Assembly (NCBI GenBank): GCA_022827345.1
Contig: JAJDTB010000007.1
Span: 62,001-126,000, forward strand
Origin: Gemmatimonadota bacterium
GTDB lineage: Bacteria > Gemmatimonadota > Gemmatimonadetes > Longimicrobiales > Gaopeijiaceae
Length of the DNA: 64,000 nucleotides
Reading direction: 5' to 3'
Shown here: piece after piece, positions 1 to 64,000 of the stretch
How positions within the stretch are numbered: the stretch's first letter is position 1
Layout: each line of letters starts with the position of its first letter
The notes under the pieces: generated by a model
Database searches by the model: none
The model's input: only the letters and a program-made list of their open reading frames with translations
Told to the model about the DNA's origin: nothing
Program-made: the position numbers and the translations under genes

Positions 1-235
1 GCTCGCGCCATCGCTCGGGCTGCGCCAGCCGTTCGGGCCAGATCCGAACCGCGAAGGGATCTGCGCGCGTGATATCGGAATCCATGGCCGGACTCCGGGC
101 AAGATATGCGGTTCGGAGCAGCCTGTTGGCTAGCGTGGCGGCATAGCAGTTGTCGCAACCACTAGAGACTGGTGTGCATCCTGTGACAGGATTCCAGGTG
201 GCATCGGTCCACTCGATTCCCGTGCGTGTCGACAT
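1..235 (-). CDS. Phage Gp37/Gp68 family (DUF5131) protein, truncated by the window edge
   Basis: Manual minus-strand translation from ATG at 235: [49 protein letters not shown]...; [15 protein letters not shown]6-C-x2-CYA three-Cys signature; AAGGAGG Shine-Dalgarno just upstream. Not in the ORF track. Confidence 0.85.
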
Positions 236-248
236 TCGACCTCCTTGG

Positions 249-268
249 TATACCGAATATATACCGAA
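249..268. promoter_or_regulatory. Direct repeat TATACCGAA x2 (11-bp period) directly upstream of the DUF5131 start
   Basis: ggTATACCGAATATATACCGAACATA; minus strand reads TTCGGTATATATTCGGTATACCAAGGAGGTCGAATG. Confidence 0.45.
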
Positions 269-317
269 CATAGCTCATCCTGAGCTTCTCGGGAAGGTGG
301 ACGGCATCAGCGTCGGG

Positions 318-1259
318 TCAGGCGACCCCCGCCACCATCCTCCCCAACCGCCTCGCCACATCCCCGCTGCGCAAGTTGCTCACGTACACCTTGTCGGCAC
401 CGATCGCCCGAAGCTCCCGGACGCTGCGCAGACAGATCTCTTCCGCGCCGGCTCCTGCCGCGAACTCGCCGGTGATCTCGCGCGCCGGAACCGGAAAATA
501 CCGCCCCAGGTAGTCCAGCGTGCGGGGGTTGGCGCTGTGGTAGTGAAAGACGCCGTAGACGACCGGCAGGTCGACCCCGAGGCGGGCCAGCTCCGAACGA
601 AACCGCTCGACGGAACTCAGCGAGTGGTGCGACACGATCTGGGTCAGGACGAAGTCGGCGTTGTAGCCGTGATCGGCGACGAAGCGGGCCTGCTGCACCG
701 GATCCCGATGCGGGTTGGCCCATCCACCGAGAGGCAGTCCCGGCTGGTCGTCCCGGAGGACGCGGCGGAGATCCTTGCCGTGCGGGACGCAGCGCTCGGG
801 ACCGACGGAGTGGTCGCCGCCCACGACCGCCACCGCCGCCACCCCCAGCCCGGAGGCCCGCCGCGCGAACATGCGGCAGTACTCGACGGGGTGCTTGCAG
901 GTCAGGAACGGCACCACGGCGCCGAGGTCGGCGGTGCCGCCGAGGTTGGCCGCAAGGTGGGCCAGGCTCTCCTCTTCCCGGTCGCCCGCCGCGTCGTCGG
1001 TGAGGAGGATGAAGGTGTCCTGGCGGGCGAGGCGCTGGACCGCGTGGTGCATGTCGATCCACACGCTCATGCTGCGGGCCGGGTCCATGCCGAGGCGGGG
1101 CGGCCGCAACTCAACGGCGACCAGCGGGGCGGGCTCGCGCAGACGGCGGAGCAGGGCGCTGTGGTCGAGTGCGGGTGGAAGGGGCTTTCGCAGCGTCACC
1201 GGACCCATCCTTCGGGGTGCCCTCGGCCGGAGGCCACCGGATTCACGATACCGCTCCAC
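318..1259 (-). CDS. Methylenetetrahydrofolate reductase family protein
   Basis: ORF 313 aa; VAVELRPPR, FLTCKH, GLGVAAVAVVGGDH, HGYNADFVLTQI typical of the MTHFR TIM barrel. Confidence 0.75.
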   Translation of the reverse strand: MERYRESGGLRPRAPRRMGPVTLRKPLPPALDHSALLRRLREPAPLVAVELRPPRLGMDPARSMSVWIDMHHAVQRLARQDTFILLTDDAAGDREEESLAHLAANLGGTADLGAVVPFLTCKHPVEYCRMFARRASGLGVAAVAVVGGDHSVGPERCVPHGKDLRRVLRDDQPGLPLGGWANPHRDPVQQARFVADHGYNADFVLTQIVSHHSLSSVERFRSELARLGVDLPVVYGVFHYHSANPRTLDYLGRYFPVPAREITGEFAAGAGAEEICLRSVRELRAIGADKVYVSNLRSGDVARRLGRMVAGVA

Positions 1260-2562
1260 AGAGGTCCGCCACCGCGTCCAGCTCCAACGGAAGACCGGCG
1301 GTCAGGATCTCCGCGCCGCCCTCGGCGACCAGCACGTCGTCCTCCAGCCGGATGCCGGTCCCCTCGAGGGCGGGCACGCGCGGACAACTTCCCGGTGCGA
1401 AGTACAGGCCGGGCTCGACGGTGAACACCATGCCGGGCTCGAGCGCCACCGGGCCGGCCGCATCGCGATACGCGCCCGCGTCATGGGTATCCAGACCCAG
1501 CCAGTGCGAGGTCTGGTGGGGAAAGAAGTCGCGGTGCGTTCCGGCCTCCAACACCTCATCCGCCGGCCCGTCCACCACCCCCAACCCCACCAGCCCCTCC
1601 GCGATCGCGCGGCTGGCCGCCTCGTGCACCGCGGCCACCGTCCCCCCCGGCACGCACGCCGCCACCGCCGCCCGGTGCGCTCGCCGCACAACCTCGTAGG
1701 CGTCGCGGCGGGCCCCGTCCAGCGGCCACGACGCCGGCACGGTGCGCGTGATGTCGGCCGCGTAGCAGTCGACCTCGGCGCCCGCATCCATCAGCACCAT
1801 GTCGCGGGCCGCGATCCGGGAGCCGTTGGCCGTGTAGTGGAGCGTGCACGCGTTCGCCCCCGCGGCGACGATCGTGGCGAAGGCCGGACCGTCCGCGCCC
1901 CGGCTGCGAAACCCGCTCTCCAGCGCGGCCTCGATCTCCCACTCCCCCACCCCGCCCCGCACGCGCGGCAGCGCCTCCCGAAATGCGGCCACTGAAATCT
2001 GCGCAGACCGACGCAGCCGTGCGATCTCGGCGGCGTCCTTGCGCAACCGCATCGCGTCCAGGATCGCGCCGGGATCGACCAGGGCATGCGCCCCCGCGCC
2101 CCGCCGGGGCCGCCTGGCGCGGCCATCGCGCAGCGCCGCGGCCACCACGTCATCGCACGCCGCCGAGGCCCCCAGGCGGTAGTGGATGGTGTCGCCGCCG
2201 CGAAGGAGCGTCCGCCCTCTCTCCCCGAACTCCCGCATCGGAAAGACCGCGTCGGCTCCGCATGAGGCCTTCACCTCGCCAGGGTCCATGCGCGGCCCGG
2301 TCCAGAGTTCGAGCTTCTCGTCGCGCTCGGGCACGAAGAGGACGAAGCGGTCGGAGTCCGCGAATCCGCGCAGCACCGCAACGCATTCGGGGGCCCGCCA
2401 TCCGGTCGCGTAGAACAGCTCGGAGTCCGGCCGGTACCGGTACTCGGAATCGCCGCTCTTGTAGCGGACCGGCGCCGCGGGCAGCAGCAGCGACCCGTGC
2501 TCGAGGCGGTCGAGGATGGCGTCGCGGCGGGCCTTGAAAGGGAGCGGCGGACCCCCGGTCAC
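1243..2562 (-). CDS. pepP: Xaa-Pro aminopeptidase / aminopeptidase P (M24B)
   Basis: ORF 439 aa; LMDAGAEVDCYAADITRTVP, HQTSHWLGLDTHDAG, EPGMVFTVEPGLYF, EGTGIRLEDDVLV metal-ligand motifs. Confidence 0.9.
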   Translation of the reverse strand: MTGGPPLPFKARRDAILDRLEHGSLLLPAAPVRYKSGDSEYRYRPDSELFYATGWRAPECVAVLRGFADSDRFVLFVPERDEKLELWTGPRMDPGEVKASCGADAVFPMREFGERGRTLLRGGDTIHYRLGASAACDDVVAAALRDGRARRPRRGAGAHALVDPGAILDAMRLRKDAAEIARLRRSAQISVAAFREALPRVRGGVGEWEIEAALESGFRSRGADGPAFATIVAAGANACTLHYTANGSRIAARDMVLMDAGAEVDCYAADITRTVPASWPLDGARRDAYEVVRRAHRAAVAACVPGGTVAAVHEAASRAIAEGLVGLGVVDGPADEVLEAGTHRDFFPHQTSHWLGLDTHDAGAYRDAAGPVALEPGMVFTVEPGLYFAPGSCPRVPALEGTGIRLEDDVLVAEGGAEILTAGLPLELDAVADLCGAVS

Positions 2563-4715
2563 CGGCGGGCCGAACCGGTGCCGGCGCGTCGCGCGGGAGG
2601 CTCCTGGATCAGGTAGTGCTCGAACCAGCTGCTAAGGCGCTCCAGGCGGTCGACCAGCAGCCACGGCTCGCCGGTGCGCGAAAGCCCGTGCGACGACCGC
2701 GGGTAGCGCACCAGCTCCACCGGCACGCCCAGCTTCATCAGGGACATGAACCACTGCTCGCCGTCGCCGATCGGCGTGCGGTAGTCCTGCTCGCTGTGGA
2801 TGATGAGCGTCGGCGCGGTGACGTTCTCCACGTACGAAATGGGGGACAGGCGGCGGTACAGGTCCCGCTGCTCCCAGGGCGTCCCGTAGAACTCGTACTC
2901 GGTGAGGCCCTGCGCATCGGACATCCCCCACCAGCTCTCCCAGTTGGTGATCGAGCGCGACGTGACCGCGGCCTGAAAGCGATCCGGGCGGGTCGCGGTG
3001 AGCCAGTTGGTCATGAAACCGCCGTAGCTGCCGCCCGAGACGCCCAGGCGGGCCGGATCGATCTCGGGGTAGGCCGCGAGCGCGGCGTCCACCCCGGCCA
3101 GGTAGTCCTCCCGGTCGACGATCCCCCACTCGCCGCGGGTGGCGTACTGGAAGTCGTGTCCATAGGCCGACGAGCCCCGCGGATTCGTGTAGAGGACGAA
3201 GAATCCGGCGGCGGACAGCACGTGGAAGGTCGGGAAGAAGGTGTTGCCGTAGGCGGAGTGCGGCCCGCCGTGGATCTTCAGCACCATCGGGTACGACCCG
3301 CCCGCCCGGAAGCCCACCGGCGGGACCACCCAGCCTTCGACCTCGGTGCCGTCCTCGGCAGTCCAGGCAAGCCGCTCCGATGGCATGAGCGTCACCCCGG
3401 AGAGCCATTCGTCGTTGAAGCCGGTGGCCTTCTGCTCGGTGGCGCCGTCCGTGGATCCCACGTACAGCTCGGGCGGCGTGACCGGGTCGGTGGCGGTGAA
3501 GGCCATGACCCCCCCCGCCGGCGAGAAGGAGAAGGACGACAGCCGGCGCGCCCCGCGCGTGACCTGCTCGACGGGCTGGCCGGGCGCGACCCGGAAGAGA
3601 TGGCTGTCCCCCCCGATCCCGGCGGCAAAGAGTACCGCTGTGCCGTCCGCCGTCCATATCGCGGAGCCCGGACGGAGGTCCCAGTCGGCTGTCAGGTTGC
3701 GGGGCTGGCCGCGGAAATGCCCGTCGGGCCCGATTTCGACCACGAGCAGGTCGGTCTGGCTCCCCCTTTCCGGCGTGGAAAGAAATGCGATGCTGCTGCC
3801 GTCCGGAGAAACCGCCGGCGCGCTCTCGGTCCCCGGATTCGAAGTCAGCCTGCGGACGGTACCCCCCCGAGGGTCCACAGCCCAGATATCGCCCGAATTC
3901 TCGGCGTTGAGCTCATCGTCCTGGCGCTCGTCGCCGGTGAAAAAGATGATCCGACCGTTCACGGCCCACACCGGGTTGCCGACATCGAAGCTCACCCGCG
4001 TCAGCTCCGTCGGAGTCCCGCCGCCCGCGTCGACCACCCAGAGCTGCCGCTTTTCCCTCGACAGGTAGTGCGGCTGGAAGGCGAGTTGGCCGTCGCGCTT
4101 GTAGCGGATCGAGGTGATGACCCGGCCGTCGAAGCGCTCGGCGTCCAGCGTGCGGGTGACGGCGTCGGGCGCGATCCATCCCCTGCGGGCCTCCGGCCCC
4201 TGGCCATCTTCGCCTGCCTGGTCGTCGGGGCGGTCGGGTGCCTTCACGAAGGCGATCCGCGACCCGTCCGGCGACCAGACCGGCGGCGCGTCGACGCCCT
4301 CGATGTGGAAGGCCTCGCCCCCCGGGCCGTCCACGCGCAGGAACCACACCGGGTTGGGGTCGTCGCCCCTGCGCGACGAGAAGGCGAGGAGGGAGCCGTC
4401 CGGAGACCAGCGCGGCCCGCTGGAGTCCTCGTTGGGGCTGGTGACGCGGAAGGCGTCGCCGTAGGGGCGGCCGTCGGCGAGCGGCTGCAGCCACACTTCG
4501 CGGTGGCGCCGGTTCTCCTCCTCGACGACGGTCGTGACGGTGAACGCCACGTAGTCGCCCGCCGGAGAGACGGCGACCTCGCCGACCCCGACCAGCTCGT
4601 AATAGAGTTCGGGTGCGTAGCCCCGGTTCTGCCCCGCAAGGCTGCCGCAGGGCATGAAGATGACGGCCGCTGCGCAGGCGGCAGCGAGCAACAGACGAGA
4701 CGGTCGACCAATCAT
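2559..4715 (-). CDS. S9 family peptidase (prolyl oligopeptidase/dipeptidyl peptidase, WD40-like N-terminus)
   Basis: Catalytic GGSYGGFMTNW, D and SHG motifs; signal peptide MIGRPSRLLLAAACAAAVIFMPCGSLAGQ from in-frame ATG at 4715. Confidence 0.88.
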   Translation of the reverse strand: MIGRPSRLLLAAACAAAVIFMPCGSLAGQNRGYAPELYYELVGVGEVAVSPAGDYVAFTVTTVVEEENRRHREVWLQPLADGRPYGDAFRVTSPNEDSSGPRWSPDGSLLAFSSRRGDDPNPVWFLRVDGPGGEAFHIEGVDAPPVWSPDGSRIAFVKAPDRPDDQAGEDGQGPEARRGWIAPDAVTRTLDAERFDGRVITSIRYKRDGQLAFQPHYLSREKRQLWVVDAGGGTPTELTRVSFDVGNPVWAVNGRIIFFTGDERQDDELNAENSGDIWAVDPRGGTVRRLTSNPGTESAPAVSPDGSSIAFLSTPERGSQTDLLVVEIGPDGHFRGQPRNLTADWDLRPGSAIWTADGTAVLFAAGIGGDSHLFRVAPGQPVEQVTRGARRLSSFSFSPAGGVMAFTATDPVTPPELYVGSTDGATEQKATGFNDEWLSGVTLMPSERLAWTAEDGTEVEGWVVPPVGFRAGGSYPMVLKIHGGPHSAYGNTFFPTFHVLSAAGFFVLYTNPRGSSAYGHDFQYATRGEWGIVDREDYLAGVDAALAAYPEIDPARLGVSGGSYGGFMTNWLTATRPDRFQAAVTSRSITNWESWWGMSDAQGLTEYEFYGTPWEQRDLYRRLSPISYVENVTAPTLIIHSEQDYRTPIGDGEQWFMSLMKLGVPVELVRYPRSSHGLSRTGEPWLLVDRLERLSSWFEHYLIQEPPARRAGTGSARR

Positions 4716-4917
4716 GCTGACCTCGAGTCGGGTTTCCGCCGGATGTTTACGAAGGAAGGCCAAGGTAGGCGGCTGGCCCATTCGGCTCAAGTCGGGGACG
4801 CTGCCGGCGTCGGCGCCTCCTGCCCTGCAATACCCCATCCGACGCGCTTCCGTGTCGCACTGTTGGACCTGCGTGTTACCTTGCAGGACTGCGAGAACCA
4901 GCAGCTGGAGGTGTACG

Positions 4918-6729
4918 GTGCGGCGCTCCGCGAAGCCCGCGGTGATGTTTCTGTCGGTCGGCCTGTTCGTGACGGGCGGAGCCCCCTTCGACGCGCACGG
5001 CCAGGTCGTGCGCGGCCGGCTGGTGGACAGCGACGGCGAGACCGGCATCGGCGGCGCCATGGTGAGCCTGGAAGACGAGCGGCAACAGGAGATGGAGCGC
5101 TCACTCACCCGCCCAAGCGGGCTCTACCAACTGGCTGCTACGGCGGCAGGCCGCTATCGGATCCGGGCCGACCGGATCGGTTACGCAACGACCTTCTCCG
5201 ACTTCTTCGACCTGTCCGCCGCCGACACCCTGACGGTCGACATCGTCGCGCGGATCGAGGCGGTTTCCCTGGCCGGGATCGAGGCCGAGGCCGAGTCGCG
5301 CTGCCGGGTGCGGCCCGAGGAGGGGCTCACGGTCACGCGGGTGTGGGACGAGGCCCGCAAGGCGCTGGAAGCGGCCGCCTGGACGCAGGAGCGCGGCTAC
5401 TACCAGTACGAGATGCAGCGGGTCAACCGCCTCATGGACCGGGACAACCGAAGGGTCATCTCCGAGGACCGGAGCTTTGAAAGCGGCTATCGGCAGACAC
5501 CGTACGTATCCCGGCCCGCCGAGGAGCTCATGGAGGAGGGGTTCGCCCGCCTCAGACCCAACGAGTCGGTCTACTGGGCGCCGGACGCCGCTGTCCTCCT
5601 TTCCGATCCGTTCCTCGACACGCATTGCTTGCGCCTGCACCGTGATGAGCGCAGGGCGCCGGGATTGCTCGGACTGGCCTTCCAACCCGTGCCCGGCCGC
5701 CGTCTCCCCGACATCTCGGGTACGCTGTGGCTGAACCCGGGCACCTCCCAGCTCAGATGGCTGGATTTCAGCTACGAAAACCTCAACCTGCCGGACGCCG
5801 TGCAGTCGGCCGCGATCGGCGGCAGGGTAGAGTTCCAGGCGCTTCCCAACGGCACCTGGATCGTCGATTCGTGGCGGATTCGCATGCCCCACACCAGGGT
5901 CTCCACCAACCCGCTCACGTCGCGGGTCCAATCGGTCCTCGAGGGGCTCTCCGTGCAGGGCGGCGACGTGCTGCGAGTGCATGGAAACGAGGGAACGGTC
6001 ATGGAGGCGGATCTGGGGGGCCGCATTGCCGGGGTAGTGTTCGACAGTCTCCGGGCCGGTCTGCGGGGTGCCCGCGTGTTCGTCGAGGGGACCGGCGTCG
6101 AGGTGGCGACGGACCGGAACGGCCGGTTCGAGCTCAACCGTCTCGAGCCCGGGGTCTACACCGTGAACTACTCGCACCCGTATCTGGAGCGGTATTCGTA
6201 TGTGCCCGAGCCGTTCGAAGTAGAGGTTCCCGAGGGCGCGCAGGTCCCGTCCCAGATCAACTTCGCGGCGCCCACCATCAGCCGCATTCTCGGTAATCTC
6301 TGCCGCGACGAGGAGCGCCCCGACGACACCGCCAACCTCCCGGGCGGCGGCGCTCTGCGAAACGACGGGATCCTGGTCGGGCAGGTCATCGGTCCCACCG
6401 GCGCACCGCTGCCGGGGGTCATCGTCCGCATTCTCTCTCGGGACTTCGACATCAGCCAGGACGTCACCACGGTTGTGAACACGGCCCTGCGGGCTGGCCG
6501 CAGCGGGGTCGCGGTCACGACCAACGAAACGGGATACTACCGGGCATGCTGGGTTCCCGTCGACACCTACCTGGACGTCTCGGTCATGGAACCGGGAGAG
6601 GATCTCGATCCGAACCAGCTGCAGGTGGGCTACACGCTCTCGGATCTGATCAAGATGCGCGAGGAGACGGTCATCATCCCGGCCGACGTGCCATTCGAGA
6701 CGCTGAATCTGCGGGTTGAGTCCAATTAG
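4918..6729 (+). CDS. Carboxypeptidase regulatory-like domain protein (paralog 1 of a tandem pair)
   Basis: GTG start with GGAGG SD gives MRRSAKPAVMFLSVGLFVTGGAPFDAHGQ signal peptide; VVRGRLVDSDGETGIGGAMVSL...GLYQL...YRIRADRIGY; second regulatory-like domain near the C-terminus. Confidence 0.75.
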   Translation: MRRSAKPAVMFLSVGLFVTGGAPFDAHGQVVRGRLVDSDGETGIGGAMVSLEDERQQEMERSLTRPSGLYQLAATAAGRYRIRADRIGYATTFSDFFDLSAADTLTVDIVARIEAVSLAGIEAEAESRCRVRPEEGLTVTRVWDEARKALEAAAWTQERGYYQYEMQRVNRLMDRDNRRVISEDRSFESGYRQTPYVSRPAEELMEEGFARLRPNESVYWAPDAAVLLSDPFLDTHCLRLHRDERRAPGLLGLAFQPVPGRRLPDISGTLWLNPGTSQLRWLDFSYENLNLPDAVQSAAIGGRVEFQALPNGTWIVDSWRIRMPHTRVSTNPLTSRVQSVLEGLSVQGGDVLRVHGNEGTVMEADLGGRIAGVVFDSLRAGLRGARVFVEGTGVEVATDRNGRFELNRLEPGVYTVNYSHPYLERYSYVPEPFEVEVPEGAQVPSQINFAAPTISRILGNLCRDEERPDDTANLPGGGALRNDGILVGQVIGPTGAPLPGVIVRILSRDFDISQDVTTVVNTALRAGRSGVAVTTNETGYYRACWVPVDTYLDVSVMEPGEDLDPNQLQVGYTLSDLIKMREETVIIPADVPFETLNLRVESN

Positions 6730-8530
6730 CCGGATCCGGTGGCTGTCCCCTGGCCTGCTCGTCATGGGTGTACTTGCCCCGGTCGTCCCGGTCGCGAGCG
6801 GCCAGGTGGTGCGCGGAAGACTCCTGGACAGCGACGGCGCCACGGGCATCGGCGGCGCGATGATCAGCCTGTTGGACCAGGGGGACCAGGAATTCGGGCG
6901 TTCCCTGACCCGCAACACCGGACTGTACCAGGTCGCCACGTCCACCCCGGGGCGATACCGGATCAGGGCGGACCGGATCGGCTACGCGACGACCTTCTCC
7001 GACTATTTCGACCTCGCCGCCGCCGACACGCTGCTGGTCGACATCGCCGCGCGCATCGAGGCGGTTTCGCTGGCCGGGATCGAGGCCGAAGCGGAGACGC
7101 GGTGCCGGGTGCGTCCCGGAGAAGGGCTCACGGTGACCCGGGTCTGGGACGAGGCACGCAAAGCGCTGGAGGCAGCGGCCTGGACCCAGGAACGGGGCTA
7201 CTACCAGTACGAGATGCAGCGTGTCACCCGCCTGATGGATCGAGACAACCGGAGGGTTATCTCGGAAGATCGAAGCTACGATCGCGGCTACCGACAGACC
7301 CCGTACGTTTCCCGCCCCGCCGACAAGTTGATGGAAGAGGGATTCGCCCGCCTGACCGCGACAGAATCGGTCTACTGGGCTCCCGACGCCGCCGTCCTGC
7401 TCTCGGATCCCTTCCTTGACACCCACTGCTTTCGTCTGCGGCGCGACGAGCGCGGGGCCCCGGGGCTGCTCGGCCTCGCTTTCCGGCCCGTCCCCGGCCG
7501 TCGCATCCCCGACATCTCGGGCACATTGTGGATTGATCCCGGCACCTCGGAACTCAAGTGGCTTGACTTCAGTTACGAGAACCTCGACCTCCCCGACGCC
7601 CTGCAGTCGGCCGCGATCGGCGGGAGGGTGGAGTTTCAGGCGCTTCCCAACGGCACCTGGATCGTAGACTCCTGGCGGATCCGAATGCCGCGCGTCCGGG
7701 TGGCCACCAACCCGCTTACTTCGCGGGTCGAGACGATCCTCGAGAACCTCGCCGTTCAGGGCGGCGACGTGCTGCGGGTGCACGGCAACGACGGAACCGT
7801 CATGGAAGCGGACCTGGGGGGCCGGATCTCCGGCGTCGTCTTCGACAGTGTCCGGTCCGGCCTGAGTGGCGCGCGCGTGTTTGTCGAGGGGACGGACGTC
7901 GAAGTCATGACGGACGGCAGCGGCCGGTTCGAACTGAACCGACTCGAGCCCGGCATCTACTCCGTGAACTACTCGCACCCGTATCTGGAGCGTTACGCCT
8001 TCGCTGCCGAGCCCTTCGAGGTGGAGGTCCGGGAGGGGGTGGAGACGCCGTCACAGATCAACTTCGCGGCGCCCACCGTCAGCCGCATTCTCGATAACCT
8101 GTGCCGCGACGAAGAGCGCCCCGACGACACGGCCAATATCCCGAGGGGCGGGGTCGTGCGATATGACGGCGTACTGGCGGGGCATGTCACCGATGCCGCC
8201 GGGGCCCCGATGCCCGGGGTCGTCGTTCGGGTTCTCTCGCGCGGCTACGATATCAACCAGGACTCCGAGACCGGGGCAATCATCTCCTTGCGCGAGCTGC
8301 GCGGCGGCATGGCGGTCACAACCAACGCGTCGGGACAGTACCGGGTGTGCTGGGTCCCGGTCGACACCTGGCTTGACGTGTCGGTCATGCTGCCCGAGGA
8401 AAACCTCGATCTGGGCCAACTGAAGGAGACCAACACGCTTTCAGATCTTGTCCAGTTGCAGGAGGAGACTGTGATCATCCCGGCCGACGTGCCATTCGAG
8501 ACGCTGAATCTGCGGGTTGAGTCCAACTAG
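6716..8530 (+). CDS. Carboxypeptidase regulatory-like domain protein (paralog 2 of a tandem pair)
   Basis: TTG start overlapping the end of paralog 1; collinear and highly similar to paralog 1 along its length. Confidence 0.75.
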   Translation: MSPISRIRWLSPGLLVMGVLAPVVPVASGQVVRGRLLDSDGATGIGGAMISLLDQGDQEFGRSLTRNTGLYQVATSTPGRYRIRADRIGYATTFSDYFDLAAADTLLVDIAARIEAVSLAGIEAEAETRCRVRPGEGLTVTRVWDEARKALEAAAWTQERGYYQYEMQRVTRLMDRDNRRVISEDRSYDRGYRQTPYVSRPADKLMEEGFARLTATESVYWAPDAAVLLSDPFLDTHCFRLRRDERGAPGLLGLAFRPVPGRRIPDISGTLWIDPGTSELKWLDFSYENLDLPDALQSAAIGGRVEFQALPNGTWIVDSWRIRMPRVRVATNPLTSRVETILENLAVQGGDVLRVHGNDGTVMEADLGGRISGVVFDSVRSGLSGARVFVEGTDVEVMTDGSGRFELNRLEPGIYSVNYSHPYLERYAFAAEPFEVEVREGVETPSQINFAAPTVSRILDNLCRDEERPDDTANIPRGGVVRYDGVLAGHVTDAAGAPMPGVVVRVLSRGYDINQDSETGAIISLRELRGGMAVTTNASGQYRVCWVPVDTWLDVSVMLPEENLDLGQLKETNTLSDLVQLQEETVIIPADVPFETLNLRVESN

Positions 8531-8533
8531 CCC

Positions 8534-8562
8534 GACCCGGTAGCTTCCCCGGTGCCCGGGTC
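8534..8562 (+). other. Stem-loop between paralog 2 and the TonB receptor
   Basis: GACCCGG-N15-CCGGGTC inverted repeat in the intergenic gap. Confidence 0.3.
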
Positions 8563-8605
8563 ACGCCCGCCTCGCACAGATACCCTTCCAGAACAGGAGC
8601 CAGTG

Positions 8606-10717
8606 TTGAGCAGATCTCCTGCCCTCAATGTCGTCCCCGGTCGCGCCGCCGCAGTCGCGGCAGTCCTTGTCGCTTCCATCCTTCTGTTGCCGAACCCGTC
8701 GCGCGCCCAGACGGAACCGGACACGGTTGAGTTGGCGCCGATCGTGGTGACGGTGCTGAGGTCGCCGGTGCGCCTGGACCGGCTGCCCTTCTCCGCCTCC
8801 GTCATGGCCGGCGCGGAGCTGGCCGAGGGCAACTCGGGCCTCTTCATCGAGGAGGCGCTGCACGGGCTTCCGGGAGTGCGCGTACAGAACCGGTACAACC
8901 CGGCGGTGGGCGAGCGCATCTCGATCCGCGGCTTCGGGGCGCGGTCCCAGTTCGGCGTACGCGGCATCAAGATCCTGGTCGACGGCATCCCGGCGACGCT
9001 GCCGGACGGGCAGACCACCCTCGACCACCTGGACATCGGCTCGCTGGGACGCGTCGAAGCGCTGCGGGGCCCGGCCGCGGCACTCTACGGCAACGGGGCC
9101 GGGGGTGTCCTGCTCTTCGAGAGCGCACCGGCCGGTGCCGGCAAGCGCCAGGAGGGCACGCTGGTTGCAGGTTCGGACGGGCTCTTGCGGCTGCAGGCCA
9201 CCTCGTCGGGAACGCTGGGAAGCGCCGCCTACCGCATCAGTGTCGCCCAGCACGATTTCGACGGCTTCCGCGACAACCCGACGGATTCAGGCGAGGACCC
9301 CTACAGCCAGGCCACGCGCAGAACGGTCAACCACGGGCTCACCATACCCACGTCAAACGGGACCCTCGCCCTGCAGCTGAGCGTTCTCGACCTCGAGGCG
9401 CTGAACGGCGGATCGCTCCCGGCGGAGCTCTTCGACGACGGCAGCAACGAGGCATGGGGATTCAACGTCCGCCGGCGCACGCGGAAGGACGTCAGGCAGG
9501 GCCAGGGCGGGATCAGCTGGCGCGGGGCCCTGGGCGGGATGGAAGGCACCTTTTCCGCGTACGGTGTCAGCCGCCAGCTGGACAACCCGATCCCGACCTC
9601 CGTGATCGATCTGGACAGGAAGGGCGGCGGGATCCGCGTGGCGCTCGGCAAGGCTTGGCAGACGGCGACCGGCCCGGCCCGGGTGGACTTCGGCGCCGAG
9701 GGCGAACTCCAGAGCGATGACCGCCAGAACTTCGGCAACGACGGCGGCGAAAGGACAGCCCTGACGCTGGACCAGCAGGAGCGCGTTCGCGCGGCGGCCC
9801 TCTTCGGGCAGTTCCAGCTGCCCCTCGCCAGCCGCCTCAACGTTGTCGGGGCACTCCGGTTCGACCACTTCAACTTCCGCGCCGACGACCGCTTCACCGC
9901 CGCGGGCAACCCCGACGACTCCGGAAGCCGGGCCATGGCAGGACTGAGTCCGTCGCTCGGCCTCCACATCGACCTCGGCGACCACGGCCTCTTCGCCTCC
10001 CTCGCCCGCTCCTTCGAGACCCCGACGACCACCGAACTCGCCAACCAGCCCGACCGGGCGGGTGGCTTCAACCCCGGACTCGATCCGCAGCGAGGCTGGA
10101 CCGCGGAGGGCGGGCTTCGCGGTGAGCTGGGCGGGGGCGCCGCCTACGACCTGGCCGCATTCTCCTCCAGCCTCTCCAACCAGCTGGTGCCGTTCGAGGT
10201 TCCGAGCGCGCCCGGACGCCGCTTCTACCGCAACGCGGGCCGGTCGCGGGTACGCGGCTTCGAGGCCTCCCTGCGCGCGGCGCTGTCGTCGGTGCTGAGC
10301 GCCCGCTTCGCCTACGGCTACGTCGACGCACGCTTCACCGAATTCACCGTCGGCGGCAACGACTACGCCGACAACCGCGTCCCGGGAATCGCGCCACACC
10401 GGCTCGAGACCGGGCTGCGGGCGGCCCGGGGGCCCTGGTTCGGCGAACTGCGCGTGGAGGTGCGCGACGCCGTCCCGGCCAACGATTCCAACGAGGCGAG
10501 CGCGGACGGCTTCACCCTTGTCGGGCTCCGCTTCGGTGCCACCGAAGTGGGCTCCGGGAGCCTGCGGCTGTCCCCCTTCGCCGGAATCACCAACCTGACC
10601 AATGTGCGCTACGCGTCGTCGGTCGTGGTGAACGCCTTCGGCGGCAGGTTTTTCGAGCCCGGGCCGGATCGGGGCGGATACGTGGGAATGTCCATCATCT
10701 GGGATCGGGGCCGGTAG
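8606..10717 (+). CDS. TonB-dependent outer membrane receptor
   Basis: Signal peptide; LAPIVVTVLRSPVRLDRLPFSASVM TonB box/plug; GVRVQNRYNPAVGERISIRGFGARSQFGVRGIKILVDG; barrel and terminal aromatic-rich strand. Start site (TTG 8606) is an estimate within ORF 8552..10717. Confidence 0.88.
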   Translation: MSRSPALNVVPGRAAAVAAVLVASILLLPNPSRAQTEPDTVELAPIVVTVLRSPVRLDRLPFSASVMAGAELAEGNSGLFIEEALHGLPGVRVQNRYNPAVGERISIRGFGARSQFGVRGIKILVDGIPATLPDGQTTLDHLDIGSLGRVEALRGPAAALYGNGAGGVLLFESAPAGAGKRQEGTLVAGSDGLLRLQATSSGTLGSAAYRISVAQHDFDGFRDNPTDSGEDPYSQATRRTVNHGLTIPTSNGTLALQLSVLDLEALNGGSLPAELFDDGSNEAWGFNVRRRTRKDVRQGQGGISWRGALGGMEGTFSAYGVSRQLDNPIPTSVIDLDRKGGGIRVALGKAWQTATGPARVDFGAEGELQSDDRQNFGNDGGERTALTLDQQERVRAAALFGQFQLPLASRLNVVGALRFDHFNFRADDRFTAAGNPDDSGSRAMAGLSPSLGLHIDLGDHGLFASLARSFETPTTTELANQPDRAGGFNPGLDPQRGWTAEGGLRGELGGGAAYDLAAFSSSLSNQLVPFEVPSAPGRRFYRNAGRSRVRGFEASLRAALSSVLSARFAYGYVDARFTEFTVGGNDYADNRVPGIAPHRLETGLRAARGPWFGELRVEVRDAVPANDSNEASADGFTLVGLRFGATEVGSGSLRLSPFAGITNLTNVRYASSVVVNAFGGRFFEPGPDRGGYVGMSIIWDRGR

Positions 10718-10745
10718 GAGCGTCGGCGGGTGAAATGGCCGAACA

Positions 10746-10783
10746 TGTAATGCACACATTACCTTTGTAAAGTAAACATTACA
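10746..10783. repeat. Paired 18-bp dyad element, copy 1
   Basis: TGTAATGCACACATTACC tt TGTAAAGTAAACATTACA; intergenic between convergent genes. Confidence 0.7.
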
Positions 10784-10822
10784 TTCGATCGGGCGGATAT
10801 CCCAGGCGCCCACCGGTTGAGG

Positions 10823-11770
10823 CTACGACAAGCATCCCGCCGCGTTCTCGACCAGCCACAGGCCGTTCCCCACCGGACGCTCGCCCTCGGCATCCGAGGG
10901 GCTGCTGACCACCCGTTCCCCCAGCAACATCGCCGACGAGCCGCCGCCATCCAGGTTGAGGGCCTCGTCGGCGCCCAGCCACAGGAACAGACTGGCGAGC
11001 TCCGGGAGCGACATTCCCGCCGAGCGCGGGGCCTGGCGGCCATCGACCACCACGAGCCACAGCATCCGTCTCTCGTTGTCGAATCCGACCGCGGTGCGGG
11101 GATGGCGCGCGGCGGCGAAGGCCGGCCCCGCAGTGACCCCCAGATCGCCGACGACGAGACCTCGGTCGAGCAGTTCCGGATACCCCCCCACAACCCCCGT
11201 CTCGTCACTGCCCTGCCCCGGCGCGATCGTGTCGGGGCCGAAAGCCATGTGTTCCCCGGCCCGCTCGGGCACCCCGATCCACGGAATCCGGTCCGGGCCC
11301 CAGGCAAAGGCGGGACGAGTCGAGAAGCGGCTCGTGGTCTCCGTGACCTCCGCGCCCAGCGGGTCGCCGTTGTCCAGGCGGAAGAAGTCGCCGTTCACAC
11401 CGGCGAGCGGCACGGAGGGCGCGCCGGGAACCATCTGCGTGAGTGGAGCGCGCACCCTCCCGGTCCCGGCCTCGTTCATCGCGGGCACGACCACGAGATC
11501 CAGTTCGCACCGATCGATCTCCGCCGAAACCAGGTGGATGGCCCAGGGACCGCGCGCGGACCAGGCGAAGCGGTACAACACGCCGTCACCCAGTGCTTGC
11601 TCGCGAAGTGAATCCGGGGCGAGTTCAGCAAGCGCAGTGGACGGGAGCGGCGGCCATGCCGTCCCGCCCTGTTCCGACACCTCGCAGCCTGGCAGCAGCA
11701 GGGCGACAACCGTCACGGCGATTCCCTGTACTGCACGGGATCCCGTCCGCCTCCGGTTGATCATCTCCAC
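10823..11770 (-). CDS. Phosphodiester glycosidase family lipoprotein (NAGPA/DUF2233-like)
   Basis: VNGDFFRLDNGDPLG, RHPRTAVGFDNERRMLWLVVVDGRQ, GADEALNLDGGGSSAML. Confidence 0.82.
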   Translation of the reverse strand: MEMINRRRTGSRAVQGIAVTVVALLLPGCEVSEQGGTAWPPLPSTALAELAPDSLREQALGDGVLYRFAWSARGPWAIHLVSAEIDRCELDLVVVPAMNEAGTGRVRAPLTQMVPGAPSVPLAGVNGDFFRLDNGDPLGAEVTETTSRFSTRPAFAWGPDRIPWIGVPERAGEHMAFGPDTIAPGQGSDETGVVGGYPELLDRGLVVGDLGVTAGPAFAAARHPRTAVGFDNERRMLWLVVVDGRQAPRSAGMSLPELASLFLWLGADEALNLDGGGSSAMLLGERVVSSPSDAEGERPVGNGLWLVENAAGCLS

Positions 11771-11898
11771 ACCTCCTCCAAAGAGGTTGCATGCGCCCGC
11801 CGCGGATCAATGTCGCCGCAGACCCCACCGCGTCAAGCCGCGGGCCGGAAACGCGAAGCGCTGGTACCGTGCGCCGGCATCGGGTATACTCCCCCGCC

Positions 11899-12417
11899 AT
11901 GTCGTTCGTTGCCAACACCGCGTTGCCTGCCCTGCGGCGCAGCTTCCGCGTGCTGTGCCTCTGCATCGCGCTGGGCGCACTCACCGGAGCCGAAGCCGCG
12001 TCCGCGCAGTATCGGTTCGGCATCGCATTCGGCGGGGCCGGAATGGTCGGCGTGCTCGCCGAGTACCGATGGGAGCACCGGGGGCTCGAGCTGCAGGCTG
12101 GAACCTGGCGCTTTCGGGACCTGAGCCTTTCGCTGACCGGCAAGCAGTATGTCGGATCGTACGCCGTCGCGCCGTACGCCGGCGTCGGGCTTTGGGGGAT
12201 CGTGGCCGGGGCCGAAGCGGGGACCGGCTACGGCCTGATCGCGCGCTTCCCCATCGGACTGGAATGGAGTTTCGTGTCACGCCACGCGGTCGGCGCCGCC
12301 GTCTACCTCAATCGGGCACTGGCAGTCAAGCGCCCCGACCCGGAAGACCTGCGCCCCCCGCGCGGAGCCCTGATCCCGCTCCCCGAACTCAGCTACCGCT
12401 GGCAGCCCCGGAACTGA
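11899..12417 (+). CDS. Hypothetical secreted / outer membrane beta-barrel-like protein
   Basis: In-frame ATG at 11899 gives a signal peptide (...LCLCIALGALTGAEAASAQ) followed by alternating hydrophobic strands. Confidence 0.55.
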   Translation: MSFVANTALPALRRSFRVLCLCIALGALTGAEAASAQYRFGIAFGGAGMVGVLAEYRWEHRGLELQAGTWRFRDLSLSLTGKQYVGSYAVAPYAGVGLWGIVAGAEAGTGYGLIARFPIGLEWSFVSRHAVGAAVYLNRALAVKRPDPEDLRPPRGALIPLPELSYRWQPRN

Positions 12418-13600
12418 CCGGCTCCATCCCGACGTACTTGAGACCGCTGCCGGTATTGAAGAGGACGACCTCGTCCCCGGCCCCGATCAGTCCCATGTCC
12501 ATCAGCCTGGGCACGGCCGCGGCCGTCGCCCCACCCTCGGGCGCGCCGAAAATCCCCGTCGCCGCCCCCATCCGGTCCACCCACTCCTGCATCTCGGTGT
12601 CGGGCACCGCCACCGCCCCGCCCCCCGACTCGCGGATCCCGCGCAGAATCAGGAAATCGCCCACGGCTCCCGGCACGCGCAGCCCCGCGGCGTAGGTGAC
12701 CGCGTCCTCCCACATCCCCGCATCCTCCCAGCCCTTCTCCCACGCCCTCACCATCGGCGCGCACCCCGTGGACTGCACACAGAACATCCTCGGCCGCTCC
12801 GACCCGATCCACCCCAGCTCCTCCATCTCCGCGAACGCCTTCCACATCCCGATCAGGCCCGTGCCGCCGCCCGTCGGGTACACGATCGCGTCGGGAAGGC
12901 GACCGCCCAGCTGCTCGAAGAGCTCGTACCCCATCGTCTTCTTGCCTTCGACCCGGTAGGGCTCCTTGAGGGTGGAGAGGTCCCACCAGCCGTCCTCGTC
13001 GCAGCGCTGCCGCACGATCCGGCCGCAGTCGCTGATCAGTCCGTCCAGCAGCTGCAGGTCGGCCCCCAGCGCCCGGATCTCCGCGAGGATCGGCACGGGC
13101 GTGTCCTCCGGCACCACGACGTGCACGGGCAGCCCCGCGGCAGCCCCGTACGCGGCACTGGACCCCGCGGCGTTCCCGGCCGAGGGGATCGCGAGCTCCC
13201 GCGCGCCCAGCTCATACGCCCGCGAGACGGCCATGCACAGCCCCCTGTCCTTGAAGGAACCGGTGGGGTTCTGGCCCTCGTCCTTGATCCAAAGGCGGCG
13301 CACGCCCAGGGTGCGCGCGAACCGCGGCGAGGACACCAGGGGGGTGAAGCCCTCTCCCAGCGTGACGCGGAAGTTCGGGTCCCGCACCGGCAGAACCTCC
13401 GCGTATCGCCAGAGCGATGGGGTCCGCCCTGCCACGGCTTCCGGAGTGAACCGCCCCTTCAGCGCGTCCAGGTCGTAGCGGGCAAAAAGCGGCTTGCCGG
13501 CGGGCGAAAGTCCGATCAGCTGTTCGGACTCGAAGGTCTCCCCGGTCGCGGTGCACTCCAGGAAGGCCGCGCCGGGGAGGTGGGGGGAAGTCGAAGTCAT
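12389..13600 (-). CDS. thrC: Threonine synthase
   Basis: LWIKDEGQNPTGSFKDRG PLP-lysine motif, IPSAGNAAGSSAAYGAAAGL, YPTGGGTGLIGMWKAF, FNTGSGLKY. Confidence 0.92.
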   Translation of the reverse strand: MTSTSPHLPGAAFLECTATGETFESEQLIGLSPAGKPLFARYDLDALKGRFTPEAVAGRTPSLWRYAEVLPVRDPNFRVTLGEGFTPLVSSPRFARTLGVRRLWIKDEGQNPTGSFKDRGLCMAVSRAYELGARELAIPSAGNAAGSSAAYGAAAGLPVHVVVPEDTPVPILAEIRALGADLQLLDGLISDCGRIVRQRCDEDGWWDLSTLKEPYRVEGKKTMGYELFEQLGGRLPDAIVYPTGGGTGLIGMWKAFAEMEELGWIGSERPRMFCVQSTGCAPMVRAWEKGWEDAGMWEDAVTYAAGLRVPGAVGDFLILRGIRESGGGAVAVPDTEMQEWVDRMGAATGIFGAPEGGATAAAVPRLMDMGLIGAGDEVVLFNTGSGLKYVGMEPVSSGAASGS

Positions 13601-13750
13601 GCCGTTCTCTCGGGAAGCAGGTGCGGGTTGAAGGAATCGAGGTCGCGAGGCAACCTTTGTTCGGGGGTCGCGCGTCACAGTCACGACCGCAACAAAGGTA
13701 ATGCGCCACGACTCGCGCGGGGCCAACGTGGAATCGTCCGTGGAAAGAGC

Positions 13751-14356
13751 ATGGAGTGGGCCGCGGTGAGGTATCCGCCGAGCGACGCAACCGGATCCGG
13801 AGACATGGAAGCCCAATTGATTCGCCGAGCGTGCGAGGGAGACGGTAGAGCCGTCCGCGCTCTGTACGACCGGTACTCACCGAGGGTGTTCGCAGTGGTG
13901 CGGCGCATCGCCGGTGACGATGATCTGGCGCAGGACTACGCGCAGGAAGCGTGGATCCGTGCCATTCGGGCGCTCCCCACATTTCGGGGCGACGCCCGTT
14001 TTTCCACCTGGCTGCACAGGATCGCGGTGAATTCGGCCCTGCAAGCCGTCAGGAAGGCCAAAACCCGGAAGACGAGGGAGGTCGCGATGCCCGACGAGGT
14101 CGCCGTGGCGCCTCGAATGGGCGACGCGCTCCTGGAGCGCAAGCTGGAAGAGGCGCTCGACCTCCTCCCCGAGGGGATGCGGAAAGTGTTGCTCCTCCAC
14201 GACGTGGAAGGCTACACGCACGAAGAAATCGGAGCCGCCCTGGGCGTGACCTCGGGCACCTCCAAATCACAGCTGTTCAAGGCGCGCGCGAAGATGCGCC
14301 GCATGCTGCGTGGAATCGAACCCAGTCCGAGGGAAGTCGAAGCATGGAGCGTTTGA
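13751..14356 (+). CDS. ECF RNA polymerase sigma factor
   Basis: Region 2 DDLAQDYAQEAWIRAIRALPTFRGDARFSTWLHRIAVN; region 4 LPEGMRKVLLLHDVEGYTHEEIGAALGVTSGTSKSQLFKARAKMR. Confidence 0.9.
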   Translation: MEWAAVRYPPSDATGSGDMEAQLIRRACEGDGRAVRALYDRYSPRVFAVVRRIAGDDDLAQDYAQEAWIRAIRALPTFRGDARFSTWLHRIAVNSALQAVRKAKTRKTREVAMPDEVAVAPRMGDALLERKLEEALDLLPEGMRKVLLLHDVEGYTHEEIGAALGVTSGTSKSQLFKARAKMRRMLRGIEPSPREVEAWSV

Positions 14357-15015
14357 AACTCGAAGATCTGGCGCGGTTGGTCGATGAGCAGCCGACTGCG
14401 AAAGAACAGGCGATTCTCGACCGGGACCCGGGACTCCGGCGAGAACTCGAAGCAATGCGTGCCCAGACCCGGGAATTGCAGCACCTCCCCGCGATCCTGC
14501 CGCCCCCCGGCGGGTGGCACGAACTCGAGCAGGAGCTGGTGACGACCGGCCTGATCCGCGGTCATGCACCGGTAGCCGGGATGTGGCGAAAGTGGCTGCA
14601 GGTGGCGGCCGCCTTCGTGCTCTTCATCGGCGGGACCACCTTCGGCTGGGTCACCGCCAACGGGACCGGCCTCGGCGACGGGCTCGACCAGCAGGCGTCG
14701 GCGGGCTCGGATCCTTCCGGGGCCGGAGTGGCCTCGCCGGCGTCCCTCGAAGACGCCCGCACGGCGGTCGAGGCCGCCGAGAGCGAGTGGAGGCGTGCGT
14801 TCGGGGAGTATCAGCAGCTCTTCTACGCCGAGAATGGGCAGCAGCCCCGCCGCGACCCGGTTGCGCGGCTGGCCGGGATCGAGGCGCTGGTGGCGGCGGG
14901 TGAGGCCGCCGTCCAGGAAGCTCCCGATGACGAATTCCTGAACCTCTTCTACGTCAACACGCTGATGGAGCGGCAGCAGACGCTGAGCCAGATCAGCCTG
15001 GACGCCTGGCATTGA
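14344..15015 (+). CDS. Membrane-anchored anti-sigma factor-like protein
   Basis: ATG overlaps the sigma gene stop; acidic N-terminal region then a single TM helix WLQVAAAFVLFIGGTTFGWV. Confidence 0.65.
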   Translation: MERLKLEDLARLVDEQPTAKEQAILDRDPGLRRELEAMRAQTRELQHLPAILPPPGGWHELEQELVTTGLIRGHAPVAGMWRKWLQVAAAFVLFIGGTTFGWVTANGTGLGDGLDQQASAGSDPSGAGVASPASLEDARTAVEAAESEWRRAFGEYQQLFYAENGQQPRRDPVARLAGIEALVAAGEAAVQEAPDDEFLNLFYVNTLMERQQTLSQISLDAWH

Positions 15016-16124
15016 TGAACAGCACACTGCGTCCGCTCGCCCTGGTCGCCGCGCTGGGGACGGGGCTGCCAGGCCCTGCCTATGCACAGGATTCCTTCGG
15101 CGGCGGGCCGCCGCGCGCGTGGATCGGCATCCTCACCCAAACGGCCACGCTGCCCGAGGGTGGCGACCCGGTCGCGGCGCTGGTCACGAACGTCTTCGTG
15201 AACGGTCCGGCGCACCGCGGGGGCGTCCTGCCCGGAGACCTGGTCGTCGCCGTCAATGGGACTCCGCTCGCGGCCTACGACAACTGGTTGAACATGTTGG
15301 CCGGGCTGGAGCCGGGTCGGCCCATGCAGGTAGGGCTGTTGAGACGCGGCGAGGAGATGGAAGTGACCATCATCGCCGACAGGCGGCCCGTGATGCTCGG
15401 CTCACCGTTCGACCTGGCCCGTCTGGACACGATCCAGGCCAGGGTGTCGAAGACCTTCGACTCCATCATGCAGATGTTCGGGACGCAGCCGAGCGATTCG
15501 GTCGTGCTGGATTTCACGAGCACCGGTGACCGCCTGCTCCAGTGGGAAGCGCGAGTGCAGGTGAGTTGGCAGCAGACGGCTGCGCGCCAGGCCGCAGAAC
15601 CCGAAGCCGCGCTGCGGAGGACGGAGGACGGGACGGAATCCGTGGAGGAGCGGCGGGCCAACCTGGAGGTCGCCCGCGAGGAAGCCGAATTGCGCGTGGT
15701 CGCCGAACAGGGCTCCGACCCGCTGACCGCTGGCGGCGGCGGCGAGCTGCGACTCACGGTGGAGACCCTGAGCGCTTCGAGCGCGCCGACGCCGATGTCC
15801 TTCGTCATCGAGCGCCCGGTGGTGCTGGGCGGTGCCCAGGTGCTGCCGTTGACCAGCGAACTTGGCCGCGCCTTCGACGTCGACGCGGGAGTCCTCGTGA
15901 CCGACGTGGTGGGTCAGAGCGCAGCCGCACGGGCGGGTTTCCGCGCGGGCGACGTGATCGTGGCGGTGGCCGGAGGAGCGGTCGCGTCGCTCGTTCAGCT
16001 CCGCGCGGCGCTCGCGACAACGGAACTGCCCACGGTGATTACCGTCGTACGCCGCGGCGGCGTTGTGGAACTCGTCTACCCGCCGCCGCGCCAGGGCGGA
16101 AGAGGCCCGATCGGTTCCGAATAG
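15015..16124 (+). CDS. Secreted double-PDZ domain protein
   Basis: Signal peptide; two PDZ-like motifs (GPAHRGGVLPGDLVVAVNGTPL and SAAARAGFRAGDVIVAVAGGAV). Confidence 0.8.
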   Translation: MNSTLRPLALVAALGTGLPGPAYAQDSFGGGPPRAWIGILTQTATLPEGGDPVAALVTNVFVNGPAHRGGVLPGDLVVAVNGTPLAAYDNWLNMLAGLEPGRPMQVGLLRRGEEMEVTIIADRRPVMLGSPFDLARLDTIQARVSKTFDSIMQMFGTQPSDSVVLDFTSTGDRLLQWEARVQVSWQQTAARQAAEPEAALRRTEDGTESVEERRANLEVAREEAELRVVAEQGSDPLTAGGGGELRLTVETLSASSAPTPMSFVIERPVVLGGAQVLPLTSELGRAFDVDAGVLVTDVVGQSAAARAGFRAGDVIVAVAGGAVASLVQLRAALATTELPTVITVVRRGGVVELVYPPPRQGGRGPIGSE

Positions 16125-16132
16125 CCGTCGCC

Positions 16133-17347
<1,215 letters not shown>

Positions 17348-17361
17348 GGGTCTTTCCCCGG

Positions 17362-19020
17362 CTAGAAGGGCCGGAACCGGCCGCGCATCTGGTTGATTCG
17401 ATCCTGCTGCCTCGCCTGGAGCTGGGCAGCGCCGATGAGCGCAAGCTGTTCACCCTCCTCCAATCCGGCGAGGATCTCGGCGTAGTCCCAATCGCTGACC
17501 CCTATCACGACGGGACGAGGTTCGACGTTGCCCGCCGCGTCCACGACGAAAGCCACCGCCGGCCGGAAGGCCGGGTCCCCGCTGGCACCGCCCATCGCCG
17601 CCATGAGACCGCCGAAGCCGCGGCCGCCGCCCGCGCGACCACCGCCCTGGCCACCCGGAAGGGCGCGCCCGCCACCGGGCCTCCCTCCAGCGGCGGCGTC
17701 CTCGCCGTTGGGCGCTTGTTGCCCGTCCGCCGACTCGGAGGCCCCCGGGCCCGCACCGGCACTGCGCTGCCCCTCGGTGCGCGCACCGCCCTCCGGGCCC
17801 GCGTCGCCGCCCTGCTCCTGTCCGCCGGCACGCCGCTCGCGCATGGCGGCAAAGAGCGCCCTCGCGGAGTCGGCGCTGATCTCACCCGACTCCATCCCGG
17901 CCCGGATTCTGGCCATGTCGGAACCCGGCATTCCGGTGCCGCCCCGTGCCCCACCACCCGGTCCGGCCGCCATGGTACCGCCCGAGGCAGCGCCGGACCG
18001 GGCCGCAGCCTGCGCCATCAGGTCTCCCCAGGCGCCGCGATCGATCGACGCCGTCTGCGGATCGAGGCCGAGCACCTCGGCCGCCGGCGCCAGCTCCTGA
18101 GGCTGCACGACCGCGTTGTTCGGCACCGTCAGAGCACCGCGCCGCTCATTCACCAGAACTTCGACCTCGGCGTTCATGCCCGGCTTCAGCAGGCCGGCCT
18201 CGTTGTTGAGGAGCACGATCACGGGAAACATGGTGACGTTCTGCTCCACCACGGCCTGCGGTTCGATCTTCTCGATCTCTCCCTGGAAGGTCCTGTCCGG
18301 AAAGGCCTCGACCTGCACGGTCGCGACCATGCCGGCCATCAACTGACCCACATCCGTCTCGTCCACAAGGGTGCGGACGCGCATGTTGTCGAGGTTGGCC
18401 ATCGTGAACAGCGCGTTGCCGCCCGACACGTTCTGGGTGGCCGACTGAATCACCTGCCCGTACTCGACCAGTTTCTCCAGGATGACCCCGGCCATCGGCG
18501 CCCGAATCGTGACGTCGTTCAGCCGCAGCGTGGCGAGCTCCAGGTTCGTCTTGGCACGCACGAGCGCGGCCTGCGCGTTCGCGAATTCGAGCTGGGTCTG
18601 CTCGTACTCCTGCGCCGTGATCACCTCGGATTCGAGCAGCTCTTCCGAGCGCGTCAGCTGGGCCCGCGCGATTCCGATCCTGGCCTCCGCCACGTCCAGG
18701 TCGGCGACCGCCTGGTCGTGCGAGTTCTGGACGTCCCTGGGATCGACCCGGGCCAGAACCGTGCCCGGCTCGACCTCGTCTCCGGAATCGACGAACAGGT
18801 CGAGGATCTCGCCCGAAGCCTTCGACTTCACTTCCACCCTGAGTACCGGCTCCAACTCACCCGTAGCCTCCGCCGTCACCCGCAGATCGCGGTACTCGGC
18901 CGGCGCGACCTGAATGCCGATCTCCGGCTCTTCCTCCACGGTTTCGCAGGCCGTGAGCACCAGTGCCGCGACGACCGGAATGGCCAGGGCGGGCGCTCGA
19001 CCATAGTCAAGACGTAACAT
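17362..19020 (-). CDS. MacA/HlyD-type periplasmic adaptor with Gly/Ala-rich insert
   Basis: ATG at 19020 gives lipoprotein [25 protein letters not shown]; barrel-sandwich/hairpin region SKASGEILDLFVDSGDEVEPGTVLARVD. Confidence 0.9.
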   Translation of the reverse strand: MLRLDYGRAPALAIPVVAALVLTACETVEEEPEIGIQVAPAEYRDLRVTAEATGELEPVLRVEVKSKASGEILDLFVDSGDEVEPGTVLARVDPRDVQNSHDQAVADLDVAEARIGIARAQLTRSEELLESEVITAQEYEQTQLEFANAQAALVRAKTNLELATLRLNDVTIRAPMAGVILEKLVEYGQVIQSATQNVSGGNALFTMANLDNMRVRTLVDETDVGQLMAGMVATVQVEAFPDRTFQGEIEKIEPQAVVEQNVTMFPVIVLLNNEAGLLKPGMNAEVEVLVNERRGALTVPNNAVVQPQELAPAAEVLGLDPQTASIDRGAWGDLMAQAAARSGAASGGTMAAGPGGGARGGTGMPGSDMARIRAGMESGEISADSARALFAAMRERRAGGQEQGGDAGPEGGARTEGQRSAGAGPGASESADGQQAPNGEDAAAGGRPGGGRALPGGQGGGRAGGGRGFGGLMAAMGGASGDPAFRPAVAFVVDAAGNVEPRPVVIGVSDWDYAEILAGLEEGEQLALIGAAQLQARQQDRINQMRGRFRPF

Positions 19021-19769
19021 CAGTTCTTCATCCCTTCGTTCATGAAGTCGCGCTCGACCAGCCCGTCGCTGAGATGGATCTGACGCGATGCAGCGGCCGC
19101 AATGTCCGCCTCGTGGGTCACCAGGATGATCGTCTGTCCTGCCCGGTTGAGCCGGGTCAGGATCTCCACGATCTCCCTCGAGGTGACCGAATCCAGGTTG
19201 CCGGTGGGCTCGTCGGCGAGAAGCAGCGCGGGGTCGTTCACCAGCGCCCGCGCAATCGCCACGCGCTGCCTCTGTCCGCCGGAGAGCTCGGGCGGCTTGT
19301 GATCCATCCGGTCTCCCAGTCCGACCAGCTCCAGCTTTTCCTCGGCCCGGCGGCGGCGCTCCTTCGAGGACACTCCCGCGTAGATCAGCGGCAGCTCGAC
19401 GTTGTGCAGGGAGCTGGCTCTCGGCAGCAGGTTGAAGGTCTGGAAGACGAACCCGATGTCGCGGTTGCGCACGCGCGCCAACTGGTCGTCCGACAATTCG
19501 GAAACCTTGCGTCCGTTGAGCCAGTAATCGCCCGCCGTTGGCGTATCCAGACATCCGATGAGGTTCATGAATGTGGACTTGCCGCTTCCGGAGGGACCCA
19601 TGATCGCGACGAACTCGCCGCGAGCCACCTCCATGTCGACCCCGCGCACGGCGCGCACCGTCTCGGCCCCCAGGATGTAGTACTTCCGGAGACCCTCGGT
19701 CTGAATGACGACGCCGTTGACGCCGGTCCCGCTTCCGTTCATTTCCCTGCCCGATCTGCCGTTTCTCAA
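19020..19769 (-). CDS. MacB/LolD-type ABC transporter ATPase
   Basis: Walker [10 protein letters not shown], signature [15 protein letters not shown], Walker [17 protein letters not shown] switch. Confidence 0.95.
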
Positions 19770-21073
19770 AGCTCTCTCCCCACGATGGATTCCAGTTCCG
19801 CCTTCGCGACTACATAGTCGTACCGTGCGGAGACGAGGTTTGCTTCAGCCTCGTCCAGGGCGACCTGACTGGTGATCACGTCGAGGATATTGGCCATCTG
19901 GACATCGTAGCGCTCGCGGATGAGCCTCAGGTCCTCCTCGGCCACGAGCACGGCCTCCGCCGCGATGGAGATGGCCAGTTCCTGCGTCTCCAGCGTTCTG
20001 AGCGCCGCGTCCACGTCCTGGCGCACGCCCCTGCGAGCGTCCTCCTCGGTCAGACGCGCCACTCTCCGGCTTTCGCTCGCCTGACTCACGCTCTGTTCAC
20101 GCTGGAATCCGTCGAAGAGCTGGTAGCTCCCGGAAATCCGGAAGTTCCAACTGGTATTGCCCCCGTTGAAGGAGCGGTCCTGGTTGGCCCAGTTGTATCC
20201 CGACGAAACCGACAGGTTGGGGAGGTAGGAGCTCCGAGCGGTGCTGAGGCTCGCTCCCGCGATCGCCGCAGACGCTTCGGCAGCCCGTACGGCCGGGGAA
20301 ACCGATTCCGCCAGCGCCACGATCTCCGCCTCGCCGAGAGCGAGCGGCGCAGGCTCGAGATCGTCGGGAAGTGCGGGCACGACCGGGCCGTCGACGCCGA
20401 CCTGCCGCCCCAGGGCAAAGCGCGATGCGCGAAGCTGATTCTGTGCCTGAAGCAGACTCTGGCGCGCGTTCGCGAGCTCGAGACGGGTCCGCAGGCTGTC
20501 CGAGCGCGTTCCCGTTCCCACTACCACGCGCGCACGCGTGATCGCCAGACTCTCTTCCGCCCGGGTTACGCTCGCCTCGGCCACCTGGACCAGTTCGAAC
20601 TGCCTCAGGGCGTTGAGAAACAGTGTTCGCGTCTGCAGCTGCACCGAGAAGCGCTGCGACCGCATGAGCGCTTCGGCTTCGATCATTGCCGACTCGGTTC
20701 GGTCGAGCTCGTGGAACTTCCGGCCGCCCTGGAAGATCTGGTAGTTCGTGTTCAGGGAGGCGCTGTAGAAGTCGCTGCTGCCGGTGACGACGCGCTGGGT
20801 GTTGGGATCGAAGCGATCCTGACTCTGGATCGAAGCGCCAGAGCCCACGCTGACATTGGGCAGAAACGATCCCCAGGCCCGCATGCGCGTCCCGCCGGCG
20901 TTGTTCACGCTCGCCTGGCTCTGTGCGAACTGGGGGCTGAAGATCAGCGCGAGCTGGAGCGCCGTGTCCATGCTCAGCGTGTCGCCGGGTTGTTGGGCGG
21001 CCATTCCCGGAGCGGAGCCGATGAGTAGCAGCAGCCCGAATCCGGGCGCCCTGCGCAGTCGGTGGTGTTTCAC
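19766..21073 (-). CDS. TolC-family outer membrane efflux protein
   Basis: GTG start with signal peptide; paired OEP coiled-coil repeats ([26 protein letters not shown] ... [28 protein letters not shown]). Confidence 0.88.
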
Positions 21074-21074
21074 G

Positions 21075-21569
21075 CTACCGCGCCTCCCCTTCGCCCGGGC
21101 GTTCACCGTCCGGGCCGTCACGGCGGGAGTCGCCCCGTTCGCCGCGATCGGGGGAATAGCGCACCGCCAGCAGCGAATCGTATTCGGCAATCTGGTCGGC
21201 GTTCAGGACCGCCTTGATGGAATCCTGCGTGGCCATCAGCAGATCCATGCGCTCCCGGTCGTAGTCCTGGCGGGCTGTTTCGCGCAGGGCATCCATGCTG
21301 CTCCGGAAGTGCACGATGATCTCGTCGACCGCCGCGCGCTGCCCCGGCTGCATCACGACTTCATAGATGACGGGCCCGCGCTGACGCTCGGCGTCCCCCT
21401 GCTCCGCGTCCTCCTCCGTCTCTTCCGGATCCGGAGTCTGGATCGCCACCACCTCCGGAGTGCCGGTCTGCGCCGGGCGGCGGGCATCCCACGCCATCCC
21501 GAGCATGAAGCCGGCCGCCAGGGTCACGAAGAGAAGAACGACCGAAATGAATCGAGCTTGTTGCGCCAT
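21075..21569 (-). CDS. Membrane-anchored Spy/CpxP-like or periplasmic sensor-like hypothetical protein
   Basis: N-terminal TM helix, acidic linker, helical C-terminal region MDLLMATQDSIKAVLNADQIAEYDSLL. Confidence 0.55.
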   Translation of the reverse strand: MAQQARFISVVLLFVTLAAGFMLGMAWDARRPAQTGTPEVVAIQTPDPEETEEDAEQGDAERQRGPVIYEVVMQPGQRAAVDEIIVHFRSSMDALRETARQDYDRERMDLLMATQDSIKAVLNADQIAEYDSLLAVRYSPDRGERGDSRRDGPDGERPGEGEAR

Positions 21570-21979
21570 CAGGGTCTGCTGCCCTCGACCAGTGCCATGA
21601 AGGCCCCGGCGCTGCCGGTCCGGTCGGCGCTGAGCAGGATCTCGAAGGCGCCGTCGTCCGCGCGCTCGCCCAGCATGTCCTGCATGACCAGCTGCGGCGG
21701 GGGTCCGCTGCTCCGCCGCGCCTCGGTCCCGACCAGCACGGCCGCGATCGCCGCCGCGGCCACGGCTGCCGGAATCAGGCTCCGGGACCAGCCGGAAAGC
21801 ACCGCCGCCACCGACTCGCGGGCGGCCGCGCGCCGCCGTGCCAGCTCGAAGGCGACCCGGTCCATGATCCGGGACCGGTACTCATCCCAGTACCCCGGCC
21901 GCTCATGGCCCGGGTCCAGGGCCTCCAGTGATGTCATCCGATCGTCTTCTCTCATGTTCGCCTCGGCAGCGTCACGCAT
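21569..21979 (-). CDS. Putative anti-sigma factor / single-pass membrane protein
   Basis: 136 aa, TM segment LIPAAVAAAAIAAVLVG; overlaps the ECF sigma gene end. Confidence 0.5.
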   Translation of the reverse strand: MRDAAEANMREDDRMTSLEALDPGHERPGYWDEYRSRIMDRVAFELARRRAAARESVAAVLSGWSRSLIPAAVAAAAIAAVLVGTEARRSSGPPPQLVMQDMLGERADDGAFEILLSADRTGSAGAFMALVEGSRP

Positions 21980-22520
21980 GTCCCCTCCATTCAGCCAGGT
22001 TCGCGCGAAGCGCCTTCCGCGCGAAGTGGAGGTGCGACCGGATCGTCCCCGAAGGGATTCCCAGCCGCTCCGAAATCTCGTCGTGCTTCCACCCCTCCAG
22101 GTCGTGGAGCAGGACGATTTCTCTCTGTAACTCCGTCAATTCACTCAATGCCTCTTTAAGCCGGCTTCGCAGAGCCGATATGTCCGCCATCCTCGCGGGA
22201 TCGGGGTCGGTCGTCCGCGCACTGATCGGAATCTGTTCCCCGCCGCGAAGGCTCTCGCGCCGGATCAGGTTGCGCGAACGGTTTCTGACGATCGCCAGGA
22301 GCCATCCCGCGAACTTCGCGGGGTTCCGGCAATCGTCGAGCCGCTGCAACGCAACCAGGAACGACTCCTGCGACGCGTCCTCGGCATCCGCGTGCTTTCC
22401 GGTGACCGACAGGGCCACGGCGTAGGCCGCACGCTGATAGCGGCGAACCAGCTCACCGAATGCCTCCCCGTCTCCGGAACGCGCCTGGATCACGAGATCC
22501 GCGTCTGACCGACCCTTCAT
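21972..22520 (-). CDS. ECF RNA polymerase sigma factor (RpoE-like)
   Basis: DADLVIQARSGDGEAFGELVRRYQRAAYAVALSVTGKHADAEDASQESFLVALQRL; LTELQREIVLLHDLEGWKHDEISERLGIPSGTIRSHLHFARKALR. Confidence 0.93.
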   Translation of the reverse strand: MKGRSDADLVIQARSGDGEAFGELVRRYQRAAYAVALSVTGKHADAEDASQESFLVALQRLDDCRNPAKFAGWLLAIVRNRSRNLIRRESLRGGEQIPISARTTDPDPARMADISALRSRLKEALSELTELQREIVLLHDLEGWKHDEISERLGIPSGTIRSHLHFARKALRANLAEWRGHA

Positions 22521-22686
22521 TCCCTGTGACTAGACACCTTGTGCGGCTTCCCTGTTGAGGCCGAACGTTGGTCGTTGCTGGTTGACAGCCTGACGCCGGG
22601 TTCCGTTAGCAGTCGACCCTGGAAGAGCTCGGGGGTCCGTCCACGGGTTGTCAGGACGCGTACGCCGTTTTCGGCACCGCCGGCCG

Positions 22687-23325
22687 TCACCGCCTGGGAC
22701 CGCGGCGTGGAGAGGCACGGCGCCGGGCGCCGGCGCCTTGTGGTCGTTCCCGCCGCGCCCCGCGAGACGCCTTCCTGCCCGGGTCGGGTGCCGGCGCGAC
22801 CTCCCTGACGAGGGACACGAGTTCCTCCTCGGCGACATCGTCGAGGGAGCGGGCCATCACATAGCGCGTGGCGAGGACATCATCGGCGCCGCGCCGCGGC
22901 TCGAGGCCGATGCTCAGGATCGTGGCCCCGGCATCGCGGTCGTAGCCGACGCAGCCCGCTCCCTCCTGGCGCAGCACCCACACCTCATCGTCCACCGTGA
23001 CCTCGCGTTCAGGCGTCGAGACCCCGGCGGCCGGTGCGATGTCCCGCACGGGCTGCGGCGGGGTGCGCCGGCGGGGGGACGCTGGTGGCGCCGCGGGCAC
23101 CGGCCGTGCCGCCTTCAGGGAATCCCGGACCGGGGCGGGGGCCGGGGGGGCGGCTGGCGCCGGTGCGTTCGGGGGGGCGGCTGGCGCCGGCGCGTTCGGA
23201 GGGGCGGCTGGCGCGGGTGCGTTCGGAGGGGCGGGCGATGCGGGTCTGTCCGCCGGGTTCGGCAGCGCGACCGACCTGGCCGGCAAGGGAGGTGGTGCTG
23301 GCTTTCTGGTGGGCTTGTCGGCCAT
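22687..23325 (-). CDS. Hypothetical protein with Pro/Ala tandem-repeat N-terminus
   Basis: ORF 212 aa; three NAPAPAAPP repeats; compact C-terminal segment VTVDDEVWVLRQEGAGCVGYDRDAGATILSIGLEP. Confidence 0.55.
   Translation of the reverse strand: MADKPTRKPAPPPLPARSVALPNPADRPASPAPPNAPAPAAPPNAPAPAAPPNAPAPAAPPAPAPVRDSLKAARPVPAAPPASPRRRTPPQPVRDIAPAAGVSTPEREVTVDDEVWVLRQEGAGCVGYDRDAGATILSIGLEPRRGADDVLATRYVMARSLDDVAEEELVSLVREVAPAPDPGRKASRGARRERPQGAGARRRASPRRGPRR
23147..23227. repeat. 3 x 27-bp in-frame tandem repeat
   Basis: ggggcggctggcgccggtgcgttcggg-type units at 23147, 23174, 23201. Confidence 0.85.
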
Positions 23326-23355
23326 GGTGATACCCCCCGCGACGGCGGCGCCGCG

Positions 23356-23904
23356 TCAGTGTCGCATGACGGGAACGGCGTCGTCGCCGAAGAACATCCG
23401 GATGTACTTCGCCTGGATCGGGGTGACCTTCCTGACCGCCCACACGAGCTCCACGTGGTTCGGCTCGATGGGACGCGTGGCCAGCCGCAGCCCCGCCTCG
23501 CGCGGAAGGCGGTTCCCCTTCCGGTGATTGCAGCTCGAGCAGGCCGTGACCACGTTCTCCCACGAGTTGCCGCCGCCCCGCGAGATGGGCAGCACGTGAT
23601 CGCGGGTCAGGAACTCGCGGCTCTGCAGCTCCCGCTTGTGACGGCCGCAGTACTGGCAGGCGTACCCGTCCCGCGCAAAGAGGAAGGTGTTGGTCACCTG
23701 CCGGCGAAAGCGCCTCGGGACCTGGACGTACCTGACAAGCCGGATGACAAGCGGGCAGGGGTGCTCGGTCCGCACCGTCCGAAACGCGCGCCGGGCGTCC
23801 TGCTCGAGGATCTCGGCCTTTTCGTCCAGCACGAGACGGATCGCCCTCCGGGCGGGGACGATCATCAACGGCTCGTACGATGCATTGAGGGCTAAGCAGC
23901 TCAC
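23356..23904 (-). CDS. HNH endonuclease
   Basis: CQYCGRHKRELQSREFLTRDHVLPISRGGGNSWENVVTACSSCNHRKGNR. Confidence 0.92.
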   Translation of the reverse strand: MSCLALNASYEPLMIVPARRAIRLVLDEKAEILEQDARRAFRTVRTEHPCPLVIRLVRYVQVPRRFRRQVTNTFLFARDGYACQYCGRHKRELQSREFLTRDHVLPISRGGGNSWENVVTACSSCNHRKGNRLPREAGLRLATRPIEPNHVELVWAVRKVTPIQAKYIRMFFGDDAVPVMRH

Positions 23905-24076
23905 GGCGCCGACTCCAGGTGATCTGTCCGAAGGCTCCCGCGGGGTTGTGCAGGTCGCAGGCGCTCCGGTTGACGATAACGAATCGGACCCTTCGGGTGA
24001 AACTGCCAGCGAGGGATTCGCGACGTTCCGGCCCGGCCGCCGGGGTCTCCGCCGCGCGGCGCTCGGGGGCGAGGGC

Positions 24077-26338
24077 CTACATGAGGTGCAGCGGATCCCG
24101 GTCGATCGAGACGCGCATGTCGGCGCCGGACGGGTGGAAGCCGTCGGCCACCGCGATGAGCAGGCGGCCGATGTCGGCGACGCCGCCGCGCAGGAGGATG
24201 TGCCACCGGAAGCGTCCGTGCAGCTTCTCGATCGGCGCCGGTGCGGGCCCCAGTACTTCGGGTCCGGCAGCGGTGCGCCCGGCCAGCCACGCCTCCAGCG
24301 ATTGCGCGGCGGAGAGGGCGTCCGCCTGCACGGGACTGCTCAGCACGATCCGGGCCATGCGCACGCCGGGCGGATAGGCGGGCTCGGTCCTCGCGGCCAG
24401 TTCGCGCTCCACGAAGCCGTGATAGTCGTGGGCCACGGCGGCGCGGACGACGTAGTGGTCCGGCACATAGGTCTGGATGACGACTTCGCCGGCAAGGCGC
24501 CCCCGCCCCGCCCGCCCCGCCACCTGCGAGAGGAGCTGGAAGGTGCGCTCGCAGCTGCGGAAGTCGGGCAGGTGAAGGCCGATGTCCGCGTTGATGACGC
24601 CGACCAGGGTGACCCGGGGAAAGTCCAGCCCCTTGGCGATCATCTGGGTGCCCAGCAGGATGTCCACTTCGCCTGAGCGGACGCGCTCGAGGATGTCCCG
24701 GTGCGACCACTTCCCGCCGGTGGTGTCCACATCCATGCGCGCGACTCGGCACCCGGGAAGGCTCTCGAGGAGGATACGCTCGACCTGTTCGGTGCCGAGG
24801 CCGCGGTAGGACAGCGCGGGCGAGCCGCATTGGGCGCAGCGCGACGGCGGCGGCTCGGTGTGGCCGCAGTGGTGGCAGATCATCCGCTGGCGGGCACGGT
24901 GAAGCGTCATGGACACCGAGCAGTGGGCGCATTCGAGCACGTCGCCGCAGCTCTGACAGAGGGCGAAGCTGGCATACCCGCGCCGGTTGAGCAGAAGGAT
25001 GGTCTGCTCGTTTCGCCTCAGCCGCTGCCGCAGGGCCCGCAGGAGCCGCGGCGAGATCACCTGTTCGGGGGGCGCGGGAGGACCGGACGGTTCGGCCGCG
25101 CCGTTGCCGGCGGCCGATCGCCGGGGTCGTGAGCCGTCCAGTTCCCCCCTGGGGCGCAGATCCACCACGTGGACGTCGGGAAGCACCCCGCCGCCAACCC
25201 GATCGGGAAGATTGAGTGAGGTGTATTTTCCCGATCGGGAATTCTCCCAACTCTCGAGGGAAGGCGTGGCCGATCCGAGCACACAGACTGCACCCGCCCT
25301 GGCGGCCCGTACGACGGCCACATCGCGGCCGTTGTACCGGGGCGTCTCCGACTGCTTGTAGCTGCCGTCGTGCTCTTCGTCCACGACGATCGCACCCAGG
25401 CGGGCCAACGGCGCGAACACCGCCGAGCGGGCGCCGATCGCGATGCGCTTGCGGCCCGACTTCAGTTCCGTCCAGGCGTCGAAGCGTTCGCCGTCGGAAA
25501 GGCCCGAGTGGAGGACCGCGACGAGGTCGCCGAAGGCGGCCCTGAAGCGGGATACGGTTTGAGGAGTCAGCGCGATCTCGGGCACCAGCATCACGGCCCC
25601 CTCGCCGCGCTCCAGCACCCGCCGGATCAGTTCGATGTAGACCAGCGTCTTGCCCGAACTCGTCACGCCGTGCAGCAGGAACGTCCCCCCTCCCTGTCCC
25701 AGCGCGCTCGTCAGGTCCTCCAGGACCCCTCGCTGTGCGGGCGTCGGCGTCAGGGCGGGCCCTCCCTCCCCTGCCTCTCCGCTGAAGGGATCCCTCAGGA
25801 CCACCTCCTCGCGGATTTCGACCAGCCCCTTGCTCTCCAGCCCCCGCATTACCGCTCGGCTGAAGCCGTTTTCCTGCATTGCGGTGAGGGTCTGCGTTCC
25901 GCCGGCTTCCAGCAGGCGCTCGAAGGCCTCGCGCTGGCGGGCGGCACGGCCGAAGATCTCGTCGAGTTGCTCCAGCGTGCCGACCTCGCGAACGACCCTG
26001 GCCACCAGGCGTTTGCGCGGTGCGGTCCTCCGCGGAGTCGGCAGCATCGTGCGCAGGACGATCCCCGGCGGCGCCACGTAGTACCGGGCGATCCAGCGGG
26101 CCAGATCGAGCAGCTCCTCGTCCACCGCGTGCTCGGGCCCCAGCACGGCTGCCACATCGCGAACGCGCGGCACCTCGGTCCCGGGGCCCATCACCCATCC
26201 GGTCAGGGTGCGGTTGCGAAACGGGACGCGGACCCGGGTGCCCGGCGGCGGTGGGGCGCCCTCGCTCCGGTAGGTGAACAGACGGCGCAGCGGCACGGGC
26301 AGCGCCACCTCCACGAACGAACTGCCGCGGACCGACAT
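24077..26338 (-). CDS. priA: Primosomal protein N' (replication restart helicase PriA)
   Basis: FLLHGVTSSGKTLVYIELI Walker A, DEEHDGSYKQ, zinc-binding CxxCxxxxxCxxC clusters, LLGTQMIAKGLDFPRVTLVGVINAD. Confidence 0.95.
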   Translation of the reverse strand: MSVRGSSFVEVALPVPLRRLFTYRSEGAPPPPGTRVRVPFRNRTLTGWVMGPGTEVPRVRDVAAVLGPEHAVDEELLDLARWIARYYVAPPGIVLRTMLPTPRRTAPRKRLVARVVREVGTLEQLDEIFGRAARQREAFERLLEAGGTQTLTAMQENGFSRAVMRGLESKGLVEIREEVVLRDPFSGEAGEGGPALTPTPAQRGVLEDLTSALGQGGGTFLLHGVTSSGKTLVYIELIRRVLERGEGAVMLVPEIALTPQTVSRFRAAFGDLVAVLHSGLSDGERFDAWTELKSGRKRIAIGARSAVFAPLARLGAIVVDEEHDGSYKQSETPRYNGRDVAVVRAARAGAVCVLGSATPSLESWENSRSGKYTSLNLPDRVGGGVLPDVHVVDLRPRGELDGSRPRRSAAGNGAAEPSGPPAPPEQVISPRLLRALRQRLRRNEQTILLLNRRGYASFALCQSCGDVLECAHCSVSMTLHRARQRMICHHCGHTEPPPSRCAQCGSPALSYRGLGTEQVERILLESLPGCRVARMDVDTTGGKWSHRDILERVRSGEVDILLGTQMIAKGLDFPRVTLVGVINADIGLHLPDFRSCERTFQLLSQVAGRAGRGRLAGEVVIQTYVPDHYVVRAAVAHDYHGFVERELAARTEPAYPPGVRMARIVLSSPVQADALSAAQSLEAWLAGRTAAGPEVLGPAPAPIEKLHGRFRWHILLRGGVADIGRLLIAVADGFHPSGADMRVSIDRDPLHLM

Positions 26339-26369
26339 CGCGCGAGAGCCGCCGGGGCGCGGCCCGGGG

Positions 26370-27587
26370 TCAGTCCTTCAGGAGCAGGAAGACGTCCTGC
26401 TGCGGCTCGTCGACCGTCACCTCGGGCCCATCGGGTCCCATGAAGACGTTGAACTCGGTGCGCAGCCCCACGTCGTCGGCGATGTAGATCCCCGGCTCCA
26501 CCGAGAAGCCCACGCCCGGCACGAGAACACGGTCGTCGTGCGCCTCGAGGTTGTCGAGGTTGGGGCCCCGGCCGTGGATGTCGCGGTCGATCGAGTGGCC
26601 GGTGCGATGGATGAAGTACTCGCCGTATCCGGCGTCCGTGATGATGCGGCGGGCCACGTCGTCGCCCTCGAAGCCGCGCAGGACCTCCCCGCGAGCGTGG
26701 CGTTCCTTCAGGGAAGCGACCACGCCGTCGCGGGCGGCCTTGGCCACCTCCCAGATCTCGGCGATGCGGGGCGGGAGTTCGCTGCCCAGGAAGCCCATCC
26801 AGGTCTGGTCGGCGGGCACGGATTCTTCGTGGCAGGCGCCCCAGAGGTCGATGAGGAGGAGATCGCCCGCCTTGATGCGCTCGCCGACTTCGCCGGGATC
26901 GTAGTGGGGATCGGCCGCCCTCGGGCCGATGGCGACGATGCAGTCGGCCTGCGCCGGGGCGCCCCGCGCGGCGAGCTCGTTGCGGATCCAGGTGGCGAGG
27001 GCGCCCTCCGTGATGGTTGCGCCGCGCGACACGTGGTCGGCGGCGCGTTCGAAGGCTTCCCGCGCCAGATCCTTGACGAGCCGGGATGCGCGGCCGTGTT
27101 CCTCGCGCTGCGTGGGGGTCCACACGGCGTAGAAGGTGGAGACGAGGTCGCCGGAGCTGCACAGTTCGACGCCGGTGTCGACGATGATGTCGCGTATGCC
27201 CGCGGGCAGGAGGTCGAGGTACGGCACGTCGCCGCGGGAGGAGGTCTCGGTGGCGACCCGCTCGCACCCGGCCAACAGGGCGCGCAGACCCGCCTCCATG
27301 CGCTGGCGGCTCGAATAGCTGTCCTTGGGCCAGTCCAGGTGGCGCCAGGAGGAGTGCTCGATCGCGTGGATGAGCAGCCGCGGCTGACCGGTCGCCGGCA
27401 CGAGCGCGAAGCCGCGCCGCGTGGTCCACTCGAGGCCGAGCAGGGAGCGGCCGATGGGGTTGCGGTCCTTGAAGTCGTAGATGAGCCACGCGTCGAACCC
27501 TCGCTCGCGCAGCGCCTCCTGGACCCTGGCCACGCCTTCGGGGTTCGCCAGCAGCACCCCGGTGGTATCCGACTGCGCCCGCGTCAT
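26370..27587 (-). CDS. M24 family metallopeptidase (Xaa-Pro peptidase-like)
   Basis: DLLLIDLWG, FIHRTGHSIDRDIHGRGPNLDN, GVGFSVEPGIYI, GLRTEFNVFMG metal-ligand motifs; start ATG at 27587. Confidence 0.88.
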   Translation of the reverse strand: MTRAQSDTTGVLLANPEGVARVQEALRERGFDAWLIYDFKDRNPIGRSLLGLEWTTRRGFALVPATGQPRLLIHAIEHSSWRHLDWPKDSYSSRQRMEAGLRALLAGCERVATETSSRGDVPYLDLLPAGIRDIIVDTGVELCSSGDLVSTFYAVWTPTQREEHGRASRLVKDLAREAFERAADHVSRGATITEGALATWIRNELAARGAPAQADCIVAIGPRAADPHYDPGEVGERIKAGDLLLIDLWGACHEESVPADQTWMGFLGSELPPRIAEIWEVAKAARDGVVASLKERHARGEVLRGFEGDDVARRIITDAGYGEYFIHRTGHSIDRDIHGRGPNLDNLEAHDDRVLVPGVGFSVEPGIYIADDVGLRTEFNVFMGPDGPEVTVDEPQQDVFLLLKD

Positions 27588-28144
27588 TCCATTTCCTCCA
27601 TCGCTTCGAGTTCGGCGAGGGCGGCGTCGAGCCGCTCCCGGTCTTCTTCGCTGATGTCGCCTGCCGTACCCTCTCCTGCCACGGCGGCCCCCCTGAGCCG
27701 GCGCAGCACCACGACCACCACGGCGAGCCCCATCAGGAGCGCCGCGGGCGGCATCACCCAGGCCAGCAGCCCGGTCCCGGTGCGCTTCGGCAGGGCGCGG
27801 TACTCTTCCCCGTGGGCTGCCACCACGAGCTCGACGAGGCTGTCGGCCGGCAGCCCGTCGCGGGCCATCTGGTCGATGCTGTCCCTGAGTTCGGCGGCCT
27901 GCCAGGAGGGGCAGACCTCGAGCATCTGTCCCGGACAATAGGGGGAACGAATCTTCGCGATCGCCTCCCGGGCCTCCGGATGGACCTGGTGCGGCGCCGT
28001 TTCCTGGGCGGACGCAGGACCATCCACAGCCGGCGCCGCCAGCGCCGCCCCCAGCGCCGCCGCCACCATCGACGGCAGCAGGGCGTATGCGCGCAGCCGC
28101 CGTGGGCCGCGGTTTCCGTTGGCTGGAACTGCGTCGATCATCAT
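27584..28144 (-). CDS. ccmH: CcmH/CcmH-NrfF-like cytochrome c maturation protein with variant Cys motif
   Basis: Signal peptide; IRSPYCPGQMLEVCPSWQAAELRDSIDQMARDGLPADSLVELVVAAHGEEYRALP; C-terminal TM helix. Confidence 0.75.
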   Translation of the reverse strand: MMIDAVPANGNRGPRRLRAYALLPSMVAAALGAALAAPAVDGPASAQETAPHQVHPEAREAIAKIRSPYCPGQMLEVCPSWQAAELRDSIDQMARDGLPADSLVELVVAAHGEEYRALPKRTGTGLLAWVMPPAALLMGLAVVVVVLRRLRGAAVAGEGTAGDISEEDRERLDAALAELEAMEEME

Positions 28145-28155
28145 CTTCCGCCTCT

Positions 28156-28245
28156 GTCCATCGGAGCGCCGTCCATCGGTGCACCGTTCATCGGAGCGTC
28201 CGTTCACCGGGGCCCGTCCATCGGAGCGCCGTCCATCCCGACGCC
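28156..28245. repeat. ~6 x 15-bp degenerate tandem repeat GTCCATCGGAGCGCC
   Basis: Units at 28156, 28171, 28186, 28202, 28216, 28231 spanning the stop codon of the deacetylase-like gene. Confidence 0.8.
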
Positions 28246-29235
28246 GGCGAGCGCGCGAATGACGGCGACGCATCCCGCGCCGGTACGCGGCGGGTCGTAT
28301 CCTCCCTCCAAGAATACCACAACGCGGCCACCGCAGCAGCGCGCGGCCACATCCATGACCATGCGCGTGGTTTCGTGGAGGTCTTCCGGCTCCAGCAGCT
28401 GTCCGCCGAGCGGATCGCCGGCGAGGACGTCGAACCCCGACGACACCAGGACGAAGTCGGGCTCCGAGCGCTCCACCGCCGTCTCCAGCGCCATGCGGAA
28501 GACCCGCAGGTAGTCGGCTCGGGGCGTCCGCGGGCGCAGCGGCACGTTCAGGGTGAACCCCTCCCCCCGCCCGCGCCCCGTCTCGTGCGCAGCTCCCGTC
28601 CCGGGATAGTGCGGGTACTGGTGAAGCGACAGGAAGAACACGTCGGGGTCGTCGTAGAAGGCGTCCTGAGTGCCGTTGCCGTGATGGACGTCCCAGTCGA
28701 CGATCAGCACGCGCCCGGCCTCGCCGCTTGCCCGGAGACTCGCCGCCGCGACGGCGATGTTGTTGAAGAGGCAGAACCCCATCGCGCGGTCCGGGGTGGC
28801 GTGATGCCCGGGGGGACGCGCGGCGACGAAGGCGTTGCGGAACCGCCCGGCGGCGACCCCGCGCGCGGCTTCCAGCCCCGCGCCGGCCGTCCCCAGCGCG
28901 GCGTCCCACGAGGCGGCGGAGACTCGCGTGTCGGCGTCGAGCGCGACCCCGCCGCCCTGCTCGCGGGCCTGTTCCACCGCGCGGCGCACGGTTTCGACCA
29001 GCGCGGCATCGTGCACCAGCGTCAGGTCCTCTTCGCGGGCCGGCTCGGGGGCCACCTGCACCACCCGGTCGTGCAGGGCGACCAGGTCGTTCTTGAGCGC
29101 CGACGCGACCGCGCGCAGCCTGCCCTGATGCTCGGGGTGCCCCCAGCCCGTGTCGTGCAGGACCGCCGAGGAGTGCATGAAGAAGGCGGTGGGCGCCGTG
29201 GCGCCGCCCTCGGCGCGGCCCGCTCCGTCGCTCAT
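28204..29235 (-). CDS. Histone deacetylase / acetoin utilization (AcuC-like) family protein
   Basis: ARPPGHHATPDRAMGFCLFNNIAVAA; VLIVDWDVHHGNGTQDAFY; VSSGFDVLAGDPLG. Confidence 0.92.
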   Translation of the reverse strand: MSDGAGRAEGGATAPTAFFMHSSAVLHDTGWGHPEHQGRLRAVASALKNDLVALHDRVVQVAPEPAREEDLTLVHDAALVETVRRAVEQAREQGGGVALDADTRVSAASWDAALGTAGAGLEAARGVAAGRFRNAFVAARPPGHHATPDRAMGFCLFNNIAVAAASLRASGEAGRVLIVDWDVHHGNGTQDAFYDDPDVFFLSLHQYPHYPGTGAAHETGRGRGEGFTLNVPLRPRTPRADYLRVFRMALETAVERSEPDFVLVSSGFDVLAGDPLGGQLLEPEDLHETTRMVMDVAARCCGGRVVVFLEGGYDPPRTGAGCVAVIRALAGVGMDGAPMDGPR

Positions 29236-29290
29236 CCGGACTCGCCGGCGGCGGAATCCACCTCGCTCATCCCGGCAGCTTCGGCGCCCG

Positions 29291-32200
29291 TCACGCGCCG
29301 ACCGGCTCTCCCTTGCGCGCGATCCGCTCCTGGATGCTCAGGATCTCGGGGCGGCGCGTGCGCATGGCGGTCACGGCGTCCACCGCCGCGCTGGTGGCCG
29401 ACATCGTCGTCAGGTACGGCACCCCGTACGCGATCGCGGCACGGCGCATGGCGTAGTCGTCGTACTGCGACTTCTTGCCCAGGGGCGTGTTGATGAGCAG
29501 GCCCACCTGCCCGCTCACGATGCGGTCCACGATGTGGGGACGCCCTTCACCGACCTTGTGAATCCGTTCACAAGGGATGCCGAGCTGGTGCATGTGGTTG
29601 CAGGTGCCGCTGGTCGCCAGCACGTGGAACCCCAGGTCGGCCAGGCGGCGCACCAGGGGCGTCACGGTGGGCTTGTCGGAGTCGTTCACGGTGACGATCA
29701 CCGAGAGATCGCTGTCGCCCTCGGGCAGCCGGTTGCCGGCGGACACCTGGGCCTTGGCGAAGGCCATCCCGAACGAGTCGTCCACGCCCATCGCCTCGCC
29801 GGTGGAGCGCATCTCGGGTCCGAGGAGCGTGTCGACATCGAACCGGTTGAAGGGGAAGACCGCCTCCTTCACCGCGACCCCGTTCACCTCCGGCTCGGAC
29901 GGCACGCCCAGATCGGCCAGCTTCTCGCCTGCCATGACCCGCGCGGCAAGGCGGGCCAGCGGCACCCCCGTCGACTTGCCGACGAACGGCACCGTCCGCG
30001 ACGCGCGCGGATTCACCTCCAGCACGTACACCTGCCCGTCCTTCACCGCATACTGCACATTGAGCAGCCCCACTACGCCCAGCTCCAGCGCGAACCGGCG
30101 CGTCAGGCGGCGCATCTCGTCGAGTTCGGCGGGCCCGAGCAGGTAGGGCGGCAGCACGCACGCGGAGTCGCCCGAATGCACCCCCGCGTCCTCGATGTGC
30201 TGCATGATCCCGCCGATCACGACCTCGATCCCGTCGCACAGCGCATCCACGTCGGCCTCGAAGGCGTCCTCCAGGAAGCGGTCGATGAGCACCGGATGGT
30301 CGGGGGACGCCTTCACCGCCCGCGCGAAGTAGTCCTTCAGCGAATCCTCGTCGTAGACGATCTCCATCGCGCGGCCGCCCAGCACGTAAGAGGGCCGCAC
30401 CAGCACCGGAAAGCCGATCTCGCGCGCGATCACCAGCGCCTCTTCCTCGCTCATCGCCGTTCCGTTCGCCGGCACGCGCGCCCCGATCCGCCGGCACACC
30501 TCCTCGAAGCGCCGCCGGTCCTCGGCACGGTCGATCGCATCCACCGAAGTCCCCAGGATCGGCACGCCGAGCTCCTCGAGCGGCCGGGCCAGGTTCAGCG
30601 GCGTCTGCCCCCCCAGCTGCACGATCACGCCCTCCGGCCGCTCCCGCTCCACGATCTCGACCACGTCCTCCAGCGTCAGCGGCTCGAAGTAGAGCTTGTC
30701 GCTCACGTCGAAGTCGGTCGACACCGTCTCCGGGTTCGAGTTCACCATGATCGTCTCGAATCCCGCCTCCTTGAGCGCCAGCACCGCCTGCACGCAGCAG
30801 TAGTCGAACTCGATCCCCTGCCCGATCCGGTTCGGCCCGCTGCCCAGGATGACGATCTTGCGCGCATCCGAAGGGTCGCTCTCATCCTCGGATTCGTAGG
30901 AGGAGTAGTAGTAGGGCGTCGCCGCGGGGAACTCCCCGGCGCAGGTGTCGACCACGTTGTACGTCGGCCGGATCCCCCACTCCCAGCGCCGCGACCGTAT
31001 GGCGGCCTCGTCCACCCCTCGCAGCGCCGCGAGCTGCGCGTCGGCGAACCCCTCGCGCTTCATGCGGCGTACCGAGGCCGCATCGAGGGACGGCAGGTCC
31101 GTGAACCAGCGTTCCAGTTCGAGGATCTGCACGAGCTGGTCGAGGAACCACGGGTCGATCCCGGTGGCGCGGTGGAGCCGCTCGATCGAGATGCCCGCCT
31201 CGAGCGCGCGCTTCAGCTGGTACTTGCGCCACGTCGTGGGCCTCCGCACCGCGGCGAGCAGCGCCTCCGGCTCGTCCGACACCAGTCCGTCGTCCTCCGG
31301 CGCCTTTTTCGTCACCCAGCCGATGCGCCCCACCTCCATCCCCCGCAGCCCCTTCTGCCACGCCGACCGGAAGGTGCGCCCGATCGCCATCGTCTCGCCC
31401 ACCGCCTTCATCTGCACGCCCAGCGTGTCGTCCACGTCCGGGAACTTCTCGAAGGCGAAGCGGGGAAACTTCACCACCACGTAGTCGAGCGCGGGCTCGA
31501 ACGAAGCCGGCGTCGTCTTCGTGATGTCGTTCGGGAGCTCGTAGAGGTGGTACCCGACGGCCAGCTTCGCCCCCACGCGCGCGATGGGGAAACCGGTCGC
31601 CTTGGATGCGAGGGCCGAGGAGCGCGACACGCGCGGATTCATCTCCACCACCAGCATCTCGCCGTTCTCGGGGTTCACCGCGAACTGGATGTTGCACCCG
31701 CCCGCTTCCACCCCGATCTCGCGGATGATCGCGATCGCGGCGTCGCGCATGAGCTGGTACTCGACGTCGGAGAGCGTCTGCGCCGGCGCCACGGTGATCG
31801 AGTCGCCCGTGTGCACCCCCATCGCGTCGAAGTTCTCGATCGAACAGACGATGATCACGTTGTCGAGGCCGTCGCGGACCACCTCGAGCTCGTACTCCTT
31901 CCAGCCGATCACCGAGCGGTCGATGAGCACCTCCGTGATCGGGCTGGCGTCGAGTCCCTTGCGCACCTGGGCCTCGAACTCGGCGAGGTTGTAGGCAGTG
32001 CCGCCGCCCGTTCCGCCCAGGGTGAAGGAGGGACGGATGATGGCGGGGTAGCCGGTGTCCTCGATGATCTCGAGCGCTTCGTCCACGCTGCGGGCGAAGC
32101 CGCCGTGGGGGACGGCGAGGCCGATGCGGTTCATCGCCGCGGTGAACTCCTCGCGGTCCTCGGCCATCTTGATGGAGCGCTCGTCGGCCCCGATGAGTTC

Positions 32201-32539
32201 GACGCCGTGGGCGGCCAGCACACCGTCGCGGTGGAGGTCCATGGCGATGTTGAGGGCGGTCTGTCCTCCCATCGTCGGGAGGAGCGCGTCCGGCTTCTCG
32301 CGCTCGATCACGCGCTCCACCCACTCGGGCGTCAGCGGCTCGATGTAGGTCCGGTCGGCCAGATCCGGGTCGGTCATGATCGTCGCCGGATTGGAGTTGA
32401 CCAGGATGACGCGGTAGCCCTCCTCCTTGAGCGCGCGCACGGCCTGGGTGCCGGAATAGTCGAATTCGCAGGCCTGCCCGATGACGATGGGACCCGACCC
32501 CAGAATCAGGATCGAATCGATGTCGGTGCGTTTAGGCAA
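29291..32539 (-). CDS. carB: Carbamoyl-phosphate synthase large subunit
   Basis: 1082 aa; [22 protein letters not shown] and [22 protein letters not shown] duplicated ATP-grasp halves; C-terminal MGS-like domain. Confidence 0.97.
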
Positions 32540-32545
32540 CGTCGA

Positions 32546-32662
32546 TCAGCCGTCCGGGCTCTTTTCGGATTCCTTCCGGACCGCGGTGCGGAGGGCCATG
32601 GTGAGACCTCCCCACACGAACGCCATGATCACGATCATTGTGATCCAGGTTGCGGTGGTCAT
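32546..32662 (-). CDS. MetS-like NSS transporter small subunit (38-aa membrane peptide)
   Basis: Manual translation: MTTATWITMIVIMAFVWGGLTMALRTAVRKESEKSPDG*; single TM with WGGL motif typical of methionine/alanine import small subunits. Not in the ORF track. Confidence 0.65.
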   Translation of the reverse strand: MTTATWITMIVIMAFVWGGLTMALRTAVRKESEKSPDG

Positions 32663-32965
32663 GGGACCGGTTCCCTTCGACTTCGCGGTGGTATTGTGGC
32701 GGCGGCCGCGGCAGAGAAGCCGGACCGTGAGGACCGGGCGGGGAGCGCCTCTTCCGGGGCCGGATTAAGGTGCGGAAACGGGGGCCGCAGGGCAAGACGC
32801 GGCTGGGGCGCCCGGCGGGTCTCGATGGTGCCGGGGAGTCACTCCCCGCTAGCGAGCGGGCCGGAGCACACCGGGGGGCCGCGAAACGCAAACTTGGCCG
32901 CGCGGGTGACGCGAGCGCATGTTGAGACCGGTTCAACGTGTCTCGTCCAGCCCTCGGGGAAAGTC

Positions 32966-34420
32966 ATGAAACGCCTTACCGCCGCAGCCATCGCACTCGT
33001 CCTCCTGCCGCCTGCCGCCATCCAGGGCCAGCAGGAACGATCCTACGACTACTTCTCGCCGCAGCGGGAGATGATCCAGAGGGGGGTGCAGGCGATCCTC
33101 CAGTGCAACGGCCTGTTCACCAGCAACCGGACGCTGGAGCAGGTCTTCGACCAGGAGCTGGCCTATCTCGAGGATCCGGTGGGGACGGCCGAGGGCGGAG
33201 ACTATGTCGTTGATTGGGAGAGGAAGGCGGTCGCGATCGGGGCGCCGGGCCCGACCCCGGTGATGCGGGCCGCTTTCCGCGAAGGGATCGGGTGCGTGAT
33301 CATGTCGCCCGACCAGACGTTGGACGACATCGGGGACCTGCCGATCCTGAAGACCCCGCCACCGCCGGGCGATCCCGCCACCATGCCCTGGCCCGACGGT
33401 GATCTGGTCGAAGACCGGGCGCTTCCGGACGGCGTCGATCCCGTTGCCCTGCAGGCCGCCTCCGACTGGACCTTCGACCGCGAATCCCCGGAGCAGGTGA
33501 CGCTCAGCCTGATGGTGCTGCAGCATGGCCGCATCCTCCACGAGCGCTACGCCCCCGGCGTGGACATGACCACGAAGACCCGGACCTGGTCGACCGCGAA
33601 GAGCATCGCCGTGACCCTGATCGGCATGCTCGTCGACGAGGGCAGGCTGGGGCTCGACGACCCCCTGCCCTTCGACTGGCTTCCCGACAACGCCGGCTCC
33701 GCCGAGACCGATCCCCGCCGCCACATCACGCTGCGCCACGTGCTCAACATGTCGAGCGGACTCTACCCCGTGGACAGCTGGGGCATGGAATACGCGACCG
33801 GCTCGGGTTTCTCCTACTGGGCCGGATCGAGTTCGGTCGACGGGGCGCGCAACCGCTCGCTCATGCGCGACCCCGGCACCTTCTGGGACTACGAGAACTA
33901 CGACACGCTGCTCGGCGTCTACGCGATGAAGCTTCTTATCGGAGACCCGCAGGCCTACCTCGAATTCCCGCGCATGCGCCTCCTCGACAGGATCGGGATG
34001 CGCAGCACGCTCCTGAGCACGGATCGCTTCGGCGATTTCATCCTGAGCAGCCAGGTGTACACGACCGCGCGCGACCTGGCCCGCTTCGGCATCCTCTACG
34101 CGCAGAACGGCGTGTGGAACGGCGAGCGGCTGGTGTCGGAAGACTGGATCGACTTTGCGCGGACGCCGGCTCCCGCGACCTCGGAGACCGGCAACTTCTA
34201 CGGCGGCCAGTTCTGGCTGGTGCCGGACGACCGCACCGATGTGCCTTCGGACGCCTATTCCACGGCCGGGAACCGCGGGCAGTTCGTGGTCGTGGTGCCG
34301 TCGCACGATGTGGTGATCGTCCGCCGCGGCCTGGACTACGGGCGGCAGGGCTTCGACCGGTGGGACATGACCCGCGAGGTGTTGAAGGCGTTCAGGCCGG
34401 TGGCGACGAGCGGCCGTTAG
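32966..34420 (+). CDS. Class C beta-lactamase-related serine hydrolase
   Basis: Signal peptide MKRLTAAAIALVLLPPAAIQGQ; SxxK in TWSTAKSIAVTLIGMLVDEGRL; YxN in DYENYDT; real start ATG 32966 inside long ORF 29150..34420. Confidence 0.88.
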   Translation: MKRLTAAAIALVLLPPAAIQGQQERSYDYFSPQREMIQRGVQAILQCNGLFTSNRTLEQVFDQELAYLEDPVGTAEGGDYVVDWERKAVAIGAPGPTPVMRAAFREGIGCVIMSPDQTLDDIGDLPILKTPPPPGDPATMPWPDGDLVEDRALPDGVDPVALQAASDWTFDRESPEQVTLSLMVLQHGRILHERYAPGVDMTTKTRTWSTAKSIAVTLIGMLVDEGRLGLDDPLPFDWLPDNAGSAETDPRRHITLRHVLNMSSGLYPVDSWGMEYATGSGFSYWAGSSSVDGARNRSLMRDPGTFWDYENYDTLLGVYAMKLLIGDPQAYLEFPRMRLLDRIGMRSTLLSTDRFGDFILSSQVYTTARDLARFGILYAQNGVWNGERLVSEDWIDFARTPAPATSETGNFYGGQFWLVPDDRTDVPSDAYSTAGNRGQFVVVVPSHDVVIVRRGLDYGRQGFDRWDMTREVLKAFRPVATSGR

Positions 34421-34458
34421 CCACCGCCGGGTAAGCGGCGTGTAGCACCCGAGGCGCC

Positions 34459-34479
34459 GGGGGAGGCGTCGAATCCCCC
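34459..34479 (+). terminator. Weak candidate terminator stem-loop after the serine hydrolase
   Basis: GGGGGA-N9-TCCCCC, no clear U-tract. Confidence 0.25.
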
Positions 34480-34518
34480 AAGGGCCGCGCACACCCGACA
34501 CCTTCCCGACTTGATTTC

Positions 34519-34557
34519 TACGACATCATGTCTTAACATTACGACATGTTGTCGTTA
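34519..34557. promoter_or_regulatory. Two tandem BlaI/MecI-type operator dyads
   Basis: TACGACATCATGTCTTA (34519-34535) and TACGACATGTTGTCGTTA (34540-34557, perfect ACGACA-TGT-TGTCGT core), 36 bp upstream of the repressor gene. Confidence 0.75.
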
Positions 34558-34592
34558 GGGGTCCATGATCGACTAGGGGAGATAGAGCGACC

Positions 34593-34958
34593 GTGACGAT
34601 TCAATCGCTACCCAATTCCGAACTCGCGGTAATGGAGTTGCTGTGGAGGAAGGGCCGCCTCACCGCGCGCCAGATCCTCGACCAGCTCTACCCGGATGTC
34701 GCCAGGCCGCAGCACGGCACCGTCCAGCGGCTCTTGCAGCGGTTGCGCGCCAAGGGATTCGTGACGCGCGACCGCGACGTGGGGGTGAACGTCTTCTCGC
34801 CCGCCCTCAGTCGCGAGGAATACGCAAGCGGCCAGCTGGAATCCCTCGCGAACCGGCTCACCCAGGGCTCGCTGGTGCCGATGATCACAAGGCTGGTCGA
34901 AGACAACAAGCTGTCGCGGGCCGAGATCGAGAAGCTGCGCCGGATCCTGGAGGAATAG
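34593..34958 (+). CDS. BlaI/MecI/CopY family transcriptional repressor
   Basis: 121 aa; LPNSELAVMELLWRKGRLTARQILDQLYPDVARPQHGTVQRLLQRLRAKGFVTRDRDVGVNVFSPALSREEY. Confidence 0.92.
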   Translation: MTIQSLPNSELAVMELLWRKGRLTARQILDQLYPDVARPQHGTVQRLLQRLRAKGFVTRDRDVGVNVFSPALSREEYASGQLESLANRLTQGSLVPMITRLVEDNKLSRAEIEKLRRILEE

Positions 34959-34959
34959 C

Positions 34960-36477
34960 ATGGTCGACATTCTGTTGCAGATCGGCGCGGCGAAGCTGGT
35001 GGTTTCGGCGGCGCTGGCGGGGTTGGCGTGGGTGGTGCAGCGGCGGGTGGGCCATCCTGCCGTGGTGCATCCGCTGTGGCTGATGGTGCTGGTTGTGATG
35101 TTGTTGCCGGCGGTGGTTGCGATTCCGGTGCTGCCGGGGAAGAGCGGGGCGTTTCCGGAGATTGCCGGCAATGCGGGGGTTGCGGATGAGATGGCGGCCC
35201 GGATCGAGGTCGGTGCGGCCAGCGGGGGAGATAGCGGGGCCGGCACACCCCTGCTCTCGGGGATTAGCAAGAACGGCAAGGCTGGACTCGCCGCAGCGTG
35301 GATTGTAGTCGCTGCCGTTCTGCTCGGGTGGACCCTGGTGCGAGCGTGGCGCTTCAGGCGCTGGCTGGAGGGCAGTTCGGGACCCGCACCGCCGGAGCTA
35401 CGTTGCGAGGTCGTTGAACTCGGACGCGGTCTGGGCCTGGCTCGCCTGCCGGAAATGCGGACGACGAACACGCATGTATCCCCCATGGTGTACTGGGCAG
35501 GCGGAAGAGTCCGGCTCGTCATCCCGTCGTTCCTGCTGGACGGGCTCAAACGGCAGGAACTCCGCGCCGTGCTCGCCCACGAACTCGCTCACGTCCGCAG
35601 ACGCGACCACATGGTGCGCTGGATGGAATGGCTCGCGTGCTCGGTTTTCTGGTGGAATCCGGTGGCCTGGTGGGCCCGGCGTGAATTGAAGGCCGCTGAA
35701 GAAGCATCGTGTGACGCACTTGGTGTGACGGCGCTCAAGTGTGCACCTCGCGACTACGCCAAGTCCCTGCTCCGCGTAGTGGAGCTCTTGTCCAAACCGC
35801 CGACGCGCCCGATCCCGGCATTCGCCAGCAGCGCTGCGAGCGACCGGAGTCCCAGAGCTCTTGAGAGGAGAATCAGAATGCTCATTTCCGGCAAATCGAC
35901 CGTTCAAGCCCCCCGTTGGAAGCGCGTGGCGGGCGCTACGGCAACGGTCTGCCTGCTGCCCGTTGGGCTCGTTTACTGCGGCTTTGCGGACCAACCGCTG
36001 CCGACGGCGCCCGAAGACGCGGCCGAGTCACCATCCGTGGCGGGCTCCGAAGCAACAGCGAGTCAGCCAGCCATCAAGGGACTGCACTATTGGAATGTCG
36101 AGGGTGTCCCGACAGTGGCTGCTGAGGAAGGTCCTGTACTCGCCTACGTGGTCTTGACGGCAAGTGAAACCGTTGGGCCGCATGCGCTTGCAACCGCGCC
36201 GGGATTGCCACAGGAATGCCGGCTGGATCCCATTTCCATTGATGCGTGTTCAAATGCGATGAAAGCCGATGTCAGGTTGGCGGTCGATTCCCAAGCCTGG
36301 GGCGTCTGCGTGGGCGACCTGATCCCCGATATCTGGCAGGGCAAATGCCTGACCTGGGACTCGTCGCCGTTCAGCATTGTACCCGTGTTTGCGGAGATCT
36401 TCGGGGTCTCAACCGAGTCGAATGCGACAAGAGACTGGGGTGGGTTGACGAGTGAAGGTAGCATCTCCTTCCGGTGA
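34960..36477 (+). CDS. M56 family metallopeptidase (BlaR1/MecR1-like antirepressor) with unusual C-terminal domain
   Basis: LAHELAHVRRRDHMVRWMEWLACSVFWWNPVAWWARRELKAAEEASCDALG; N-terminal TM helices; Cys-containing C-terminal domain. Confidence 0.88.
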   Translation: MVDILLQIGAAKLVVSAALAGLAWVVQRRVGHPAVVHPLWLMVLVVMLLPAVVAIPVLPGKSGAFPEIAGNAGVADEMAARIEVGAASGGDSGAGTPLLSGISKNGKAGLAAAWIVVAAVLLGWTLVRAWRFRRWLEGSSGPAPPELRCEVVELGRGLGLARLPEMRTTNTHVSPMVYWAGGRVRLVIPSFLLDGLKRQELRAVLAHELAHVRRRDHMVRWMEWLACSVFWWNPVAWWARRELKAAEEASCDALGVTALKCAPRDYAKSLLRVVELLSKPPTRPIPAFASSAASDRSPRALERRIRMLISGKSTVQAPRWKRVAGATATVCLLPVGLVYCGFADQPLPTAPEDAAESPSVAGSEATASQPAIKGLHYWNVEGVPTVAAEEGPVLAYVVLTASETVGPHALATAPGLPQECRLDPISIDACSNAMKADVRLAVDSQAWGVCVGDLIPDIWQGKCLTWDSSPFSIVPVFAEIFGVSTESNATRDWGGLTSEGSISFR

Positions 36478-36506
36478 GCCCATCGGGCCGATGAAGGGGA
36501 TGGCGC

Positions 36507-37100
36507 CTATCGCCCCCCTCTCCGCCGCGCTGCCTGATCCTCACCCCGCACCTCCAGCACGTCCCCCACGGTCCGCAGCCCCTCGATCACGTTCTGGATG
36601 TGCTCGGCGCGTGGCAGTCCGATCAGGTCGATGCCGCGCTGTACCGCGTCGCGGTGCACGCCCCGCGCGAACGCCTTGTCCTTCATCTTCTTGGCCACCG
36701 ACTTGGGCTTCAGGTCGTCGATGCCGTTGGGCCGCACCAGGCAGCAGGCGTACACGAGGCCGCTCAGTTCGTCGCAGCCGTAGAGGACCCGGTCGAGTTG
36801 CGACTCGGGGACGACATCGGTGCGGTCCGGGTAGGCGTGGGCCTCGATCGCGTGGACGACCTCTTCCGGATAGCCGAGTTCGCGCAGGCGGGCGACGCCG
36901 ATGTGCGGATGGTCGTCGGGGTGCTTCTCCCAGTCCAGGTCGTGCAGCAGACCGGCCAGGCCCCACAGCTCTTCGTCCTCGCCCATCATGCGGGCGTAGT
37001 GCCGGACGGCGGCCTCGACGGCGTACATGTGCTTTCTCAGCGCCGGGCTCGCGACCCATTCTTCGAGGAGCGCGACTGCGTCGGATCGGGTGGGCATCAT
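36507..37100 (-). CDS. HD domain protein (predicted phosphohydrolase)
   Basis: LAGLLHDLDWEKHPDDHPHIGVARLRELGYPEEVVHAIEAHA; start MMPTRSDA at 37100. Confidence 0.85.
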   Translation of the reverse strand: MMPTRSDAVALLEEWVASPALRKHMYAVEAAVRHYARMMGEDEELWGLAGLLHDLDWEKHPDDHPHIGVARLRELGYPEEVVHAIEAHAYPDRTDVVPESQLDRVLYGCDELSGLVYACCLVRPNGIDDLKPKSVAKKMKDKAFARGVHRDAVQRGIDLIGLPRAEHIQNVIEGLRTVGDVLEVRGEDQAARRRGGR

Positions 37101-37127
37101 CGGTCCTTGGGATGTTGATGGGTGAAT

Positions 37128-37166
37128 TGTAATGTCAAGATTACAAAATGACAACTAAAGATTACA
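37128..37166. repeat. Paired 18-bp dyad element, copy 2
   Basis: TGTAATGTCAAGATTACA aaa TGACAACTAAAGATTACA; intergenic. Confidence 0.7.
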
Positions 37167-37199
37167 TTTGCGGATGGTTGTGCAAACGAATCGACCGAC

Positions 37200-37880
37200 T
37201 CACACCGAACTCGAAGGACACAGGTGAGAGAGGGCGCACCGGTTGCAGCGCGGCTTGCGGGCGTTGCACACCTGCCGCCCATGATAGATGAGCAGATGGG
37301 CGAGCATCGTCCAGACTTCGCGCGGGAAGATCTTCATCAGGTCCTGCTCGATCTTGACGGGCGAGGACTCCTTCGTGAAGGCCATGCGGTTCGAGAGTCG
37401 CTTCACGTGCGTGTCGACGACCACGCCTTCGTCGATCCCGAAGGCGTTGCCCAGGATGACGTTGGCAGTCTTGCGGCCGATCCCCGGGAGCGCGGACAGC
37501 TCTTTCATGTTGCGCGGGAGTTCACCGCCGTGGTCCTCGATGAGCGCCGTGGCCATGCCGATCAGGTTGCGGGTCTTGTTGCGGAAGAAGCCGGTCGAGC
37601 GGATGACGTCCTCCAGCTGCTCGGGGATCGCGGCCGACAGCGACTCGGGGTCCGGGTATCGGCGGAAGAGCTCGGGCGTGACCATGTTGACGCGGACATC
37701 GGTGCACTGCGCCGAGAGGACGGTCGCGACGGCCAGTTCGTAGGGGGAGGCATGACGGAGGGCGCACTCGGCGTCGGGGTACTCGGCCAGCAGGATGTCG
37801 TAGATCTCGGCGGCGCGGGCCTTGCGGGCCTTCAGCGATTCGCGGCGGCCGGGCTTGCGGGGACGCTTGGTGGGAGTCAT
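37200..37880 (-). CDS. nth: Endonuclease III
   Basis: HhH LPGIGRKTANVILGNAFG, VDTHVKRLSNR, terminal CNARKPRCNRCALSHLC iron-sulfur cluster. Confidence 0.96.
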   Translation of the reverse strand: MTPTKRPRKPGRRESLKARKARAAEIYDILLAEYPDAECALRHASPYELAVATVLSAQCTDVRVNMVTPELFRRYPDPESLSAAIPEQLEDVIRSTGFFRNKTRNLIGMATALIEDHGGELPRNMKELSALPGIGRKTANVILGNAFGIDEGVVVDTHVKRLSNRMAFTKESSPVKIEQDLMKIFPREVWTMLAHLLIYHGRQVCNARKPRCNRCALSHLCPSSSV

Positions 37881-37886
37881 ACGGGT

Positions 37887-38786
37887 TCAGAGGAGGGCGG
37901 AAGGGAGGTTTGTGGGGGGCGGAACAGTGCCGGACAGGTCGGACGTGGGCGGGTGCAGCGTGGGGCGTTCCCGTGCCATGAGGCCGAGCACCAGCCCCGC
38001 CAGCTTGAAGACTTCGGCGGGGGTGCGCAGGCCGAGGAGGCCGTCGAGGTCGGCGCCGGGCAGGACGGTCGTGAAGTCGCCGCCACCTTCCCGGGCGGGG
38101 CCGGCGGCCCACTCGGGGAGCGCCTCGACGGGCTGGGGCGGTACGGGGACGATGCCGTATCCGGGGCGGTCGCCGCGTACGCCCGTCACCAGGGCAAGGT
38201 GCAGGGTGCCGCCGGGGTCTACCGCCCAGAAGAGGCCGTCGACGGACTCGGGCGCGGGGGAGGTGACGGGGGGAGCGGGTGGAACTTCCGCAGGCCTGGA
38301 GGGGTGAGGCGGCGGCTGGTCGTGCACCGGTGGGTCGCCGGAGCTGCCGTCGTCGCCCTCCTCCAACCACACCAGGTGCTGCGGCAGCTGAACGTAGCCG
38401 GCGCGCTCGTGAAGGGTCCCGGGCCAGGTGTCGCTGCCCGCGGGGGAATCGGCTTGGGAGTGATCGGCCCGAGGTGTGCTCAGAAGGCGGCGGAGGGTGT
38501 CGGCGCGCACCCGCGCTACCGCGGGGCCGGCAAGCCACATTCGGTAGGCAAAATAGAGGACATTGCCATGATCGTGGGCGGACTCGGGGGACGCATCTTC
38601 GTCGCGGAGTTCGGCCAGGGCGGCCTGGGCGGCACCCAGCATGACGAAGGCGGCCGGGTTTGCCGGGTCGACGCCGCGCTCGCGGGCCTCGTCGGCCACC
38701 GCGGGAAAATGCCGGTCCGCGAACTCGGGGTCCGGGAGGAGCAGTTCGTACGGCGTGAGCCGGGCGTAGGCGTCGTGAATGGCCAC
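37887..38786 (-). CDS. Hypothetical protein with Pro-rich linker
   Basis: ORF 299 aa immediately upstream of nth on the same strand; no recognised family. Confidence 0.6.
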   Translation of the reverse strand: MAIHDAYARLTPYELLLPDPEFADRHFPAVADEARERGVDPANPAAFVMLGAAQAALAELRDEDASPESAHDHGNVLYFAYRMWLAGPAVARVRADTLRRLLSTPRADHSQADSPAGSDTWPGTLHERAGYVQLPQHLVWLEEGDDGSSGDPPVHDQPPPHPSRPAEVPPAPPVTSPAPESVDGLFWAVDPGGTLHLALVTGVRGDRPGYGIVPVPPQPVEALPEWAAGPAREGGGDFTTVLPGADLDGLLGLRTPAEVFKLAGLVLGLMARERPTLHPPTSDLSGTVPPPTNLPSALL

Positions 38787-38804
38787 GCTGCGGGCGCGCG
38801 GGAC

Positions 38805-40292
38805 CTACCCGCTGTCAGCGTCGCCGCCGGCCGTGGCCGCACTGTCGCGCGCCATCTGGATCTTGCGCACCAGCCACCCGTTGAGCGCCAGCAGGACCAG
38901 GAGCACGATCCCGAACTGAATCAGCACCGAGCCCACGTTGTACGGCGAGAAGAGCGTCCAGGTCTCGGCGGACCCGAAGTTGCCGCCGCCCGCGGACCAC
39001 AGCCACCACAACATCAGCACCACGGCCTGTACCAGCACGAGGCGCATGGCCCAGTCCCACCACGCGCCGATGCGCACGTCGGAATCGCCCGTGTTGATGA
39101 AGGTATTGCGCCACTTCCTGACGCCATACTTCAGCACGGCGAAGGCGAAGAAGAAGCCGGAGAGCATCAGGCCGACGCCCCAGACCCAGTCCTGGTTCTG
39201 GAAGACGCCGATGCGGAGTGCCGACGGAATGCCGAAGAGGAAGCCCGCCGAGCCCACCGCGATGATCGCGTGCTTTCGCGTCAGGCCGAGGTCGATGAGG
39301 ATGCGCGACGCGAGTTCGATCATCGCCACCAGGCTCGACCAGGCAGCGAAGACCAGGGCGAGGAAGAAGAGCGCCATGAAGAACTGTCCGCCCGGTATCT
39401 GGGCGAAGAGTTGCGGCACCCAGATGAAGGTGAGCCCCTCGTTGCCGGCGCCCACGATCTCGCTCGCCGCCTCGGGCATCACCGAGAAGATCGTGCACAG
39501 CACCATGATTCCCGCGATCAGCGACATCGAGTTGTTGCCGAAACCGATGACGAAGGCGTTGAGGGCCGTGTCTTCGCGCGCTCGCATGTAGACCGCGTAG
39601 GAGAGCACCAGGCCCCATCCTGCGCCGGTGTCCCATGCGTTCTGCGTGAGCGCTTCGAGCCAGATCCGGACGTCGCCGAGCTGGCTGAAGTCGGGCGTGA
39701 AGAGGAAGGCCAGGCCGGCCGACGCACCCGGCAGCGTCAGCGCCTTGATCGCCAGCACCACGACCAGCACGATGAGCGACGGGATCAGGAAGCGGGCGGC
39801 GGTCTCGATTCCGCGCACCCCTTTTGATACGACGAAGACGCCGAGCCCCACGGCGATTGCGTGGAAAATGAGCGCCTGCGGGGTCGAATTGAAGGCGTCC
39901 CAGAAGCTGCCCGGGACCGCGGTGGGGATTTCGCTGGTGAGCGTCGCGACGAAGAAGCGGATCGTCCACCCCATGACGACCGAGTAGTAGAACATGATCG
40001 CGACGGCCACCCAGGCGATCCACGCCCCCATCCACGCGAACTTCGGCCCGATCGTCTTGATGAACGAGCCGATGGTGCCGCGGCGCGTACCCTTCCCCAT
40101 CCCGAATTCGAGTATGAGGAGCGGGACGGACCAGAGCAGCAGGAAGACGGCCCACGCCACCAGGAACGACCCTCCCCCATTCGAAGCCGCAATGCGCGGG
40201 AAGCGCCAGATGTTGCCCGTGCCGACGGCCATGCCGAGCATGGCGAGGAGCATTCCCCAGCGGGAGGTGAAGACCTGGGATCGGGTGGACAC
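38805..40292 (-). CDS. Neurotransmitter:sodium symporter (SNF/NSS) family transporter
   Basis: GTG start; SRWGMLLAMLGMAVGTGNIWRFPRIAASNGGGSFLVAW; 12-TM-like hydrophobic pattern. Confidence 0.93.
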   Translation of the reverse strand: MSTRSQVFTSRWGMLLAMLGMAVGTGNIWRFPRIAASNGGGSFLVAWAVFLLLWSVPLLILEFGMGKGTRRGTIGSFIKTIGPKFAWMGAWIAWVAVAIMFYYSVVMGWTIRFFVATLTSEIPTAVPGSFWDAFNSTPQALIFHAIAVGLGVFVVSKGVRGIETAARFLIPSLIVLVVVLAIKALTLPGASAGLAFLFTPDFSQLGDVRIWLEALTQNAWDTGAGWGLVLSYAVYMRAREDTALNAFVIGFGNNSMSLIAGIMVLCTIFSVMPEAASEIVGAGNEGLTFIWVPQLFAQIPGGQFFMALFFLALVFAAWSSLVAMIELASRILIDLGLTRKHAIIAVGSAGFLFGIPSALRIGVFQNQDWVWGVGLMLSGFFFAFAVLKYGVRKWRNTFINTGDSDVRIGAWWDWAMRLVLVQAVVLMLWWLWSAGGGNFGSAETWTLFSPYNVGSVLIQFGIVLLVLLALNGWLVRKIQMARDSAATAGGDADSG

Positions 40293-40527
40293 GTTAGGGG
40301 CTCCTGGTTGAGTGCGTTGTGCGGGCCTGCCGGGCGTGGCGCCAGCGGGAGCCTCCGGTGCTGGGCCCGGTCGCGGCTTCCGTGTGCGGCCAGGGAATAG
40401 GCTATCGTGAAGGGTGCCGGAGCGCCAGCGCTTCGGTGCGGGCGGAGAACTGCCTTCAGGGCTGCTCGCGTTGGATGAGGGCCGCCCATGGTCTTCCGGT
40501 GATGACCTTCGCACTGAAAGGAGCCGC

Positions 40528-41535
40528 ATGGCGATGTCGGCGCAGGACGCCCGGGCCCGTTTCCGGCCTGCCTGGTGGCTCCGGAATCGGCATGCCCAGA
40601 CGCTGGCCGGGCGGTTCCTGCGTCCGGAGACCACGCTGCGCCTGGAGCGGCAGAGAATCGACACCCCGGACGGGGACTTCCTCGACCTGGATTTCGCTCC
40701 GGCTCCGGCACCGGACGCGCCCATCGTCGTCGTGCTGCACGGCCTCGAGGGATCGACGCGGCGGGAGTACATCAGCCTGATGCTCCGCGAACTCTTCGAG
40801 CGCGGGCTTCGGGGCGTGGGCATGAACTTTCGCGGCTGCGGCGGAGAGCCGAACCGCAGCGCGTGTTTCTATCATTCCGGGGAAACGGGCGATCTGGCGC
40901 ATGTGGTCGACGTGCTGCGGAAGCGCTACCCCGGGCTCCCGATCGGAGGTGCGGGGTTCAGCCTCGGCGGCAACGTGCTCCTGAAGTACCTGGGCGAGCG
41001 GGGAGATGAGGCACCGATCGCCGCGGCGGTGGCCGTATCGGTCCCATTCGATCTCCCGGGCTGCGCGCAACGCCTGTCGAGCGGCGTCATGCGGCGTACC
41101 TACGGTGCCCATTTTCTTCGTTCGCTCAAGCGCAAGGTTAGGACCAAGCGGCATCGGCTCAACGGCGAAGCCGATGCGGAACGCGCGCTCGGGGCCCGGA
41201 CGCTGAGAGACTTCGACGACGCGTTTACGGCCCCGCTGCACGGCTTCGCCGGAGCCGAGGATTACTACGCCCGCTCCGATGTGCGGCGCCATCTCGCGCA
41301 GATTCGCGTACCGGCGCTGCTGGTTCAGTCACGGGACGACCCCTTCCTGCCCCGGGGTGCCGCTCCGGACGCGGCGGTTGAGGCAAATCCACGCCTGGCG
41401 GCGGCGTTCACCGACCGCGGGGGGCACCTCGGCTTCGTTGAGGGCGCGTTTCCCTGGCGGCCGAGTTTCTGGGCCGAGAGAGAGGCAGCGAGATTTCTGG
41501 CACGGGAACTGACGGCCGGCGGGCTGCGCGGGTAG
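40528..41535 (+). CDS. YheT-like alpha/beta hydrolase
   Basis: AAAGGAG SD; WLRNRHAQTL; VVLHGLEGSTRREYI; GFSLGGNVLLKYLGE. Confidence 0.9.
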   Translation: MAMSAQDARARFRPAWWLRNRHAQTLAGRFLRPETTLRLERQRIDTPDGDFLDLDFAPAPAPDAPIVVVLHGLEGSTRREYISLMLRELFERGLRGVGMNFRGCGGEPNRSACFYHSGETGDLAHVVDVLRKRYPGLPIGGAGFSLGGNVLLKYLGERGDEAPIAAAVAVSVPFDLPGCAQRLSSGVMRRTYGAHFLRSLKRKVRTKRHRLNGEADAERALGARTLRDFDDAFTAPLHGFAGAEDYYARSDVRRHLAQIRVPALLVQSRDDPFLPRGAAPDAAVEANPRLAAAFTDRGGHLGFVEGAFPWRPSFWAEREAARFLARELTAGGLRG

Positions 41536-41542
41536 CGCCCCC

Positions 41543-42865
41543 CTACAGCCGCTCCCGGATCCAGCTCACCACGTGGTCGAGGCCGACGCGCACCTGCTCC
41601 AGGGTGTCGCGGTCACGGATGGTGACGCTGTCGTCGTCGCGGGTCTGGCCGTCGATGGTGATGCACCACGGTGTCCCGGCTTCGTCCTGGCGGCGGTAGC
41701 GGCGTCCGATCGAGCCCGCCTGGTCGTAGTCGGCGGGGATGCGGGCGCGGCGCAGGTCGCCTAGCAGCCCGGTCGCGATCTCGGGAAGGCCCAGCTTCTT
41801 CATCAGCGGGAAGACGGCGGCCTTGATCGGCGCCAGGCGCGGGCTCAGCCCCAGCACGACGCGCTGTTGCCCTCCCACCTCTTCCTCGCGATATCCGTCG
41901 ACGAGCGCGACCAGGGCCGACCGTCCGACCCCCATCGCCGTCTCCACCACATACGGCAGATAGCGCTCGCCGCCGGCGGGATCGATGTAGATCAGCCGCT
42001 TGCCGGAAAACTCCTGGTGCCGGCTGAGGTCGAAGTCGGTGCGGTTGTGGACGCCCTCGAGTTCCTGCCAGCCGAAGGGGAACTCGTACTCGATGTCGAC
42101 GGCGGTCTTGGCGTAGTGCGCGAGCTCGTTCGGGCCGTGCGCGTGCTGCCGCAGCTTCTCGGGACGGATGCCGATTTCGTGGTGCCAGGCGATGCGCTGG
42201 TCGAGCCAGTAGTCGAACCATTCGTCGTCGCTGCCGGGCTTGACGAAGAACTGCATCTCGGCCTGCTCGAACTCGCGGGTGCGGAAGATGAAGTTGCCCG
42301 GGGTGATCTCGTTCCGGAAGGCCTTGCCGAGCTGGGCGATCCCGAAGGGCACGCGCTGGCGGGAAGTCTGCTGGACGTTGAGGAAGTTGACGTATGAGCC
42401 CTGCGCGGTCTCGGGACGCAGGTAGACCACCGAAGCGTCCTCTTCGACCGGTCCCATGAAGGTCTTGAACATGAGGTTGAAGAGGCGCGGCTCGCCGAGG
42501 TCGCAGTCGCCGTGGGCGCCCGGGGCGACCGATGGCTTGCGCGCACAGCTGGCCTGCTCGATGTGGTCGGCCCGCCACCGCTTCTTGCAGGTCTTGCATT
42601 CGAGGAGCGGGTCGGTGAAGCCGGAGACGTGCCCGGACGCCTCCCAGACGCGCGGGTGCATGAGGATCCCGGCGTCGAGCCCCTCGATGTCGTCGCGCCC
42701 GTGCACCATCGCCGACCACCAGGCGTCGGCGACGTTCTTGCGGAGTTCGACGCCCAGCGGGCCGTAGTCCCACACCGAAGCGGCCCCGCCGTAGATCTCC
42801 GACGACTGAAATACGAAGCCCCGCCGCTTGCACAGCGAGACGATTTTCTCCATGCGGTCCGCCAC
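41543..42865 (-). CDS. glyS: Glycyl-tRNA synthetase (single-chain class II)
   Basis: KIVSLCKRRGFVFQSSEIYGGAASVWDYGPLGVELRKN; LRPETAQGSYVNFLNVQQTSRQRVPFGIAQLGKAFRNEITPGNFIFRTREFEQAEMQFF. Confidence 0.96.
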   Translation of the reverse strand: MADRMEKIVSLCKRRGFVFQSSEIYGGAASVWDYGPLGVELRKNVADAWWSAMVHGRDDIEGLDAGILMHPRVWEASGHVSGFTDPLLECKTCKKRWRADHIEQASCARKPSVAPGAHGDCDLGEPRLFNLMFKTFMGPVEEDASVVYLRPETAQGSYVNFLNVQQTSRQRVPFGIAQLGKAFRNEITPGNFIFRTREFEQAEMQFFVKPGSDDEWFDYWLDQRIAWHHEIGIRPEKLRQHAHGPNELAHYAKTAVDIEYEFPFGWQELEGVHNRTDFDLSRHQEFSGKRLIYIDPAGGERYLPYVVETAMGVGRSALVALVDGYREEEVGGQQRVVLGLSPRLAPIKAAVFPLMKKLGLPEIATGLLGDLRRARIPADYDQAGSIGRRYRRQDEAGTPWCITIDGQTRDDDSVTIRDRDTLEQVRVGLDHVVSWIRERL

Positions 42866-43162
42866 GTCACGTCCCCCGGGGTGTCGGTTGGGTGCATCAC
42901 GCGCTGCCCCGGACGGGGCGCGCAGCCAAATTGCGCCCCAAAGTTACCGAAGACGCGCAAAGTCGCCAGCCAGCGGGACGCGCGAGAGCCCCCGGATGTG
43001 ACGGAGGAGTCAGGAAGACACGGTTGTGGGCCAACCGGCGCAAGTGGTCCCATCCAGCTATTCTTCCGTCCCGAGTCCACATATAGCATGTCTGGCAGGA
43101 CTGGAGGAGCTGCGGTAGGTTGGAGTCGGGCGGCTTCCGATGCCCCCCTTTCGGAGAATGCA

Positions 43163-43657
43163 ATGGAATCGTGGGAACTGTTTGCCACGCTGGGCACGAC
43201 GCTGGCGGCGTGGGGCTCCATGCTCGGGCTCATGTGGCGCATGCACGTGAGCGTGCGCCGGGACATCGCGGGCCTGCGCGGTGAATTGCACAGCGAGATC
43301 GCGGGCCTGCGCGGTGAATTGCACAGCGATATCGGGGGCCTGCGCGGTGAATTGCACAGCGAGATCGGGGGTCTGCGCGATGAGTTGCGCGGCGAGATCG
43401 GGGGTTTGCGCGATGAGTTGCGCGGCGAGATCGCGGCTGTGCGCGATGAAGTCACCAGCGCACGTAGCGAAACCGCAGCACTTGGCGATACGCTCTCGGA
43501 GAAAATCGCGATCAACCGCAGAGAATTGGCCAGCTTGGGCGAAGGCCTCGCGGAGTTCCGGGGCGAAACGCGGGGGGAACTCCGGGGAATAGACGCCGCC
43601 CTGTTGGTGTTGCGGGAGGACTTCCGGGCCCATGTGCACGGAGCCCGCGCGGGGTAG
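43163..43657 (+). CDS. Short membrane-anchored coiled-coil protein with 11-residue repeats
   Basis: ATG 43163; one TM helix then GLRGELHSEIA-type hendecads. Confidence 0.7.
   Translation: MESWELFATLGTTLAAWGSMLGLMWRMHVSVRRDIAGLRGELHSEIAGLRGELHSDIGGLRGELHSEIGGLRDELRGEIGGLRDELRGEIAAVRDEVTSARSETAALGDTLSEKIAINRRELASLGEGLAEFRGETRGELRGIDAALLVLREDFRAHVHGARAG
43271..43435. repeat. 5 x 33-bp tandem repeat (in frame)
   Basis: ggcctgcgcggtgaattgcacagcgagatcgcg units at 43271, 43304, 43337, 43370, 43403. Confidence 0.95.
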
Positions 43658-43671
43658 ACCGGGCTGCGGAC

Positions 43672-44523
43672 TCAGTCTTCCGCGGCCGGCAGCCCCACCG
43701 CGGCCGCACTCCACTCCCACAGGCGTTCCTGGGCCTCGTGGTCACGCGCCGCTCTCGACGGACTTTCGGGCACCCCCTTGTTGAGGTAGGCCCCGCTCAG
43801 GTTCTCGTCTCTGCGCCCGGCGGCGAGCTTCGCGAGAATGGGGGCTGCCTTCTCGGCATCGCTTGCGAAGACGTTGGCCACGGCACCCGTGCCCGGGACC
43901 GCGCCCATGTAGTCTCTCAACAACCCGGTGTTGTAGACCCCCGGATGAAGTGCGACGGGCTCGATGTCGGTGTCGGCGGTGCGGCGTGCGAGAGCGGCTG
44001 TGAAGAGGACGTTGGCCAGTTTGCTCTGTTGGTAGGCGCGGGTCCGTCGGTAGCGCCGCGATTCGAAGTTCAGGTCGTCGAAGTCGAGCGGCGGGCCGGA
44101 ATGTGCCGCGGAAGAAACGGTCACCACGCGGCTCTTGCCCGGGTGGCGCTTCAGCAGAGGCAGGAGGTGGTGGGTGAGGAGGAAGTGCCCGAGGTGGGTG
44201 ACGGCGAGCTGGATTTCGAAGCCGTCGGCGCTCAGGGTACGGCGGGCGGGGAGGACGGCGGCATTGTTGACCAGCGCCGCCAGTGGGAGGTCCAGTGCGA
44301 GGATCTGCCGGGCGCCCGCGCGGACCGAGGCCAGCGAGGCGAGGTCGGCGACGATCAGGTGGTGCTCCCCCTGGCCGGGGAGTTCTGAGAGGGTGGCCAG
44401 CGCTTCGCGACCCCGCCCTTCGTTCCGGCACAGAAGGATGACGCGATGCCCCTGCCCGGCGATGCACCGGGCCGCCGAGAGGCCGATGCCGCGGTTCCCA
44501 CCGGTCACGACAATGGTTTTCAT
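43672..44523 (-). CDS. Short-chain dehydrogenase/reductase
   Basis: MKTIVVTGGNRGIGLSAARCIA; NNAA; YQQSKLAN active-site YxxxK. Confidence 0.92.
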   Translation of the reverse strand: MKTIVVTGGNRGIGLSAARCIAGQGHRVILLCRNEGRGREALATLSELPGQGEHHLIVADLASLASVRAGARQILALDLPLAALVNNAAVLPARRTLSADGFEIQLAVTHLGHFLLTHHLLPLLKRHPGKSRVVTVSSAAHSGPPLDFDDLNFESRRYRRTRAYQQSKLANVLFTAALARRTADTDIEPVALHPGVYNTGLLRDYMGAVPGTGAVANVFASDAEKAAPILAKLAAGRRDENLSGAYLNKGVPESPSRAARDHEAQERLWEWSAAAVGLPAAED

Positions 44524-44696
44524 GTCAGGGTCTCGGGGGGAGGAGTGGACTGATTGCAGCCTGCCCCCGCAAGGGTTTGCCGGAGTCGGCAGCGGCGGCA
44601 TATTCATATGCACCCCGGAGGCGCGGCTGCAACGGACGCGTTGGAATGGTAACGCTTTTTTCCGCCCTCCCGGTTCACCTGAATGCGAGGGAACGT

Positions 44697-45287
44697 ATGA
44701 AGCTGAGCTTTACCGATAGAGCGCGTGAAATGGTCGTGTCGTTCATGGACATGGAAGAGGACGGGCCGCAGGCGCTGCGACTCGCGGTGGAGGGCAGCCC
44801 GTTCGCGCCCAATTACGAGCTGACGCTGGTCGAGTCGGCCAGTCGGGGAGAGTCCGACATCGAGGTCGACCTTGGCGCCTTTACGGTTTTAGTGGACGAG
44901 TCGAGCGTGAAGCGGCTGGACGGGGCGAACGTGGACTTCATCGAGACCATCCAGGAGAGCGGTTTCCAGATTACGCCGGACCCGGACGCCGTGAAGGAGG
45001 CGATGGACTCGGGCGGGCCGGGGGGGAAACTCGCCGAACGCGTCACCCATGTGCTGGACACCGAGATCAACCCGGCGATCGCGGCCCACGGCGGCGTGAT
45101 CAACCTGATCGATGTTCAGGGGACGGAGATCTTCATCGAAATGGCGGGCGGGTGCCAGGGTTGTGCGATGTCCCGCATGACGCTTCGCCAGGGCGTCGAG
45201 CGCATGGTGTCGCAGTCCGTGCCGGAGGTCACCGCGATCCACGATGTCACCGACCACGCAAGCGGGGACAACCCCTACTTCACGTGA
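44697..45287 (+). CDS. nfuA: NfuA-type Fe-S biogenesis protein (IscA-like N-terminus + NifU C-terminus)
   Basis: MKLSFTDRAREMVV..., NPAIAAHGGVINLIDVQGTEIFIEMAGGCQGCAMSRMTLRQGVE. Confidence 0.92.
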   Translation: MKLSFTDRAREMVVSFMDMEEDGPQALRLAVEGSPFAPNYELTLVESASRGESDIEVDLGAFTVLVDESSVKRLDGANVDFIETIQESGFQITPDPDAVKEAMDSGGPGGKLAERVTHVLDTEINPAIAAHGGVINLIDVQGTEIFIEMAGGCQGCAMSRMTLRQGVERMVSQSVPEVTAIHDVTDHASGDNPYFT

Positions 45288-45362
45288 AGCGGCCCCCCTG
45301 CGGGCTCGCGGCCGCGGTGTGCCGCGAACGGGCGCGCTGAGCCGGGTACGCGCCGCGCCGAC

Positions 45363-46700
45363 ATGCCGCAGCGAACGCTGATCCGCGACGCCACGGTCGT
45401 CCTGCCGGGCGAGGCCGCGCGCACTTCCGTCCTCATCGAGGGCGGGCGGATTGCAGCGGTGGATCCCGCACCGCACACCCGCGCCGACGAGGTTGTGGAC
45501 GCGGCGGGACTGCACCTTCTGCCCGGGGTGATCGACGATCAGGTGCACTTCCGCGACCCGGGCCTCACCCACAAGGAGGACCTGCGCACGGGGAGCCGGG
45601 CGTGCGCGGCCGGGGGCGTGACCTCGTTTCTGGAGATGCCCAACACCGTGCCGCAGACCGTCACGGTCGAGGCTCTGGCTGCGAAACTGGATCGCGCGTC
45701 CCGACGCTGTATCGTCAACTACGGCTTCTATATAGGTGCTACGACCGAGAATCTGGACGAACTTGTGCGGGCGACGCGTACGCCCGGAATCAAGATCTTC
45801 ATCGGATCGAGCACCGGGAACATGCTCGTCGACGACCAGGAGTGCCTCGAGGCGATCTTCGCCGAGACCACCCTGCCGATCACTGCCCACTGCGAGGACG
45901 AGGCCACGGTGCGGGCGAATGCGGCCGCGCTGACACCGCCGCTCACCATCGAGGACCATTCCCGCATCCGGGACCACCGCGCCGCGGTCACGGCGACGCT
46001 GCGCGCGATCGACCTGGCCATGCGCCATCGGCACCGCTTCCACGTCCTGCACGTTTCCACGGCGGACGAGGTGGCGATCCTGGCGAAGCAGAACGACCTC
46101 ATTACGGCCGAGGCCTGCCCCCACCACCTCTTCCTCGATACCTCGGACTACGCCCGCCTCGGCACTCTGGCGCAGATGAACCCCTCGCTCAAGACCGCCG
46201 ACGACCGCGCGGCGCTCTGGCGGGGCCTGGCGAGCGGCGCCATCCAGATCCTGGCCACCGATCACGCGCCGCACACGCTCGAGGAAAAGCGGGCCCCCTA
46301 CCCTGCCTCGCCGTCGGGCGTCCCTGCCGTGGAACTCTTCCTGCCCCTGATGCTGAACGAGGTGAACCGGGGGCGCTGCACGCTGCAGGATCTCGCAGGC
46401 TGGATGAGCGACGGCCCCGCGCGAATCTGGGACATCGTCGGCAAGGGCCGGATCGAGCCCGGGTACGATGCCGACCTGGTCCTGGTGGACATGGCGATGG
46501 AGCGAGAGGTGCGCAACGAGGACCAGCATTGCAAGTGCGGCTGGACCCCGTGGCACGGAACGAGGCTGCAGGGGTGGCCCGTGCGGACGTGGGTGGGAGG
46601 CCGGACGGTGTTCGCCGATGGGCACGTGGCGACGGAGCCGGGCGGCGAAGAGATCGTCTTCGACCACACCCGGGGGGGGTACTGGGCTACGCGGGATTGA
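45363..46700 (+). CDS. Dihydroorotase-like amidohydrolase
   Basis: [68 protein letters not shown]. Confidence 0.93.
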
Positions 46701-46784
46701 GCGGGCACGTTTCCGCGGAAATGGGCAGGGACGCGGACATGCTCGGTTGGGACATCTCGTCCGAGGCAGCTCAAGTTTGGTGAA

Positions 46785-46823
46785 TGTAAAGTGAATATTA
46801 CATAATGTAATGTCTACTTTACA
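46785..46823. repeat. Paired 18-bp dyad element, copy 3
   Basis: TGTAAAGTGAATATTACA taa TGTAATGTCTACTTTACA; intergenic between convergent genes, abutting the stop codon at 46824. Confidence 0.7.
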
Positions 46824-47816
46824 CTACTTCAGTTCTGAGGCCGGTGCCAGGTTCCCTGCGAGCGGGTAGTGATCCGACCCGAAGGTGTCGTCCAGGCGTC
46901 GGTACTCGCCGTGCCAGCCGCGTGGAAGGCGCCACAAGAGGTGGTCGGAGTGGCGCAGCCAGCCGCCGATCTCGAAGTGGTGGGTTGGCTTGGGGTCCGG
47001 CTGCGCCGGGAGGGGAAAGTGCGCTCGGGCAAGCTGATAGGCCCTTTCGCGCCGACCACCCACCCAGGTGTTGAAGTCCCCGCCGAGCACTCTGGCGGCT
47101 CCGGCAGCGGAGCCCGGGAATTGGCCGAGGAGGGCGGCCATCTGGCGGCGGCGTGCGCTGCCCAGCGTGCGCCACGCGCGGAGCCAGGGTGCACGGTTGT
47201 CGAGATGAACCGAGCAGAGTTCGACGGTTTGGTCGCCGATCGTCAGGGCCGCCGTGACCGCCACTCGCCGCTGGCGCTCGAACGGGAGCTCGATGGCCGT
47301 TGGAGACGAAAGGGGCACGTTGGCGAGGATGGCGTTGCCGCGGTCTTCCGGGGGGTCGGCGGCGGGATTCCCGTTCCGCATCGACGGGACATAGACGAGC
47401 GAAAGGCCGGCCCCGCGGGCAAAGGAGCAGATGTCGGTGCGGTGTTCGCCGGCCGGTGTGCCCGCGATGCGCCTGGCCCAGCCGGCCGTTGGAGTCTGCG
47501 GCGGGATGGTCGACCCGGCCGCAAAGACCTCCTGAAGCAGCAGGACGGCGGGGCGCGTCGCGCGTTCACGCGCCTGGGTTATGTGGTCCCACAGGGCCCG
47601 AATCGCCCCGCCTCCGACATTGGCGTTCCAGACCGCGACCGTGAGGGGCCATTGCACCGTGGCGCGTGCCGCCCCGATGCCGACCCGGGCCGGCCCGACC
47701 GCGGCCCGCCAGCGCCGCAGTGCGGGGAGGTCGCCCGGCGGGGCGGCCGGCGCCCACGCGACGGGCGGCGAGGGATGGCCATCCAGGTCCACGCACTGCC
47801 TCCACAGGTCGCTCAA
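46824..47816 (-). CDS. Endonuclease/exonuclease/phosphatase family protein
   Basis: AVWNANVGGG, LLLQEVF, CSVHLDNR, LGGDFNTW, GSDHYPL. Confidence 0.88.
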   Translation of the reverse strand: MSDLWRQCVDLDGHPSPPVAWAPAAPPGDLPALRRWRAAVGPARVGIGAARATVQWPLTVAVWNANVGGGAIRALWDHITQARERATRPAVLLLQEVFAAGSTIPPQTPTAGWARRIAGTPAGEHRTDICSFARGAGLSLVYVPSMRNGNPAADPPEDRGNAILANVPLSSPTAIELPFERQRRVAVTAALTIGDQTVELCSVHLDNRAPWLRAWRTLGSARRRQMAALLGQFPGSAAGAARVLGGDFNTWVGGRRERAYQLARAHFPLPAQPDPKPTHHFEIGGWLRHSDHLLWRLPRGWHGEYRRLDDTFGSDHYPLAGNLAPASELK

Positions 47817-47923
47817 GGCTCCACAGCCCTCCTGTTACATTGGTCTCCACGTGCGGACGGTGCTGCGCGCCCGTCGACGACCTGTCCGTAACGCTCGCAC
47901 CACCCACCGGCGCCCACCACTCC

Positions 47924-49591
47924 ATGAACGATAGCAACAGGCCGATCGTCCTGATCATCTGTGACGGATGGGGCGTCGGGGCGACGGACCCGGCGGAGGT
48001 CGAGCGCTGGGGCAACGCGGTCGCCATGGCGCGCACTCCCGTGCGTGACAGGCTGCTCGCCGAGTGCCCCTGGAGCTTCCTGGGGACCTCCGGTGAAGCG
48101 GTGGGCCTGCCTCCCGGACAGATGGGCAACTCCGAGGTCGGACACCTGAACCTGGGCGCCGGCCGAATCGTGCATCAGGACGTCACGCGCATTTCGATGG
48201 CAATCCGGGACGGCTCCTTCTTCGAGATCGCCGCCCTGCGCGACCTGGGCGCCGCACTCAGGAGGTCGGGCGGCGCGCTGCACCTGATCGGCCTCTGCTC
48301 GGACGGCGGCGTCCACAGCGACATCTCCCACCTTCACGCGCTGCTGGACTGGGCGGCCCGCGCGGGAATCCCGGCCCGGGTCCATGTGGTCACCGACGGC
48401 CGCGACACGTCGCCGACCTCGGGGCTGGGGTGGATCGAGGAGTTGGAGGCGCGATCGCGATCGAACGGAGGCGCCCGCGCGCGGCAGGGCGACGCTGCAG
48501 CGCCGACCGAGGACCGTGAAAACACGACGGGCCGGGCGGCCCTGCGCATAGCCACCGTATCCGGCCGCTACTTCGCCATGGACCGCGACCGCCGCTGGCC
48601 GCGGACGGAGCGCGCCTACCGCGCGATGGTCGATGCCGAGGGCCCGCGCGTAGACAGCGCCTCCGCGTACGTCGCCCGGTGCTACGCGGAAGGCACCACC
48701 GACGAATTCCTGCCACCGGTTGTCGTGGCGCCCGCCGGAGAGGCCGGTTCCGGATCCGGTGACGGTGTCGGGGGAAGCCCCCACGGCATCCGCCCCACCG
48801 ACGGCATCCTCTTCTTCAACTTCCGCGCCGACCGGGCCCGCCAGCTCACCGCCGCGCTGACGGATCACACCTTCCCCCACTTCCCCCGGCCCCGCGGCCC
48901 CTGCGCCCGACTCGTCGCAATGACCCGCTACGAGGACGATTTCCCCCACCCCGTCCTCTTTCCTCCGCGCACGCTGGCGCGCGTTCTGGGCGATGTCCTC
49001 GCCCGCTCCGGCCGCACACAGCTCCGCATGGCCGAGACGGAGAAATACCCGCACGTCACCTACTTCTTCAACGGCGGCGTCGAGGAGGCCTTTCCCGGCG
49101 AGGACCGCCACCTCATCCCCTCGCCGCAGGTCGCCACCTACGACCTCAAGCCCGAAATGAGCGCGCTGGAACTCACCGACGCCCTGGTCGGCCACATCGC
49201 CGAGGGCCGGCACGACTTCGTTCTCGTCAACTATGCCAACGCCGACATGGTGGGTCACACCGGAAGCATCCCGGCGGCAGTCGCCGCAGTCGAGACGGTC
49301 GACGCCTGCGTCGGGCGGGTTCTGGAGGCCGTGGCACAGGCCGGCGGCACCGCTCTGGTCACGGCCGATCACGGCAACGCCGAGAAAATGCTCGCCGAGG
49401 ACGGGAGTCCATTCACGGCGCACACCACCTTCCCCGTCCGGCTCATCCTCTCCGCGCCGCCGGGAGCCGCTCCGCTGGCCGTGAGCGACGGGATCCTGGC
49501 CGATGTCGCCCCCACCGTCCTTCATCTCCTTGGCATGCCCCAACCACGCGCGATGACGGGGCGAAGCTTGCTGACCACCCCAGGGGCGTGA
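47924..49591 (+). CDS. gpmI: 2,3-bisphosphoglycerate-independent phosphoglycerate mutase
   Basis: ICDGWGVG, GQMGNSEVGHLNLGAGRIVHQDVTRI, HVVTDGRDTSP, TADHGNAEKM. Confidence 0.95.
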   Translation: MNDSNRPIVLIICDGWGVGATDPAEVERWGNAVAMARTPVRDRLLAECPWSFLGTSGEAVGLPPGQMGNSEVGHLNLGAGRIVHQDVTRISMAIRDGSFFEIAALRDLGAALRRSGGALHLIGLCSDGGVHSDISHLHALLDWAARAGIPARVHVVTDGRDTSPTSGLGWIEELEARSRSNGGARARQGDAAAPTEDRENTTGRAALRIATVSGRYFAMDRDRRWPRTERAYRAMVDAEGPRVDSASAYVARCYAEGTTDEFLPPVVVAPAGEAGSGSGDGVGGSPHGIRPTDGILFFNFRADRARQLTAALTDHTFPHFPRPRGPCARLVAMTRYEDDFPHPVLFPPRTLARVLGDVLARSGRTQLRMAETEKYPHVTYFFNGGVEEAFPGEDRHLIPSPQVATYDLKPEMSALELTDALVGHIAEGRHDFVLVNYANADMVGHTGSIPAAVAAVETVDACVGRVLEAVAQAGGTALVTADHGNAEKMLAEDGSPFTAHTTFPVRLILSAPPGAAPLAVSDGILADVAPTVLHLLGMPQPRAMTGRSLLTTPGA

Positions 49592-49658
49592 TAGTCTGGG
49601 CGTCGGCCCTCGCGCCAGCAGGGACCCACCAACCAACCCCAGGAACAGCGATACGCAC

Positions 49659-50225
49659 TTGAGGGACAACCCGTACACCCGAATGGTCGACAGAGTGACC
49701 AGCAGCCTCGGGCGGTTCATCTCGTGGATGGCCCTGCTCATGGTGCTGATCGGCGCCTACAACGCCATCGCGCGGTATCTGGGACGGTTCATCGGCGTCA
49801 ATCTCAGCTCCAATCTCTACCTGGAGCTGCAATGGTATCTCTTCTCCCTGATCTTCCTGCTCGGCGCCGGGTACGCCCTCAAGGAGAACGCCCACGTGAG
49901 GGTCGACGTCGTCTACGGCCGGCTCGAGGCGAGGGCGCGCGCCTGGATCAACGTGGTCGGCTCGGTGCTGATGCTGATCCCGTTCTCGATCTTCGTGCTG
50001 TGGGTGTCATGGCCCTCGATCCGGAACTCGTGGGCGGTGCGCGAGATGTCGCCCGATCCGGGGGGGCTGCCGCGGTATCCGCTGAAAGCCGTGATTATCG
50101 TGGCGTTTGTGCTGCTGCTGGCCCAGGGAGTATCGGAGTTGGTGAAGGACGTGGCGCTCCTGCGGCGGGGCGCGGACGCCGAGGCCGATGATGACGCGGC
50201 CCACCCCGGGGGAATCGGACTGTAA
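49659..50225 (+). CDS. dctQ: TRAP transporter small permease (DctQ)
   Basis: TTG start; four hydrophobic helices, NLYLELQWYLFSLIFLLGAGYALKENAHVRVDVVYG. Confidence 0.9.
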   Translation: MRDNPYTRMVDRVTSSLGRFISWMALLMVLIGAYNAIARYLGRFIGVNLSSNLYLELQWYLFSLIFLLGAGYALKENAHVRVDVVYGRLEARARAWINVVGSVLMLIPFSIFVLWVSWPSIRNSWAVREMSPDPGGLPRYPLKAVIIVAFVLLLAQGVSELVKDVALLRRGADAEADDDAAHPGGIGL

Positions 50226-51547
50226 TGGAAGCGAACATCCTCGCTCCGTTGATGTTCGTGGTGGTCTTCCTGATCATCTTCAGCGGGTATCCGGTCGCTT
50301 TTGCCCTGGGCGGTGCGTCGCTGATCTTCGCGTTCATCGGCGTCGAGCTCGGCATATTCGACTGGAATCTCCTCTTCGCGATGCCCGAGCGGATCTTCGG
50401 GGTGATGTCGAACTACGTGCTCCTGGCCGTCCCCTTCTTCATCTTCATGGGGCTGGTGCTGGAGAAGGCGAAGCTCGCCGAGGATCTGCTGACGACGATC
50501 GGCACGCTCTTCGGGCGTCTGCGCGGCGGGCTGGCGCTGGGGGTCGTGGTGGTGGGGGCGATGCTGGCCGCGGCGACCGGCGTCGTGGGCGCGTCGGTTG
50601 TTGCGATGGGGAGCATCTCGCTGCCGGTGATGCTGCGCTACAAGTACTCGGCGCGGCTGTCGTCGGGGGTGATTCTGGCGTCGGGGACGCTGGGGCAGAT
50701 CATCCCGCCGAGCATCGTTCTGGTGGTGCTGGCGGATCAGCTCGGCATCTCGGTCGGGGACCTCTTCATCGGCGGACTGGTGCCGGGGCTCATGCTGGCC
50801 GGAATGTACGCGCTCTACGTTGGGGGCGTGGCGATGGTCAAGCCCGAAGCCGCGCCAGCGCTTCCGCCCGAGATGACCGATGTCGACTTCAAGGTGCTGA
50901 TGCGCAGGGTGGCGGTGGTCATGCTGCCGCCGCTGCTGCTCATCCTGATCGTGCTGGGGTCGATCTTCGCCGGGATCGCCACCCCGACAGAGGCCGGAGC
51001 GATCGGGTCGGTGGGTGCGATCCTCCTTGCCAGCGCGCGCGGCCGCATGTCGATGACCGTGCTGCGCGACTCGTGCCTCGGGGCGACCAAGCTCACCACG
51101 ATGGTCATGTTCCTGCTGATCGGGTCGACCGCCTTCGCGCTCGTCTTCCGCGGCCTCTATGGCGACATCTGGATCGAGGACCTGCTCACCACGCTGCCCG
51201 GCGGCCGGATCGGCCTGCTCCTGGTCGCCAACCTGACCATCTTCATCCTGGGCTTCTTCCTGGACTTCTTCGAGATCGCGTTCATCATCATTCCGCTGCT
51301 GGCGCCCGCCGCCGCGCTCATGGGAATCGACCTCGTGTGGTTCGGCGTGATGATCGGGATGAACCTGCAGACTTCGTTCCTGACGCCGCCCTTCGGCTTC
51401 GCGCTCTTCTACCTGCGGGGTGTGGCTCCCCCGGAGGTGAAGACGACAGACCTCTACCGTGCGGTGATTCCGTTCATCATCATCCAGCTGATCGGCCTGA
51501 TGCTGATCATCCAGTGGCCGCAGCTGGTGACGGGGCTGGTGCCCTGA
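50225..51547 (+). CDS. dctM: TRAP transporter large permease (DctM)
   Basis: GYPVAFALGG, LGQIIPPSIVLVVLAD, ATPTEAGAIGSVGAILL, FLTPPFGFALFYLRG. Confidence 0.96.
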   Translation: MEANILAPLMFVVVFLIIFSGYPVAFALGGASLIFAFIGVELGIFDWNLLFAMPERIFGVMSNYVLLAVPFFIFMGLVLEKAKLAEDLLTTIGTLFGRLRGGLALGVVVVGAMLAAATGVVGASVVAMGSISLPVMLRYKYSARLSSGVILASGTLGQIIPPSIVLVVLADQLGISVGDLFIGGLVPGLMLAGMYALYVGGVAMVKPEAAPALPPEMTDVDFKVLMRRVAVVMLPPLLLILIVLGSIFAGIATPTEAGAIGSVGAILLASARGRMSMTVLRDSCLGATKLTTMVMFLLIGSTAFALVFRGLYGDIWIEDLLTTLPGGRIGLLLVANLTIFILGFFLDFFEIAFIIIPLLAPAAALMGIDLVWFGVMIGMNLQTSFLTPPFGFALFYLRGVAPPEVKTTDLYRAVIPFIIIQLIGLMLIIQWPQLVTGLVP

Positions 51548-51575
51548 GGCGGACACCGGCGCTGCCATGATTCAC

Positions 51576-52595
51576 CTACGTGGCAGCTGCTACTGAATCC
51601 TCGAGGCCCCGCTCCGGATCGAGACCGAGAAGGAACTCCTCGGCGGGGACACACAGCACGCCCCCACGCACGAGCCTGTGCCTGCCGCGGTACAGCAGCA
51701 CCCGCCGGGCTTCCGGGTACTCGTCTCCGAAAGAACCCAGTCCCCGGAGGTCCGCTGGCCGGATGCGGGTCGCGTTCACGACGTCGAACGCCCAAAGGCC
51801 GGAACTGCCATAGAGCACGAAGTCGACCTCAGCCCCTCCGCGCGTCCGCCAGTAGTAGAGTCTGGCGTCGTCTCGCGAATAGGCCAGCCATGCCCTCAGA
51901 TGCTGTGCCACCAGCCCTTCCAGCGCCGGGCCGGCCAGTTCGGCGGGCCGGTCCAGTGGGCCCGCGGGACGCAGACTGCGGTAGACGCCGCAGTCGAAGT
52001 AGAAGAACCGGGGGTGCGCCACCAGGCGGCGCTTGGCGCGCCGCGTGAAGACAGGGAGGTGGAACGACAGCAGGAGATCTTCGAGCAGTTCGAGATAGCC
52101 GGCTACGGTGCTTCGGCTCGTCTCGCATTCGCGGGCGAGTTCGCTGACGTTGAGCGTGGCCGCGTGAGAGAAGGCGGCCGCCTCGAGAAAACGGGAGAAG
52201 CTGCCGACATCGCGCACCAGCCCCTCGGCACGGACCTCCTGCTCCACGTAGAGCGCCGCGTAGGCAGCCAGTGTGGCCCGGGGATCGTCCGAAGACACCA
52301 CGGTCGGGACGGTGCCGAGCCTGAGGCCGGTGGCGAGATCGAATGCCGCTCCCATCTCTCCGGCCATGAATGGGTGCATGGAACGCAGGATTGCGCGGCC
52401 GGCGAGCAGGTTCACTCCTCCGCGCCGAAGCTTGCGGGCGCTGGAGCCGGTCAGGACGAACCGCTGCTGGTGCCCGGACTCGATGAGGTGGTGCACCACG
52501 TTCAGGAGTTCTGGAACCCGCTGGATTTCGTCGACGACGATGTCGCTTGTCGGTGCCGTCCGCCCATGGGCTGCGCGGTCCCCCGCAGGTCGTAG
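51576..52595 (-). pseudogene. 5'-truncated AAA ATPase (DUF4143 family) lacking Walker A
   Basis: Frame reads ...TSDIVVDEIQRVPELLNVVHHLIESGHQQRFVLTGSSARKLRRGGVNLLAGRA (Walker B onward, ORF track starts at 52499); no P-loop upstream because dctP begins there. Confidence 0.75.
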
Positions 52596-53798
52596 CTACC
52601 CCGCGTTTGACGTCGACGAACGGGCGGGGAAGGCGAAGCTCGCGAAGCGCAATTCGGCGGTGCCGAACCACTGGTAGGACGCCTCCTTGAAGTTCCGCCA
52701 GTGGTCGTAGACCTGACGATACTGCTGGTCGGCGGCCGCGTAGTCCTCCAGGATTTCGCCGATCGTCGTGCGCGCGACGCTCATGATGTCGTCCGAGAAG
52801 GACCGCATCTGGGTGCCGCCCTCGATGAGGCGCTGCAGCGCGCCCGGGTTCATGGCGTCGTAGTAGTAGAGCATCCGGCGCGCGCTGGCCTTGGCCGCCA
52901 CCTCGAAGACCGCCTGGTAGTCGCTCGGGAGCTGGGCCCACGCCTGCTGGTTGACCTCGTAGGAAACGGAGGCCGACGGCTCCCACCAGCCGGGGTAGTA
53001 GTAGTAGGGCGCGGCCTGGTGCAGGCCGAGCTTCTCGTCGTCGTAGGGACCCACCCACTCGGTGGCGTCGATGGCGCCGCGCTCGAGCGCCGGATAGATG
53101 TCGCCGCCGGCCAGGACCTGGACCGTGACGCCCATGCGGTCCATGACATCGCCGCCCAGCCCCGGGATCCGCATCTTGAGGCCGCGCAGATCTTCGGCCG
53201 AATTCACCTCGCGGCGGAACCATCCGCCCATCTGACCGCCCGTGTTGCCGCCGGGGAAGGAAATGATGTTGAAGTCGGAGAAGACGCTGCGAACGACATC
53301 CAGTCCCCCGCCCTCGTTGAGCCACGCGTCCTGCTGGCGTGCGGTCATTCCGAACGGCACGCCGGCGTCGAAGGCGAGTGCCTGGTTCTTGCCCGTGTAG
53401 TAGTAGCTCGTGCTCTGGCCGACCTGGACCGTACCCTGCTGCACGGCGTCCATGACCTGCAGGCCCGGCACGAGCTCGCCGGCCGGATAGGCACGGATCT
53501 GGAAGCGCCCTCCGGTCAGCGAGGAGGTGATCTCGCCGAGCATCTCGCCCGATCCGTAGATCGCGTCCAGGCCGCGGGGGAAGCTCGAAGCCATCCTCCA
53601 CATCACGCGCGGCTGTGTAACCACTGCCGGGGCCCCGCCGGACTCGCCGCCGCCGGTTTCGCCGCCACACGCGGTGACCAGGCCCGCGCCGACCACGCCC
53701 GTGGCCGCGGCGCCGAGGAATTTTCGGCGATCGACCGATTCATCGCTTTTGCCGGAGGTGTTGGCCGGAACGGCCTTGTCGACAGTCTTCTTGCTCAT
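52596..53798 (-). CDS. dctP: TRAP transporter substrate-binding protein (DctP), Tat-type signal
   Basis: DRRKFLGAAATGVVGAGLVTACGG; GGDIYPALERGAIDATEWVGPYDDEKLGLH. Confidence 0.93.
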   Translation of the reverse strand: MSKKTVDKAVPANTSGKSDESVDRRKFLGAAATGVVGAGLVTACGGETGGGESGGAPAVVTQPRVMWRMASSFPRGLDAIYGSGEMLGEITSSLTGGRFQIRAYPAGELVPGLQVMDAVQQGTVQVGQSTSYYYTGKNQALAFDAGVPFGMTARQQDAWLNEGGGLDVVRSVFSDFNIISFPGGNTGGQMGGWFRREVNSAEDLRGLKMRIPGLGGDVMDRMGVTVQVLAGGDIYPALERGAIDATEWVGPYDDEKLGLHQAAPYYYYPGWWEPSASVSYEVNQQAWAQLPSDYQAVFEVAAKASARRMLYYYDAMNPGALQRLIEGGTQMRSFSDDIMSVARTTIGEILEDYAAADQQYRQVYDHWRNFKEASYQWFGTAELRFASFAFPARSSTSNAG

Positions 53799-53870
53799 CG
53801 CAGTGCTTTCCGTGAGAGACTTCGTTCTTCGCCCGGAGGTGTTGGCCGGGACCGATCGTCAGCCGTAAAG

Positions 53871-53900
53871 ATTAGCACAAATGCGGTTCGCCCGGCTAAT
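53871..53900. promoter_or_regulatory. Inverted repeat ATTAGC-N18-GCTAAT in divergent promoter region
   Basis: attagcacaaatgcggttcgcccggctaat between dctP and the divergent serine hydrolase. Confidence 0.35.
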
Positions 53901-53954
53901 GTGACGGACCGGCACCACCGCTGGACGCCGACACCGCATCAATGGAGGAACGCT

Positions 53955-55718
53955 CTGACCAGCCCATCCGCCCGCAACATCGCTCTGGCATTCGCCGTGG
54001 TGGCGGCTTCAGCCGGTTGTGAGCCCGCCGGGCCCGAGCGCGACTGGGTGATCGCCGAGTCGGACGATCTCTCCGCACTCGTCGACGCGCTCTTCGCCGG
54101 ACACGACGAACCGGCAGGTCCGGGCGGGATCGCGGCACTGGTTCACCGGGGCCGCGTTGTGCATCTCGACGGCTACGGTTCCGTCAACCGGGAGTTCCGG
54201 ATCCCCTGGACCCCGGACGCACGCTACCGGATCGCGTCCATTACAAAAGGGTTCACCGGTCACGCCACCCTTCTGTTGGCGGACGCTGGAAGGCTTGACC
54301 TTGACGACCCGGTACAGGAGCACCTGACCGATTTTCCGACCTTTCCCGTGCCGCTGACCATCCGCCACTTGGTCACCAACACCTCCGGGATATGGCAGGA
54401 CGAATGGCTCCTGCCGATGGCGGGTGTGACCGGGCACGCCACCCTGGACGAGATGTACGCGCTCACCCGCCGGCAGGACACGCTCAACTACGTGCCTGGA
54501 ACCGCCCACAACTACATCGACACCAACTGGCGCATGATGGCGCGGGTCATCGAGAACGTGACGGGTACGTCGTGGCAGGAAGCGCTGCGGGAATTGATCT
54601 TCGATCCGCTGGGCATGGACCAGACACTCACACCCCCCGACGTCGCGCAGGTATTCGACGGCCAGGGAACAACGTATCTGTCTGCGGGTGAGGGTGTTAC
54701 TCCCTTCCGTTTCGAGTTTCCCTTTCAGACCTCGGGCGATGGATCGCTCATTACCACCTTCGACGATTTCCTCCGCTGGCCCCTGCATCTGCGCGAGGGT
54801 TTCGAGGACGGCACCTCGATGTTCGACCGGCTCAAGGGCCCCACCCGGCTCGCCAGCGGCGACGACCTCGCCTACGGGTTCGGCCTCGGCCAGGAACGGC
54901 ACCGCGGACTGCGCGGCTGGGGGCACGGGGGCGCCACAGGCACCCATTGGGCGTTCTATCCCGAAATCGACCTCATCGTCGCGGTCTTCACCAACCACCT
55001 CGGCGCCCTGTCGGCAGGCGCGCTCCACACGCAGATGGTGGACGCGTTCCTCGCCTCGGACCTCGGCTCGGGCTATTCGGCGCCTGGAGAGATGGGCCCT
55101 GCCCCTCTCACGTTCGAGCAGCAGCAACTCCTCGCCGGCACCTTCGTCGATCCCGAAACCGGGGACTACCTGCGCTCGAGGGGGGAGCCCGGCTCGCTCA
55201 CCCACCAGTTCTCGGGCGCCCCCGCCCCGCTGCAGGGCGTCGGCGACTGCACCTTCCGGACGGTTCGGAACGTGCACATTCCGCCCATCGAGGTGGTGGT
55301 CCCCAGCTGTGACTCCGCGCCGCCCGCCGAACTCCAGGTCCACTGGAGCGCGTGGGACGCCCCGCGCCGCTTCCTGCGGGTGCCGACCGCCGACCCCGGA
55401 GCAGGCCTCCCTCATCACCCGCCCACCGATTATGTCGGCGCCTACTACTCCGACCAGCTGCGCGTCCACTGGCACGTGGAGAACGAGGGAAACCAGCTGA
55501 CCCTGCGCATTGGCGCCGGCGTCCAGACCGCGCAGACGTTCGATCTTCTGGCCACCGCCCCGGACGCGTTCATCGCGGAGCCGCACCGCCCGCCCATGCT
55601 CGACCTGCTCACCCTGCCGCCCCTCGCGATCAGGTTCCAGCGCGACGCGGGCGGCCGCATATCCACCCTGCACGTCTCGCTCGACCGGGTTCGGGGCGTG
55701 CGCTTCACCAGGAGGTAG
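53955..55718 (+). CDS. Class C beta-lactamase-related serine hydrolase lipoprotein
   Basis: Lipobox AASAGC; SxxK in RIASITKGFTGHATLLLADAGRL; YxN in NYIDTNW; candidate CTG start after GGAGG, or GTG at 53901. Confidence 0.85.
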   Translation: MTSPSARNIALAFAVVAASAGCEPAGPERDWVIAESDDLSALVDALFAGHDEPAGPGGIAALVHRGRVVHLDGYGSVNREFRIPWTPDARYRIASITKGFTGHATLLLADAGRLDLDDPVQEHLTDFPTFPVPLTIRHLVTNTSGIWQDEWLLPMAGVTGHATLDEMYALTRRQDTLNYVPGTAHNYIDTNWRMMARVIENVTGTSWQEALRELIFDPLGMDQTLTPPDVAQVFDGQGTTYLSAGEGVTPFRFEFPFQTSGDGSLITTFDDFLRWPLHLREGFEDGTSMFDRLKGPTRLASGDDLAYGFGLGQERHRGLRGWGHGGATGTHWAFYPEIDLIVAVFTNHLGALSAGALHTQMVDAFLASDLGSGYSAPGEMGPAPLTFEQQQLLAGTFVDPETGDYLRSRGEPGSLTHQFSGAPAPLQGVGDCTFRTVRNVHIPPIEVVVPSCDSAPPAELQVHWSAWDAPRRFLRVPTADPGAGLPHHPPTDYVGAYYSDQLRVHWHVENEGNQLTLRIGAGVQTAQTFDLLATAPDAFIAEPHRPPMLDLLTLPPLAIRFQRDAGGRISTLHVSLDRVRGVRFTRR

Positions 55719-55721
55719 CCG

Positions 55722-56483
55722 ATGGCGCGTACGGTCGTCGTCACCGGAGGAGCGAGCGGAATCGGGCGCGTGATCGCGCAGCGGTTCGCGGACGCCGGCT
55801 ACAGGGTCCACATCTTCGACATCGATGCCGGGGCCGTGGCGCAGGCGCTGAGCGAAAACGCCGCCTTCTCGGGCACGGTCGGGGATGTATCCGCACCCGC
55901 CGACGTGGCCCGCGGCATGCGCGACGCGACCAAAGCCATGGGCAGGGTGGACGCGCTGGTGAACGACGCGGCCATCCCCGGTCCCCGCCTACCGGTGGAG
56001 GAGATGCCGGAGGACGAATGGGACCGCACGATGCGGGTCAACCTCTACGGCCCGTTCTTCTGGACCAAGGCGGTGGTGCCGGAGATGAAAGCCAGGCGCG
56101 AGGGCTCGATTGTGAATATTTCGACGGGCAGCGTGCGGACCCTGCCGATCAATCGCTCGGTCTACAACGTGTCGAAGTGGGGGGTCGAGGGGCTGACCAA
56201 GACCGCGGCGCGCGAGCTGGGACCGTGGAACGTGCGCGTGAACGCGATTCAGCCGGGGATGGTGAACAACGAGCGCATGCGCATGATCGTGAAGCGGATC
56301 GCGGACCAGGAGGGTCGGTCGGCGGACGAGGTGGAGGACGAGTTCCTGCGGTTCATATCGATGCGCTGCAAGGTGGAGCCCGAGGACATCGCGGACATGG
56401 CCGTGTTCCTGTGCTCCGAGGGGGCGAGCCGGGTAACCGGGCAGGTGATCGCGGTCGACGGGCATATCGAATGGGAGCAGTAG
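55722..56483 (+). CDS. SDR family oxidoreductase
   Basis: TVVVTGGASGIGRVIAQRFADAGY; NDAAIPG; YNVSKWGVEGLTKTAARELGPWNVRVNAIQPG. Confidence 0.93.
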   Translation: MARTVVVTGGASGIGRVIAQRFADAGYRVHIFDIDAGAVAQALSENAAFSGTVGDVSAPADVARGMRDATKAMGRVDALVNDAAIPGPRLPVEEMPEDEWDRTMRVNLYGPFFWTKAVVPEMKARREGSIVNISTGSVRTLPINRSVYNVSKWGVEGLTKTAARELGPWNVRVNAIQPGMVNNERMRMIVKRIADQEGRSADEVEDEFLRFISMRCKVEPEDIADMAVFLCSEGASRVTGQVIAVDGHIEWEQ

Positions 56484-56486
56484 GCG

Positions 56487-57509
56487 ATGGGCGACAACAA
56501 GACTGAATGGGCCGTCTCACCCCAGGCCGCCACGCTCCACGACGAATCCCTCGTGTGGGACATGGTCTTCGTCTGGGAGCCAGACCACGGCAACGACTCC
56601 CGCCTTTTTCCGCGCTGGCGAGCCGCCGGAGTCGATTTCGTTTCCGTGCACCCCGCCGGCGACCGCCACAACATCGGCGAGGCCATGCGGCGGATCGCCA
56701 GCTGCCGCCGCCAGATCCTGAGCCGGCCCGACCGCTACGTGCTCGTCAATACCGTCGACGACATCCTGGGCGCCAAACGCGACGGGAAGCTTGCCGTCGG
56801 ACTGCACCTGGAGGGGTTCCGCTGTCTGGAGCGCGACCTCAACCTGATCGAGACCTACTACAAGCTCGGGGTGCGCTTCGTGCACCCCATCTTCAACCTC
56901 GTCAACTCGATCGGCGGGGGCTCGGCGGACCGCATCGACATCGGGCTCACCCAGTTCGGCATCAAGGTCGTCCACGAGATGAACCGCGTCGGCATGCTCG
57001 TCGACGCCGCGCACGCGGGCTACCGCACCACCCTCGAGATGATGGAGGTGTCGCGCGCGCCGGTGATCTTCTCGCACCTCGGCTGCCACTCCATCCGCGA
57101 GCACTTCCGCAACGTCCGCGACAACCAGATCGAGGCGTGTGCAGCCGTTGGGGGCGTGATCGGGATCACCAGCGCGGGCTTCTACCTGGGCGACACGAGC
57201 ACCGAGACCTACTTCCGGCACCTCGACCATGTAGCGCAGCTCGTGGGACCGCAGCATGTCGGAATCGGCCTCGACAACCTGGACAAGCCCGGGCTGGAGT
57301 TCCTGCGGCGGTTCATCGACGCGCGGCCGGACGAGTGGCCCGGCAAGGAGCAGGGGTTGTGGGAGCCTCTGGCATGCTTCGAGATCGAGCAGCTGCCCGA
57401 CCTCACCGATCTCATGCTGCAACGGGGATATGGCGAGGACGACGTGCGCGGCATCCTCGGCGGCAACTGGCTGCGGGTGTGCGGCGAAGTGTGGAAGGAG
57501 CCGCGCTGA
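56487..57509 (+). CDS. Membrane dipeptidase (peptidase M19) family, divergent
   Basis: LAVGLHLEGFRCLERDLNLIETYYKLGVRFVHP; VDAAHAGYRTTLEMMEVSRAPVIFSHLGCHSI; HVGIGLDNLDKPG. Confidence 0.85.
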   Translation: MGDNKTEWAVSPQAATLHDESLVWDMVFVWEPDHGNDSRLFPRWRAAGVDFVSVHPAGDRHNIGEAMRRIASCRRQILSRPDRYVLVNTVDDILGAKRDGKLAVGLHLEGFRCLERDLNLIETYYKLGVRFVHPIFNLVNSIGGGSADRIDIGLTQFGIKVVHEMNRVGMLVDAAHAGYRTTLEMMEVSRAPVIFSHLGCHSIREHFRNVRDNQIEACAAVGGVIGITSAGFYLGDTSTETYFRHLDHVAQLVGPQHVGIGLDNLDKPGLEFLRRFIDARPDEWPGKEQGLWEPLACFEIEQLPDLTDLMLQRGYGEDDVRGILGGNWLRVCGEVWKEPR

Positions 57510-57547
57510 GGGCTCTCTGAGCGGCATTGGCCGGCGTGACTGCGGCG

Positions 57548-57599
57548 ATGCATGCATATGGTCTTGCGGAATCTGTATACAAACCCGTACACGTTAGAC
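57548..57599 (+). promoter_or_regulatory. AT-rich palindromic region ~200 nt upstream of susC-like gene
   Basis: ATGCATGCAT (57548-57557) and TGTATACA (57574-57581) palindromes in a ~290-nt noncoding leader. Confidence 0.3.
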
Positions 57600-57801
57600 T
57601 CTGGCGTCCCCGACTCAAACGACGGCGATCGGCCTGAATCGAGCAACGAGGGTCGAGGACGCGGCGTTGGCGCAGGCATTCGTTGGAGTCGGCCATGGCG
57701 GGACCGGCCAAGGCAGGATCATCCCTCCGGCAACCCCTCGCGCGCCTGAATCCGATTCGGGAATCCCCATCAGAACCCTTCAACGGGAGGAGTGTATCGC
57801 C

Positions 57802-60800
57802 ATGCAAAGTCTAAGGAGACTCCTGTCAACAGGCTGCCTTGCCCTGGTGGCCGCCTCGCCCGCGGTCGCGCTGGCTCCGGGGGCCGCATTGGCTTCGAGC
57901 AACGCGGCCGACCGGTCGATCCTGAAATTGCCGGCGGCTTCCGCACCACCCCTCCAGGAGGTGGTAACGGGGGTCGTCGTGTCCGCCCGCACGGGCCAGC
58001 CGCTGGCCGGCGCGCAGGTGGTGGTCGACGGAACCGGCCAGGGCGTGAGCACCAACTCGTCGGGCCGATTCCTCATCACCGGCATTTCCGGAGCCACCGT
58101 CACGCTCCGGGTGGTCCTCATCGGCTACCGCGAGCACACCGAGGCGTTCCAGGCAGGGGATGCGACGATCCAGATCGAACTCGAGGAGACCGCAATCGAC
58201 CTGGACGCCATCATCGTGACCGGCACGGCCGGCGGATCGCAGACGCGGGCCATCGGCACGACGATCGCGCAACTCGACATGACCGAGGCCCTTCAGGCCG
58301 GGCAGTCGGGCTCCTTCCAGGAGATGCTCAACTCCAATGTTTCGGGGCTCAACATGGCCAGCGGTCCGGGCAATGTCGGTACCGGGGGAGCCATGAAGAT
58401 CCGCGGTATCGGCAGTGTGTCGCTGGGAAGCGGCCCGCTGGTTTACGTCGACGGGGTCAGGATCGACAACAACTCGAACGCCCGCATCGGAAGCGATCAG
58501 GGGAACGGGACCATGCGCGGCGGGTCGGTAAGCCGGCTGAACGACCTCAACCCGGAGGAGATCCAGAGCGTCGAGGTCATCAAGGGCCCGGCGGCCGCGA
58601 CTCTCTACGGCACCGAGGCCTCCGCAGGCGTGATCCAGATCACCACCAAGCGCGGCACGGCCGGAGCGCCGCGGTGGGAAGTGACCGTCAGGCAGGGTGT
58701 CTCGTATCTGTCCAACGCCGTGGACCGGTGGCCCGCAGTGTACGACAAGGGGACAGCCCCATGTCCGAACTGCGAGATTCTGCCCAGCGGCGTCCGCAAG
58801 TTCGAAGTCCTCAAGTCCGAACTGGCGCTGGGTCACGGCATCCCGTTCACCTATGGACACGACCAGACGTACGGCATCTCGTCGAGCGGCGGCACGGATC
58901 TGATCCGCTATTACATCTCGGCGCAGATGGACCGCGACGAGGGATTCGTCGACTGGAACCACCAGAACAAGTACTCGGCGCGAGCGAACTTCGAGATCAC
59001 CCCGAGCGAGCAGCTCAACATCTCCACGAACATGGGCTTCCTCCGCTCCAAGTCACGCTTCAATGGCGGGGGCCCCTTCCCCATCGAGTTCGTCTCATCC
59101 ATCTACTGGGGCACTCCCGCCGCGGCAGAGGACGAGCGGCGGCGGGGGTGGAACTGGACACCGCCGTGGGCGATGGAGACGGTCGACGTCACCGAGGGCA
59201 TCGACCGGATCATCGCGAGCGGCACGATCCGGCACAATCCGTTCCCCTGGCTCGTCCAGCGGGTGACCGGAGGCGCCGACTTCGGCAACTCGGTCTCCGG
59301 GCGCATGGTCCCGCGGTCTCCGCTTGGCGCCGCCGACTTCTTCGGCTCGATGAGCCTGGGCCATGTGGAAACCACCGAGCGGGCGGTCACGCAGGCCAAC
59401 GTGGACTACGGCGCGACGGCCACATTCGACCTTCCCCTCTTCGGCACCACGTCCGAGACCTCGGTCGGCGCGCAGTACTACGTGAAGAGGACGCACGAGT
59501 TCGGAGCCGTGGGCGATCAGTTCCCCGCCCCCGGTCCCGGCACGGTGTCCTCGGCCGCCGTGAAGACCGGTTGGGAGGACTTCATCGAAAACAAGACGTT
59601 CGGCCTCTACATGCAGGAACAGCTCAGCTGGAACAACCGGCTGTTCGCAACCGTGGCCTTCCGGGGCGATGACAACAGCGCATTCGGCGAGAACTTCGAC
59701 TTCGTCCTGTATCCCAAGGTCAGTGGCTCGTGGGTCCTCAGCGAGGAGTCCTTCTTCAACGCTTCGCTGGTGAACAACCTGAAGCTGCGGGCGGCTTGGG
59801 GACGCGCCGGCCGGCAGCCCGACGTCTTTGCCGCGCGCCGTCTCTACGCGCCCATAACCGCCGGCAGGGATCAGCCGGGCCTGACCACCGATGCCGTGGG
59901 CAACCCGGACCTGAAGCCCGAGGTGGGCGAGGAACTCGAGATCGGGTTCGACGCCAGTCTAATGGATGACAGGATCGGGCTGGGCTTCACCTTCTACAAC
60001 AAGGACACCAGGGACGCGATCATCGCGCGGCCGGTGTCGCCCTCGAGCGGATTTGCCGGCACGCAGTTCGTCAACGTGGGACAGCTCAACAATCGAGGGA
60101 TCGAGGTGGAGGCCAGTGCGACCCTGATTCGCAGCGACCAGCTCGACTGGGACATCGGCTTCAACTACGCAACGAATAACAGCGAAGTTGTCGATCTCGG
60201 CGGCCTGCCCACGATCTTCCTCTTCGGCCAGCGCCACCAGGAGGGGCTGCCCATCGGCGCCGTCTTCGTCGAGAACGTCGTATCGGCGGAATTCGATGCC
60301 AACGGCAACATCGTCAACGACCAGTGCGAGGCCACACCCGAACAGGGCGGCGGCATGGTGCCGTGTTCGATGGCGCAACCCGTCTACCGCGGACCCTCGG
60401 TCCCCACCTGGTACGGCGGCATCAACTCCTCGGTCCGCTTCCTGGAGAACTTCCGCCTCTTCGCGCTCGTCGATTTCTCGGGCGGCTACACCAAGGTCAG
60501 CGGCGATCTGGCCGCCTCGCACCTGCTCTTCCAGAACTCGCAGCAGATCCTGGAGCGGGAAGACGCCCAGCTGGCGGCGATGAGCGAAATCGTCGGCAAC
60601 TGGCTCCAGGCCGGCGTGCTCAAGGGCGGACTTGCGAAGCTCCGCGAGCTCTCGCTCTCCTACTCCCTTTCCGACCAGATCGCTTCCCTCGCCGGAAGCG
60701 ACGGGGGGTCGCTCACCATCTCGGCACGCAATCTCTTCAACCTCTGGGAAGCCCAGTCGGGCACCTTCGGCCGCAGGGAAATCGATGTCGAACTCACGAG

Positions 60801-60894
60801 GCAATGGAACGCGGCACGCGAGGGAGGCGTGTACCACCAGACCTCGATGCCGCCCGCCACGACCGTGGCGATGACCCTTCGGCTCAACTATTGA
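57802..60894 (+). CDS. SusC/RagA-family TonB-linked outer membrane protein
   Basis: CarboxypepD_reg-like GVVVSARTGQPLAGAQVVVDGTGQGVSTNSSGRFLITGI; plug with LNDLNPEEIQSVEVIKGPAAATLYGTEASAGVIQITTKRG. Confidence 0.95.
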   Translation: MQSLRRLLSTGCLALVAASPAVALAPGAALASSNAADRSILKLPAASAPPLQEVVTGVVVSARTGQPLAGAQVVVDGTGQGVSTNSSGRFLITGISGATVTLRVVLIGYREHTEAFQAGDATIQIELEETAIDLDAIIVTGTAGGSQTRAIGTTIAQLDMTEALQAGQSGSFQEMLNSNVSGLNMASGPGNVGTGGAMKIRGIGSVSLGSGPLVYVDGVRIDNNSNARIGSDQGNGTMRGGSVSRLNDLNPEEIQSVEVIKGPAAATLYGTEASAGVIQITTKRGTAGAPRWEVTVRQGVSYLSNAVDRWPAVYDKGTAPCPNCEILPSGVRKFEVLKSELALGHGIPFTYGHDQTYGISSSGGTDLIRYYISAQMDRDEGFVDWNHQNKYSARANFEITPSEQLNISTNMGFLRSKSRFNGGGPFPIEFVSSIYWGTPAAAEDERRRGWNWTPPWAMETVDVTEGIDRIIASGTIRHNPFPWLVQRVTGGADFGNSVSGRMVPRSPLGAADFFGSMSLGHVETTERAVTQANVDYGATATFDLPLFGTTSETSVGAQYYVKRTHEFGAVGDQFPAPGPGTVSSAAVKTGWEDFIENKTFGLYMQEQLSWNNRLFATVAFRGDDNSAFGENFDFVLYPKVSGSWVLSEESFFNASLVNNLKLRAAWGRAGRQPDVFAARRLYAPITAGRDQPGLTTDAVGNPDLKPEVGEELEIGFDASLMDDRIGLGFTFYNKDTRDAIIARPVSPSSGFAGTQFVNVGQLNNRGIEVEASATLIRSDQLDWDIGFNYATNNSEVVDLGGLPTIFLFGQRHQEGLPIGAVFVENVVSAEFDANGNIVNDQCEATPEQGGGMVPCSMAQPVYRGPSVPTWYGGINSSVRFLENFRLFALVDFSGGYTKVSGDLAASHLLFQNSQQILEREDAQLAAMSEIVGNWLQAGVLKGGLAKLRELSLSYSLSDQIASLAGSDGGSLTISARNLFNLWEAQSGTFGRREIDVELTRQWNAAREGGVYHQTSMPPATTVAMTLRLNY

Positions 60895-60924
60895 CCACCG
60901 CAAATGAAAGGAGAGATGGGAACC

Positions 60925-62223
60925 ATGTATACCAATGAAATGAACCGCGCCCCAGCGCGCGCCCGGTCGGGCCTTTCCGCGGTCGGTCTCGCGCTCATGC
61001 TCGCAATCCCCAACATGGCCTGCGAAGACCTGCTGCAGGTGGACCTGCCCACCAAGGTCGCCGCCGAAAACCTCGAGAGTCCTACCGTGGCCGAGGTGCT
61101 GGTGAACAGCGCGATCGGTGAATTCGAGTGCGCCTTCAGCCAGTACGTCGCGGCCTCCGGACAGCTCACCGACGAACTCAGACACAGTTCGGGCTGGCTG
61201 GTCATGACAGAGTGGGACCACCGCAAGATCGGACAGGACCGCGATGTCAGAGTCTGCAACACGGCCTTCGGATACGGGGTGTTCACGCCCATGCAGAAGG
61301 CGCGGGTCTCCGCCGAGGCTTCGCGGACGCGCCTGGAGGGCTGGGACGACGCCGACGTGTCCGACCGGCCGGCCAAGATCGCGACGGTCGCGGCCTACGG
61401 CGCCTTCTCGCGCGCCATCCTCGGAGAAGCGTTCTGTGAAATGACGATCGACGTCGGCCCCATCCTGTCGAAGACCGAGATGATGCAGAACGCCGAGGCG
61501 GCCCTGGGCGAAGCAACGTCGCTGGCGCAAGCTGCGGGACGATCCGATCTGGCGGAGGCGGCCCGGGTTCGCCGCGCGGCCCTGCGCCTTCACCTCGGCG
61601 ACAACTCGGGAGCCGTGTCGGACGCGATGGCCGTGCCGGACGGCTTCCGTTTCGACGCCAACTATTCGTCCGCCGACCTGTACCGCTACAACCGCATCTA
61701 CCACCACAACCACGTGGACGGCTTCATCTCGCCCGAGTTCAACGACGACAACCTCCAGCCGACCGTGGACGGCGACAACCCGACGGTTGGAGGCGTGGTC
61801 GATCCGCGGGTGGAGAGCACGGAGTCGGGCATCGGGCAGGACGGCTCGCCGCTTCGTCTGATCCACAAGTACCCGGCCTGGACGAGCCCCATCGCCATCG
61901 CGAACGGGGCCGAGGCGAAGCTGATCATCGCCGAGGTGGAACTCGGACAGACCGCGGTGGACATCATCAACGGCTTCCGGGCCGCCGCCGGGCTGCCGGC
62001 GTACGAGCCCGCCGACGTCAATGACAACGCCGAAATCATGCGGCAGGTGATGGAGGAGCGCACCCGCGAGCTGTACCTGGAAGGAAGGCGCCTCCCGGAC
62101 TTCCTGCGGCACGACCTGCAGTTCGCCACGGGAACCCACCCGTACGACGGCAACACGTACGGCACCACCACCTGCATCCAGATCCCGCGCACGGAGCGGG
62201 ACTCCAACCCCAACATCGGATAG
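60925..62223 (+). CDS. RagB/SusD-family lipoprotein
   Basis: Lipobox-like IPNMAC; EDLLQVDLPTKV; IMRQVMEERTRELYLEGRRLPDFLRH. Alternative start 60904. Confidence 0.88.
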   Translation: MYTNEMNRAPARARSGLSAVGLALMLAIPNMACEDLLQVDLPTKVAAENLESPTVAEVLVNSAIGEFECAFSQYVAASGQLTDELRHSSGWLVMTEWDHRKIGQDRDVRVCNTAFGYGVFTPMQKARVSAEASRTRLEGWDDADVSDRPAKIATVAAYGAFSRAILGEAFCEMTIDVGPILSKTEMMQNAEAALGEATSLAQAAGRSDLAEAARVRRAALRLHLGDNSGAVSDAMAVPDGFRFDANYSSADLYRYNRIYHHNHVDGFISPEFNDDNLQPTVDGDNPTVGGVVDPRVESTESGIGQDGSPLRLIHKYPAWTSPIAIANGAEAKLIIAEVELGQTAVDIINGFRAAAGLPAYEPADVNDNAEIMRQVMEERTRELYLEGRRLPDFLRHDLQFATGTHPYDGNTYGTTTCIQIPRTERDSNPNIG

Positions 62224-62254
62224 GGGTCGACAACCGATGAGTCCGTGACAGGCA

Positions 62255-62287
62255 GGCGGGGTCATCCCGGAACGGGGTGGCCCCGCC
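62255..62287 (+). other. Strong RNA hairpin between susD-like and CocE-like genes
   Basis: GGCGGGGTCATCCCG-GAA-CGGGGTGGCCCCGCC: 15 bp stem (13 Watson-Crick, 2 G.U), 3-nt loop. Confidence 0.75.
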
Positions 62288-62337
62288 GGGCGGGGGACGG
62301 TACAACCAACACGCAGCCCTACAACGGGAGAGTGACA

Positions 62338-64000
62338 ATGGCCAGGAAACTCGCGCGACTGCTTCTGCTGGTCGTGTTCAGCGCGTCCTGCGGTCTGGAC
62401 GCCCAGGCGCCCGACGCGGGCGACTACTCCGACGCGGACTATGACGTGGACGTCACGCGCGGCGTTCTCGTGCCCATGCGGGACGGAGTCGAGCTGTCCG
62501 TCGACATCTATGCCCCCCGCGGGGCGTCGGATCCCGCGCCCGCAATCCTCACCTCCACACCCTACGACAACAACGATGCCAGGCCGGGCGCCGTCTGGTT
62601 CGCCCAGCGCGGCTATGTGGTCGTCGCGGCCGACGTGCGCGGGCGCTACGATTCGGGCGGCGAGTGGGATCCCTTCAACCCGCTCCACAAGACCGATGGC
62701 TACGATCTGGTGGAGTGGATCGCGGCGCAACCCTGGTGCACCGGCAAGGTCGGCATGATCGGCGGCTCGTACCTGGGGTGGACGCAGTGGTGGACGGCCA
62801 GTACCGCACCGCCCAGCCTCGCGGCCATCGCCCCCAAGGTCGCCCCGCCCGACCACTTCGAGAACCTGCCGTACCAGAACGGCGTGCTCGTGGGCGGATG
62901 GATGCTCGACTGGGCCGCCATGCTCTCGGGCCGCACCCAGCAGATCGCCGGCGAGGGGGGCTATCTCGGCTGGTCCGAGAACCGCCAGGATCCGCCCCAC
63001 GCACCCTACATCGAGATCAACGCCTCGCGCGGCCTCCGCTCGGGTCCGTGGTTCGAGGAGTGGTACCGCAACAACCTCTCGACGGATGACTACTGGCAGG
63101 GCATCGCCTACCAGACTCCGGAGTCATACTCGAACATCGCCGTCCCGTCGCTCTCGTTCACGGGATGGTTCGACGCCAACCATCCCGGCTCGCCCATGAA
63201 CTACCTGAGCATGAAGGAGCACGGCGCGACCCCCGAGGCCCGGCGTCCCAGCATGGTCATCGGCCCCTGGGTCCACGGCATCAACACACAGTCCTCCGGC
63301 GGGATCGACTACGGCCCCGACGCCGTCATCGACGTCGACGGCTACGTGGTCCGCTGGTTCGACCACTTCCTCAAGGGCGAGGACAACGGCGTCACCGACG
63401 ACCCGCCCGTCTACGTCTTCGTCATGGGCGAGAACAAGTGGCACGCCGAGGACGACTGGCCCCTGCCCCAGACCGAGTGGACCAACTACTACCTGACCAG
63501 CACCGCCGGCGCGAACTCGTCCGCCGGCGACGGCCTCCTCACCACCGCTGCCCCCGCCGACGAAGGCAGCGACACCTACGTCTACGACCCCCTCAACCCC
63601 ACCCGCGACCCCTTCGACACCTGGCCCAACAAGAACGGCCACATCGACGGCGCCCTCGACACCCGCGCCTCGGCCGCCGGCAACGAAGTCCTCGTCTACC
63701 GCACGCCGCCACTCGAAGAAGCCGTCGAGGTCACCGGCCCCATCGAGATCAAGCTCTACGCCTCCACCTCCGCCCACGACACCGACTGGTTCGTGCGCCT
63801 CGTCGACATCGGCCCGGACGGCTACTCCGCGCTCCTCACCGAAGCCGTCATGCGCGCCCGCAACCGCGACCCCGACAACGAAGGCCGCTTCAACGGCGCC
63901 CGGCTAAGCACCATCGAGCCGGACGAGGTCCATGAGTACACCCTCCGCTTCTGGCGCGGCACCGGCAACCTGTTCCGGGAAGGCCACCGCATCGGCATCG
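62338..64000 (+). CDS. CocE/NonD family hydrolase (X-Pro dipeptidyl-peptidase-like), truncated by window edge
   Basis: Manual translation from ATG 62338: MARKLARLLLLVVFSASCGLDAQAPD...RGVLVPMRDGVELSVDIYAPRG...VGMIGGSYLGWTQWWTAS; not listed in ORF track because open at the end. Confidence 0.92.
   Translation, partial: MARKLARLLLLVVFSASCGLDAQAPDAGDYSDADYDVDVTRGVLVPMRDGVELSVDIYAPRGASDPAPAILTSTPYDNNDARPGAVWFAQRGYVVVAADVRGRYDSGGEWDPFNPLHKTDGYDLVEWIAAQPWCTGKVGMIGGSYLGWTQWWTASTAPPSLAAIAPKVAPPDHFENLPYQNGVLVGGWMLDWAAMLSGRTQQIAGEGGYLGWSENRQDPPHAPYIEINASRGLRSGPWFEEWYRNNLSTDDYWQGIAYQTPESYSNIAVPSLSFTGWFDANHPGSPMNYLSMKEHGATPEARRPSMVIGPWVHGINTQSSGGIDYGPDAVIDVDGYVVRWFDHFLKGEDNGVTDDPPVYVFVMGENKWHAEDDWPLPQTEWTNYYLTSTAGANSSAGDGLLTTAAPADEGSDTYVYDPLNPTRDPFDTWPNKNGHIDGALDTRASAAGNEVLVYRTPPLEEAVEVTGPIEIKLYASTSAHDTDWFVRLVDIGPDGYSALLTEAVMRARNRDPDNEGRFNGARLSTIEPDEVHEYTLRFWRGTGNLFREGHRIGI

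Follow-up and report, generated by a model that had tools for sequence, protein, structure and literature searches.

TyrR boxes are dyads of the form TGTAAA-N6-TTTACA that occur as pairs of a strong and a weak box. The ARG boxes of E. coli are paired as two 18-bp boxes with 3 bp between them (PMC6640053). The Correia/NEMIS repeats of Neisseria exist in 107- and 155-bp forms; in vitro, IHF binds to a 50-bp insert found in the longer form (PMC2229807). A review of MITEs in bacteria, published in 2007, proposed that remnants of mobile repeats which keep only their protein-binding motif should be sought (PMC2229807).

Three AT-rich spots in the 64,000-nucleotide stretch of DNA analysed here (the window) belong to a family of 39-bp paired-dyad elements, present in about 100 copies in a sponge-associated Gemmatimonadota genome. 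Each 18-bp dyad has the consensus TGTAAWG-N4-CWTTACA and two dyads make up the element (Table 1). The window holds ten matches to the dyad at ≤2 mismatches, that is, five distinct sites counted on both strands, against an expectation of 0.17 and a maximum of 2 in 100 dinucleotide shuffles. A first-pass annotation had located two 18-mers at 10746 and 10766, 20 bp apart from start to start, between the convergent genes for a TonB receptor and a phosphodiester glycosidase; both sites and the orientation of the gap are confirmed. The annotation extended this arrangement to 37128 and 46785, which is accurate for the second position, where a full pair is found (46785/46806), and only in part for the first, where one strong site is accompanied by a degenerate partner. 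Similarly, the convergent setting applies to elements 1 and 3 and not to element 2, which lies in a tandem gap, and the 20-bp spacing of element 1 is exceptional in a family whose norm is 21 bp. The genes around the three elements are diverse in function. No Rfam match was found in the window, and the suggestion that the pair serves an unannotated small RNA receives no support.

Table 1. Paired dyads of the window with their neighbouring genes, and aligned loci of the 172-bp repeat
Feature	Position	Strand	Sequence or remark
Element 1, left neighbour	ends 10717	+	TonB receptor (PF07715/PF00593)
Element 1, dyad A	10746..10763	+	TGTAATGCACACATTACC; G009 ortholog TGTAATGTCAATATTACA
Element 1, dyad B	10766..10783	+	TGTAAAGTAAACATTACA; spacer 2 bp, 3 bp in the G009 ortholog
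Element 1, right neighbour	from 10823	-	phosphodiester glycosidase (PF09992 NAGPA)
Element 2, strong dyad	37128..37145	+	TGTAATGTCAAGATTACA
Element 2, degenerate partner dyad	37149..37166	+	TGACAACTAAAGATTACA; spacer 3 bp
Element 2, neighbours		both -	HD-domain gene and endonuclease III-like gene; tandem gap
Element 3, dyad A	46785..46802	+	TGTAAAGTGAATATTACA; G009 ortholog CGTAATGCAAACATTACA
Element 3, dyad B	46806..46823	+	TGTAATGTCTACTTTACA; spacer 3 bp
Element 3, neighbours			amidohydrolase and endonuclease/exonuclease/phosphatase (Exo_endo_phos) genes; convergent gap
Aligned 172-bp repeat loci	L198:1498-1680; L199:1498-1679; L218:1498-1678		and 16 further loci

In the assembly to which the window belongs (G000, 4.79 Mb), the dyad pattern has 168 forward and 173 reverse matches at ≤1 mismatch, where the reversed-pattern control has 2 in either direction, and the pattern of the 39-bp pair has 97 forward matches against none. 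The motif is far above chance genome-wide, chance frequency being the outcome that the first-pass annotation had held to speak against it. Nearly all sites are paired at 21 bp in the 1.24 Mb of sequence examined. In a set of 77 pairs, 75 have this spacing and two have 20 bp, and the partners of strong sites have a mean of 2-4 mismatches, compared with 8.8 at displaced positions. The motif is carried by 22 of 23 genomes of the genus, with 19-360 matches each; other genera have 0-3, the same as the control. With zero mismatches, matches among 399 genomes of the phylum fall in the window's genus only. Across GTDB genomes, the exact pair pattern occurs mainly in Gemmatimonadota MAGs, together with single matches in four unrelated taxa that are taken for chance. 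A phage origin of the element was considered and rejected, since exact patterns of the 39-bp element and of the arm described below have no match in IMG/VR. The genome richest in matches (G010, 360) is small, at 2.8 Mb, and ArgR was not detected in it.

The dyads change slowly at the positions that define them. In eight orthologous cores from one pair of species (G000 and G009, its closest relative, ~94% identity), both members being recognisable as cores, differences were counted at 9 of 192 fixed dyad positions (5%), 4 of 32 W positions, 16 of the 64 central dyad bases, four per dyad (25%), 3 of 21 spacer positions and 226 of 568 positions of the 30-bp flanks, gaps included (40%); for fixed against central positions p=1.5e-5. 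Slow change at fixed positions beside fast change of centres and flanks is the signature of a selected, putative protein-binding site. The spacer of element 1 differs in length between the two species, with both dyads kept. The W6/W13 combinations (TA 47, AA 30, TT 24, AT 13) are independent (p=0.85). Since the two positions vary independently, what is constrained is recognition of the double strand, not a hairpin.

Where the gap was available in G009, eight of ten G000 cores are kept there. The annotation had made its case depend on pairs being conserved in the syntenic gaps of relatives, which does not hold in most congeners: the gap of element 1 has a core in G000 and G009 only (2 of 22 genomes), and that of element 2 (window 36507-37880) in six of 22 (G000, G009, G010, G011, G017 and G022). 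Distant congeners have few core positions in common. The flanking genes of 20 G021 cores share none with 66 G000 flank proteins, and a wider comparison finds a few common gaps. The cores in the element 2 gap have flanks that differ between species, and repeat sequence is visible beside the one in G010, so that repeated insertion is possible and this gap may be a recurrent insertion site.

When the core is masked, the flanks of separate copies still align in register, both in G000 and in G010, and the alignment comprises a left arm, a right arm and outer inverted repeats of two types. Arm profiles recover copies of the repeat with and without the core. Among 97 arm-bearing copies examined, those with two arms fall into two length classes, ~249 bp where the core is present and ~172 bp where it is missing. 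The two consensus sequences are set apart by one ~76-bp insert, and in our reading a short sequence resembling GCTTCGCTC is directly duplicated on its two sides. The paired dyad is the core of this optional module within a previously undescribed imperfect-palindrome intergenic repeat; an intergenic repeat family was among the options listed by the annotation, and this option is borne out. The 172-bp form is found in 23 of 23 genomes of the genus, with weaker matches in eight other genera. Identity is 86% among nineteen copies drawn from 19 species of the genus, which fold as a long imperfect hairpin of 53 pairs, 15 of which show compensatory changes. The repeat has no match in Rfam, and the titles and abstracts listed by a literature search on Gemmatimonad insertion sequences and MITEs do not describe such repeats.

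The repeat is short and non-coding, occurs in many dispersed copies, and has terminal inverted repeats, either GCAGYCCGTGGA...TCCACGGRCTGC or, in the second type, AGTGTCCTGTCCCGG...CCGGGACGGGACACT. CTAG or TAG, a possible target-site duplication, is frequent at both of its ends; no filled/empty site pairs were found between G000 and G009. A search of the stretches examined for terminal inverted repeat pairs 60-4000 bp apart returned the short repeat and no clear parent transposon. The repeat is accordingly called MITE-like only. In G021, among the copies listed, the 172-bp form stands in head-to-tail tandem arrays of five (C1:3738486-3739346) and three units (C1:4079352-4079871), with 1-3 bp between units. 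In G000, comparison of the copies at C13:55482-55730 and C51:161231-161477 with that at C9:35432-35680 reveals that the same inner arms occur with outer inverted repeats of two kinds unrelated to each other (AGTGTCCTGTCCCGG type and GGCAGTCCGTGGA type), and upstream of C51:86497 a different palindrome, ATCCTTGCAATATCGG...CCGATATTGCAAGGAT, replaces the left outer stem of one copy. In G010, a drifted core type, TGTAATCCATGGTTTACA, has been amplified together with the left arm.

Arms cannot be recognised around most cores of G000 (25 of a set of 31 elements), and the three in the window are among these. In four genomes, the 25-bp flanks of such bare cores are more like module flanks than displaced controls are (p between 2e-4 and 3e-6, the controls being unmatched for local AT), which suggests that bare cores are decayed copies of the arm-bearing repeat. 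A proposal that second sites are better in bare cores than in those with arms was dropped, the tendency being seen only in G009 and reversed in G010.

Relative to gaps of at least 45 bp, and with genes called by a simple codon-usage method, 145 intergenic elements from several genomes are over-represented in convergent gaps (34 elements, OR 1.9, p=0.004) and under-represented in divergent ones (21 elements, OR 0.59, p=0.03). Both p-values are somewhat optimistic because G000/G009 orthologs were counted separately. In 36 copies the repeat adjoins, with its left end, the 3' end of a gene on the same strand; the reverse arrangement is seen in 10 (p=1.6e-4). Because the repeat prefers gene 3' ends, the convergent location of the core is probably a by-product of that preference. 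Cores lie at no fixed distance from gene starts.

These observations are likely to reflect a protein site that was dispersed by a repeat and then retained by selection. The 39-bp element would be a paired operator-like site whose two dyads, 21 bp or two helical turns apart from centre to centre, lie on the same face of the DNA, and a putative dimeric sequence-specific protein would most likely bind the pair as two cooperating dimers. The site would have been multiplied as the optional internal module of the imperfect-palindrome repeat, which measures 249 bp when it carries the module and 172 bp when it does not, and which would settle preferentially at gene 3' ends. The arms would decay afterwards, and purifying selection would keep the paired site, leaving bare cores such as those in the window. 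The role of the protein would probably be architectural, or that of a roadblock or boundary behind genes, and not one at a classical promoter operator; the architectural or boundary role, taken by itself, is a serious possibility to which we give somewhat less than an even chance. The annotation had also proposed a site for a nucleoid or partition protein. Taken broadly, as any site bound by a protein, this is compatible with the conserved dyad positions and independently varying half-sites. No clustering suggests a partition centre: in the complete 4.47-Mb chromosome of G021, the sites listed range from 11 kb to 4.40 Mb.

Could the core instead serve the repeat itself? As a site for a transposase or accessory factor needed for transposition, with bare cores as its slowest-decaying remnants, it would explain why the core sits in a mobile-looking repeat, why it has been amplified in G010 and why copy number is very uneven among genomes. 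The swing from 19 to 360 matches across core-bearing genomes is as compatible with selfish spread as with a conserved system. However, repeats without a core are common, full-length and widespread, being found even in the core-free G008 and, in diverged form, in other genera, and bare cores keep their fixed positions but not their centres, unlike neutral remnants. A purely selfish repeat is for these reasons considered unlikely. G008 itself carries the 172-bp repeat and has no core even with a degenerate 39-bp pattern, and a tree built from two proteins places it inside the genus, with a support of 0.993 for the larger clade and of 0.01 at the node of G008 itself. A genome inside the genus with the repeat and without the core is as expected if the binder had been lost, and with it the selection on its sites; loss of the putative binder is the simplest reading, although the tree is weak.

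The geometry of the pair equals that of known operators such as the E. coli ARG boxes (PMC6640053), and the element lies 5' of the gene in 132 of 290 flanking-gene relations, both of which would suit the operators of a conventional transcription-factor regulon. Such a regulon is improbable, however, given the enrichment of convergent and depletion of divergent gaps, the variable distance to gene starts, and the fact that the genes beside the window elements are of diverse function and mostly not common to the species. Binding by the arginine repressor ArgR, for which the identical 18+3+18 layout in E. coli speaks (PMC6640053), has very little probability: PF01316 occurs in 55 of the 61 relatives, of which the ones outside the genus mostly lack the motif, it was not detected in G010 with its 360 matches, and the argR locus of G000 (C9:292210) has no core nearby. 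ArgR was rejected as the binder on this mismatch between its presence across genomes and the distribution of the motif. A TyrR-type HTH_50 protein (PF18024) was also rejected, having no match in the core-bearing G021 and G003 and mostly weak, sub-threshold matches elsewhere. It is, finally, highly unlikely that the dyads act in RNA, as single-strand hairpins or terminators; each could form a short stem and many copies lie behind stop codons, but W6 and W13 show no covariation, with mismatched combinations in 54 of 114, and the stems would be AT-rich within a genome of 68% GC.

It is conceivable, though rather doubtful, that a genus-specific Gemmatimonadota DNA-binding protein organises the chromosome or insulates transcription units via 100 or more paired sites behind genes, these sites having been supplied by the repeat and then domesticated, with their absence from G008 marking loss of the protein. 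Identification of the binder would let the family serve as a natural experiment in the genome-wide installation of protein sites by a mobile repeat, within a lineage that is mainly known through metagenomes. The 172-bp repeat also provides a handle for genome comparison in the phylum and merits a description of its own.

Among known systems, the dyad closely resembles the TyrR box, likewise 18 bp long. With the ARG-box operators of ArgR/AhrC the family shares two 18-bp imperfect palindromes 3 bp apart, at the 21-bp spacing of nearly all pairs; it differs in that ArgR, undetected in G010 and present in many motif-free genomes, is not distributed as the motif is. The dyad sequence, moreover, is one that we take to differ from the ARG box consensus. 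ERIC- and REP-type palindromes are similar in being high-copy imperfect intergenic palindromes, structured as single strands and biased towards gene 3' ends, whereas here the paired dyads do not themselves form a structural hairpin and the repeat matches no Rfam family. The closest analogue is Correia/NEMIS, also a short palindrome repeated in intergenic DNA, whose shorter and longer forms are distinguished by an inserted segment with a host-protein site (PMC2229807); this is a likeness in layout and not membership. In contrast to Correia, the insert is ~76 bp long with two 18-bp dyads, its protein site is predicted from constraint, the site persists as bare cores after loss of the arms, and the phylum is a different one. 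The dyad is presumably not an IHF consensus. With its arm-bearing copies, its arm-less copies in which the site is conserved and a species that has the repeat without the site, the family looks like the kind of remnant that the 2007 review proposed to seek.
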